36,883 nt of DNA, taken from Thermoplasmata archaeon. GTDB lineage: Archaea; Thermoplasmatota; Thermoplasmata; Methanomassiliicoccales; Methanomethylophilaceae. Below, one piece after another: positions 1 to 36,883 of this stretch. The notes under the pieces were generated by a model. That model was not told where the DNA came from. It ran no database searches and saw nothing but the letters and a program-made list of their open reading frames with translations. Each line of letters opens with the position of its first letter. Within the stretch, counting starts at the first letter, position 1. The stretch lies in contig SUST01000013.1 in assembly GCA_015063285.1 (NCBI GenBank), positions 1 through 36,883 of the forward strand. Direction: 5' to 3'. Position numbers and translations under genes: made by a program.

Positions 1-261
1 GATGCCGTCGGTGTGGAATACACGACCTCCCGTGAGGAATCGGATGTCTACGTTGAAACGCTTGATGTGGAGATCAATGGTACCGAGGTGGCCTCAGGAG
101 CCATCGGGCCGCACAAGTTGGATCCTGCTCACGATGTTCATGAGCCCTGGGCGGGAATCGGTTTCGGACTCGAGCGTTTGCTCATGCTGAAGAACGGCAA
201 GAGCAATGCAAAGAAGACTGGAAAGAGCATAACATACCTTAACGGATACAAATTGGATTGA
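1..261 (+). CDS. pylS: Pyrrolysyl-tRNA synthetase, C-terminal fragment
   Basis: This is the last 86 codons of a gene cut by the left edge, in frame from base 1 and ending in TGA. The visible part contains the class II synthetase motif 3, GFGLERLLM, preceded by the GPHKLD...PWAGIG stretch. It ends with a basic tail and a YLNG motif, as PylRS does. The family charges the amber-suppressor tRNA-Pyl with pyrrolysine. The immediate downstream neighbours are pylB, pylC and pylD, which fixes the identity. Whether an N-terminal PylSn domain is present, fused or separate, cannot be seen. No tRNA-Pyl gene lies in the window, so pylT must be upstream or elsewhere. Confidence 0.93.
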   Translation, partial: DAVGVEYTTSREESDVYVETLDVEINGTEVASGAIGPHKLDPAHDVHEPWAGIGFGLERLLMLKNGKSNAKKTGKSITYLNGYKLD

Positions 262-266
262 TTAGG

Positions 267-1322
267 ATGATTGCAGAAACCGTTGCAAAGGCTGAGAGGG
301 AAGGAAAGCTTTCAGTTGATGAGATTTTCGAACTGATGTCGTCCACCGGCAGGGAGGACCTGGACACTTTGTTCGCTGCTGCCAGAAGGGTACGTGACAA
401 AGAATTTGGAAAGAAGATCTTCACATACGGTTTCGTGTATTTCTCCACATATTGCAAGAACAACTGCACATTCTGCTATTATAGAACGTCAAACTCTGGA
501 ATCGATCGTTACAGAAAGAGCAAAGAGGAGATCGTCCAGCTGTCCGCAAGTCTTCAGGATGCGGGAATAAACCTGTCCGATCTTACCATGGGTGAGGACC
601 CTCTTATGTACAAGGACGGTTACAAGAATCTTTTGGACATCATATCTGCGGTTCATGATGAGGTTGGAATAAACATCATGGCGTCGCCAGGCGCTCTTCC
701 CCATGACATGTTCACCAAAGTCAGGGATGCCGGTGCTGACTGGTATGCCTGTTATCAGGAGACATATAACAGAGAATTATTCAATTCACTAAGGCTCAAC
801 CAGAGTTATGACGACCGTAGGAATCAGAAGATCTGGGCAATGGAGGCGGGATTGCTGGCGGAGGATGGTATGATGATCGGCCTGGGCGAGAGCGTCAGGG
901 ACAGGGCGGAAACCATCGCTGAGATGAGTTCCCTGGGTTGCGGTCAGGTGAGGGCGATGACATTCGTTCCTCAGGCCGGAACCCCAATGCAGGATTTCAC
1001 GCCTTACGATTCTACCGAGGAACTCAAGGCCATTGCAATCATGAGGCTTCTCAACCCGGACAAACTGATCCCTTGCAGTCTCGATGTAGAAGGTATCGCT
1101 GGACTCAAGACAAGGATCAACGCTGGAGCCAATGTGGTCACATCGATAGTGCCTCCCAGCAAGCATCTCGCGGGTGTCGCGCAGCATGAACTTGACATAG
1201 AGAACGGAAACCGTTCGGTCGAGCATGTATTCGAAATGCTGGAGGATATGGGACACCATCACGCATCCTCCGCAGAGTACAGGTCATTCCTCGAAGCTCA
1301 CAGGCCCAAGAGGGTGGCCTGA
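267..1322 (+). CDS. pylB: PylB, radical SAM 3-methylornithine synthase
   Basis: PylB is the first enzyme of pyrrolysine synthesis, isomerising L-lysine to (3R)-3-methyl-D-ornithine. The protein (351 aa) carries the radical-SAM cluster motif C63-x3-C67-x2-C70 (YCKNNCTFCYYR) in the N-terminal third, followed by a biotin-synthase-like TIM barrel (motifs MGEDP, SPGALP, GLGES and a FVPQAGTPM segment near the C-terminus). The length matches the family. ATG 267 was preferred over an in-frame TTG at 258 that would overlap the pylS stop; neither has a strong ribosome site. Its TGA overlaps the pylC ATG as ATGA, so translation is probably coupled. Confidence 0.95.
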   Translation: MIAETVAKAEREGKLSVDEIFELMSSTGREDLDTLFAAARRVRDKEFGKKIFTYGFVYFSTYCKNNCTFCYYRTSNSGIDRYRKSKEEIVQLSASLQDAGINLSDLTMGEDPLMYKDGYKNLLDIISAVHDEVGINIMASPGALPHDMFTKVRDAGADWYACYQETYNRELFNSLRLNQSYDDRRNQKIWAMEAGLLAEDGMMIGLGESVRDRAETIAEMSSLGCGQVRAMTFVPQAGTPMQDFTPYDSTEELKAIAIMRLLNPDKLIPCSLDVEGIAGLKTRINAGANVVTSIVPPSKHLAGVAQHELDIENGNRSVEHVFEMLEDMGHHHASSAEYRSFLEAHRPKRVA

Positions 1323-2482
1323 TGAGGATAGCGATAGTGGGAGGTGCCCTTCAGGGCATGGAGGCCGTTCTGCTCGCTAAAGCAGCCGGATACGAGACCG
1401 TTGTTCTGGATAGGAAGACTAATGCTCCTGCGATGTCCCTTTGTGATGAACCTGTCAATCTCGATCCAGTCAAGGATCCGAAAGGCGCAAAGAGTGTCTT
1501 CCAGTCATGTGACGCAGTCATACCAGCTTGCGAGGAGATGGACCTTCTTACCACTCTGGACACAATGAAGGATGAGTTGGACGTTCCTCTTCTGTTCGAT
1601 CTGGCCTCATACAACATCTCCAGTTCAAAGAACAAATCCAACGATGTGATGGATTCAGTTGGCGTCCCCCTTCCTCAGCCTTGGCCCGGATGCGGATTCC
1701 CTGCTATAGTCAAACCCGCATCACAGAGCGGGAGCGTCGGTGTCACCGTAGCCCATAACAAAGAGGATATGGACAAGGGACTTGAATTCATCAGGAGTAT
1801 TAATGACGAGCCCGTCATTCAGGAGTTCGTTCACGGAAAGAGTGTATCCATTGAAGTGATAGGTAATGGTAAAACAGCCAAATCCTATGTCACTACAGAG
1901 GTATGTCTGGATTCTAATTATGACTGCAAGATGGTACGCTGCAATCCTAACATCATGTCGAAAGAGGATTGCGATCTCTTCGCTAAGATTGGTAAAGATG
2001 TAGCTGAGGCCATCGGTCTTTCAGCTCTGATGGATGTGGAGGCTATCCTCACGCCAAAAGGACTTAGGGTTCTGGAGATCGATGCACGCATCCCCAGTCA
2101 GACACCAGCAGCAATAGAGGCTGCCACAGGGGTGAACCTCTTGGAAGAGCTGGTCACTACCGCCCTTGGGAAACCAAAGGACAGGAAGCCCTCCGAGGGT
2201 TGTTCTGTATATCGCCATGTCTATTTGAATGACGGTAAACTCCGTTCCAGCGGAGAGAAGGAATTCGGTCATGTCAAAGCCCCCAGATTCGAACCCGGTT
2301 TGTTCGGTTGTGACAACTCGATAACCGATTATGCTCCTGGAAAGAAGGAATGGCACGCCACGCTGATCAGCCAAGGAAGGACTGAGGAGGAAGCCGACAG
2401 AAAGGCTGCTTCCTGTATTGAAAAAATACTCGACGAATGTTCGATTGACGAGTTCCTGGATGGAACTCCGGAGATGATCTGA
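1322..2482 (+). CDS. pylC: PylC, 3-methylornithine-L-lysine ligase (ATP-grasp)
   Basis: PylC joins 3-methyl-D-ornithine to the epsilon-amino group of L-lysine, using ATP. The 386-aa protein begins with a nucleotide-binding MRIAIVGGALQG segment. ATP-grasp signatures follow: IVKPASQSGSVGV (ATP-loop lysine and Gly-rich loop), QEFVHGKSVSIEV, and the metal-binding LEIDARIPSQTPAA near residue 255. It overlaps pylB and pylD by ATGA at both ends, so all three biosynthetic genes form one tightly coupled unit. Family and context agree. Confidence 0.95.
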   Translation: MRIAIVGGALQGMEAVLLAKAAGYETVVLDRKTNAPAMSLCDEPVNLDPVKDPKGAKSVFQSCDAVIPACEEMDLLTTLDTMKDELDVPLLFDLASYNISSSKNKSNDVMDSVGVPLPQPWPGCGFPAIVKPASQSGSVGVTVAHNKEDMDKGLEFIRSINDEPVIQEFVHGKSVSIEVIGNGKTAKSYVTTEVCLDSNYDCKMVRCNPNIMSKEDCDLFAKIGKDVAEAIGLSALMDVEAILTPKGLRVLEIDARIPSQTPAAIEAATGVNLLEELVTTALGKPKDRKPSEGCSVYRHVYLNDGKLRSSGEKEFGHVKAPRFEPGLFGCDNSITDYAPGKKEWHATLISQGRTEEEADRKAASCIEKILDECSIDEFLDGTPEMI

Positions 2483-3291
2483 TGACAAGACTTACGCCCG
2501 ATTTGATCGAAGGGGTGCCTGACGACACCCTTGATCTGGATTCGAAACTTATGAAGATGTGCGGTAAGACCGTTAAGCAGCTGGCCCTAGAAGGCGCCGG
2601 GGTAGATCACGATGTGGATTTTTCCGGGATAAGGGTTGCAGTGATACCCATCACATCTGGTATGGGTGTTATCGGAGGTTTCTCCCAATCCGTCAATGCG
2701 ATAGTTAAGCGCCTCGGCATGCAGAGTTATGTCACCGAGGGTACAGATGTCAACGGATTCGATCAAGCGGTGAGGGACCATGTGGACCTGATAATGATGG
2801 CGGATGATGCGAAGTTCGTCGCATACAACGTCCATACCGCGGGGACCACGAACAATTCATGGGGTACAGCCATGGGTTACGCTGTGGCCCTCAAGAACGC
2901 CGCAGGCGGTGTAGAAGGAAAGGATGTCCTCGTCATCGGAGCAGGTCTGGTAGGCACAGAAGCTGTCCAGATACTCAAATCGTGGGGCGCCAATGTTTCT
3001 GTGACTGACATAAAGTTCGATAAGGCACTGGCCCTGGAGCAGAGGTTCGGAATAAAGGCATACGAAGATGTGGAATCCGCTCTTGCCTCGCACAAGTACA
3101 TACTCAACGCAGCTCCAGCGATATTCCCTGGAAGGCTCATCATGGAGGGGGCAGTCGTATCCACTCCGGGTGTGCCCCACTATTTCGATGAGGAGGCCAG
3201 GAGCAAGGCCAAGGCGATTATCCATGATCCTCTGGAGATCGGTACTGCCATGATGGCAGTGAACAGTGCTCTGTTCTCCATGCGCCAGTGA
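2482..3291 (+). CDS. pylD: PylD, pyrrolysine-forming dehydrogenase
   Basis: PylD is an NAD-dependent amino-acid-dehydrogenase-like enzyme. It oxidises 3-methylornithyl-N6-lysine so that the product cyclises to pyrrolysine. The protein is 269 aa, the usual size. An N-terminal helical region precedes a Rossmann fold whose dinucleotide-binding loop VLVIGAGLVGTEA lies near residues 149-161, followed by an acidic residue (VTDIKFD) suited to binding the NAD ribose. The start overlaps the pylC stop. Six bases separate its TGA from the next gene, so the transcript probably continues into the SMR pair. Confidence 0.95.
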   Translation: MTRLTPDLIEGVPDDTLDLDSKLMKMCGKTVKQLALEGAGVDHDVDFSGIRVAVIPITSGMGVIGGFSQSVNAIVKRLGMQSYVTEGTDVNGFDQAVRDHVDLIMMADDAKFVAYNVHTAGTTNNSWGTAMGYAVALKNAAGGVEGKDVLVIGAGLVGTEAVQILKSWGANVSVTDIKFDKALALEQRFGIKAYEDVESALASHKYILNAAPAIFPGRLIMEGAVVSTPGVPHYFDEEARSKAKAIIHDPLEIGTAMMAVNSALFSMRQ

Positions 3292-3297
3292 TCAAGT

Positions 3298-3633
3298 ATG
3301 AGCCTTATTGGACTGGCCTGGGTGATCTTCGGCGGGTTTCTAGAGCCGGTTTGGGTCATCGGGCTGAAGAAGTACAGTGAGAATCATTCGTTATTCTGGA
3401 TAGTATTCACTGTGGTGTTCATGTACCTCAGTCCGATGACGATAGCCTTCGCTATGCAGGACGGTATGTCCCTGGGCATAGCTTATTCCATCTGGACCGG
3501 ATTAGGGGCAGTTTTCTCTGTCATTGTCGGTTATGTTCTGTTCAAGGACAGGCTTGATAGGCTGAAGATACTGTTCATAGCGATGATCATTGCAGGCGTA
3601 GTAGGCCTTGAAGTTTCGACGGTGATAGGATGA
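3298..3633 (+). CDS. SMR-family transporter, subunit 1 of a pair
   Basis: This 111-aa, four-helix membrane protein belongs to the small multidrug resistance family. The first helix has the family's essential glutamate in GFLEPVWVIGLKKY. Helix 3 has the AYSIWTGLGAVFSV signature and helix 4 ends in GVVGLEV. The LE-x-x-W and Y-x-I-W-T-G-L-G pattern with a serine in helix 2 (MYLSPM) is closer to the Gdx/SugE guanidinium exporter branch than to EmrE; this is inference from motifs. It follows pylD after 6 bp and overlaps the second SMR gene by ATGA, as two-gene SMR heterodimers (YkkC/YkkD type) usually do. Confidence 0.85.
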   Translation: MSLIGLAWVIFGGFLEPVWVIGLKKYSENHSLFWIVFTVVFMYLSPMTIAFAMQDGMSLGIAYSIWTGLGAVFSVIVGYVLFKDRLDRLKILFIAMIIAGVVGLEVSTVIG

Positions 3634-3953
3634 ACAAGCTGTGGGCATTCGTATTCGTCGGAGGACTCTTTGAGACCGCATGGGCGACCACAATGAGTTT
3701 CTCTAATACGTTCACAGATCCATTCTGGACAGTTGTAACCTTGGTGCTGATGCCAATCAGCGTCATTCTGTTGTACAAGGCTCTGGACGGAGGGCTTCCA
3801 ACGGGACCTTCTTATGCAGTCTGGGTTGGAATCGGTGCGATAGGAGCGGTCATAGTGAGCGCAATAATGGGCGATGTACCGAATCTGATGGGTATCTTCT
3901 TCCTTGCGGTACTCATCGGCGGCATAATCGGGCTGAATCTGGTATCGGAATGA
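3630..3953 (+). CDS. SMR-family transporter, subunit 2 of a pair
   Basis: This 107-aa protein has four predicted membrane helices and is the partner of the preceding gene. The helix-1 glutamate is kept (GGLFETAWATTMSF) and helix 3 reads GPSYAVWVGIGAIGAV, typical of the Gdx/SugE side of the family. The short loops between helices differ between the two subunits, as in heterodimeric SMRs whose halves insert in opposite orientation. Translation starts inside the stop of subunit 1. The substrate is not known. Guanidinium-like or other small cations are the family expectation, and a role connected with methylamine or pyrrolysine metabolism is only a guess from position. Confidence 0.85.
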   Translation: MNKLWAFVFVGGLFETAWATTMSFSNTFTDPFWTVVTLVLMPISVILLYKALDGGLPTGPSYAVWVGIGAIGAVIVSAIMGDVPNLMGIFFLAVLIGGIIGLNLVSE

Positions 3954-3965
3954 GTCGGTGCGCTT

Positions 3966-4000
3966 TTTATTTATACCTTTATTAATAGTATCGCCCGAGG
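3966..4000 (+). promoter_or_regulatory. TATA promoter and ribosome site of the his operon
   Basis: An AT-rich archaeal TATA element (TTTATTTATA, 3966-3975) lies about 30 bases before the hisG ATG, and GAGG at 3997-4000 provides the ribosome site. The T-run at its left edge could also serve as terminator for the SMR genes. Confidence 0.6.
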
Positions 4001-4003
4001 ACA

Positions 4004-4867
4004 ATGACACTCAGACTAGGAGTACCGAACAAGGGAAGGCTCAACGAGAGGACCATCGAACTCCTCGTCAAGTCAGGAATTGATTTGGGCGAGGACATCG
4101 GAAGGAGACTCTATCTCAAGGCCAAGAACCAAGATATCGAGGTTATCTTCGTCAGGGCACAGGACATACCTGTATTCATCGCGGAAGGAGCCATCGATAT
4201 GGGAATCACCGGTATCGATGAGACTGCCGAGTCAGGCAAAGATCTCGAGAAGATACTCGACCTTCAGTTCGGATACTGCCATCTCGCTGTCGCTGTCCCC
4301 GAAGCTTCTGGGATAACAGAAGCGTCGCAGATTCCTGACGGAAGCAGGATCGCCACATCATTCCCAAATCTGACCAGGCAATACTTTGAGAAGATGGGTA
4401 AGAAAGTCGAGATCATCACAGTCACCGGAGCATGTGAGATCATGCCTTACATGGGCGTTTCCGATTTCATAGCCGACCTGGTTTCTACGGGATCCACTCT
4501 CAAGACCAACAGGCTCAGAGAGGTAGGGAGCATCATCGAATCCCAGGCAGTCGTCATTACATCGAAGAATGCGATGGCTAAGAACGGTCAGGCAATACAG
4601 GATGTCGTTGATTCATTCCAGAGCGTCATCATCGCTGAAAACAAAAAATACCTGATGGCAGACATTCCCAAAGACAAATTGGAAGTCGTTGAGAAGATCA
4701 TTCCCGGAATCGGAGGACCGACAGTCCTCGAGATCGCCGGCAATAAGGACTATCTTGCAGTGCACGCCGTCATTGACGGAAAGGACGTATTCAAAACGAT
4801 CAACGAGCTGAAAAGGATAGGGGCCAAAGGAATCCTCACGACACCTATTGAGAGACTGGTGAACTGA
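4004..4867 (+). CDS. hisG: ATP phosphoribosyltransferase, long form
   Basis: HisG catalyses the first committed step of histidine synthesis, condensing ATP with PRPP. The 287-aa length and a C-terminal ACT-like regulatory domain (DGKDVFKTINELKRIGAKGILTTPIE, from about residue 260) make this the long, feedback-inhibited form that needs no HisZ partner. N-terminal LGVPNKGRL and the DLVSTGSTLKTNRL segment (PRPP/phosphate loop, around residue 160) are characteristic. It is the first gene of a four-gene his run and has its own TATA box. HisC follows after one base. Confidence 0.95.
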   Translation: MTLRLGVPNKGRLNERTIELLVKSGIDLGEDIGRRLYLKAKNQDIEVIFVRAQDIPVFIAEGAIDMGITGIDETAESGKDLEKILDLQFGYCHLAVAVPEASGITEASQIPDGSRIATSFPNLTRQYFEKMGKKVEIITVTGACEIMPYMGVSDFIADLVSTGSTLKTNRLREVGSIIESQAVVITSKNAMAKNGQAIQDVVDSFQSVIIAENKKYLMADIPKDKLEVVEKIIPGIGGPTVLEIAGNKDYLAVHAVIDGKDVFKTINELKRIGAKGILTTPIERLVN

Positions 4868-4868
4868 G

Positions 4869-5918
4869 ATGGACCGCGACATAATGAGGTCCACGACCAG
4901 GGATTTCTCGAAGTACTACAATCCAGAGTTGCACGGGGAACTGAGGCTGGACACAAACACGAATGTACTCGGTTCGAACCCAGCAGCTGAGAAGTATCTC
5001 AGGGAGCACTCTTGGGATCTTAACGGATATCCGAACACATACTCCGACGGATTGAGGCAGGCATTGGCAGAATTGTACGGATTGGAAGCCGATAACATCA
5101 TCGCAGGCAACGGTTCGGATGAGATGCTGGATGTCATGTTCAAGACATTCATGGACATGGGTGACAATTCGGTGGTCCCCGTTCCTTCCTACACCCTTTA
5201 CGATTATTTCGTGAAGCTTAACGGAGGCAAGGCCATAGAAGTCGATCTCACAGACGATTTCCAGCTTGATGTAGATGCCATGGTAAAGCAGGATGCTAAG
5301 ATCGCCATAATGCCCTCACCCAACAACCCTACGGGCAACTGTTTCAGGCCGAAGGATGTCGAAGAGGTACTGTCCAGATTCAATGGGATTGTCGTGGTAG
5401 ACGAGGCATATGCGGAGTATTCTGACAATCCTTTCGTCAGCAGAGTCGAGGAGTTCGACAACCTGGTGGTCCTTAGGACATTCTCCAAAGCATATGCAAT
5501 GGCGGCGCTCCGCGTAGGTTACGCAGTATCCAATAAGAAACTGGCAGACATGATGATCTGTGTGAAGATCCCATACTCGCTCAACATGATAAGCGAAGGC
5601 GCAGCCATCGCAGCGGTCAAAGACCAGGATTTCGTGAAGCGCAGCGTACAGATGGTCAGGGAACAACGCCCCAAATTGGATTCAGGTCTCAGGAAGCTGG
5701 GCTTCGAAACGTTCCCATCGGATTCAAATTTCATCCTCGCAAGATCGCCCATCGACCACAAGGTCCTAGTGGACGGACTCAAGCAGCGCGGTGTCCTCAT
5801 ACGTGATTTCGGAGCCAAACGTAGGACCGAGAACTGCATCAGGACCACCGTAGGAACAGCGGAGCACAACGCATTATTGTTGGAGAAAGCCGAAGAGGTG
5901 ATCTCCGGATGCCGCTGA
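4869..5918 (+). CDS. hisC: Histidinol-phosphate aminotransferase
   Basis: HisC is a class I/II PLP-dependent aminotransferase that converts imidazole-acetol phosphate to histidinol phosphate. The 349-aa protein shows the N-terminal LDTNTNVLGSNP substrate loop, GNGSDEML for the PLP phosphate, SPNNPTGN, VVDEAYAEY and the Schiff-base lysine K207 in RTFSKAYAMAALRVG. The C-terminal arginine region (GAKRRTENCIRTTVGT) binds the substrate phosphate or carboxylate. An in-frame ATG at 4884 is an alternative start. The end overlaps hisH by 10 bp. CobD (threonine-phosphate decarboxylase) is a close relative, but the his context favours HisC. Confidence 0.92.
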   Translation: MDRDIMRSTTRDFSKYYNPELHGELRLDTNTNVLGSNPAAEKYLREHSWDLNGYPNTYSDGLRQALAELYGLEADNIIAGNGSDEMLDVMFKTFMDMGDNSVVPVPSYTLYDYFVKLNGGKAIEVDLTDDFQLDVDAMVKQDAKIAIMPSPNNPTGNCFRPKDVEEVLSRFNGIVVVDEAYAEYSDNPFVSRVEEFDNLVVLRTFSKAYAMAALRVGYAVSNKKLADMMICVKIPYSLNMISEGAAIAAVKDQDFVKRSVQMVREQRPKLDSGLRKLGFETFPSDSNFILARSPIDHKVLVDGLKQRGVLIRDFGAKRRTENCIRTTVGTAEHNALLLEKAEEVISGCR

Positions 5919-6514
5919 ACATCTCGATCACAGATTACGGTGTAGGCAACCTGTATTCCATACGCAGGTCATTGGAAAGCTGTGGTGCCAATGTCAAGGT
6001 AATAGGGGACATGAAGGACCTAAAGGATGCAGAATGCATCGTCTTTCCCGGTGTTGGCGCCTTTGACAGGACGATGGAGAAGCTTCTCCCAGTGAGGGAG
6101 GAGATCTGCGAGATGCTCAGGGCCGGAACGCCCGCCCTGGGAATCTGTATCGGTACTCAGATCCTGTTCGAGGGCAGCGATGAGGGGCAATCCCCAGGAC
6201 TCGGGCTATTCAAAGGAAGAGTCGAGAAGCTGGATTGCAAGATGATCCCCCACATGGGTTGGAATCAGGTCGAATCCAAGGATCCCCTTTTGGACGGTAT
6301 CCCCGACAACAATTTCTACTTCGTACATTCGTATTATGGCAATCCGAAGGAGGAAGGCATAACCCTCGGTACAACAGAATATGAAGGCAAAGTGTTCGAA
6401 TCCTTCTTCAGGAAATACAACACCTACGGTACCCAATTCCATCCTGAGAAGAGCAGCGCATCGGGAAGGAAGGTGCTGCGTAACTTCATATCATTCGCGG
6501 AGGGTCAACTGTGA
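5909..6514 (+). CDS. hisH: Imidazole glycerol phosphate synthase, glutaminase subunit
   Basis: HisH is the class I glutamine amidotransferase that supplies ammonia to HisF. The nucleophile is C80 in GICIGTQILFEGS, and the His-Glu pair is H178/E180 in QFHPEKSS. The motifs GVGNLYSI and PGVGAFDRTM are HisH-specific. At 201 aa it is full length. It overlaps both hisC and hisA, so expression is coupled. The partner gene hisF is not in the window. Confidence 0.94.
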   Translation: MPLNISITDYGVGNLYSIRRSLESCGANVKVIGDMKDLKDAECIVFPGVGAFDRTMEKLLPVREEICEMLRAGTPALGICIGTQILFEGSDEGQSPGLGLFKGRVEKLDCKMIPHMGWNQVESKDPLLDGIPDNNFYFVHSYYGNPKEEGITLGTTEYEGKVFESFFRKYNTYGTQFHPEKSSASGRKVLRNFISFAEGQL

Positions 6515-7224
6515 GAGTCATCCCTGCAGTCGATGTCTTGGACCATCAGGTAGTACAGCTGGTCGGAGGCAAACCGGGCAGTCAGCAGATCGTAATGCCC
6601 GACCCTTTGAAGGTCGCCCAGATGTGGGTCGACAAAGGAGCAGACTATCTTCATTTGGTTGATTTGGACGGAGCATTCGGCAAGGAGAACAACCTAGAGG
6701 TTTTCAAACAGATCACCAAGGAGGCCGGAGTCCCCACGGAGATCGGCGGAGGGATCAGGGATGCGGACACCATAGATGACCTGGTCTCAGCCGGAGTCGA
6801 CAGGATCATCGTCGGTACCAAAGCGGTCAAGGAACCTGAATGGCTGGCAGAGATGGCTGACCGCCATCCGGGCAGGATAGTTCTGTCAATGGATACAAAG
6901 GAGGGGAAGATTGCCATCAAAGGTTGGCAGGAATCCGCTCAGATATCTATAGAGGATATGTTCGACAGGATCAAGGACCTTCCGCTGGCCGCTGTTTTGA
7001 ACACAAATGTCGATGTCGAAGGACAGAAGAAGGGAATTAATGAGATACAGGCCAGGAAATTCATCTCAGAATGTCCCTGTAAGGTTATCGCTTCAGGAGG
7101 AGTCACTTCCTTCGAGGATGCCAAGATCCTGTCTGCCGCCGGTGCTGAGGGAGCGGTCGTAGGATTAGCTTTGTACACTGATGTGATCAGGCCATGGGAA
7201 TGGAACACGCCTTGGTTAGTATGA
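6511..7224 (+). CDS. hisA: ProFAR isomerase
   Basis: HisA is a (beta/alpha)8 barrel that catalyses the Amadori rearrangement of ProFAR to PRFAR. The 237-aa protein starts with GTG overlapping the hisH stop. It carries the first catalytic aspartate D8 (IPAVDVLDHQVVQLVGG), the phosphate motifs EIGGGIRD and IIVGTKAV, a second aspartate D128 (LSMDTKEG), and a C-terminal phosphate site ASGGVTSFEDA. In the half-barrel-2 segment NTNVDVEG the position often occupied by aspartate (T-D-I) is N166. HisA fits better than HisF because of the KPGSQQIV loop and the GGIRDADTI sequence. Confidence 0.92.
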   Translation: MRVIPAVDVLDHQVVQLVGGKPGSQQIVMPDPLKVAQMWVDKGADYLHLVDLDGAFGKENNLEVFKQITKEAGVPTEIGGGIRDADTIDDLVSAGVDRIIVGTKAVKEPEWLAEMADRHPGRIVLSMDTKEGKIAIKGWQESAQISIEDMFDRIKDLPLAAVLNTNVDVEGQKKGINEIQARKFISECPCKVIASGGVTSFEDAKILSAAGAEGAVVGLALYTDVIRPWEWNTPWLV

Positions 7225-7241
7225 TGTATACCAATACGAGA

Positions 7242-7278
7242 GATTATAAGGTTGTAAAGATTCCTTGACCATGAGGAG
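7242..7278 (+). promoter_or_regulatory. TATA box and ribosome site of the regulator-nadM operon
   Basis: GATTATAAG (7242-7250) is a good TATA element. A start site about 26 bases on, near 7271, would leave a 20-base leader containing GAGGAG (7273-7278). That decides for the GTG at 7291 as start of the next gene. Confidence 0.55.
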
Positions 7279-7290
7279 TTGAAGCCCCCC

Positions 7291-7686
7291 GTGAAAGTAC
7301 CATGTGAAATGCTTGTGACATATGTGTTGCCAACAGGTAAAGGAGCTCTTGCTAAAGAGCTAGTGAATCAGCATGGGCTCACGCAGGTGGAGGTCTCCCG
7401 TCTTTTCGGTGTCACGAGTGCCGCGATTTCACAGTATATCAAAGGCACGAGGGGCGGTAATGAGCTTATCGATAAGAGTTCTTACAAAGATGATTTTTAT
7501 GACTTCATCTCTATATTGGCTGAAGAGGTAATGAGGGGCATGCAGGTTTCCGAGGCTCTCTGTAAACTTTGCGAATTCGCAAGGGACAGCGGTCTCATAA
7601 AGGCACTGTACGTATACGAGGGATACTCTCCCGATCAGCTGCCGTTCTTGGATGCCCCAGGTATCGTCTCTATCGATAAGAGTTGA
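7291..7686 (+). CDS. HTH transcriptional regulator (XRE-like, archaeal COG2522 type)
   Basis: This is a DNA-binding protein of about 131 aa. Residues about 20-55 form a helix-turn-helix, with LTQVEVSRLFGVTSAAIS spanning turn and recognition helix and followed by QYIKGTRGG. The C-terminal half is helical and holds a C-x2-C pair (ALCKLCEFARDSG) that may bind metal. GTG 7291 was chosen from the ribosome site at 7273-7278; TTG 7279 and ATG 7309 are alternatives. It is the first gene of a unit with nadM four bases downstream, then pncC and an E1-like gene. It is therefore a candidate regulator of NAD salvage or of itself; the effector is unknown. Confidence 0.8.
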   Translation: MKVPCEMLVTYVLPTGKGALAKELVNQHGLTQVEVSRLFGVTSAAISQYIKGTRGGNELIDKSSYKDDFYDFISILAEEVMRGMQVSEALCKLCEFARDSGLIKALYVYEGYSPDQLPFLDAPGIVSIDKS

Positions 7687-7690
7687 AAAG

Positions 7691-8230
7691 ATGAGATCGG
7701 ATTATGACAATTTCTCTTTGGTCGTTGGACGCTTCCAGCCTTTGCATAAGGGCCATATGGACGTCATCCTCAAATGCGCAGAGGAATCTGACCATCTGAC
7801 GATAGGAATCGGAAGCGCACAGTATTCCCATACCCCTGAGAACCCATTCACAGCAGGTGAGCGGTACATGATGATCAATAAGGCCCTCAGGGACGAAGGT
7901 ATCGGGAATTACAGTATCGTTCCGATAGAGGATCTGAACAGATATCCCATCTGGGTTGCCCACGTTGTCTCACTTGTCCCGCCTTTCAGGAGAGTCTATT
8001 CGAACAATCCTTTGACCAAGCGTCTCTTCCAAGAATCGGGCTTTGAAGTCAAGGATTCCCCGCTGTACAATAGGGAAGTTTTCTCCGGAACTGAAATCAG
8101 GCGCAGAATCATCAATGATGAGGAGTGGCGCTCGCTCGTTCCTTCGGCAGTGGCAGAGGTAATAGACGCTATCGACGGAGTGAACAGGATCAAGCAGATC
8201 AGCAGCGGTGTTAATGATGCCCCGCTCTGA
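7691..8230 (+). CDS. nadM: Nicotinamide-nucleotide adenylyltransferase
   Basis: NadM is the archaeal nucleotidyltransferase that makes NAD from NMN (or the nicotinate form) and ATP. The 179-aa protein has the ATP-binding GRFQPLHKGH motif at residues 13-22 and the second family motif FSGTEIRRRI near residues 134-143. ATG 7691 is four bases behind the regulator's stop and places the motif at the usual distance from the N-terminus. It overlaps pncC by some 14-17 bp. NadM and PncC act on the same pool of pyridine nucleotides. Confidence 0.92.
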   Translation: MRSDYDNFSLVVGRFQPLHKGHMDVILKCAEESDHLTIGIGSAQYSHTPENPFTAGERYMMINKALRDEGIGNYSIVPIEDLNRYPIWVAHVVSLVPPFRRVYSNNPLTKRLFQESGFEVKDSPLYNREVFSGTEIRRRIINDEEWRSLVPSAVAEVIDAIDGVNRIKQISSGVNDAPL

Positions 8231-8699
8231 AGCTGAACAGTTGATCGAAGCCTTGAGGTCCAAAGGGCTCAGGATGTCGGCGGCGGAGTCCTGCACCGGT
8301 GGGATGATAGGCTGCATGATGACCTCCGTTCCAGGTTCTTCTGACGTTTTTCTGGGGACTGCAGTGACATATTCCAACGATGCAAAGGAGCGCATTCTAG
8401 GCGTCAAACATCAGACCTTGATGGATCATGGAGCCGTCAGTATGGAAACGGCATCTGAGATGGCCAAAGGATCTATAGATGCGTACGAAAGCGATGTAGC
8501 GGTTTCGGTTACAGGTATTGCCGGTCCGGGAGGAGCGACCCCGGAGAAACCTGTAGGACTTGTCTATATCGCGGTGGCAGACGGGCCCAGAGTCGTTGTA
8601 ACAAAGAATCTATTCCAAGGAGATAGGCAATCTATTAGAAATCAGACTGCCGTTGAGGCGATCAAACTGTTAATCGAATTGGTCGAGGGGAAGTTATGA
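8214..8699 (+). CDS. pncC: Nicotinamide-nucleotide amidase (CinA C-terminal domain)
   Basis: This is a stand-alone CinA C-terminal domain of about 161 aa. The family deamidates NMN to nicotinate mononucleotide, recycling the by-product of NAD-consuming reactions. Diagnostic stretches are SAAESCTGGMIGCMMTSVPGSS near the N-terminus, AVTYSNDAKERILGV, and SVTGIAGPGGATPEKPVGLVYIA. ATG 8214 or 8217 overlaps the nadM end; GTG 8208 is also possible. The stop overlaps the next gene as ATGA. Position next to nadM supports an NAD-salvage role rather than the older competence/damage-inducible name. Confidence 0.9.
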   Translation: MMPRSEAEQLIEALRSKGLRMSAAESCTGGMIGCMMTSVPGSSDVFLGTAVTYSNDAKERILGVKHQTLMDHGAVSMETASEMAKGSIDAYESDVAVSVTGIAGPGGATPEKPVGLVYIAVADGPRVVVTKNLFQGDRQSIRNQTAVEAIKLLIELVEGKL

Positions 8700-9361
8700 G
8701 GTTCGAGAGACAATTGCCGATATTCGGAGAGGAAGGACAGCAGAAGATAATGTCCGCAGTAGTGGGCGTAGTGGGCTGCGGAGGATTGGGTGTCAATGTT
8801 ATCACACAACTCGTATCCGCCGGGGTATCCCATTTCATTCTTTGCGACCATCAGTCTCCCGAGTTATCGAATCTCAATCGCCAGTTCATTTATTCCGCAT
8901 CTGATTACAGACCGAAATCCGTCATCTCTGCCGAATGGATTCTTACACTCAATCCAAGTGCAGAGGTGCAATCCAATGCGGAACCGCTGACCGAGTTGAA
9001 CGGGGATCTGTTCAGAGGATGTGACATTCTAGTGGACTGCCTGGATAACTTCGAATCCAGAATGATCCTGTCGGATCTGGCTGAGAATATGAACGTACCC
9101 CTTGTTCATGGAGGGGTATCTGGTTTCACAGGACAGATCGCCGTATGCATCCCCGGAAAGACCAAGAGCCTCAGGGATATGATAGGGACGATGAAGAATC
9201 CCGAAGGAATCATACCAACTGTCGGAGCAGGCGTCTCCATCATCGCTTCGATGGAGGCTTTGGAAGTTCTAAAGATAATATCGGGCCTCGGAACAGAAAA
9301 CGAGGGTAAGCTGATCACTTTGGATATGGAATGCTGGATTACAGATTCTGTCCAGTTCTGA
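8696..9361 (+). CDS. E1-like adenylyltransferase (ThiF/MoeB/HesA family)
   Basis: Enzymes of this family adenylate the C-terminal glycine of ubiquitin-fold sulfur carriers or small archaeal modifiers. The 221-aa protein has the ATP-binding GCGGLG loop, the arginine motif NLNRQF, and LVDCLDNFESR with the metal-binding aspartate. It is shorter than MoeB or UbaA. The segment that usually carries the two zinc C-x2-C pairs and the catalytic cysteine is replaced by cysteine-free sequence (KSLRDMIGTMKNPEGI). It can therefore be expected to adenylate, but perhaps not to form the usual thioester. It is the last gene of the regulator-nadM-pncC unit. A possible substrate is encoded at 19584-19775. Confidence 0.85.
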   Translation: MRFERQLPIFGEEGQQKIMSAVVGVVGCGGLGVNVITQLVSAGVSHFILCDHQSPELSNLNRQFIYSASDYRPKSVISAEWILTLNPSAEVQSNAEPLTELNGDLFRGCDILVDCLDNFESRMILSDLAENMNVPLVHGGVSGFTGQIAVCIPGKTKSLRDMIGTMKNPEGIIPTVGAGVSIIASMEALEVLKIISGLGTENEGKLITLDMECWITDSVQF

Positions 9362-9408
9362 TGACTTCCATAAAATGTTTATTTACCGTAAGGGGATTCT
9401 CAGGATAT

Positions 9409-9412
9409 GGAG
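9409..9412 (+). promoter_or_regulatory. Ribosome site that decides the purC start
   Basis: GGAG at 9409-9412 is six bases before ATG 9419. An upstream in-frame ATG at 9407 overlaps this site. A TATA-like GTTTATTTA at 9378-9386 would start transcription near 9405-9409. Confidence 0.5.
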
Positions 9413-9418
9413 CACATA

Positions 9419-10309
9419 ATGACCGGAAAGGTCAAAGAAGTTTACAAGGTGGACGACGATACGTTGGAGTTCGCCTACACCAACAACATCTCTGTCTTCG
9501 ACAAGATCATCCCTTCACAGGTGCCTCACAAGGGAGAGACGCTCTGCAGGACGGCGAAATACTGGTTCACCCTTCTTACTAAAGAGGGGATCAACAACCA
9601 TTATATCAGTGAGCCCTCCCCAGATAGGATGAGGGTGAAGAGGGTCGACATCATCAGGGACTACAGCAAGATCAACGGAAACACAAAGAACTACCTGATT
9701 CCCCTGGAAGTCATCTGCAGGTACTATGCCGCAGGTTCTCTTATGGACAGGATCAAGTCCGGTAAGGTTAAGCCTGAGGATCTCGGATTCCCTTCGGACC
9801 ATATTGTCAAAGAGGGTGAGAAGCTTCCTAAGCCGTTCATCGAGTGCACTACGAAACTTGAAGCCCACGACGAGAACCTTACCGATGAGGAGGCCAAGAA
9901 GATGGCCGGCCTTTCAGATGAGGAGTTCGAGGAGATCAAGAGGACCGTCCTAAAGATCGATTCGATCATCGACAGGGAATGCAGCAAGAGAGGACTCATC
10001 CATTGCGACGGAAAGAAGGAGTTCGCTTTCGACAAGGACAGAAAGCTGATGGTCATCGATACCTTCGGAACATTGGATGAAGACCGCTGGTGGGACGCAG
10101 ACGAATTCGCGAAAGGAAAGATCGTGCAGCTCTCGAAGGAGTTCGTCCGCCAGTACTATCGTGAGACCGGATATCACAAAGCACTCTATGATGCACGTGA
10201 GAAGGGATTGCCCGAACCAGACATCCCTGCACTTCCTCAGGAGATCGTCGACCGCGTGAGCAAGCTCTACGTCGACATGTTCGAGAGGATAACCGGCGAG
10301 AAGTTCTGA
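9419..10309 (+). CDS. purC: SAICAR synthetase
   Basis: PurC ligates aspartate to CAIR in de novo purine synthesis, using ATP. The protein (about 296 aa) shows the N-terminal GKVKEVYKV strand of the ATP-grasp-like fold, SVFDKIIPSQVPHKG, PLEVICRYYAAGSLMDR, and the C-terminal IDTFGTLDEDRWWD catalytic stretch. Length and order are normal. The start at 9419 rests on the GGAG ribosome site; ATG 9407 would add MEHI. It converges with the UPF0179 gene, whose stop abuts its own without a gap. Another purine gene, purA, lies 3.6 kb away on the opposite strand. Confidence 0.93.
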   Translation: MTGKVKEVYKVDDDTLEFAYTNNISVFDKIIPSQVPHKGETLCRTAKYWFTLLTKEGINNHYISEPSPDRMRVKRVDIIRDYSKINGNTKNYLIPLEVICRYYAAGSLMDRIKSGKVKPEDLGFPSDHIVKEGEKLPKPFIECTTKLEAHDENLTDEEAKKMAGLSDEEFEEIKRTVLKIDSIIDRECSKRGLIHCDGKKEFAFDKDRKLMVIDTFGTLDEDRWWDADEFAKGKIVQLSKEFVRQYYRETGYHKALYDAREKGLPEPDIPALPQEIVDRVSKLYVDMFERITGEKF

Positions 10310-10738
10310 TCAGAACAGATCGACCAAAACCAATTTCTCTCCCAGGGGACAGTCGAGGTCGCCTTCCACCTTCTGGACGGTGTACTTCTCCCCCGGGATC
10401 TTTCCTATGGCATGACAAATCCCATAATGCTCGCAGGACAGATTTTTGCACTCCGAACCCTTGTATGTAATCTTGCTGCCTTCCATTGCCTGTCTTTTTC
10501 CGACGGATGCGCGGGTACAGATCTTCTCCACTTCAACGGCAGTGACCGAGTCTCCGTCAAATTCATGGCATTCGTGTTCTTGCAGTCTTATGCCCACGAT
10601 TTTGTATTTCGCGCCGTTCTCAAGATTGAAGCATACCTTGTTGTACTTGCAGTCAGCACATTCCTCCATGGGTCCGAGGTAATAGAACTCCGTCCCTACT
10701 GCTGCCTGTTTGGTACCGATCAATGTTATTTGGGCCAT
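10310..10738 (-). CDS. UPF0179 family protein
   Basis: This 142-aa protein is found mainly in archaea and its function is not established. It matches UPF0179 (COG1860) by its start (MAQITLIGTKQAAVGTEFYYLG), by an ECADCKYNKVC cysteine cluster near residues 27-37, and by a second one (ECKNLSCEHYGIC) in the C-terminal half. The spacing of about seven cysteines suggests a metal or iron-sulfur site. ATG 10738 overlaps the egsA stop (TGATG), so the two are co-translated; an upstream in-frame ATG inside egsA is unlikely. The tight link to ether-lipid synthesis may be only organisational. Confidence 0.8.
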   Translation of the reverse strand: MAQITLIGTKQAAVGTEFYYLGPMEECADCKYNKVCFNLENGAKYKIVGIRLQEHECHEFDGDSVTAVEVEKICTRASVGKRQAMEGSKITYKGSECKNLSCEHYGICHAIGKIPGEKYTVQKVEGDLDCPLGEKLVLVDLF

Positions 10739-11796
10739 CAAATCACCCCGGTTCTGATGCATATGTCTTCTGCCGTCTCTCTCGTAATGCCATTGTCACC
10801 TAGAATAGTGTACCTGTCCTTACGGATTTTATGAGCGTTGATCACGGCCTCTATGAACTCATCGTTCGTGAGATTCAATTCGGATGCTTTGGTGGGCGCT
10901 CCTATCTTCACCAAGGCGTGCTTGAGCTCTTCCCAATCCCCTCTCTGGAGATATGTGGTAACGATAGATGCGACACCGCACTGCTCTCCGTGCATGGCCC
11001 TGCCAGGATACAGATGGTCTATCGTATGGGAGATCATATGCTCGGAACCGCTTGTGGGCCTTGAGCTCCTGGCGATACTCATCGATATGCCCGAAACTAT
11101 AATCGGTTTGATGGCAAGCCAGACGCTCTCTTCGAGGTTAGGCCTTATGTAGTCTGCAGCATCCATCATGGATTCTGCTGCGTAGTAAGCGAAAGCGTAT
11201 GCAGATCTGCTGAAGTGTTCGTCACGGAGTTCGTATGCAAGTTTCCAGTCGCGAAGCGAACTGAAGTTGGAAAGCACATCAGCACATCCGGACGCCAGCA
11301 TTCTGTATGGTGATTTGAAGATGATCTCCGTATCAGCGATAACTCCCATAGGGGAAGCACCTTCGATCGAGACCGATCCCTTGTCCGACTTGATGGATGC
11401 CCTGTTGGATGCTATGCCATCGTGGGCTGCCGAAGTCGGAATGCTGATGAAGGGGATGTTGAGGTCGTTGGCGACGACCTTGGCGATATCGATCTTGCTT
11501 CCGCCGCCTATGGCCAATATGAATGTGGAACCGTATTCTTGTATTCTCTTTTTGGCCTCTTCAATATTCTCTTCGGTGGCTTTATCGGTGATGAAAGTAT
11601 CGATATCATACCCTTGGAGATGATCTCTGGCAGCTCTTCCAGCAACCTTATCGGTGTTCTCTCCGGTTATGATGGTTCCCGTGGTACCGCTGTGTATGTT
11701 TACACAGACCTCTTTGACATTGCGCAAGACATCGTGGCCTGCTATAACGTTGCGCGGGAAGAAGACCATTTTCTCCTTCAAGAAATCCTTTGCCAT
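10738..11796 (-). CDS. egsA: sn-Glycerol-1-phosphate dehydrogenase
   Basis: EgsA reduces dihydroxyacetone phosphate to sn-glycerol-1-phosphate, which sets the archaeal stereochemistry of membrane ether lipids. The 352-aa protein belongs to the iron-alcohol-dehydrogenase/glycerol dehydrogenase fold. GGGSKID (97-103) binds NAD(P). The zinc ligands appear as D173 (GCADVLSNF), H253 (SGSEHMISH) and H269 (AMHGEQCG). A GGAG ribosome site lies at 11808-11805. The TATA element (TATTTTTATT on the minus strand, 11840-11831) is shared with the divergent flavoprotein region. Confidence 0.95.
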   Translation of the reverse strand: MAKDFLKEKMVFFPRNVIAGHDVLRNVKEVCVNIHSGTTGTIITGENTDKVAGRAARDHLQGYDIDTFITDKATEENIEEAKKRIQEYGSTFILAIGGGSKIDIAKVVANDLNIPFISIPTSAAHDGIASNRASIKSDKGSVSIEGASPMGVIADTEIIFKSPYRMLASGCADVLSNFSSLRDWKLAYELRDEHFSRSAYAFAYYAAESMMDAADYIRPNLEESVWLAIKPIIVSGISMSIARSSRPTSGSEHMISHTIDHLYPGRAMHGEQCGVASIVTTYLQRGDWEELKHALVKIGAPTKASELNLTNDEFIEAVINAHKIRKDRYTILGDNGITRETAEDICIRTGVI

Positions 11797-11830
11797 CTAT
11801 CTCTCTCCGCATACCTTATCGGTGCTAACT

Positions 11831-11861
11831 AATAAAAATAATGCCTGGAAAGCAGTTATTA
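11831..11861. promoter_or_regulatory. Divergent promoters between egsA and the flavoprotein gene
   Basis: The 87-base gap holds an AT-rich element reading TATTTTTATT toward egsA (11840-11831). A weaker GTTATTA (11855-11861) points right. Its centre is 26 bases from ATG 11884, so the flavoprotein mRNA may be leaderless. Confidence 0.5.
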
Positions 11862-11883
11862 GTCCCTTTTCTGATACACATCT

Positions 11884-12405
11884 ATGAGCGGAGCCATCAT
11901 CATATGCGGATCGGCAGAAGAAGGAGGCGTGACCTATGCGATGTGTTCTTCTGCCAAAGCAGTATTGGAGAAGAAAGGCTATCAAGTTTCTCTCTTCCAT
12001 CCTTCTGATATGGATCTGCACCACTGCAGGGATTGCAAGGGATGTGCTCAGGGGGAGTGCATCATAGAGGACGAAATGTCTTCGATTTACCGGTCATTCT
12101 CGGAATCTGACCTTATTGTTTTGGCATCGCCGATTCATTTCAGTGGCCCATCTTCCATCTTAAAGATGGTGATGGATCGTTTCCAGCCATACTGGTGCAA
12201 CAAGGACCTTACGCATCCAGATTACTGCATATCGATGCTTTGTGGCGGAAGCAAACAACCCAATTTTCAGATAACAGAGACGATAATCCGTGCTTTTTGC
12301 TTAACAACCGGTATGGAATACAGAGGTTCCCTTCAGATACCGGACACCGATTCTGGAGTTAGCGATCTGGAGGACAGAGTTGAAAAGTTCCTATCCGTCT
12401 GGTGA
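11884..12405 (+). CDS. Iron-sulfur flavoprotein (Isf-like)
   Basis: This 173-aa member of the NADPH-dependent FMN reductase/flavodoxin-like family has the compact 4Fe-4S motif C48-x2-C51-x2-C54-x4-C59 (CRDCKGCAQGEC). That motif defines the iron-sulfur flavoproteins described in Methanosarcina, which use FMN plus a cluster for electron transfer and oxygen or peroxide detoxification. The flavin phosphate region is at the N-terminus (IIICGSAEEGGVTYAM) and LASPIHFSGPSSILKMVMDR gives the second FMN loop. The superoxide reductase gene 0.7 kb away suggests a shared oxidative-stress role. The stop directly abuts that of the next gene on the other strand. Confidence 0.82.
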   Translation: MSGAIIICGSAEEGGVTYAMCSSAKAVLEKKGYQVSLFHPSDMDLHHCRDCKGCAQGECIIEDEMSSIYRSFSESDLIVLASPIHFSGPSSILKMVMDRFQPYWCNKDLTHPDYCISMLCGGSKQPNFQITETIIRAFCLTTGMEYRGSLQIPDTDSGVSDLEDRVEKFLSVW

Positions 12406-13032
12406 TCACAGAAGGTATGGGATGATCTGCGTCTGGAATCCTTTGACCTGATCTTCAGAATCTACGAAAGGTATCGTTGATGGGTAGTCTTCCCTGATGA
12501 TGGACCAGGTGTAGTCATCGAGGCTTCTGCCCATATCCAAAACGCAATTCCTGTAATAGCCTATGCTGACCAGCTTATCTAGAACCTTGATCACATCCGT
12601 CTTCTTTCCGCCGGGGAGAACAGCCTGACCTTTATGTATGAATATGACCGGAACGACAGAATCCGACACACTGCAGATGTCTCTGAGTTCAGCATCATTC
12701 TTGATGAAGTGATACGGTGCAAAGACCAGCGAAGCATCCTTATTGAATGAATCGAACACATCCTCAACCGTTTCTATGTACGTGAAGAACCAAATCTCGG
12801 TATTGCGTAGTTTCAGGTGTTTCATGACCTTCTCAGAGAACTCCCTTACTTCGAAACTGTTGCAGTCTATGATCGTGACAGGAGGTTTGTTCTCGATAGG
12901 AAGACATCCAGAAACAGTCTCGGTAAAGTCTTGGGCCCTGCTTCCTTTTCTAGGCATTATCGATGAGAAGGTCCCGTCGGAGACAAGCATCTTGCCCTCT
13001 TCAAACGATGCGTAGAATGCCGGTATCTCCAT
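12406..13032 (-). CDS. Uncharacterised protein, possibly HisA/HisF-like barrel
   Basis: I do not recognise this 208-aa protein with certainty. It is soluble, without signal peptide or membrane segment. The alternation VTIIDCNSFEV, EIWFFTYIETVEDVFDSF, SLVFAPYHFIKN, VVPVIFIHKGQAV, GYYRNCVLDMGR looks like successive strands and helices of a TIM barrel. It recalls the archaeal HisA-related proteins, but the HisA catalytic motifs are absent. ATG 13032 has no good ribosome site. The frame stays open for 20 codons upstream (to TAA at 13093-13095) without an ATG, GTG or TTG. It ends flush against the flavoprotein gene. Confidence 0.6.
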   Translation of the reverse strand: MEIPAFYASFEEGKMLVSDGTFSSIMPRKGSRAQDFTETVSGCLPIENKPPVTIIDCNSFEVREFSEKVMKHLKLRNTEIWFFTYIETVEDVFDSFNKDASLVFAPYHFIKNDAELRDICSVSDSVVPVIFIHKGQAVLPGGKKTDVIKVLDKLVSIGYYRNCVLDMGRSLDDYTWSIIREDYPSTIPFVDSEDQVKGFQTQIIPYLL

Positions 13033-13118
13033 GCGATGGCCATTCTCATCATCGTATATGGGGTTGACGGCATCTATGTCAAAGTTATCCTTTTATGAAT
13101 TGCAGACGATTCGGGTCT

Positions 13119-13122
13119 GAGG
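13119..13122 (+). promoter_or_regulatory. Ribosome site of the superoxide reductase gene
   Basis: GAGG at 13119-13122 is eight bases before ATG 13131. It rules in favour of that start over an upstream in-frame ATG at 13095. Confidence 0.55.
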
Positions 13123-13130
13123 TAATTACT

Positions 13131-13502
13131 ATGGTAATCTACAAGTGCGCAAAATGCCCCAACGCTTTCGAGGTCGTTTTCAAGGCCCCCTGCACCCCCA
13201 AGTGCTGCGGCGAGGACATGGTCATCGTCGAGCCCAAGACTGACGATTTCAAGAATGAGAAGCATGTCCCCTACATCGAGAAGCAGGACGGGGGATTCCT
13301 CGTGAAGGTCGGTAAGGAGACGCCTCACCCGATGGTCGAGGACCACTACATCGTGTACATCCAAATCTGCGCAGACGGTATCATGATGAGGAAGTACCTC
13401 AAACCCGGAGACGCTCCCGAGGCCTTCTTCAAGACTGATGCAAAAGAGGTCAGAGCTTGGGAGTACTGCAACAAGCACGGACTTTGGAAATCGAATCAGT
13501 GA
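13131..13502 (+). CDS. dfx: Desulfoferrodoxin-type superoxide reductase
   Basis: This 123-aa two-domain protein reduces superoxide to peroxide without making oxygen. The desulforedoxin-like N-terminus has C6, C9, C25 and C26 for a rubredoxin-like iron (center I). The catalytic centre II ligands are H45 (with the E43-K44 pair of the EKH-x-P loop), H66, H72, C113 and H116 in the order expected for the family. It is monocistronic: promoter region on its left, hairpin terminator directly after its TGA. Together with the flavoprotein at 11884 it points to defence against oxygen exposure. Confidence 0.93.
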   Translation: MVIYKCAKCPNAFEVVFKAPCTPKCCGEDMVIVEPKTDDFKNEKHVPYIEKQDGGFLVKVGKETPHPMVEDHYIVYIQICADGIMMRKYLKPGDAPEAFFKTDAKEVRAWEYCNKHGLWKSNQ

Positions 13503-13510
13503 ATGTAAAC

Positions 13511-13540
13511 AGCCCCTTTGGGGCTTTCCTTCTTATTTTT
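13511..13540 (+). terminator. Hairpin and T-rich terminator after superoxide reductase gene
   Basis: AGCCCC (13511-13516) pairs with GGGGCT (13520-13525) around a TTT loop. A pyrimidine/T-rich tail (TTCCTTCTTATTTTT) follows directly, ten bases behind the stop codon. Confidence 0.65.
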
Positions 13541-13549
13541 AATTATGGA

Positions 13550-13576
13550 AAGGCAGCATGGTGACCATGCCGCCTT
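13550..13576 (-). terminator. Hairpin after the Cys-rich protein gene
   Basis: AAGGC-A-GCATGG, a TGA loop and CCATGC-C-GCCTT form an 11-pair stem with one mismatch, just downstream of the minus-strand stop at 13585. On the minus strand only a short TTT follows, so it may be a terminator or an mRNA 3'-end stabiliser. Confidence 0.5.
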
Positions 13577-13584
13577 AAGAAAAT

Positions 13585-13905
13585 TCATTCTTCGAAAGAG
13601 ATGCTGACAGGCCTCTTCAGACCCATTCCGGATTCCGCTTCGATAGCTTTGACGATACCGCAAGGTACCGGACAGGCCGTGTGCTTAAGGCACTCGGAGG
13701 CTTTCTTATAGACCTCTGATTCTATGAAAGGGGTTCCTATGGCCTCATAAGGATTGACTCCTTCGATGGGAGACATGGACCTGACCATGGGGCAGTTGCT
13801 CTCAATGACAACGTTAACGCTCATCATGTCTTCGCTCACTGTAGCGGTGATCTTAGAGGTCATACCGCAGACTCCGGCCTGTACATTGCAAATTGTCGGA
13901 CACAT
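13585..13905 (-). CDS. Small cysteine-rich conserved protein
   Basis: This 106-aa protein has no predicted signal or membrane segment. Cysteines occur as MCPTIC at the start, GVCGMTSKI, ESNCPM, then ASECLKHTACPVPCGIV near residue 80. The pattern of a GxCGxTT-like strand followed by an ESxCP strand and a C-terminal CP-x-PC-G motif is one I associate with small methanogen proteins of the DUF6951 type, but I cannot verify that. The function is unknown; a metal or cluster site is likely. ATG 13905 was chosen because GAGGAG (13919-13914) is eight bases upstream; the site overlaps the purA stop, so it is translated with purA. Confidence 0.65.
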   Translation of the reverse strand: MCPTICNVQAGVCGMTSKITATVSEDMMSVNVVIESNCPMVRSMSPIEGVNPYEAIGTPFIESEVYKKASECLKHTACPVPCGIVKAIEAESGMGLKRPVSISFEE

Positions 13906-13917
13906 GTTTATCACTCC

Positions 13918-15222
13918 TCAGTTCCACCAGTCTTTCTTACGATCGATGGTCTCATCTCTGTCGGGTCCGAGACTGATGAGGTCTGCAGGGACCTTCAGGT
14001 ACTTCTCGATATACTCGATGTATTCCCTCATCTCTCCGGGAAGGTTGTCGTAGCCTGCTTTCACGACATCCATGGTGTTGTCCCATCCTTTCCATCCCTT
14101 GAAAGTCTCATACACGGGTTTTGCCCTGTTCAGTTTGGCGATGGATGCAGGGAAGTGTTTGACTTCTTCTCCGTCTATCTCGTATGCGACGCACACGGGA
14201 AGTTCAGGGATGTCGTTCAGCACATCGATCTTTGTGATTCCGAGGGATGTGAATCCGCAGAGCCTTGAAGCATGTTCGACAACGACCAGGTCCAGCCATC
14301 CGCATCTTCTTCCCCTTCCGGTAGTGACACCGAACTCTCCGCCCTTCTTTTGGAGTTCTATTCCGAAATCGTCGTGGATCTCTGAAACGAAAGGTCCTTC
14401 CCCTACACGTGTGGTGTATGCCTTGACGATTCCGACAACCTTATCAATCCTGTTGGGGGCGACTCCCGACCCGGTACAGATCCCTCCTCCGCAGGTTGCG
14501 GAGGATGTGACATACGGGTATGTACCGTGATCGATGTCCAGCATGGCGCCCTGAGCTCCTTCGAACACAACATTCTTGTTATTGTCCAGAGCATCGTTGA
14601 TCAGAACGGAGGTGTCGCAGATGTACTTGCCGATCTGGTTTCTCCAGCCCACCATCTTCTCGTACAGGGACTCGGTAGTGCAGTTGCACTGCTCGGCATC
14701 CATCATGGCCATGAGGTCCTTCTTGTACGGGAGTATGAATGAGATCTTCTCTTTCAGAAGGTCATCCTCGAGAAGGTCCCCTGCCCTGAATCCGATCCTA
14801 GCAATCTTGTCCTGATATGTGGGTCCGATACCTTTCTTGGTCGTACCGACGTTGTTCTTACCGCGGTACTTCTCCTCAGCTCCGTCCAGTTTCTTGTGGT
14901 ATCCCATGATCAAATGGGCCCTGTCGGAGATCCTCAGTCCGTCGATCGAACCTCCGTTGGCGAGAACCTGGTTGATCTCCTCCCCCAACTCTTCAAGGTT
15001 GACGACGACACCGTTACCGATGACTGCGAGTTTTCCAGGTCTTACAACTCCGGATGGTAGTCCGTGGAGCTTGAACACCTTGTCATCTACGATGATTGTG
15101 TGTCCCGCATTGTTTCCTCCCTGGAAACGTACGATGAGGTCTGATTTCTCATCCAGGTAATCTGTGAGCTTTCCTTTTCCTTCGTCTCCCCATTGGGAAC
15201 CGATGATAGCTAGACTCGGCAT
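13918..15222 (-). CDS. purA: Adenylosuccinate synthetase
   Basis: PurA joins IMP and aspartate with GTP to make adenylosuccinate, the first step from IMP to AMP. The 434-aa protein is full length. The N-terminal P-loop GSQWGDEGKGK holds the catalytic aspartate, followed by FQGGNNAGHTI with the catalytic histidine. VFEGAQGAMLDIDHGTYPYVTSS and TTGRGRRCGWLD are family signatures. A TATA element on the minus strand (CTTATATTC, 15264-15256) gives it its own promoter. The small Cys-rich gene follows within the same transcript. Confidence 0.95.
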   Translation of the reverse strand: MPSLAIIGSQWGDEGKGKLTDYLDEKSDLIVRFQGGNNAGHTIIVDDKVFKLHGLPSGVVRPGKLAVIGNGVVVNLEELGEEINQVLANGGSIDGLRISDRAHLIMGYHKKLDGAEEKYRGKNNVGTTKKGIGPTYQDKIARIGFRAGDLLEDDLLKEKISFILPYKKDLMAMMDAEQCNCTTESLYEKMVGWRNQIGKYICDTSVLINDALDNNKNVVFEGAQGAMLDIDHGTYPYVTSSATCGGGICTGSGVAPNRIDKVVGIVKAYTTRVGEGPFVSEIHDDFGIELQKKGGEFGVTTGRGRRCGWLDLVVVEHASRLCGFTSLGITKIDVLNDIPELPVCVAYEIDGEEVKHFPASIAKLNRAKPVYETFKGWKGWDNTMDVVKAGYDNLPGEMREYIEYIEKYLKVPADLISLGPDRDETIDRKKDWWN

Positions 15223-15255
15223 GTTTTAGGCACCTAATCTGGATAGAGATAGGTA

Positions 15256-15264
15256 GAATATAAG
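15256..15264 (-). promoter_or_regulatory. TATA box of purA
   Basis: CTTATATTC on the minus strand is centred 38 bases before the purA ATG, leaving a leader of roughly 12 bases. It lies in the 53-base gap behind trm1. Confidence 0.5.
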
Positions 15265-15275
15265 GGATTACTCGG

Positions 15276-16382
15276 TCAGGACTTGGAGTCGGGACTAGCA
15301 TCTATATAGAGAGATAAAACGTCTTTAAGGGGAAGATCAGTTTTGAATGAAGTTGGACAGATATGTGTGGGTGATGCTTTGCCGTGGGCATTCAGAAGTT
15401 CAATGAAATCGGCCAGTTTCGCGGGCGATTTCTTGATGTAAGATGACAGCTCGCTCATATCATAGACGAAAACTTCTGTGTCCAATTCGTTCTTCCAGAG
15501 GTCAAGGTATTTTCTGCATCTTTTCTCAGCAGCCATTCCAGTTGCATCCATTCTTGAGACGAACTCCTGATCATGGAGAGGACCAAGCCAGAAAGGACCG
15601 TATTTGTGGATGCTGTCGTAGTGCTTGGATGTGGACCTCTCAAGAGTCTCCATGTTGTATTCCATATAACCGAGCTGATCCATCATTCTGTCTGCTTTCT
15701 CTGCTCCCTCTTCGATCTGTATGTAGGTGCGGAAATAGTGGTCGGCATAGAATGAGAGCAACGGTTTCATTCCCCTGTCGAACTTGGCCAATTCTCTGGC
15801 GATGGAGCACATAAGGATGCGTAATCCTCCTTCATGACACATGTATCCCCTTACCGGTTCGGACTGATACCTGCGTCTGCACTTGGGTGCATGTGCGCCA
15901 GCAAGAGGGGCAGTGTCGGTGGCTGTGATGGCCAGAATCCCCTTCTTGCGACATCCCAAGATCGCTGATTGAATGAAGGGTACAGGGGAACCGAATGGAT
16001 CCAGGTCCACGTAATCAAATGCTTCGTCAGCGAACAATGAGTGCAGATTCCTAGTAGATGCTACGCAGTTCTGGAGATTATTCATGCTGATGTTTGCCTC
16101 GATATAGGGTATCGTGTCTGGGCTGATGTCATTGGCGGTCACCTGTGTGCCCTTGACCTCATTAGCAATCCTGACCGCCCTGGAGCCTGTGGCTGTCATG
16201 GCATCGGCAACAGTCAATTCCCTTCCTACGGCACGAAGGAACATGACACTAACATCGCGGTTGAATGCCATCTGTTCGTTGAAGAATACTCCTCCCTGGA
16301 TTTTCCCGGGTCCGCCCGAAGAGTGTTGCTCTGGGACCAGGATATCTGTGGATCCTTCGCGGATCACCATTCCATCAGGCAT
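15276..16382 (-). CDS. trm1: tRNA (guanine26-N2) dimethyltransferase
   Basis: Trm1 methylates G26 of tRNA with S-adenosylmethionine. The 368-aa protein has a Rossmann methyltransferase domain. The SAM loop is VADAMTATGSRAVRIANEV, followed by the VTANDISPDTIPYIEAN stretch and the catalytic DYVDLDPFGSPVPFIQSA motif. The Trm1-specific ATDTAPLAGAHAPKCRRRYQ lies in the middle, with the family's C-terminal domain after it. ATG 16382 overlaps the THEP1 stop (TGATG), and GGGGAG sits seven bases upstream; a TTG at 16385 is less likely. It is co-transcribed behind THEP1. Confidence 0.93.
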   Translation of the reverse strand: MPDGMVIREGSTDILVPEQHSSGGPGKIQGGVFFNEQMAFNRDVSVMFLRAVGRELTVADAMTATGSRAVRIANEVKGTQVTANDISPDTIPYIEANISMNNLQNCVASTRNLHSLFADEAFDYVDLDPFGSPVPFIQSAILGCRKKGILAITATDTAPLAGAHAPKCRRRYQSEPVRGYMCHEGGLRILMCSIARELAKFDRGMKPLLSFYADHYFRTYIQIEEGAEKADRMMDQLGYMEYNMETLERSTSKHYDSIHKYGPFWLGPLHDQEFVSRMDATGMAAEKRCRKYLDLWKNELDTEVFVYDMSELSSYIKKSPAKLADFIELLNAHGKASPTHICPTSFKTDLPLKDVLSLYIDASPDSKS

Positions 16383-16927
16383 CAAACATTCTCCCCATGC
16401 ATGAGACGGACAATCTTGTATGGCAAGATGTTCCTGTTGGTGGGGGTTACTTCCAAGATCCTTACATCATCCCTTCTCCGGATGTCCTGTAAAAGCGGGT
16501 TCCTGGATTTCTTGTGAAGGGTAATTATCATGGGTTTATCGGCATCCAGTGTTTCCTTGACGGCTTCTACGAATGCTTCGCTCTCAACTTCCATCTTTCC
16601 GACCTCATCGATCACGATGATGTCGCATTTTTCGATGGCTTCTTTGAGGGCTTTGACACCTACCTCTTCGAGTTTAGAAAGGTCGACACCTAGCTTACCG
16701 ACGACGACTTTGCTTTCGATATCTGTACTGGCGAAAACTGCTTTCTCGTCGGTCAAAAGATTCCTGACAGTAAAACCAGTCTTTTTCCTTCCTTCTTCGA
16801 TAGGCTCATCTACCATACCGCCTATCAATAGCTCTTCTTCTTTTAGCATCTCGATGACACGAAGAAGTGCATAGGTCTTTCCTGAGCCCGGAAGTCCTGT
16901 TATACCGATTTTGATATCAGTAATCAT
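16382..16927 (-). CDS. THEP1-family nucleoside-triphosphatase
   Basis: This 181-aa P-loop NTPase belongs to the THEP1 family (COG1618), which hydrolyses NTPs in vitro; its cellular role is open. The Walker A motif is GLPGSGKTYALLRV, residues 10-23. IIVIDEVGKMEVES is the Walker B segment and LHKKSRNP follows. The length is typical. ATG 16927 has GGAG at 16936-16933. A strong TATA (TATTTATAAATATTTT, minus strand, 16988-16973) drives it together with trm1. Confidence 0.88.
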   Translation of the reverse strand: MITDIKIGITGLPGSGKTYALLRVIEMLKEEELLIGGMVDEPIEEGRKKTGFTVRNLLTDEKAVFASTDIESKVVVGKLGVDLSKLEEVGVKALKEAIEKCDIIVIDEVGKMEVESEAFVEAVKETLDADKPMIITLHKKSRNPLLQDIRRRDDVRILEVTPTNRNILPYKIVRLMHGENV

Positions 16928-16970
16928 GATGTCTCCGCAGTCAATAGACTGGCTACATAATAATGGTCAC

Positions 16971-16990
16971 TAAAATATTTATAAATATCA
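16971..16990 (-). promoter_or_regulatory. TATA promoter of the THEP1-trm1 operon
   Basis: TATTTATAAATATTTTA read on the minus strand is one of the most AT-rich boxes in the window. It predicts a start near 16950 and a leader of some 25 bases with the GGAG site. The rest of the gap up to 17070 shows only a GTCT-TTTTT-AGAC dyad (17044-17056). Confidence 0.6.
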
Positions 16991-17070
16991 TCATAGACCC
17001 GCAAAAATCAACGCTATTAACATTATAGAGTTACTTGCAAATGTGTCTTTTTTAGACCCTTATTTCATCA

Positions 17071-17448
17071 TCATTCGATGGATGAGACATACATAAGAGG
17101 ATATTGCAAAATATCGTCATATCTCATCTCGGCAGTCACTTTAGTGTCTCCCAGGCGGATTACAACTATCGCGTCGATCATATCGCCAGTCAGAGAAACG
17201 TATGAATATGTGTCCCCGCCCTTTGTAAAGAAGGTGCGAGGTATCTTCACTCTGGCAGACTCGACATAGGGCTGGACCTCGATTGCTTTGGAGATCGTTC
17301 TTTCCAAATCCTCAACAGTATCCATGTTGACAGGGGTGCCGACGAACTGATGATAGATCGTGGCAAGTTTTATCCCGGCCTCGAACACAGCACGCTCGCG
17401 CTCGCTGCAGTTGAATCTTTCGTTGGCCAGTGATTCCCTGTCTGTCAA
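17071..17448 (-). CDS. mptD: Archaeal dihydroneopterin aldolase (MptD)
   Basis: This 125-aa protein matches the archaeal MptD family, which cleaves 7,8-dihydroneopterin to the hydroxymethyl pterin in methanopterin synthesis. Diagnostic segments are CSERERAVFEAGIKLATIYHQ near residues 14-34, the GTPVNMDTVEDLERTI helix, EVQPYVESARVKIP and a closing MRYDDILQYPLMYV strand. It is unrelated in sequence to bacterial FolB. Only four bases separate it from the citrate synthase stop, so it is co-transcribed with gltA. Methanopterin is the C1 carrier of most methanogens; in Methanomassiliicoccales, which lack the full CO2-reducing branch, a tetrahydropterin is presumably used for anabolic C1 transfer. 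Confidence 0.85.
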   Translation of the reverse strand: MTDRESLANERFNCSERERAVFEAGIKLATIYHQFVGTPVNMDTVEDLERTISKAIEVQPYVESARVKIPRTFFTKGGDTYSYVSLTGDMIDAIVVIRLGDTKVTAEMRYDDILQYPLMYVSSIE

Positions 17449-17452
17449 CAGA

Positions 17453-18802
17453 TCATCTCTTCTCTATAGGTACGTAATCCCTGGGTTCGTGTATGTTGAT
17501 ATAGGCTGGCCTAAGGATCTTGTTGGATGTAATCAGCTCTTCTATGCGGTGTGCGCTCCATCCCACAATTCTGGCGGTTGCGAACAGAGGGGTGAAGACC
17601 TCTTTGGGGATGTCCATCATATCATATACGAATCCGCTGTAGAAATCGACATTGGCGCAAACACTCTTGTTGTTGTGCTTATGAGCCATGATGAGTCCGG
17701 GCGCGATTTTCTCAATGTTCTTGTAATAGGTGTAGTCCTTGGTACGGTTCTTCTCCAAGGCCAACTCTTCCACAAGGGATTTGAAAACCTTAGCACGGGG
17801 GTCGGATTTGGTGTAGATGGCGTGGCCCATCCCATAGATGAGGCCAGAGTTGTCAAATGCCTTTTTGTCCAGAATCTTGTTGAGATAATCTGTAAGGGCT
17901 TCCTCGTCGTTAGGGTCTTTGACATGTTTCTTGATATCGGCCATCATGTCCATGACCTTGAGGTTGGCCCCTCCATGCTTAGGTCCTTTCAATGATGACA
18001 TGGCCGCTGCAACAACGGCATACGTATCAGAACCGCTGGATGTCGTGACCCTTGTTGTGAATGTAGAGTTGTTTCCTCCTCCATGCTCCATGTGCAGGAC
18101 AAGGGCAAGGTCCAGGACCACAGCTTCGAGCTTCGAGTATTTCTTGTTGGGCCTGAGCATGCGTAGGAAATTCTCCGCAGTGGAAAGATTCGGATCAGGG
18201 TTGTGTATGTACATGCTCTGGCCGTTTATGTAGTGGTTGTAAGCATGATAGCTGTAGGCAGTCAGAAGAGGGAAGACTGTGATCAGGTACAAGGTCTGCC
18301 TCAGGACATTGTCCAGAGAGTTGTCAAGTGCATCATCGTCGTATGAGGCAAGGAACAGAATCTCTCTGGATATCGCGTTCATAACGTCCTTACTGGCCGC
18401 TTTCATGATGACGTCTCTAGTGAAGGTCTTCGGCAGTTTGCGGTTTTTATTAAGAATCTCTTTGAACTCATCGAGATCCTTTTCGTTGGGCAGCTTGCCG
18501 AACATGATGAGGTATGCGATCTCTTCGAAACCGTATCTTTTGTTTAGGAATCCTGAGGTAAGGTCCTCTATACTGTATCCGCGATAGCGAAGGATGCCTT
18601 CGCACTCCACTTTCTCCCCATCGATAATGGTTGTACCGTCTACCTGCGAGATCTCCGTAAGTCCTACGATGACTCCGTTGCCCTGTGCGTCGCGCAGACC
18701 TTTCTTCACGTCGTATTTGGAATACTCTGTCGGCTGAAAACTGTCATTCTCCTCGCACATCTTGTGTTTGGCTTCAATAAACTCGACGTATTCCTTCTTC
18801 AT
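17453..18802 (-). CDS. gltA: Citrate synthase (Si type, long form)
   Basis: The enzyme condenses acetyl-CoA and oxaloacetate to citrate, the entry to 2-oxoglutarate and glutamate. The protein (449 aa from ATG 18802) has an N-terminal extension of some 40-60 residues and then the standard fold: GILRYRGYSIEDL, the histidine motifs LHMEHGGGNNSTFT and LKGPKHGGAN, GMGHAIYTKSDPRA with the catalytic histidine, and NVDFYSGFVYDMM with the catalytic aspartate. The length and extension resemble citrate synthases of anaerobic Firmicutes more than the short archaeal form, which may indicate transfer (inference). AGGAG lies at 18815-18811, so ATG 18802 is preferred over GTG 18811. TATA: CTTTAATTAAG, 18854-18844. 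Confidence 0.93.
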   Translation of the reverse strand: MKKEYVEFIEAKHKMCEENDSFQPTEYSKYDVKKGLRDAQGNGVIVGLTEISQVDGTTIIDGEKVECEGILRYRGYSIEDLTSGFLNKRYGFEEIAYLIMFGKLPNEKDLDEFKEILNKNRKLPKTFTRDVIMKAASKDVMNAISREILFLASYDDDALDNSLDNVLRQTLYLITVFPLLTAYSYHAYNHYINGQSMYIHNPDPNLSTAENFLRMLRPNKKYSKLEAVVLDLALVLHMEHGGGNNSTFTTRVTTSSGSDTYAVVAAAMSSLKGPKHGGANLKVMDMMADIKKHVKDPNDEEALTDYLNKILDKKAFDNSGLIYGMGHAIYTKSDPRAKVFKSLVEELALEKNRTKDYTYYKNIEKIAPGLIMAHKHNNKSVCANVDFYSGFVYDMMDIPKEVFTPLFATARIVGWSAHRIEELITSNKILRPAYINIHEPRDYVPIEKR

Positions 18803-18843
18803 ACGTTTCACTCCTGACTTTACACTACTGAATTATTCGACTC

Positions 18844-18854
18844 TTAATTAAAGG
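18844..18854 (-). promoter_or_regulatory. TATA box of gltA-mptD
   Basis: CTTTAATTAAG on the minus strand lies about 47 bases before the gltA ATG. It is a plausible archaeal promoter with a leader of about 22 bases holding the AGGAG site. Confidence 0.45.
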
Positions 18855-18951
18855 GTTGCGACCTTTTTGCCTCGATAATTTAAGTCTATGTACAAAAATA
18901 TTCATAAATCAACATTTGTGTCTCATATAGACTATTTATAGTGTCCCTGAG

Positions 18952-18979
18952 TTGGATTATACATCCAAGGTTTTATATT
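18952..18979 (+). promoter_or_regulatory. Dyad operator abutting the TATA box of the Panacea-like gene
   Basis: TTGGAT (18952-18957) and ATCCAA (18963-18968) form a perfect 6+6 dyad with a five-base spacer, two bases before the TATA element TTTTATATT (18971-18979). A repressor bound here would block TBP/TFB. A second small palindrome, CTATTTATAG, lies at 18932-18941. Confidence 0.5.
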
Positions 18980-19008
18980 GAGTAATCACTATTTTTTATT
19001 GATAACTC

Positions 19009-19593
19009 ATGACTACGCACTCCGCCATCGATGTCGCCAACTTTTTTATCGATTACTACGGGCGCTCCGTAGACCCGATGAACCTGCCCCGTGTTCAGTA
19101 CTTCTGCTATTTCGCACAGGTTGAGAGCCTATGCCGCAACGGAACACCAATTATCGAGGACACATTCAGAGCATATCCTTCCGGCCCCGCACTGACTAGG
19201 TTGGAGTTCTACTACGAGGGTTCCGGCAATATGCCTATCAAGGTCTACAAGGAGTTCGACAGAAGCATCTTCGACAAAGAGGATCTCCAGCTCCTGATGG
19301 ATGTGGCAATCTACTACAACACCTTCTCTACTTCGGAGCTCCAGATCATGACATACGTCAACAACGGTCCATGGCAGTACGTGTACTCTCAGGGGACAGA
19401 TCTGTTGGATATAAGCAACGATTTCATCAAAGCGTTCTATGAGGGGCTTCCGAGGATACCCAACTACAGGGAACAGATCTGGACTGCAATCCACGGATCA
19501 TGCGATATCGAGATCATGCCCGTATTCAAATCTGAAGAAGTGGCTCCAATCGATGTAAATACTCCTAGCGAAGTTACCTCTACATGGGAGTGA
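19009..19593 (+). CDS. Panacea/SocA-like (DUF4065) protein
   Basis: This 194-aa protein resembles the Panacea (DUF4065, SocA/GepA) domain, known as the antitoxin half of many toxin-antitoxin pairs and as a phage/prophage-associated protein. The match is by pattern: AIDVANFFIDYYG at the start; NLPRVQYFCYFAQVESLCRNG in place of the usual LKLQKLLYFAQ helix; the EDTFRAYPSGPALTRL strand in place of the EAWKYGP motif; an LLMDVAIYYNTFSTSELQIMTY helix pair; and GPWQYVYSQG, the family's SPW-x-x-x-Y end. Some 40 extra residues follow. It overlaps the next gene by 10 bp. No toxin-like partner of known type is adjacent. Confidence 0.65.
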   Translation: MTTHSAIDVANFFIDYYGRSVDPMNLPRVQYFCYFAQVESLCRNGTPIIEDTFRAYPSGPALTRLEFYYEGSGNMPIKVYKEFDRSIFDKEDLQLLMDVAIYYNTFSTSELQIMTYVNNGPWQYVYSQGTDLLDISNDFIKAFYEGLPRIPNYREQIWTAIHGSCDIEIMPVFKSEEVAPIDVNTPSEVTSTWE

Positions 19594-19775
19594 TTCAGGT
19601 ATCAGGGAAGGATAACGAGGTACGTAACGGTCAGACGATACAGCAAGCCGTTACGGAGCTCGGTCTTCATCCAGATTCCTATTTGTACTTGGTGGATGGC
19701 AAACCTGTCCCTATGGACACTGTGATCGCGGACGAAATGGTCGTCAAGGCCATGAGGGTCGCATCCGGCGGATGA
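19584..19775 (+). CDS. ThiS/MoaD/SAMP-like ubiquitin-fold protein
   Basis: This 63-aa beta-grasp protein of the sulfur-carrier/small archaeal modifier type ends in Ala-Ser-Gly-Gly, the di-glycine tail adenylated by E1-like enzymes. IQVSGKDNEVRNGQTIQQAV is the first hairpin and helix, LHPDSYLYLVDGKPVPMDT the central strands, and VVKAMRVASGG the last strand and tail. It may serve in tRNA thiolation, molybdopterin or thiamin sulfur transfer, or protein conjugation; the sequence does not decide. The matching E1 candidate is at 8696. ATG 19584 lies inside the Panacea-like gene; GTG 19590 is possible. The neighbouring cob gene converges flush with its stop. Confidence 0.82.
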   Translation: MGVIQVSGKDNEVRNGQTIQQAVTELGLHPDSYLYLVDGKPVPMDTVIADEMVVKAMRVASGG

Positions 19776-20609
19776 TCACAGTCCTGCCATCCTCATCATG
19801 AGGTTGAAGTCGAAACCGTCTTCTTCCGCATGAGTTATCATTTCATCCAGATTTGCGATGAATGCGGAATGGACATCATTACCTTCCAGCTTTCCTTCCG
19901 AAGATGAAAGGGAGTCCTCTTCGGGGAATCTCAGATATTCGTATCTGAGGACGCCGAGGCACTTCATACCAGTCATCGTTTCTATCTGACGTATGGCGGA
20001 TTCCAATATTGAACCATCGCCTCTGAATCTGTTGATTATGAATCCCTTGAGCTGTGGCTTGAGGTCATCAGGGATGAGCTTCCATGTTCCGTATATCGCA
20101 GCGAAGACACCGCCTCTTTCGATATCGCCAATGATAACGGCGGGAACTCCCGTTTCCTTCATCAATCCGACATTGGCCAGATCGGTTTTCATGAGATTGA
20201 GCTCAACAGGGGAACCAGAACCCTCGCATAGGACGAGTTGGTGTCTGGAGTTCATCCTGTCGTAAGCTTTCTTCACCTCTTTTAGGGCCATTTCGCGATC
20301 CATGGGGGAGTCTTTTGTTATGTCCTTGTAGGGCTTACCGTTGAGGACAAGCTGCATCACTCCCTTTCCAGAGGGTTTCAGGAGAACAGGGTTCATATCG
20401 GTCTCGGGGTCCAGACCGGCGGCCCAGGCTTGGAATGCCTGCCCCATACCGATCTCCCCGCCATCCTTCGTGGCTATCGAGTTCAATGACAGGTTGGATC
20501 CTTTGAACGGGGCAACATCGATTCCTTTCCTGTTCAGATATCTGCACATCATGGCGCACACTGTAGTCTTTCCCGCACCGGATGATGTACCCAAGAAAAG
20601 AATGCTCAC
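19776..20609 (-). CDS. Short cobyric acid synthase paralogue without amidotransferase domain
   Basis: This 277-aa protein is homologous to the N-terminal ATPase half of CobQ/CbiP. The P-loop is GTSSGAGKTTVCAMMCRYLN, followed by VAPFKGSNLSLNS, DMNPVLLKPSGKGVMQLVLNGK, CEGSGSPVELNLMKTDLANVG and IGDIERGGVFAAIYGT. The glutaminase domain (no Cys or His motif) is missing. Yet the last residues, FDFNLMMRMAGL, resemble the extreme C-terminus of the long neighbour (DMDIEKLMEIAGV), as if the GATase had been removed from the middle. It overlaps the upstream full-length gene by ATGA. It may act as partner or regulator of the long enzyme, or amidate a different corrinoid intermediate. Confidence 0.82.
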   Translation of the reverse strand: MSILFLGTSSGAGKTTVCAMMCRYLNRKGIDVAPFKGSNLSLNSIATKDGGEIGMGQAFQAWAAGLDPETDMNPVLLKPSGKGVMQLVLNGKPYKDITKDSPMDREMALKEVKKAYDRMNSRHQLVLCEGSGSPVELNLMKTDLANVGLMKETGVPAVIIGDIERGGVFAAIYGTWKLIPDDLKPQLKGFIINRFRGDGSILESAIRQIETMTGMKCLGVLRYEYLRFPEEDSLSSSEGKLEGNDVHSAFIANLDEMITHAEEDGFDFNLMMRMAGL

Positions 20610-22429
20610 TCTTTCACCCCTGCGATTTCCATTAGCTTTTCAATGTCCATGTTGTCCTCGAATACCTTGGCCAGCTTGGAAAGGTTCTCCTCCAATATCG
20701 AATCGTAATCCTCCGCGTTGCTGGTGTCTACGGGTTCCCCTTCATGCTTGACAAAGGATAGGAAGTACTTCCTGAATGCCGGTTTATCGAATATGCCGTG
20801 CTGATAGGTTCCAAAAGTCAGGTCAGCCTCTCTCACAGAACCTTCCGGGACGGGGTCTGCATGGAATCTGCTCAGCATGACCAGAGGCTGCTTCTCATTC
20901 ACCTCTGAGATTCCCATATGGAGCTCGTATCCAGTTATCTCGCCACCGTTTCCGACTGCAAGAACCCCCTCGTTCTGTATGATCTGTTTATCGTATTCTC
21001 CGAATTTCGTGATGTTGTCAAAGAATCCAAGCGCCTCATAAACCTGGGGCTTGCCGTTCTCTATTCCGTTGGAATCATCCAGGATCCTGCCCATCATCTG
21101 GTATCCGCCACATATGCCTACTATCGGGACCTTCTTCCACAGTTTCCTGATCTCATCAGCGATACCAGTCTCCTGCAGCCATATGTAATCAGAGACTGTA
21201 TTCTTGGTTCCGGGCATAACAATGGCGTCGACCCCTTTAAGGTCTTCAGGCCTTTCAACGAAGACAGTGGAGACGTCCTCGAGGAAAAGAGGGTCCAGAT
21301 CTGTGAAGTTGGCCATTCTCGGGAACTTGATGACCCCTATCAGGGACCTCCCTTCTCCCTTGGAATGTACTCCCCTCAGTGCCTCAGAATCCTCACTTGG
21401 GAGCACGACATCGGCATGCGGGATAATGCCGATCACTGGTATGCCCGTGATCCTCTCCAGTTCTTCCGCGCCAGGTTTCAGATTGTCCGTGTTTCCGCGT
21501 ACGTTATTGAGAATGATTCCTTTGATACGCTTCCTGTCCTTCTCAGGGATCAGGTCGATGGTGCCTACTGCGTATGCGAACGAGCCTCCCCATTCGACAT
21601 TGACTACCAGGATCACATTGGCATCCGCAATCTCAGCGGCACGCATATTGGCGATATCCTTGTCATAGATGTTGATCTCCGCTGGAGAACCCGCACCTTC
21701 CATGACGACGCAGTCATATCTGTCCTTGAGGAAATCCACATGTTCTTTCACAATCTGAATTCCTGGCCCGGGGACAAAATCGTTGTAGTATCCTTCCACA
21801 TTGTAATCGGCGAACGGCTTGCCGCATACCATTACCTGCGAAACGGTATCCCCTTTCGGTTTGAGAAGAATCGGATTCATATGTGCATCGGGATTGGTGA
21901 TCCCTGCCGCTTTGGCCTGGAGCACTTGAATCATGGCAATCTCCGCACCGGTTCTGGTGACCTTGGAATTCAGGCTCATGTTCTGGGATTTGAAAGGAGC
22001 TACCAGGTATCCTCTGTTGTGGAGTATCCTGCATATGGCCGCTACCGTGACCGATTTTCCAGCATCGGAAGTAGCACCGACCACCATAAGCGCTTTTCCG
22101 GGTTTCCAGAACTTCTCTTTGGCTGCTTTGAAGATATCGTTGAAACGCTTATCCTTGGCGTCGGTGATACCGAGGCGGTCGATCTCCGAATAGATGAATT
22201 TGACGACTGGGGTCCTGTGTATGAACAGGCAATCTGAGCAGTTCCACACGGGGCCGTGCCTCCCCTGGAGTTCCCAGCCGAAGGTCTTGTCATTACATGG
22301 GAAGAACGGACAATAGCAGAAGGAACAATCCTGGCCTGTGAAGTGTGCCGGATGATAAGGGCAGTTATGGTCTGGTCCGAGCCACCCTCTTTTAATCTCG
22401 TCATTGACCTTCTTCGCAATCTTCTCCAT
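20606..22429 (-). CDS. cbiP: Cobyric acid synthase with N-terminal Cys-rich domain
   Basis: CbiP/CobQ amidates adenosyl-cobyrinate a,c-diamide at four carboxylates to give cobyric acid. The protein is about 607 aa from ATG 22429 (a TTG at 22453 is in frame), over 100 more than usual. The excess is an N-terminal metal-binding-like domain with seven cysteines: NCPYHPAHFTGQDC, SFCYCPFFPC and NCSDC, then IHR. The synthetase domain follows (GATSDAGKSVTVAAICRIL, MNPILLKPKGDTVSQVM, EGAGSPAEINI, VEWGGSFAYAVGTI). Last comes the glutaminase domain with nucleophile motif PIVGICGGYQMMG and TYQHGIFD. The Cys-rich domain resembles the cysteine-rich small domain found at the end of some archaeal CobD proteins. 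Confidence 0.92.
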   Translation of the reverse strand: MEKIAKKVNDEIKRGWLGPDHNCPYHPAHFTGQDCSFCYCPFFPCNDKTFGWELQGRHGPVWNCSDCLFIHRTPVVKFIYSEIDRLGITDAKDKRFNDIFKAAKEKFWKPGKALMVVGATSDAGKSVTVAAICRILHNRGYLVAPFKSQNMSLNSKVTRTGAEIAMIQVLQAKAAGITNPDAHMNPILLKPKGDTVSQVMVCGKPFADYNVEGYYNDFVPGPGIQIVKEHVDFLKDRYDCVVMEGAGSPAEINIYDKDIANMRAAEIADANVILVVNVEWGGSFAYAVGTIDLIPEKDRKRIKGIILNNVRGNTDNLKPGAEELERITGIPVIGIIPHADVVLPSEDSEALRGVHSKGEGRSLIGVIKFPRMANFTDLDPLFLEDVSTVFVERPEDLKGVDAIVMPGTKNTVSDYIWLQETGIADEIRKLWKKVPIVGICGGYQMMGRILDDSNGIENGKPQVYEALGFFDNITKFGEYDKQIIQNEGVLAVGNGGEITGYELHMGISEVNEKQPLVMLSRFHADPVPEGSVREADLTFGTYQHGIFDKPAFRKYFLSFVKHEGEPVDTSNAEDYDSILEENLSKLAKVFEDNMDIEKLMEIAGVKE

Positions 22430-22477
22430 GGTAATCGTGGGATGTATCTGCAAATACAGTTATTACGCATTCGGTCG

Positions 22478-22544
22478 CCGAAAGTGCAGAGCTTATAAAC
22501 GATATGTTGTCTGGATAGGTGGGCAAATCATTTTCCACTTTCGG
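22478..22544. promoter_or_regulatory. Divergent promoter region with 9-bp inverted repeat
   Basis: CCGAAAGTG (22478-22486) recurs inverted as CACTTTCGG (22536-22544). Between them, GCTTATAAAC (22491-22500) can serve as TATA toward cbiP. For the nuclease gene, CTTATAC (22563-22569) lies about 25 bases before ATG 22591. TCGGTCGCCGA (22471-22481) is a further small dyad overlapping the left arm. Confidence 0.4.
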
Positions 22545-22590
22545 GCACCCTCTGCTTCCGTTCTTATACTCTGAACAAGATTATTCCCCG

Positions 22591-23769
22591 ATGGGAAAAG
22601 TATTCAGATTCATGCACTGTGCAGACCTGCATTTGGGAGCCCGCTTCAAAGGTCTCGGTCAGGACAATGGGGAGATGGCCGAGAGGATGAGGAAGTCTGT
22701 GATGGAATCGTTCGAACGTATCATCGACATCTCTATTGACAGATCCGTCGATGCGTTGGTGATATCTGGAGACGTCTACGATGACAGCAATGAGCTGCCT
22801 TCTACCAGAGCATGGTTTTCAAATCAGCTGGACAGATTGGATGTGCCCGTTTACATATGCAGAGGCAATCACGACAGCGCTACCAGTTGGGATGGGGCGA
22901 TAGCATATCCTGAAAACGTGCATGAGTTCGGGACGGAACCAGAAAAGATTGAAATAACCGATGGCGTGGAGATCGTCGGCATCAGCTATTCCACTTCCCA
23001 CGAGACCAGAAACCTCGCTTCGATGCTCGAGGGCAGCGGGGACAAGTTCACCATAGCCTGCATCCATTGCGATCTGGATTCGGTCTCTGAAGGTTATCCC
23101 TACGCTCCATGCAAGATGTCCGACCTGATTGGAAAGTCAGTGGATTACTGGGCACTTGGGCACATCCATAAGAGGGAAATTGTGTCCACAAGTCCTTATG
23201 TTGTCTATCCGGGTAATATCCAAGGGCGCAGCTTCAAAGAGACCGGGCAAAAAGGTGCTTATCTAGTCACCGTTTCAGAAGGGAGGGTTTCATCGTTAGA
23301 TTTCATTCCAACCAGCAAATACAGATGGGAGGATCTGTCTGTAGACATAACAAGAAAGAATCTGAACGAAATCATCAAGGACCTATCTGGTAAAGTGGAC
23401 AGGTCCTCAGTATGCAGGTTGACCTTTGTCGGAAGTGGTGATCTGGATACAATGCTGCGTATAAAGACGAGTGACGTTTCTTCAGCCATCTCCTCATCAA
23501 CAGGGTGTACCATATCATCTATCAAGCTGAATACGATTTCCAGCATCGATCTGGAATCCAGATCTGACGGTAAAGACATGGCTGCTGCCATAGTACGTTC
23601 CGGTAACAAGATAATGTCAATGACCAAGGAACAGATCGTCGATATCATCTGCCAGAACAGGAATGCTGCGAAATATCGTGACATATACATGTCCATGACT
23701 GAAGAAGAGATCCGCAGCATCGTTTCGGATTCCATGAGGTCCATCATTGCCAAGATGGAGGTGGCATGA
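22591..23769 (+). CDS. Mre11/SbcD/YhaO-like nuclease
   Basis: This 392-aa calcineurin-like phosphoesterase of the Mre11/SbcD family acts as a manganese-dependent nuclease at DNA ends. The motifs are in order: D12-x-H14 (CADLHLG), G60-D61 (ISGDVYD), RGNHD (91-95), then IHCD and LGHIHKR. A C-terminal capping/partner-binding region follows. The partner overlaps by ATGA. Because the partner is of the YhaN type with membrane helices, this protein is closer in arrangement to bacterial YhaO than to classical archaeal Mre11, which sits with Rad50, HerA and NurA; none of these is adjacent here. Start ATG 22591 was taken by family alignment; 24 upstream codons are open but unlike the family. Confidence 0.87.
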   Translation: MGKVFRFMHCADLHLGARFKGLGQDNGEMAERMRKSVMESFERIIDISIDRSVDALVISGDVYDDSNELPSTRAWFSNQLDRLDVPVYICRGNHDSATSWDGAIAYPENVHEFGTEPEKIEITDGVEIVGISYSTSHETRNLASMLEGSGDKFTIACIHCDLDSVSEGYPYAPCKMSDLIGKSVDYWALGHIHKREIVSTSPYVVYPGNIQGRSFKETGQKGAYLVTVSEGRVSSLDFIPTSKYRWEDLSVDITRKNLNEIIKDLSGKVDRSSVCRLTFVGSGDLDTMLRIKTSDVSSAISSSTGCTISSIKLNTISSIDLESRSDGKDMAAAIVRSGNKIMSMTKEQIVDIICQNRNAAKYRDIYMSMTEEEIRSIVSDSMRSIIAKMEVA

Positions 23770-25862
23770 TGAGGCTGAAGTCCATAGTCATCGATTCATT
23801 TGGGAGATTGAAAGGAAAGACTTTCAATCTGAATCCAGGCCTCAATGTCTTCTATGGTCCCAACGAGTCTGGCAAAAGCACCACCATGGAATTCATCCGC
23901 TGTACCCTGGTTCCCAATAAGAGCAATAAAAGCTCGTATCCTGAACGCATGAAGACGGATTCAGGTACGATCGTGTATGAGGAAAACGGACTGGAAAAAA
24001 GAGTTTTCATGGAAGGGAAGACCGGACATAAAGGGGATGCTCCCGAATGCGTTTCTGACATAGAGCCTGTTCTGTATCGTAACATTTTTGCAATGAACAG
24101 AGAGGGTCTGGATGAAATGGCTACACTTTCTAACGGTGACATAAGGTCCAAATTCCTGACCATCCCCGGAGGTGAATCTATGCCTGATGTCATCAAGAGC
24201 ATAGATGCTGACTGGGAAAGGCTTATCGGGAAGACATCGACGTCCCCTTCCGCCATCAATGCCATCCAAAGAAATGAGGATGAGATACTGAAGAAGATCG
24301 GCGAGTTGCGTTCTCATGTAGAGTCCTATTCTGAACTGAACGGCAGACGCATGGAATTGGAGGAAAGGCTGCAGAAGTTAGATTATGCGAATAAGAAAGC
24401 CATCGAGAATAACAATCAATACTCCAAGGTTGAATCGCAGAAATCGAATTTCGACAGTCTTACGGCATGCAGAGCTAAGAGGGATGAATTGATGAAGGGC
24501 CCGATTCTGCAGGACGGTGCTCAAGACACTTACGAATCCCTGAAAAACGATGCCGAATCTAAGAAGGCCGCGTATGAAGCACTCGAGCAGAATCGCAGGC
24601 AGCAGATATATGCACTGCCGGGACAGGATGAGAGCAAACTGCTTCAATTGCGTCCACGCATCCAGTCTGTTGTAGATAGACAACCGGAATACCATGCGCG
24701 GATATCTAGGCCTGCGGAACATGTCCAGGTCTCAAACTCAAAGATGCCGTTTGTTTTGATGGCGTTATTGGCTATTGCCGCAGTGGCTGTTTGGCTAATT
24801 CCCGGACTGGATGTTACCATCCCTATTGTTGCTGATATTGCGATACTGGCCGTCATTGCCTTTGTGTATTTCAGAATGAGAGGTACAAAGACGACGATCA
24901 AAACTGAGGGGCCTGATCCGTGGATTTCCAATTATGAGGCTGAGGTTAGGGTTCTGTCCAACGAATTGCGTATCGAACCCATCAGCACGGACGTTGATCT
25001 GAGAAACATGGCCGGAATCCTTGTCAAACTGAATGCACTGGATGCCACCAGGGAGCCTTGTTTGACGGCCAGAACCGAATACCTCAAAGCAGATAACAAA
25101 CTCCTGGGTTTCCTCGCCCAATACGGGGGAGAGCAGGGTTATAAGAAAGCTTTCGAGAGCACGGCGCAGCTGAGGTCCTGTAAGGCCACCATAGCCACCT
25201 TGGAGTCCAACATCAGAATATCCGGATTGGATCCCGATAGGCCTCTACCAGATATCGTCAAAATTGACATCGATATGTCGGAATATGCTTCGTTAAGTGC
25301 GGAGAAAGGAAAGATAGAAGAGATGATGAAAAACATCCTGGATACCAAAGAACTAGATTCGCTGATCGACAGTTCGTACACTGTAAGCTCTGAAAAGGGC
25401 AAGGTACTACGTGAAGGGGCGGTATCGTTGGTTTCATCTCTGATTGTACAAGATGCGTGTGCCGACCTATATGAGAATGTTCATCCAGATGTAATCAGCA
25501 CTGCGGACAGATATCTTGGGCTGATGACGAATGGTTCATGCCGTTTGGATTTGGATCCCAGAAACACAGACATATCTGTGATCTCGAACGGTGAACCAAA
25601 GAATCCCAAACAATGGAGTACCGGACTTCGCGCGCAGATCCTTCTTTCGATCAAACTTGCTATCGCCAAGGAGATGGGGAGAGGAGAGATCCCGATCATT
25701 CTGGACGATGTTCTGCTGCCGTTTGACAACGTGAGAAAGAAGGGTGCTATCGAGGCATTATCTGCACTGTCCGATGAGATGCAGGTATTGCTGTTTTCCT
25801 GTGATGACGATGTAATGGAGATTGCCAAAGAACAACCAGAAATCTCCATCATAACGATGTGA
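23766..25862 (+). CDS. Rad50/YhaN-like ATPase with two internal membrane segments
   Basis: This 698-aa SMC/ABC-type ATPase has Walker A GPNESGKST at 31-39, signature WSTGLRAQILLSIKLAIA near 616-633 and Walker B IPIILDDVLLPFDN near 640-653. Two coiled-coil stretches (about 190-310 and 380-560) flank a hydrophobic centre with two predicted helices, MPFVLMALLAIAAVAVWL (327-344) and a second at about 350-370. There is no zinc-hook CxxC. The domain order matches bacterial YhaN (AAA_27), partner of YhaO, rather than Rad50, although it is shorter than YhaN. It should sit at the membrane with its nuclease partner. ATG 23769 is an equally good start. Confidence 0.85.
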   Translation: MMRLKSIVIDSFGRLKGKTFNLNPGLNVFYGPNESGKSTTMEFIRCTLVPNKSNKSSYPERMKTDSGTIVYEENGLEKRVFMEGKTGHKGDAPECVSDIEPVLYRNIFAMNREGLDEMATLSNGDIRSKFLTIPGGESMPDVIKSIDADWERLIGKTSTSPSAINAIQRNEDEILKKIGELRSHVESYSELNGRRMELEERLQKLDYANKKAIENNNQYSKVESQKSNFDSLTACRAKRDELMKGPILQDGAQDTYESLKNDAESKKAAYEALEQNRRQQIYALPGQDESKLLQLRPRIQSVVDRQPEYHARISRPAEHVQVSNSKMPFVLMALLAIAAVAVWLIPGLDVTIPIVADIAILAVIAFVYFRMRGTKTTIKTEGPDPWISNYEAEVRVLSNELRIEPISTDVDLRNMAGILVKLNALDATREPCLTARTEYLKADNKLLGFLAQYGGEQGYKKAFESTAQLRSCKATIATLESNIRISGLDPDRPLPDIVKIDIDMSEYASLSAEKGKIEEMMKNILDTKELDSLIDSSYTVSSEKGKVLREGAVSLVSSLIVQDACADLYENVHPDVISTADRYLGLMTNGSCRLDLDPRNTDISVISNGEPKNPKQWSTGLRAQILLSIKLAIAKEMGRGEIPIILDDVLLPFDNVRKKGAIEALSALSDEMQVLLFSCDDDVMEIAKEQPEISIITM

Positions 25863-25879
25863 TGGAGCGACACTCCCTC

Positions 25880-25894
25880 TTATTTATATATAAG
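25880..25894 (+). promoter_or_regulatory. Strong TATA promoter ahead of the dnaG leader
   Basis: TTATTTATATATAAG is 18 bases behind the ATPase stop. It predicts a transcript starting near 25910, exactly at the first hairpin of the region below, more than 210 bases before dnaG. Confidence 0.65.
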
Positions 25895-25909
25895 ATTTAG
25901 AATGTCTCA

Positions 25910-26063
25910 AACAGGGAGAATACTATCCCTGTTCACACATACAATATCACGATCATCACTCGCCCTGTGGGGCGAAAACTAAGGATTCGGGCAACGGAGC
26001 GACCGACCCGACATACGAAAATCCACGGTTTGGTTAAATATGGGCGCACTGCCAGACGGCGGT
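25910..26063 (+). ncRNA. Folded region: candidate small RNA or long structured dnaG leader
   Basis: Four stem-loops follow one another. AACAGGGA/TCCCTGTT is 8 bp perfect (25910-25917 with 25926-25933). TCGCCC/GGGCGA has a TGTG loop (25960-25965 with 25970-25975). TCGGG/CCCGA (25987-25991 with 26007-26011) encloses CGG/CCG. ACTGCC/GGCGGT (26048-26053 with 26058-26063) has one G-U pair. The promoter at 25880 would start transcription at the first stem. A second TATA-like TTAAATAT (26034-26041) may serve dnaG alone, which would leave a separate RNA of about 125 nt. It does not look like tRNA, 7S, RNase P or C/D RNA. Confidence 0.4.
26034..26041 (+). promoter_or_regulatory. Possible second TATA box for dnaG
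   Basis: TTAAATAT in a GGTTTGG...GGGCGC context would start transcription near 26064, about 60 bases before dnaG. GGAGGG at 26115-26120, five bases before ATG 26126, is the strongest ribosome site in the window. Confidence 0.4.
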
Positions 26064-26125
26064 TGCGGTTAGGGATGCAGAGCAGGGATCAGAGGATTCT
26101 CTCATAAACACCCTGGAGGGTGCAA

Positions 26126-27844
26126 ATGAACATTGATCCCAATGCAACAAAATACATGGTAAAAGCGAAGATTACAGCCGATGGAGTCATTGACAGACCG
26201 GATGTAGTCGGTGCAATCTTTGGACAGACTGAAGGACTCCTTGGAGATGAACTGGACCTCAGAGACCTGCAGAAATCCGGAAGGATCGGAAGAATCGAGG
26301 TGGAGACCGTTACCAAAGGCGGAAAATCCGAGGGAATAATCTACATGTCATCCAGTCTCGACCAGGTCGAGACAGTAATTCTGGCATCCGCTCTTGAGAC
26401 TGTTGACCGCGTCGGACCCTGCAAGGCATCCGTACACGTTCTCGGAATCGAGGATGTCCGTGTAACAAAGAGAGAGAAGGTTGTTGAACGTGCAAAAGAG
26501 CTGCTCAATGAACTCATGAAACAGTCCGAAGGCTCAAGCACGAACCTCATGAACAGCGTGAAGCAGAGCGTTCAGGTAGAGGAGATCACCACCTACGGAC
26601 CTGACAGATGTCCCGCCGGACCCAATGTCAAGGATTCCGAGGCGATCATCATCGTCGAAGGAAGGTCAGATGTTCTGAACCTTCTGAAGGCAGGAATCAA
26701 GAATGCTATCGCAGTAGAGGGTACCAACATCCCCAAGACTGTCCAGGAACTCTCCAAAGAGAGGGTCGTTACGGCGTTCACCGACGGTGACAGAGGAGGA
26801 GAGCTCATCCTCAGGGAGCTCTTCCAGGTTGCAGAGGTCGATTTCGTCGCCCGTGCCCCGCGTGCACACGAGGTCGAGGAATTATCCTCTAAGCAGATTG
26901 TCAAGTGTCTTCGCAACAAGGTCCCCGGAGACCAGTACATGGAGATGAACAACCTCAGCTTTGAAGAAAAGTCATTCGAAGAACTCGATAATTTCGAGCC
27001 TGAGGGAGACTACAGGCGTGACAGGAAGGACCGTCACGACCGTGAGGACAGGCGTGACAGGCGTGACAGGAAGGATCGTCACGACCGTGAGGACAGGCGC
27101 GAGGAGCGCAGAGACCGCGACGAGCACCGCAAGGAGAGATTCAACAACGAAGCCCTCGACAAATACAGGAAGAAGCGCGAGGAGCGCCAGGAGAGGGAAG
27201 AGAAAGAGGAGAGGGAGATGGAGACCTTCCTCGACCGCGATGAACCTGAGATCGAAGCTCAGGAGACCCCGATCGAGCAGCCTGAGGAGGAACACGAGGT
27301 GCCTGCCGAGGAAGAGAGGCCCAGGAAATCCACCAAGAGGAAGAAGGATGCAGAAGAGAGGCCCAGGAAATCCACCAAGAGGAAGAAGGATGAGGAGTCT
27401 GCAGAGGAACCCGTAACGGACGCCTCTGAAGATTTCGAAGCATCCGCAGAACCAAAGGAAGAAGAGGCCGAAGCCGTCGAGAAGCCTAAGGAAGCCAAAA
27501 AGGCAAGGTCCCTCCGCGGGAAGAAGCTCATAACTGATAAGGTTCTGACTCCTGAGCAAGAAGCATTCCGTGACATGCTCCTCGGACTCTCAACAACACA
27601 CAACGCTACTGTGCTGGATGCTGATAACAATGTCATCAGGCAGGTGGCTGTCAAGAGCCTCGTCAACTCATTGAAAGAGGATGGCGACGATGTTGCAGCC
27701 ATCGTCTTCGATGGAGTCATCTCCCAGAGGATCATCGATGTATCCTCGGAGAAGGGAATCAAGACCGTTGTCGGAACCCGTAAGGGAAACATCTCCAAGA
27801 TGCCCACAGATGTGACCATACTAACTAAGGAAGATCTCGTCTGA
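26126..27844 (+). CDS. dnaG: Archaeal DnaG (Toprim primase / exosome subunit) with expanded charged linker
   Basis: Archaeal DnaG has a Toprim fold, makes short RNAs in vitro and is a stable subunit of the RNA exosome. The 572-aa protein is clearly longer than its usual 400-450. The N-terminal domain (IDPNATKYMVKAKITADGVI) comes first. The Toprim motifs are AIIIVEGRSDVLNLLKAGIKNA and TAFTDGDRGGELILREL, and a conserved C-terminal domain starts near residue 460. The growth is in a linker (about 295-455) of Arg-Asp-Arg and Glu-Lys repeats encoded by recent tandem DNA duplications. GTG 26120 is an alternative start. The Lon-like gene follows after five bases. Confidence 0.93.
   Translation: MNIDPNATKYMVKAKITADGVIDRPDVVGAIFGQTEGLLGDELDLRDLQKSGRIGRIEVETVTKGGKSEGIIYMSSSLDQVETVILASALETVDRVGPCKASVHVLGIEDVRVTKREKVVERAKELLNELMKQSEGSSTNLMNSVKQSVQVEEITTYGPDRCPAGPNVKDSEAIIIVEGRSDVLNLLKAGIKNAIAVEGTNIPKTVQELSKERVVTAFTDGDRGGELILRELFQVAEVDFVARAPRAHEVEELSSKQIVKCLRNKVPGDQYMEMNNLSFEEKSFEELDNFEPEGDYRRDRKDRHDREDRRDRRDRKDRHDREDRREERRDRDEHRKERFNNEALDKYRKKREERQEREEKEEREMETFLDRDEPEIEAQETPIEQPEEEHEVPAEEERPRKSTKRKKDAEERPRKSTKRKKDEESAEEPVTDASEDFEASAEPKEEEAEAVEKPKEAKKARSLRGKKLITDKVLTPEQEAFRDMLLGLSTTHNATVLDADNNVIRQVAVKSLVNSLKEDGDDVAAIVFDGVISQRIIDVSSEKGIKTVVGTRKGNISKMPTDVTILTKEDLV
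27012..27101 (+). repeat. 45-bp tandem repeat, two copies, in dnaG
   Basis: Copies 27012-27056 and 27057-27101 differ at two positions. Each encodes a 15-residue block of the pattern R-R-D-R-K-D-R-H-D-R-E-D. A degenerate third block (RREERRDRDEHRKER) follows. Confidence 0.85.
27311..27392 (+). repeat. 42-bp period direct repeat in dnaG
   Basis: A 40-base unit at 27311-27350 is repeated without a mismatch at 27353-27392. Each copy encodes EERPRKSTKRKKD. Identity at the DNA level, third positions included, indicates a recent duplication. Confidence 0.85.
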
Positions 27845-27849
27845 TTACC

Positions 27850-29367
27850 ATGGCCAAACAGAAACACGTCGAGACCTGGGAAGACGTCCAGGGAATGAAG
27901 TCGACCGCCGAGATCCTTCTGCCGAAGGACCCTCTTGACAGGGTCCTCGGTCAGGAGGAAGCCATCGAGCTGGCGAAGATCGCTGCCAAACAGCGCAGGC
28001 ATCTGCTGCTCGTAGGTCCTCCCGGTACCGGTAAGTCGATGATCGCACGCGCACTGTCGATGAACCTTCCTGCACCTACGCAGGAGGTCCGTGTCGTCAA
28101 GAATCCCGAGAATCCTGAGAGGCCTCTGCTTTCCGTCCTCAGTGCGGAAGAGGTCCTCAAGGAGGAGGATATGAAATCAGCATCCATAGGCATTCTGCTG
28201 ACGCCTGAACAGGCGCCTCCGTCCGTTGCCGAGCATTTGGGATACAGGTGTAAGTTCTGCGGAGGCTATTCGCTTCCTACAGACCTTTCCTGCCCCCATT
28301 GCAACCAGACCAAATTGGATGCGACAGCGAACAAGAGCAATCCCTTCCAGGATCTACTAAGCAACCTCGGTGGCATGTTGGACATGCCTATGCCTGAGAT
28401 CACAGCCGGAAAAGAGAAGGTCACTACACGCGGAAGGAATGACGAACAGGTCATCTTTGAGCGTGCTGGCGACAAGGTCCGCATGCTGGATAAGGATGCC
28501 ATCGAGAAGAGGGCCGAACTCCGCACCACTAGCAACGAGAAGGTCCTTGTGAAACTCAGGAGGAACCCATTCGTTCTGGCCACCGGTGCATCCGAGACAG
28601 AACTCTTGGGAGATGTCCGCCACGATCCTTACGGAGGTCATGAGAAACTCGGTTCCCCCGCATACGAGAGAATCGTTGCAGGTTCGATCCACGAGGCTCA
28701 CGAAGGAGTTCTATTCATCGATGAGATCTCACACCTCAAGGACCTGCAGAGATACATCCTTACCGCTATGCAGGACAAGGTGTTCCCCATCACCGGTAGG
28801 AACCCCCAGTCAGCCGGAGCAAGCGTCAAGGTGGATTCTGTGCCTTGCGATTTCATCCTCGTAGCGGCCTGTAACATACAGGACTTGGAGAACATCCTCT
28901 CCCCGCTGAGGTCAAGGATCGTCGGAAACGGATACGAGGTCCTGGTGGACATAGCAATGCCTGATACCCCTCACAACCGCGCCAGGTACGCCCAGTTCGT
29001 GGCTCAGGAGGTCCAGATCGACGGACACATCCCGCATGCTACCATCGAGGCTGTCGAGAAGATCATCGCCGAAGGAAAGAGACGCGCCAAACTGGACAAC
29101 CAGAACAATTCCCTCACTCTCAGACTGAGGGAGCTGGGCGGACTCATCAGGTCTGCCGGAGACATAGCCGTCCTCGAAGGTGCGAAGTACATAACCGGCG
29201 ACCACATCAATCGTGCACTCAGGAGATCGAGAAGCGTCGAGGAGCAGATCAAGGAGCGTTACGGTTCCTACAACAAAGGTCTCTCCAAGGACGTATCCTC
29301 GGCTCAGAAAGAACGTTCCGGATACTACTTCGAGACAGAGCATCTGGACGATTCGATGTTCTCCTGA
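27850..29367 (+). CDS. Lon-type AAA+ ATPase with zinc-ribbon insert and no protease domain
   Basis: This 505-aa protein is most like the ATPase part of archaeal LonB. Walker A is GPPGTGKS (56-63), Walker B GVLFIDEISHL near 285-295, the sensor/arginine region SPLRSRIVGNGYEV, and the AAA lid ends DHINRALRRSRSVEEQIKERYG. In LonB the Ser-Lys protease domain begins soon after this lid; here the chain stops some 30 residues later. Inserted after Walker A is a CKFC...CPHC zinc-ribbon-like pair (C134, C137, C148, C151) instead of LonB's membrane segment. It may be a remodelling ATPase. Five bases behind dnaG, it is part of the same transcript. Confidence 0.85.
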   Translation: MAKQKHVETWEDVQGMKSTAEILLPKDPLDRVLGQEEAIELAKIAAKQRRHLLLVGPPGTGKSMIARALSMNLPAPTQEVRVVKNPENPERPLLSVLSAEEVLKEEDMKSASIGILLTPEQAPPSVAEHLGYRCKFCGGYSLPTDLSCPHCNQTKLDATANKSNPFQDLLSNLGGMLDMPMPEITAGKEKVTTRGRNDEQVIFERAGDKVRMLDKDAIEKRAELRTTSNEKVLVKLRRNPFVLATGASETELLGDVRHDPYGGHEKLGSPAYERIVAGSIHEAHEGVLFIDEISHLKDLQRYILTAMQDKVFPITGRNPQSAGASVKVDSVPCDFILVAACNIQDLENILSPLRSRIVGNGYEVLVDIAMPDTPHNRARYAQFVAQEVQIDGHIPHATIEAVEKIIAEGKRRAKLDNQNNSLTLRLRELGGLIRSAGDIAVLEGAKYITGDHINRALRRSRSVEEQIKERYGSYNKGLSKDVSSAQKERSGYYFETEHLDDSMFS

Positions 29368-29379
29368 ACAAACAATTGC

Positions 29380-29415
29380 GGCGGTACGGTTCGCCCTGCC
29401 GCCATCTTTCATTCT
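29380..29415 (+). terminator. Possible terminator of the dnaG operon
   Basis: GGCGG (29380-29384) pairs with CCGCC (29399-29403), followed by a pyrimidine-rich ATCTTTCATTCTTCC, 13 bases behind the Lon-like stop codon. Confidence 0.4.
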
Positions 29416-29466
29416 TCCATACACGTCGTTGGCTTATCATTTCACTGAGTATTTTCAACAAACCGC

Positions 29467-29474
29467 TTTATATA
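29467..29474 (+). promoter_or_regulatory. TATA box of a probably leaderless surface-protein mRNA
   Basis: TTTATATA is centred about 25 bases before ATG 29495, the normal distance to the transcription start. No ribosome site lies between. Confidence 0.6.
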
Positions 29475-29494
29475 TAGACCAGATTTTTGTATCA

Positions 29495-31435
29495 ATGAGT
29501 AGGAACGGGTTCGTTCTTCTGGCCGTATCGATGCTGATTCTGTCGTGTTTAGCGATGTCAGCTGTCGCCATGGATGCAGCCAAGGAGAAGCCCGTGGTGG
29601 AAGAAGGACCGCATCCCGAAGAACTGTATCCTGACGCAGATGTCATAATCACTGCAGATTCAGAAGGCAATACTGTGATGACATTCAAGGCATATGGCGA
29701 CTACAAGGTCACTGAAAGCCACCCTTCCCAATGGTTCTCCAAGACTGTCAAGAGCAAGGACCTGACCGTGCGCGAAATGAGTCTGGCCAAGGAAAACATG
29801 GAGATAGTCTTCGACGGTGCTACCGTGGGTAAACTCACTCTATTCTCTATCGATAGCAAAACATCGATGAACGCTGCCATAAATGTTCATTTCACCATGG
29901 TCAGCGGGAGCATACAATCCTTTTCATTGATGTCAATAACCAACAGCATCAAGCAATACATGTCCACATCTTACGAGGCGCTTCCCACACCCATACGCAC
30001 AGCGGATCTGGATTTCATTTCGGGAACGGTCGATCTGTTCAATCCGTCTTCACAGATGCTTTCGGTAAACACCTTATATCTTGACATAGGCCAAGGAATG
30101 ACCGTCAACAGGCTGTATACGACCGGTGAGAACGGAAAGTACTCCAATGTACATGTCGCATTGACAGGGGCACACATCGGCTATATGACGAATGTGTCCT
30201 CCAAGATAGGATATCTCCAGTATGATTTCGTATCGGGAGAGATAGATTATCTCTGCCTTGGTGCGAATACCGAGCACACGTCGAACAGGATCATGTCAGG
30301 CATGGCAACATCCTATGTGAGCGGCGACGTAAACGTCCGTATCGGAAGCATGGTTACTGTCAAGAACTGCATCATAGGTGCAGGGATCATCAATATGCCC
30401 AAGATGTTGTGCAACGGCGATACACTGGCCAGTGTTCCCACTCACATGGTGGTCATCGATGCCCCCGATGTTACCGTTTACAACGATACGGCCTTCCTTA
30501 ATGAGCGCAGGACATCGGCCTATCACTTCAACAATTACAAGATAGGGCAGAATCCCTACGCAAGTTCAGTCATGGATTCGTTTAATCTGAACAATGAATC
30601 TTCCAAGGTCTATGCAGATGACGGTGTCTGGCCTTCCATATCATCAAGTACACTGTCTGCGGGATCCATCCTCTCGCTCAACACCAGGTTCTACATACAG
30701 ACGGACGCAGTATTCACGGTCCCGAAGGGAGCAACCATGTATAATGTGGAGGACATAGTCCTTTGCGGAACACTCAATATCGAGGGAAAGATGGTCAATA
30801 ACTCGGTCATCCAGTGCAGGTCTTCATCTGAAGTCAACGGTGAACTCGAAGGTATCGGATATCTAGCGGACTTCGTCTATTATTCGAGCTCTACCGACTC
30901 CATCAAGGTCATGTCTCAAAGGGACGCCGTTGTGATAAGCTTGCAGGATGAGGATGCCATAGAGAGCATCACGGCGACACTTGGAGAAGGAAAGGCCACT
31001 GTCGTCATATCAACCGATGGTTCCAAGATCAGCGGTAACCAGTTCGTGATCGCACTCACAGGATCTTCTGGATCCGGAGATTTCGATAAGGAACTGAGGC
31101 TTGATATCAGAGGTATCGACAGCAATATCTTGGATAAATGCACCGTTAACATCCATATGAATGTGGATCCGCTGGTTTGCAACGCTATCTATGTCCAGGA
31201 TCCTCAGACAGAAGGGTTCGATATCCTTACCACAGCAGAATACGATTCTCAGATCGATTTCGCAGCAGGAAAGCACCAGAAATTCTACCTATTGTCCTAC
31301 ACAACTGAGAGGCCAGAACTCCCTGATGATTCCAAGGATTCAGGCATGTCTACTTTCGATTATGCTCTGATAGCGGCTATCGTGGCCGTATTCGCAGTTA
31401 CTCTCTACGCTCTGTTCACGATGAAGCGTGACTGA
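29495..31435 (+). CDS. Exported, C-terminally membrane-anchored surface protein of unknown function
   Basis: This 646-aa protein has a signal peptide at residues 1-26 (VLLAVSMLILSCLAMSAVA) and a single C-terminal membrane helix (FDYALIAAIVAVFAVTLYALF) followed by MKRD. The topology is therefore outside with a tiny cytoplasmic tail. The body is beta-rich, with alternating hydrophobic and polar residues and many Ser, Thr and Asn, and it has few cysteines. Phrases such as VFTVPKGATMYNVEDIVLCGTLNIEGKMVNN resemble beta-helix or adhesin-like repeats, but no domain is recognised. ATG 29495 was chosen because the signal peptide and TATA spacing fit; the reading frame is open further upstream. The 3' end overlaps the GNAT gene by 20 bp on the other strand. 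Confidence 0.8.
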   Translation: MSRNGFVLLAVSMLILSCLAMSAVAMDAAKEKPVVEEGPHPEELYPDADVIITADSEGNTVMTFKAYGDYKVTESHPSQWFSKTVKSKDLTVREMSLAKENMEIVFDGATVGKLTLFSIDSKTSMNAAINVHFTMVSGSIQSFSLMSITNSIKQYMSTSYEALPTPIRTADLDFISGTVDLFNPSSQMLSVNTLYLDIGQGMTVNRLYTTGENGKYSNVHVALTGAHIGYMTNVSSKIGYLQYDFVSGEIDYLCLGANTEHTSNRIMSGMATSYVSGDVNVRIGSMVTVKNCIIGAGIINMPKMLCNGDTLASVPTHMVVIDAPDVTVYNDTAFLNERRTSAYHFNNYKIGQNPYASSVMDSFNLNNESSKVYADDGVWPSISSSTLSAGSILSLNTRFYIQTDAVFTVPKGATMYNVEDIVLCGTLNIEGKMVNNSVIQCRSSSEVNGELEGIGYLADFVYYSSSTDSIKVMSQRDAVVISLQDEDAIESITATLGEGKATVVISTDGSKISGNQFVIALTGSSGSGDFDKELRLDIRGIDSNILDKCTVNIHMNVDPLVCNAIYVQDPQTEGFDILTTAEYDSQIDFAAGKHQKFYLLSYTTERPELPDDSKDSGMSTFDYALIAAIVAVFAVTLYALFTMKRD

Positions 31436-31871
31436 TTCTAGCCACCATCCTGTAGCCGTTCTCGCCCGGACCGTATAGGTCGAAGACCTTCTCAGTGATG
31501 GTGAATCCGCGTTTAGTGTAGAACTTGTATGCCGATGAATTGTCCGTACGGAGTTCGAGCTGCATCTCTGTGTAGCCTGACATGTAGCATTTCGTTCTGA
31601 AAGTATCGAAGAGTTTGCTCCCAATGCCCTGTCCCCTGTATTTGGAGTCTACAGCGAACAGGGCAATGGATGCTCTGCCGTTGTTAAGCCTTGTCCCGCA
31701 CAAAGCGCCTACCAGGTTACCGAAGAGGTCGACGGCGACATACTGGCCTTCCGGCCAGAAGGACATGAAGTACTGGATGACGTCCAGTGAGAACGTTCCA
31801 TCCAGATTTGAGTTCATGAGGGCATAGACGGATACCATGTCCTCAGGCTTCATGTTCCTATAGATGATCAT
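31416..31871 (-). CDS. GNAT-family N-acetyltransferase
   Basis: This 151-aa acetyltransferase is of the RimI-like GNAT type. The acetyl-CoA motif A is SKYRGQGIGSKLFDTF near residues 76-91, preceded by the IALFAVDS strand and followed by LELRTDNSSAYKFYTKRGFTITE (motif B). Proteins of this pattern acetylate N-termini or small amines; the substrate is not determinable here. It starts four bases inside the end of the PLD-like gene (ATGA), with which it is co-transcribed. It converges by 20 bp on the surface-protein gene. Confidence 0.87.
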   Translation of the reverse strand: MIIYRNMKPEDMVSVYALMNSNLDGTFSLDVIQYFMSFWPEGQYVAVDLFGNLVGALCGTRLNNGRASIALFAVDSKYRGQGIGSKLFDTFRTKCYMSGYTEMQLELRTDNSSAYKFYTKRGFTITEKVFDLYGPGENGYRMVARISHASS

Positions 31872-33904
31872 CTCTTCTTGCCCTTCTTTCCTTTCTTCTT
31901 TTTCTTGCCGCCGGTAGACAGTTTGAATATGGCGGCTATTATTGCAAGCAGGACGATAGCGATGGGTGCCAGATACGGTTTGATCTTGTCAAAGAAGCTG
32001 TCTCCCGACCCGGGATCGTCTTTTCCTACAGTGAACTTCTTGGAATCCATTCCCTGGTTGCCTTCGGAATCGGTTACCTTGACCTTCAGCACGTGTGTTC
32101 CGTCGTTGACATTGAAGACAGTGCGAGGTACTGAAGTTGTTTTGACCGTACCGTCAAGATCCCACTCATAAGTGAAGGTTCCCGTCTGTTCTACATTGGC
32201 CAATGCTGTTATTTCTCCAGCGGAATCATAGTGATCCTTGACCTCTGTGAGGGTCACATCCAATCCGGAATAGATGTAGTTCTTATCGAAATCTATGGTA
32301 TATTCGGCAGCGTAGAAGTCAGCCACATCTTTTGATGCTATGACCACACACATCTCCCTGTTGTCGGTAAAGGATGTTGTTGTCCAGTTAACTGAACTGA
32401 CCAGGGTTGTATTGTCCGATATCACTCCTTTGTTGTGAACGTAAGGCTTGGACATCGCTGCAGCCTTGATCTTGGAGGTCATGTTGATCTGCGCCACCGC
32501 CTTCTTCGCTTCGTCTGCATCGACAGCGGAGTTGAGAATGAACTTCGTATCAACACCTTTCGAAGCCTGGTCTGCTAAATGTTTCATGGGTGATTCCTTA
32601 TCGAAGTCCAAATAGGAGCTGGTAAGGCTCTGTTGCTGAGAATAGACTCTGGTTGATGCTTTGTCTATGTAATAGTTAGTTGCATACAAAGAACTGGTAG
32701 GTGACATCACAGGCGTTACCTTGGCCGTATATGTAACGGTGGGGTACGTGTCCCTCGGTTTTTCGTAGTAGACCGTTGCAGCTTCGACGTTGGGGAGGAA
32801 CGCCTCGAATGTGATGACGTCTCCGTACTGCATGGAATAGTCGTTGTTGAATACATTCAGCATATAGGATGCATACTCTTTGCTCTCAACTATGGCACCC
32901 CATCCGCGATTGCCCTTACCATCCTCAGCATTCTTTACGACCTTACCGTTCAGATTGTCCGTGACCCAATTCTCTGAGGTCACGATGACCGTCTTCTCGT
33001 CCACTATACAGTATTTTGCATGCACGTAAGTGTATCTGGACAGATCTCCGCCGATGAACCTTACCTCTCCTCCCGCATCGATGACCGCTTTCATCTTCTT
33101 GGCATCCGATGCCAAAGTGCTGTAGCCTAGGGGGCTCTTTTCGAGCAGTATCGTTACCTTTACACCTTTATCTTGGAGTTCCTTCAGCAATCCGTAAAGA
33201 TTGGTGTTGGTGAGCTCATACATCGTGATGTAGACGTTCTTCTCGGCCTTCTCGAGTGTCTCGAATACAGGTATGCCCCCACTGTTGGGGAACAGGAACG
33301 GGGTGACTTTGGCATCGTATTGTAGGTCGGGATCGAAGTAATTGGGCATTACTCCCCAGCGGTAGTACGATTTTGCAGATGATGTGGAGAAATCACTTCT
33401 AACGGCGAAATCATTGGATTTCTTGGACATCGAAGGATAAGGTTCGCCGACCCATTCTGTACCTTCAGAGACGGTGACATTACCGAAGAAGAAAGCATCG
33501 ATGATCGTTTCTCCTTTCTTGAGGAATAGATCATCGCCTTTGTCGTTCAAAGAGAAATTACTGCTTGCCTTGATTCCTTTCTCTCCGTACAGGTAATAGG
33601 AATCAGCGTGGTTGATGAAATAAGAGTCCTTGGTATCATCTGCTTTCACAATTGTGATGGTCTCTTTGGAATCCAACATTATGGTTTCCTCGAAGACCAG
33701 TTTACCTTCGTTGTCGGTCAGCGAATAGTTCTTCAAATCAACTGCGGAGCTTCCGGAGTTGTAAAGGGTGAACCCTTCGTCCGTACCTGCTGATTTGATT
33801 TCATACAGGACAACATCTCCGCTTGCTCCATCGTTTTCAATTGCGATGGAACAAACGGTGAAGGATAACGCCAGAATAAGAATCGCGGTCAGTAATTTCT
33901 TCAT
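31868..33904 (-). CDS. Secreted lamin-tail / tandem phospholipase D protein, membrane anchored
   Basis: This protein of about 678 aa has a signal peptide (KKLLTAILILALSFTVCSIA). A lamin-tail-like beta domain (about 30-165; VVLYEIKSAGTDEGFTLYN, VDLKNYSLTDNEGK) follows. Two PLD half-sites come next, each with an H-x-K-x4-D motif: VHAKYCIVDEKTV and VHNKGVISDNTTL. A PKD-like domain (TFTYEWDLDGTVKTTSV, DGTHVLKVKVTDSEGN) precedes a membrane helix (IAIVLLAIIAAIFKL) and a very lysine-rich cytoplasmic tail. Both half-sites together form one active centre in the family, a phosphodiesterase acting on lipids or DNA outside the cell. The promoter spacing suggests a leaderless mRNA. A GTG at 33910 is the alternative start. 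Confidence 0.87.
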   Translation of the reverse strand: MKKLLTAILILALSFTVCSIAIENDGASGDVVLYEIKSAGTDEGFTLYNSGSSAVDLKNYSLTDNEGKLVFEETIMLDSKETITIVKADDTKDSYFINHADSYYLYGEKGIKASSNFSLNDKGDDLFLKKGETIIDAFFFGNVTVSEGTEWVGEPYPSMSKKSNDFAVRSDFSTSSAKSYYRWGVMPNYFDPDLQYDAKVTPFLFPNSGGIPVFETLEKAEKNVYITMYELTNTNLYGLLKELQDKGVKVTILLEKSPLGYSTLASDAKKMKAVIDAGGEVRFIGGDLSRYTYVHAKYCIVDEKTVIVTSENWVTDNLNGKVVKNAEDGKGNRGWGAIVESKEYASYMLNVFNNDYSMQYGDVITFEAFLPNVEAATVYYEKPRDTYPTVTYTAKVTPVMSPTSSLYATNYYIDKASTRVYSQQQSLTSSYLDFDKESPMKHLADQASKGVDTKFILNSAVDADEAKKAVAQINMTSKIKAAAMSKPYVHNKGVISDNTTLVSSVNWTTTSFTDNREMCVVIASKDVADFYAAEYTIDFDKNYIYSGLDVTLTEVKDHYDSAGEITALANVEQTGTFTYEWDLDGTVKTTSVPRTVFNVNDGTHVLKVKVTDSEGNQGMDSKKFTVGKDDPGSGDSFFDKIKPYLAPIAIVLLAIIAAIFKLSTGGKKKKKGKKGKKR

Positions 33905-33925
33905 GCCCACGCTATGAAAAACTAG

Positions 33926-33936
33926 CGATAAAATGG
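33926..33936 (-). promoter_or_regulatory. TATA box of the PLD-like gene
   Basis: CCATTTTATCG on the minus strand is centred about 26 bases before ATG 33904, so transcription probably begins at the start codon. It lies in the short gap behind tpiA. Confidence 0.45.
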
Positions 33937-33951
33937 TTTGGCCAGCACGAT

Positions 33952-34626
33952 TTAGATGAACTTGATCAGGTCTCTGATAACAGCCTCTGGATCAGCCGCT
34001 TTGACTACACCTGAGGCCAAAAGAACGCCTTCTGCTCCGAGGTCTACGGCCGCTTTGACATCGCCGCCGTTCTTGACTCCTGCACCGCACAGGACCTTGA
34101 TCTCTTTGTTCACACCCTTGACGGTCTCGACTGTGTTGGTGACTATCGAAGGATTCGCTGAAGTGACCGATATGTCGCCTCCGATGAGCTCTGGAGGCTC
34201 GACTGCGATGTAATAGGGGGAGAATACGGCAAGGTCCTTGGCGATGTCCACAGTATCCGCGCAGACGCATGTGGTCAATCCCAAGTCCTTGCACATCTGG
34301 ACACAAGTGCCCACATCTTCTGCGGGCTGCTTGTGTTCCGAATGGTTTATCAGTGTGCCTGAGGCACCTGCTGCTTTGACGAGCGAAGGGGTGGTGAATC
34401 CCGTTCCGGAACCAGGTTTGCGGGGGTCGACGTTCTGGGAGTAGACGGGGATTTCGATCTGGTCGGCCACATACGATAGTTCTACCATCGGAGGGCAGAC
34501 GATGATGTTCGCACCGGTCTCCTCAGCCACAATTTGGCATTTCTCTGCCAGATTGAGGCTCTTTACACTCTCGACCTCTGAGTAAACCTTGAAGTTCACT
34601 ATGACGACGGGATCCTTTGCACTCAT
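33952..34626 (-). CDS. tpiA: Triosephosphate isomerase, archaeal short form
   Basis: TpiA interconverts dihydroxyacetone phosphate and glyceraldehyde 3-phosphate. The protein is about 224 aa, the compact archaeal length (bacterial enzymes have about 250). The active-site residues are present: lysine in VVIVNFKVYSE, histidine in LINHSEHK, and glutamate in YIAVEPPELIGG. The phosphate loop is LCGAGVKNGGD and LLASGVVKA. It is the only gene here that ends in TAA. ATG 34626 lies six bases behind the fbp stop; a GTG at 34635 overlaps that stop. It forms a gluconeogenic pair with fbp. Confidence 0.93.
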   Translation of the reverse strand: MSAKDPVVIVNFKVYSEVESVKSLNLAEKCQIVAEETGANIIVCPPMVELSYVADQIEIPVYSQNVDPRKPGSGTGFTTPSLVKAAGASGTLINHSEHKQPAEDVGTCVQMCKDLGLTTCVCADTVDIAKDLAVFSPYYIAVEPPELIGGDISVTSANPSIVTNTVETVKGVNKEIKVLCGAGVKNGGDVKAAVDLGAEGVLLASGVVKAADPEAVIRDLIKFI

Positions 34627-34631
34627 TTGAT

Positions 34632-35846
34632 TCACTCGACTTCGACTTTCTTCTTCTTGGAAGCAGTCTTCTTGGCAGGAGCTTTCTTGGTCGCGGCCTT
34701 CTCGTCGAGAGAGACGAACCTGCTTGTCAGCTCCTTGAGGACATCGGGCCTGGAGGTGTATTCCATCTCCTCCGCTCCGAGGATCGAGGGGACGAAGGGT
34801 CCCTGGGATCTCATGAACTTGCTTGCCCTGATGGCGTTCCTGCGTGCCTCATCGAAGGTAGAGGTTCCAAAGAAGTCCACGGGGATGTGCTCTCCGTTCT
34901 TTGCTCCGTAGGGCTCGAGTCCCTGGAGCTTTCCGTTGTTGAGCTGGAATCCGAGACAGCAGACTCTTGGTGGTCCGTCGTAGTACGTGGGGTCGGAGTC
35001 CTCTGGGGAGCAGGGGTAGAATGCACCGATGTGCGATCCCCTCATCCATCCTGCAACGAGCATGGTGCTGTTGAGGAAGGGCTGTGTGTACTCTCCGACG
35101 GAGGGGAGACCGCTCTGGCATCTGCAGATGCAGACAGGGTCGTCCTTTCCGACATACCTTCCGGCTGTCATGTTGAGCTTGTCGGTGGAAACGACAGCTG
35201 CGGGACCGATTCCGGCCCTTGAGTTGACTCTCTTGATGGCGTATCTGGAGGTGTCTCCGAGAAGGGACAGGATGCTCCAGGACTCCTCGGGAGCGGACAT
35301 AACGACCTTCTTGTTGGCCATGACGTCCTGGATCTCGAAGTCGAATCCCTGCTTTGCCCTCTTGTCGATGACAAGTCCGGTGGTTGTGAAGGGGTCCATG
35401 AAGATCCTTGTGAGCGGGAGTGTGTATGCGGAGGGCTCTGTCTTATCTGCCATGAAGAACAGAAGAGGCTCGGATCCCCTCTCCTCAAAGGTCATCTCGG
35501 CAGAACCGGGTCCTGCTCCCTTGACGTTTCCGGAGAATGCATCAGTGAGGATGTCCTGTCCAGCTGCGTAGAGCTTCATCTTCTTGGCAATCTTGGTAGC
35601 CTGCTGGAAGCACTCCCATGCGGCTCCGTGAACATCCTTGTTGTTCTCTCCCTTGTAGTGTGTCATGTAGAGGTTGATGTCATCACCGACACGGGTGACG
35701 TAGAAATCCTCTATTGTTCCTGCTTTCTGAGCGTCCTTGAGGACGTTCCTTGCAGCATCGAGCATCGAGGGGTGGGGCCTTGCGTGTCCAACGACTGATC
35801 CCACATCGGCCTTGATGATGGAAACTGTGACTTTTTCTGCAGACAT
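34632..35846 (-). CDS. fbp: Bifunctional fructose-1,6-bisphosphate aldolase/phosphatase
   Basis: This is the ancestral archaeal gluconeogenic enzyme that condenses triose phosphates and dephosphorylates the product to fructose 6-phosphate. The 404-aa protein shows the metal-site start VSIIKADVGSVVGH, HVGDD-type TRVGDDINLYMTH, AAGQDILTDAFSGNVKGAGPG, FMADKTEPSAYTLPL, and the aldolase tyrosine and lysine in GRYVGKDDPV. WMRGSHIGAFYP and EMEYTSRPDVL complete the family. A C-terminal lysine/alanine-rich tail of about 22 residues goes beyond the usual end. The start at 35846 discards an upstream ATG whose first 32 residues are unlike the family. Confidence 0.95.
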   Translation of the reverse strand: MSAEKVTVSIIKADVGSVVGHARPHPSMLDAARNVLKDAQKAGTIEDFYVTRVGDDINLYMTHYKGENNKDVHGAAWECFQQATKIAKKMKLYAAGQDILTDAFSGNVKGAGPGSAEMTFEERGSEPLLFFMADKTEPSAYTLPLTRIFMDPFTTTGLVIDKRAKQGFDFEIQDVMANKKVVMSAPEESWSILSLLGDTSRYAIKRVNSRAGIGPAAVVSTDKLNMTAGRYVGKDDPVCICRCQSGLPSVGEYTQPFLNSTMLVAGWMRGSHIGAFYPCSPEDSDPTYYDGPPRVCCLGFQLNNGKLQGLEPYGAKNGEHIPVDFFGTSTFDEARRNAIRASKFMRSQGPFVPSILGAEEMEYTSRPDVLKELTSRFVSLDEKAATKKAPAKKTASKKKKVEVE

Positions 35847-35962
35847 GATAAACAACCTGTATTGGAATGTTGATATGCTGACTTCTATTAAAATTATAGG
35901 AGTCTTCATGGCACATATGTACGAGCACACCGGGGCCATCATACGCTTCCGACCGAAAAAGC

Positions 35963-35970
35963 GTTATAAC
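35963..35970 (+). promoter_or_regulatory. TATA box of gpmA
   Basis: GTTATAAC is centred about 26 bases before ATG 35993. In the other direction an ATTTTAATAG element near 35893-35884 probably serves fbp. Confidence 0.45.
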
Positions 35971-35992
35971 GTAGCGGGAGATGGCCCACCAT

Positions 35993-36748
35993 ATGACAGG
36001 AAACATGACCCTCGTTCTCCTCCGCCACGGAGAGAGCGACTGGAATAAGAAGAACCTATTCACCGGCTGGACTGATGTCGATCTCTCCGATACCGGAAGG
36101 GAGGAGGCCAAATCTGCTGGAAAGCTCCTGAAGGACGAAGGCTTCGATTTCGATGTATGCTATACATCATACCTGAAGCGTGCTATCCACACTTTGAACA
36201 TCGCACTCGATCAGATGGATCGTGAATGGCTTCCGGTCATCAAATCCTGGAAACTCAACGAGAGGCACTACGGGGCCCTCCAGGGACTCAACAAGGCCGA
36301 GACCGCAGAGAAATACGGCGAGGACCAGGTCAAGAAGTGGCGCAGATCATACGATATTCCTCCGCCCACACTGGCAGAGGATGACGAGAGGAATCCAGCT
36401 CTGCAGGAGCAGTACAGGGGGATCCCCAAGGAGAATCTGCCTCTGACCGAGAGTCTCAAGGATACCGTGGCAAGGGCGGTACCTTTCTTCAATGACGTTA
36501 TCAGGCCGAGGATGTTGGCCGGAGACAGGATAATCATCGCTGCACACGGGAATTCCCTGCGCGCACTGGTGAAGTACTTCGAGAACATATCCGACGAGGA
36601 AATCGTGGGGGTCAACATACCTACCGGTGTTCCCCTGGTCTATGAGTTCGACAAGGATTTCAACGTTATCTCTAAGAGGTATTTGGGGGATCAGGACGCC
36701 GTCAACGCTAAGATGAACGCGGTCGCCAACCAGGCGAAGAAGAAGTGA
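35993..36748 (+). CDS. gpmA: 2,3-Bisphosphoglycerate-dependent phosphoglycerate mutase
   Basis: This histidine-phosphatase-superfamily enzyme interconverts 3- and 2-phosphoglycerate. The protein is about 251 aa, as in bacteria. The phospho-accepting histidine is in [12 protein letters not shown], followed by [18 protein letters not shown], the catalytic glutamate in [23 protein letters not shown], and the second histidine in [15 protein letters not shown]. Many archaea use the unrelated cofactor-independent enzyme, so this bacterial-type copy may have been acquired (inference). ATG 35981 and 36005 are in frame; 35993 fits promoter spacing and family length. Confidence 0.92.
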
Positions 36749-36752
36749 ATAC

Positions 36753-36760
36753 AATATAAA
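36753..36760 (+). promoter_or_regulatory. TATA box of the last, partial gene
   Basis: AATATAAA is centred 29 bases before ATG 36786, implying a leader of a few bases or none. Confidence 0.45.
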
Positions 36761-36785
36761 CGAGGAATCAATCGGGTTGAACATT

Positions 36786-36883
36786 ATGACAGCATTCAAG
36801 GATTCCAGCAACATCGCCGTAGGCGACGGTACCGTGACCATCAGCGGATGGGTCCAGGATATCAGGAACATGGGCGGAATCGC
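36786..36883 (+). CDS. aspS: N-terminus of a class II aminoacyl-tRNA synthetase, probably AspRS
   Basis: Only 32 codons are visible before the right edge. VTISGWVQDIRNMGGI is the first strand pair of the anticodon-binding OB fold shared by aspartyl-, asparaginyl- and lysyl-tRNA synthetases. The archaeal, non-discriminating-type AspRS has the closest wording (GWVHEIRDLGG). AsnRS cannot be excluded from this fragment. It has its own TATA box. Confidence 0.7.
   Translation, partial: MTAFKDSSNIAVGDGTVTISGWVQDIRNMGGI

Follow-up and report, generated by a model that had tools for sequence, protein, structure and literature searches.

The gene at 19009-19593 of the window (the whole stretch of DNA analysed here, 36,883 nucleotides of contig SUST01000013.1 from a Thermoplasmata archaeon of the family Methanomethylophilaceae) codes for a Panacea (DUF4065) protein that is probably a toxin-less, derived member of its family, placed under a metal-uptake operator and recruited to bind a cellular protein. 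It overlaps the start of a gene for a small ubiquitin-like protein (SAMP), which would be expressed from its own promoter, with read-through from the Panacea promoter as a possible addition. Rather than a toxin-antitoxin pair, the two genes seem to be neighbours with perhaps some regulation in common. Panacea antitoxins with PemK-like partners (PMC8832971) and archaeal SAMPs (PMC2948915) are both already known, the latter well known, although no description of a Panacea subfamily that lacks the signature residues and lies over the promoter of a ubiquitin-like gene was found in the literature, nor any work linking Panacea with ubiquitin-like proteins. The features of the window that bear on this reading are the following:

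8696-9361, plus strand: ThiF/E1-like enzyme (PF00899, 168.9 bits), candidate activator of SAMP
17453-18811, minus strand: citrate synthase (PF00285), divergent neighbour and synteny anchor
18952-18968, no strand: TTGGAT-N5-ATCCAA dyad, operator of a putative genus-wide regulon, mainly of metal uptake
18971-18979, plus strand: TATA box of the Panacea promoter, TTTTATATT, with the same layout in relatives
18974-18992, no strand: second palindrome, TATATTGANTANTCAATAT, with one mismatch here, covering the TATA box and the expected start region
19009-19593, plus strand: Panacea (DUF4065) protein of 194 aa (PF13274), divergent and toxin-less
19459-19590, plus strand: C-terminal tail of Panacea (residues about 151-194), with low constraint and a disordered end, containing the putative SAMP promoter
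19556-19561, plus strand: TAAATA, TATA-like box of SAMP inside the Panacea ORF, with A/T conservation at -27 to -24
19584-19593, plus strand: 10-bp overlap, ATGGGAGTGA, holding the SAMP start and the Panacea stop
19584-19775, plus strand: SAMP2/ThiS-type ubiquitin-like protein with a C-terminal GG (PF21965, 33 bits)
19776-20609, minus strand: short CobQ-like protein, convergent neighbour and synteny anchor, kept beside SAMP across the family

The assignment of the 19009-19593 product to DUF4065/Panacea, made in the preliminary description from the letters alone, agrees with the profile search, in which residues 33-122 match the Pfam family SocA_Panacea (PF13274) with 35.3 bits, above the curated cut-off of 25.7. 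Its match to the NCBIfam SocA model is weak (30.9 bits, against an equivalog cut-off of 190), so that it does not qualify as a type VI SocA. Structure prediction gives a confident model of the domain (mean pLDDT 84.9) and a disordered end, with residues 169-171 and 173-191 below 50. Among the five SAMP-linked orthologues the pairwise dN/dS of the domain (residues 1-150) is 0.11-0.24, similar to that of SAMP (0.10-0.27), and that of the tail (residues 151-190) is 0.3-1.8, nearly neutral; these values are approximate, because synonymous sites are near saturation between the species compared. The pattern indicates that the fold of the Panacea domain is kept by purifying selection. Neither a sequence search of the PDB with the Panacea family nor a fold search with the model gave a significant match (the best fold hit was DarTG, with an E value of 0.68), and hence they offer no structural clue to the partner of this protein.

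What sets the SAMP-linked proteins apart is the loss of residues that are otherwise nearly invariant. In an alignment that sets them against 28 further Panaceas (20 from the family, eight from bacterial plasmids and phages), K31 is present in all 28 of the others and replaced in each of the five (Y, M, M, L, M), V61 of the GPV motif is likewise found in 28 of 28 and replaced in five of five (A, G, G, A, A), and H116, present in 27 of 28, is again replaced in all five (Y, Y, F, F, Y). The window protein has Y at the K31 position, GPA for GPV and Y at the H116 position; in the SAMP-linked group W56 is changed to Y, and G59, P60 and W122 are retained. The five thus lack the conserved GPV and the invariant K and H that mark the family, GPV being the motif given as its signature (PMC8832971). 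In Vibrio harveyi PanA single changes in this motif did not abolish neutralisation, V64S alone being tolerated, and the double change G62A V64S did abolish it (PMC8832971), so loss of the valine alone need not end antitoxin activity. With all three residues replaced, antitoxin function of the SAMP-linked Panaceas has presumably been lost.

The downstream gene had been described as a beta-grasp protein with a Gly-Gly tail, and this call is borne out: its 63-aa product ends in ...VASGG and matches Pfam SAMP2 (PF21965) with 33 bits against a cut-off of 27, which places it in the SAMP2 family. The ThiS profile falls just under its cut-off, the haloarchaeal SAMP2 equivalog model reaches 31.7 bits of the 70 needed for membership, and there is weak similarity to the solved SAMP2 chains 4hrs and 2l32. 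The ThiF/E1-like product of the same genome scores 108 bits with the UbaA model, under its cut-off of 450. A search for further ThiS-family proteins in the genome found none, although it does not exclude other members, because it also missed the window's own SAMP. Of 102 family genomes, 96 have SAMP, in single copy in all but one, and in 91 of these 96 it stands without an adjacent Panacea: it is a core, housekeeping gene of the family. At the loci examined it and the short CobQ-like gene usually converge; genus members, both with and without Panacea, commonly have citrate synthase next to it.

The neighbouring genes have some peculiarities of their own. In positions 19776-22453 the short CobQ-type gene (277 aa) adjoins a long one, an arrangement conserved in much of the family, and the long one has an extra N-terminal cysteine-rich domain resembling a zinc finger. 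Citrate synthase of G054 and G055 (loci L035 and L037) has near its start, at roughly the twelfth codon, an in-frame TAG in place of the window's His (FIESK-TAG-KLCVENDS, compared with FIEAKHKMCEENDS in the window), and the frame otherwise seems intact; archaea of this kind can carry pyrrolysine genes. In G062 (L006, positions 1-1134) the citrate synthase beside Panacea is split over two ORFs, by a frameshift, an assembly error or a real break.

The overlap between the two genes reads ATGGGA[AG]TGA and has the identical length of 10 bp in all five species that have the pair. The Panacea stop falls in codon 3 of SAMP, a codon that in the Panacea-less G050, G054 and G055 is AAG or ACG, with no TGA. 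The preliminary description was therefore right about the overlap, although the translational coupling that it read from it is not a necessity, since SAMP has its own conserved TATA box. The positions -27 to -24 from the SAMP ATG are A/T in 13 of 13 Panacea-less sequences used, and the same four columns are A/T in all five Panacea-bearing genomes, where they lie within codons of the Panacea tail. With a matrix built solely from Panacea-less genomes, four of the five sites rank in the top 0.2-4% of positions in their own Panacea ORF, and the window's own site is weaker (top 16%). The combined p is about 3e-5, a value that overstates significance, since related species were treated as independent; the test is supportive and not strict, because the matrix sequences were picked after inspection, which left out seven whose starts were unclear or whose layout differed. 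No Shine-Dalgarno sequence is present ahead of SAMP in the window, and a TATA box at -27 fits a transcript with almost no leader. Since SAMP retains this box at the usual upstream place, the overlap is no evidence of coupling, and coupling was rejected as the required route to SAMP. The overlap appears instead to be a case of overprinting, in which the Panacea frame crosses the native SAMP promoter; read-through from the Panacea promoter may add to SAMP expression.

Of the 102 family genomes, 24 have some relative of Panacea, but just five (the window genome, G064, G062, G059 and G058) carry one in the interval from citrate synthase to SAMP. The adjacency of the two genes in relatives, on which the preliminary description had staked its proposal, is thus real. 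Within the same supported clade, G050, G054 and G055 have the order citrate synthase-SAMP-cobQ without Panacea, and nothing convincing was found there in the way of Panacea remnants. No other SAMP-linked Panacea was found among 400 further genomes of the class, and a wide scan of named genomes returned only the G064 copy. In the flanking-gene tree the eight species of the host clade share a long stem, and G054/G055 branch within the clade next to the window genome and G064 (support 94), although support inside the eight-species clade is partly weak, and the five SAMP-linked Panaceas form one long branch with support 100. One Panacea branch and the nested Panacea-less G054/G055 make a single gain of the gene, and one or more losses, the probable history.

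Most of the next-best Panaceas in the family have a small gene overlapping them downstream. At L009, L014, L016 and L017 this gene matches PemK_toxin (PF02452), at L009 under the curated cut-off, and at L010, L011 and L013 it has no Pfam match and its sequence resembles the PemK-matching ones by eye; in G243, of another family of the order, two Panacea copies look alike in having such an arrangement. Here SAMP would therefore stand in the place of a PemK/MazF-like gene. The tree weakly suggests that the SAMP-linked Panacea derives from a PemK-linked one (support 69). A different arrangement is seen at L022 (G056:C40), where the Panacea domain is N-terminal in a protein of more than 600 aa with no other Pfam match, possibly a fused partner.

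The perfect TTGGAT-5-ATCCAA dyad reported at the TATA box is indeed exact in the window (TTGGAT TATAC ATCCAA, directly 5' of TTTTATATT), where it abuts the TATA box on its 5' side and covers the BRE position. Four of the five Panacea promoters (those of the window genome, G064, G062 and G058) have it in exact form, at -52 to -58 relative to the start codon; in G059 it is degenerate, with three mismatches. Around this conserved dyad the intergenic DNA has otherwise diverged. The window genome holds seven exact sites in 1.79 Mb, and such sites occur in 30 of 31 genomes of the genus, with the reversed control pattern at zero in all 31, so the dyad is far from chance against the genome background. 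The genes adjoining about 50 dyad sites were surveyed, giving 60-odd site-gene pairs. The largest group, 17 pairs (three of them from one triple site), belongs to one family of substrate-binding proteins of the iron-complex type, and the others include FecCD permeases, ABC ATPases, zinc-ribbon/MntP pairs and NifH-like genes. The Panacea promoter thus shares its dyad with transporter genes, as expected of an operator for metal-complex uptake. An autoregulatory operator of a two-gene module, as first proposed, does not fit a site that occurs genus-wide, mainly before metal-complex transporters and also in genomes without Panacea, and a module-specific operator was rejected. The SAMP loci of G050, G054 and G055 lack the dyad; in G074, which has no Panacea, it lies between citrate synthase and SAMP, closer to the former. 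A single DtxR/MntR-type repressor, which includes a FeoA domain, is encoded in the window genome. It is the first candidate for binding the dyad, because in five relatives (G050, G054, G055, G058 and G062) the gene for its orthologue is 4-6 kb away from a dyad site, and a metal signal probably acts on the dyad through it. At another locus of the genus (L106, G051:C8:42560-42646), three exact dyads lie within 90 bp ahead of one substrate-binding-protein gene.

The second palindrome is found in four of the five Panacea promoters and at 0-5 sites per genome of the genus, its control pattern being nearly absent. Copies of the form TTGANTANTCAA at L158, L164-L166, L168 and L170 lie beside genes that by eye resemble those for RamA, MttB-like methyltransferases and permeases, and the palindrome possibly belongs to a methylotrophy regulon. 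The Panacea promoter's combination of the two palindromes is seen again at G000:C2:1652-1688 (L090), where TATATTGAGTAGTCAATAT and TTGGAT-N5-ATCCAA are next to each other ahead of a small gene.

Several other readings of the locus were weighed. The gene order and overlap resemble those of PanA-toxin pairs, so that the ubiquitin-like protein could be the toxin of a new toxin-antitoxin type, one of the options of the preliminary description; this is hardly credible and was rejected on distribution, since SAMP is a core gene that mostly occurs without Panacea, is kept in the same clade where Panacea is missing, and is here paired with a Panacea stripped of its signature. A decaying remnant of a toxin-antitoxin module, retained by chance, would account for the absence of a toxin alongside, the lost residues and the lack of the gene in G054/G055, but is disfavoured as very improbable, given five intact ORFs, the low dN/dS of the domain even at near-saturated dS and a promoter dyad that has outlasted the surrounding intergenic sequence. 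An anti-addiction role, as a solitary antitoxin against toxins that arrive with PanA-PemK elements, also seems improbable: Panacea neutralises promiscuously (PMC8832971) and modules with an overlapping small downstream gene exist in the same genus, in G066 and G071, but the invariant K, V and H are all gone and the promoter belongs to a metal-type regulon instead of carrying an operator of the toxin-antitoxin type.

A functional module, in which Panacea binds SAMP, its E1 or the tagged proteins and tunes sulfur transfer or delivery to the proteasome, is possible, if unlikely. Adjacency with the identical overlap in five species, similar constraint on both proteins and a possible shared promoter speak for it, as does the precedent of SocA, which promotes SocB degradation as a proteolysis adaptor (PMC8832971). 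The adjacency carries little weight, however, because citrate synthase and cobQ are equally syntenic in the genus, and against the module stand the 91 genomes with SAMP and no adjacent Panacea, the retention of SAMP in place in G054/G055, its own promoter and the failure to find the pair in the 400 class genomes. A new use of the fold, otherwise known from antitoxins, as a metal-responsive adaptor for SAMP once toxin and signature had gone is likewise unlikely. Some regulatory link of Panacea to the ubiquitin-like or sulfur-carrier system, for example through read-through, is possible.

The preferred reading, a toxin-less Panacea recruited to another binding role, rests on the loss of signature residues in a fold kept by selection. 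A Panacea of the PemK/MazF-guarding kind would have been inserted between the citrate synthase and SAMP genes in the ancestor of a small subclade, with a reading frame running over the native SAMP promoter to stop inside the SAMP start, and would have come under the operator of the metal-complex-uptake regulon; most likely it now binds a cellular protein when this regulon is active. SAMP would remain a core sulfur carrier or modifier, transcribed nearly leaderless from its native promoter, and read-through could supply more of it. PanA-PanT modules (PMC8832971) likewise have Panacea upstream of and overlapping a small gene, and the clearest relatives in the family pair with PemK/MazF-like genes; unlike in those modules, no toxin is adjacent here, the downstream gene is a core SAMP with a predicted promoter of its own, the K, GPV and H signature is lost and the promoter sits in a metal-type regulon. 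SocAB, the type VI system of Caulobacter, shares the domain, with a weak NCBIfam SocA match, but the score is far under the SocA cut-off and no toxin partner was recognised here. The small protein is like the archaeal SAMP2/Urm1/ThiS-type proteins in its beta-grasp family match, its C-terminal GG and an E1-like gene in the same genome, and differs in falling under the haloarchaeal SAMP2 equivalog cut-off, as a divergent methanogen member overlapped by Panacea.

The locus is thus a candidate case of an antitoxin domain that has outlived its toxin, with the fold under selection and residues nearly invariant across the sampled bacterial, phage and archaeal Panaceas gone, and it would therefore serve as a natural control for which Panacea residues are needed for neutralisation. 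It also suggests that a core gene can keep working after a gained ORF has come to overlie its promoter, and it reveals in gut methanogens a putative metal-type regulon whose operator is clear.

Follow-up and report, generated by a model that had tools for sequence, protein, structure and literature searches.

An archaeal YhaO–YhaN (SbcF–SbcE) pair beside dnaG in Methanomethylophilaceae, a candidate for DNA-end processing at the membrane

Introduction

Mre11–Rad50 is generally regarded as the complex that acts first on DNA breaks in nearly all organisms, and a whole archaeal family with no detectable copy of this canonical module, and with RadA intact, raises the question of what replaces it. 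The window analysed here, a stretch of 36,883 nucleotides from a Thermoplasmata archaeon of the methane-producing, gut-type family Methanomethylophilaceae (GCA_015063285.1, contig SUST01000013.1), holds an obvious candidate: a gene for an Mre11-type nuclease followed by one for an SMC-like ATPase (Table 1). A sequence-only reading of the window had compared the pair with bacterial YhaO–YhaN and had proposed that it processes DNA ends at the membrane or serves in defence.

The bacterial literature supports a repair role for YhaO–YhaN in little detail (PMC3896406, PMC4205851, PMC6452273, PMC12748557). The complex also goes by the name SbcEF (PMC6452273). SbcE has been presented as a protein of double-strand break repair (PMC4205851), and yhaONM, which is induced in Bacillus pumilus, has been counted among LexA/SOS genes (PMC3896406). 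In one replisome-rescue screen, B. subtilis could do without SbcEF (PMC12748557). Little is known of SbcEF in bacteria, and a lineage in which it often stands alone is therefore a clean setting in which to learn its function, with relatives that lost the hairpin or the whole pair as natural controls. Here, we ask which type of complex the window encodes, how it is distributed and inherited, and what it is likely to do.

Results and discussion

The gene pair

The two genes are directly adjacent with the nuclease upstream, and they overlap, as the sequence-only reading had noted; the ATPase start at 23766 lies in an ATGA with the nuclease stop codon, and an alternative ATG lies at 23769. A strong ribosome-binding site, GGAGGTGG, stands directly 5' of the ATPase start, and through the overlap nuclease and ATPase are translationally coupled.

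Table 1. Features of the pair and its conserved downstream neighbours, in window coordinates
Feature	Position	Strand	Details
YhaO/SbcF-like Mre11-fold nuclease, 392 aa	22591..23769	+	ATG 22591, stop 23769
Phosphoesterase motif I, D12-L-H14	22624..22632	+	D12 and H14 invariant in alignment
Phosphoesterase motif II, D61	22771..22773	+	Invariant in alignment
Phosphoesterase motif III, N93-H94	22867..22872	+	Conservation at least 90% in alignment
Phosphoesterase motif IV, H159	23065..23067	+	Invariant in alignment
Phosphoesterase motif V, H191-I-H193	23161..23169	+	H193 invariant, H191 at least 90%
YhaN/SbcE-like SMC-type ATPase, 698 aa	23766..25862	+	ATG 23766; 697 aa from likely start ATG 23769; stop 25862
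Walker A, GPNESGKST, residues 31–39	23856..23882	+	
Predicted membrane hairpin at coil apex	24744..24869	+	Residues 327–345 and 350–368, tight loop, basic flanks
ABC-type signature, WSTGLRA, residues 617–623	25614..25634	+	
Walker B, LDDVL, residues 646–650	25701..25715	+	
Archaeal DnaG (Toprim), conserved neighbour	26126..27844	+	Likely start ATG 26126
Mg-chelatase/LonB-like AAA+ ATPase, conserved neighbour	27850..29367	+	

The nuclease has the full set of Mre11 phosphoesterase motifs that had been claimed for it (D12/H14, D61, N93/H94, H159 and H191/H193), and the metal-binding motifs were intact in all 27 archaeal pair nucleases checked. It matches Metallophos in Pfam, and its AlphaFold model (pLDDT 93) matches Mre11 with a Z score of about 25 over residues 1–317, a structure alignment identifying an Mre11 core and a capping domain. 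Judging from the model, the C-terminal helices at residues 330–391 may form the part that binds the ATPase. The ATPase matches AAA_27 and AAA_23 in Pfam; its model has confident heads, whose closest counterparts are reflected in the best PDB matches, Rad50 and SMC heads, and coils about 140 residues long from head to hairpin. No CxxC zinc hook was found in the window's ATPase, and the NCBIfam models for Mre11, SbcD and Rad50 all score below their cut-offs on the pair.

A hydrophobic hairpin at the coil apex

The claim that two membrane helices interrupt the coiled coil in place of a zinc hook was borne out by hydropathy and by the missing CxxC. The two hydrophobic 19-mers have Kyte–Doolittle means of 2.63 and 2.42, and even a single equally hydrophobic stretch arose in just 102 of 20,000 shuffles. 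At least one such segment is present in 26 of the 28 archaeal homologues, only two being without any. Tandem hydrophobic segments at the coil apex that are kept in homologues are far beyond chance. They are also a general trait of YhaN: of 77 bacterial members of at least 600 residues, 70 have two or three segments, six have one and one has none, so that at least one segment occurs in 76/77. In the canonical set of ten proteins, a hook was found in nine and a hydrophobic segment in none. The membrane segments were called from hydropathy; the AlphaFold model has low confidence in the hairpin, and its hairpin structure was left unused. On the hydropathy, insertion of the ATPase into the membrane is predicted with good confidence.

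The tenth protein of the canonical set belongs to a different Mre11-like pair (L083:5578-9353, genome G137), whose 877-residue SMC-like member has neither hook nor hairpin, a Walker B of LILDDALGHTD and a very long branch. Two relatives carry a YhaN without the hairpin at the same locus as in the window (L063:6626-8656 in G080 and L064:6431-8446 in G091). Their Walker A has NG, not NE, and their Walker B LDE, not LDD, so that hairpin loss coincides with a Rad50-like active site in this clade of the window's genus.

Assignment to YhaO–YhaN

A tree of 75 nucleases separates the pair, together with the bacterial and haloarchaeal YhaO proteins, from Mre11 and SbcD with an SH-aLRT of 98; the rows from Methanomethylophilaceae all fall in one clade (support 99), and the window's nuclease lies outside the archaeal Mre11 clade. 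The same division appears in the ATPases. A profile of the archaeal pair ATPase scores 155–527 bits on full-length bacterial YhaN and 26–66 bits on Rad50 of the same order. The ATPase head tree, which covers Rad50 and YhaN only (SbcC rows were left out), places the pair among YhaN rows, joined at 98 with that of a second family (f4) and one bacterial row; its deepest split, from Rad50, is weak (support 63) because of long branches. The copy of family f5 (L080) groups with bacteria elsewhere in this tree, which suggests that it was acquired independently.

A diverged true Mre11–Rad50 would have the same nuclease fold and gene order, and the pair does take the place of Mre11–Rad50 in the family. 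Nevertheless, the Rad50 proteins of the same order, with their CPTC or CPAC hooks, LDE Walker B, lack of a hairpin and low profile scores, leave no room for the window's ATPase within true Rad50, the outcome that would have told against the sequence-only reading. Furthermore, family f4, and probably f5, has both kinds of complex. A diverged Rad50 was thus ruled out by tree, hook, Walker B and hairpin, and a true Mre11–Rad50 in disguise has next to no probability. Trees, profile scores, partner order, the mid-coil hairpin and the absence of a hook all speak for the YhaO–YhaN layout, and the pair is almost certainly an archaeal YhaO–YhaN (SbcF–SbcE) complex. A match to PF13514, tried as a diagnostic, does not discriminate, being found in 13 of 14 control genomes.

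The pair resembles bacterial YhaO–YhaN, such as B. subtilis yhaONM, in gene order, coupling, Mre11-type nuclease motifs, YhaN heads with GPNE-GK and an LDD Walker B, the mid-coil hydrophobic hairpin and the absence of a hook. The bacterial ATPases were collected by a Walker-B-like pattern, so that LDD is present in that set by construction, and the hairpin, hook and partner counts are unaffected. Where the contig extends far enough, nearly all of these relatives are directly preceded by an Mre11-type gene. Plasmid annotations name this partner a DNA repair exonuclease and the ATPase, once, a 'YhaN family protein'; plasmid-borne YhaO is 37–38% identical to the window's nuclease over about 260–280 residues. 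The Enterococcus pair is flanked by two further genes, in the order YlbF–nuclease–ATPase–HD protein. There are distinguishable differences between the archaeal and bacterial forms. The first is size: YhaN has about 900–1330 residues in most bacteria and 698 here. The sequence-only reading was right to call the ATPase smaller: its coils become shorter within the family, which takes the protein from about 980 down to about 700 residues; basal rows have about 950–980 residues, and the window's genus and its neighbours about 690–740. The second lies in the active site, where bacterial LSRGT and an H-loop Cys-His stand against WSTGL (WSxGL) and Cys-Asp here; we treat the LSRGT signature and the H-loop His as typical of most bacterial members, not as defining. 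The third is the setting, as the archaeal pair adjoins dnaG and is often the sole such complex in its genome.

Distribution of the pair and of the canonical module

Of the 102 genomes of Methanomethylophilaceae, 75 have the ATPase; among the 45 with a completeness of 90% or more, 39 have it. SbcCD, which likewise joins a nuclease to an SMC-like ATPase, is a separate and patchy second system, present in 32 family genomes. It was scored as present when TIGR00619 exceeded 100 bits; SbcCD nucleases reach about 109–163 bits and pair nucleases about 30–57. Of the 39 pair-bearing genomes above, 17 also have SbcCD; in the other 22, no Mre11–Rad50-type complex besides the pair was found. One genome (G092) has SbcCD only. 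Neither system was found in G049, G056, G057, G062 and G072, in which a profile search again detected no YhaN. Three of these (G072, G056 and G057) are near-complete family genomes in which HerA was likewise not found and RadA is intact. Two genomes, G072 and G103, had seemed to hide an SMC-like pair and were rejected, as the genes in question adjoin PLD- or helicase-type neighbours with no such nuclease; G103 cannot be scored as pair-negative, its contig beginning at dnaG.

Canonical Mre11–Rad50 was sought in the window's own genome (G000; 1.79 Mb, 33 contigs, 96.7% complete), a check that the sequence-only reading had proposed, and none was found. The six Metallophos proteins of this genome, read by eye, are YfcE-like, the polymerase D small subunit, the window's nuclease, a 5'-nucleotidase and two PdeM-like proteins; the AAA_23 matches above the cut-off that were read are SMC, the window's ATPase, an OLD/AAA_15-like gene and an ABC transporter. 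Neither a zinc hook nor NurA was found in it. In a search over all 147 genomes of the order, no Rad50 zinc hook appeared in Methanomethylophilaceae; about 19 family genomes screened with SMC_N yielded no Rad50, and fuller screens of a family subset yielded no canonical Mre11–Rad50. Loss of the canonical module is read from absence in mostly draft genomes, with G031, G034, G072 and G078 as single contigs. HerA was absent or weak in the seven family members tested, and RadA scored 474–492 bits in all ten genomes tested.

The canonical module had been expected to sit with HerA and NurA. HerA does lie near Mre11 in two genomes (G142 and G008), but NurA was not found at the canonical loci of this order. 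The idea that HerA–NurA accompanies the canonical complex was dropped, since NurA (PF09376) was detected in only two of the order's 147 genomes, and its absence is therefore not specific to Methanomethylophilaceae. Across the rest of the class (400 genomes), the ATPase is sporadic (G008, G013, G147, G224 and, weakly, G250; also G014), and in G008 canonical Mre11–Rad50 stands alongside the pair.

Locus, inheritance and selection

The pair lies between cobQ and dnaG. The order YhaO–YhaN–DnaG–LonB-like is kept from the window to basal genera, over many genera and, beyond Methanomethylophilaceae, in family f4 and in G008. In one relative (G084), about 0.3 kb remains between CobQ and DnaG where the pair would be. 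A single ancient insertion followed by vertical descent and subsequent losses would account for this pattern, and in Methanomethylophilaceae the pair occupies a core locus that is inherited vertically. This status, beside dnaG and a LonB-like gene and in an order common to a second family, is new here. Because the gap before DnaG is about 260 bp, co-transcription with dnaG is only a possibility. At the site of the lost pair, two genomes carry a methyltransferase-like gene (L199:3678-4892 in G049 and L200:441-1838 in G055).

Between two genomes compared (G077 and G078), dN/dS is 0.16 for YhaO and 0.15 for YhaN, and 0.01–0.08 for flanking genes; the pair is constrained but evolves faster than its neighbours. 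A relic under decay would also diverge fast, and repeated losses and the changed H-loop agree with one. However, dN/dS near 0.15 indicates purifying selection, which disfavours decay, and open frames and, in every nuclease checked, intact motifs have been kept; we regard a relic as very improbable.

The same faster evolution, the losses in some relatives and the plasmid-borne bacterial homologues could be expected of an SMC-type defence such as Lamassu, one that would detect phage or plasmid DNA on entry and cleave it at the membrane. The ATPase also has weak PADLOC matches to mad3 and LmuB, and Lamassu LmuB is among its PDB fold matches. These matches are at the level of the shared SMC-like head only. 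Unlike Lamassu, the pair has an Mre11-type partner and a housekeeping locus with no mobile or island context, and no Lamassu effector or small subunit (LmuA or LmuC) was recognised adjoining it, the neighbours being YhaO, DnaG, LonB-like and CobQ-like genes. The locus is fixed over many genera and a second family, which disfavours a mobile defence, and the family-wide vertical clade and purifying selection point the same way. Of the two roles first proposed, defence is thus weakened to an unlikely reading and end processing is favoured.

Proposed function

The most likely function of the pair is ATP-gated processing of DNA ends at the membrane, which we infer with reasonable confidence. The coil apex would sit in the membrane with both heads facing the cytoplasm and, given coils of the modelled length, held within roughly 20 nm of it. 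In Mre11–Rad50, ATP-driven closure of the heads gates the nuclease. By analogy, the two ATPase heads would, with ATP, clamp shut around DNA and control the attached nuclease, which would trim or clip DNA ends to give a usable 3' strand for RadA. No canonical Mre11–Rad50 was found in the family, and the members tested have a weak HerA or none; the pair therefore probably does the end processing that falls to the canonical module elsewhere, but does so at the membrane and not as a freely diffusing complex. This role is nevertheless not essential, because several relatives without SbcCD have lost the pair as well. As a tentative history, the ancestor of Methanomethylophilaceae may have taken up a bacterial-type, membrane-anchored YhaO–YhaN and later lost HerA–Mre11–Rad50, so that chromosome breaks would now be processed at the membrane by a substitute for a module that archaea otherwise typically have.

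A membrane tether would also suit a site of DNA entry, where the pair might process DNA taken up from outside. The title of one paper cited in the bacterial literature ties B. subtilis SbcE to competence as well as to double-strand break repair, and we count it in favour of such a competence-type role. However, no uptake genes were recognised adjoining the pair, and the LexA/SOS listing of the bacterial pair (PMC3896406) speaks against it; we consider this role rather unlikely. End processing at the membrane thus remains our preferred reading.

Other observations in the window

Ahead of its C-terminal part, the DnaG at 26126-27844 carries an extended low-complexity insert rich in D, R and E. 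The CobQ-like gene on the other side of the pair (19776-22453, minus strand) encodes an N-terminal Cys-rich, zinc-finger-like domain and adjoins a second CbiA-like gene, an order kept in much of the family. Further downstream, at 31868-33910 on the minus strand, lies a gene for a PLD-like protein with a lamin-tail domain. The stretch after yhaN (25855-25990) folds better than its shuffles (z = −3.7) and possibly forms terminator hairpins.
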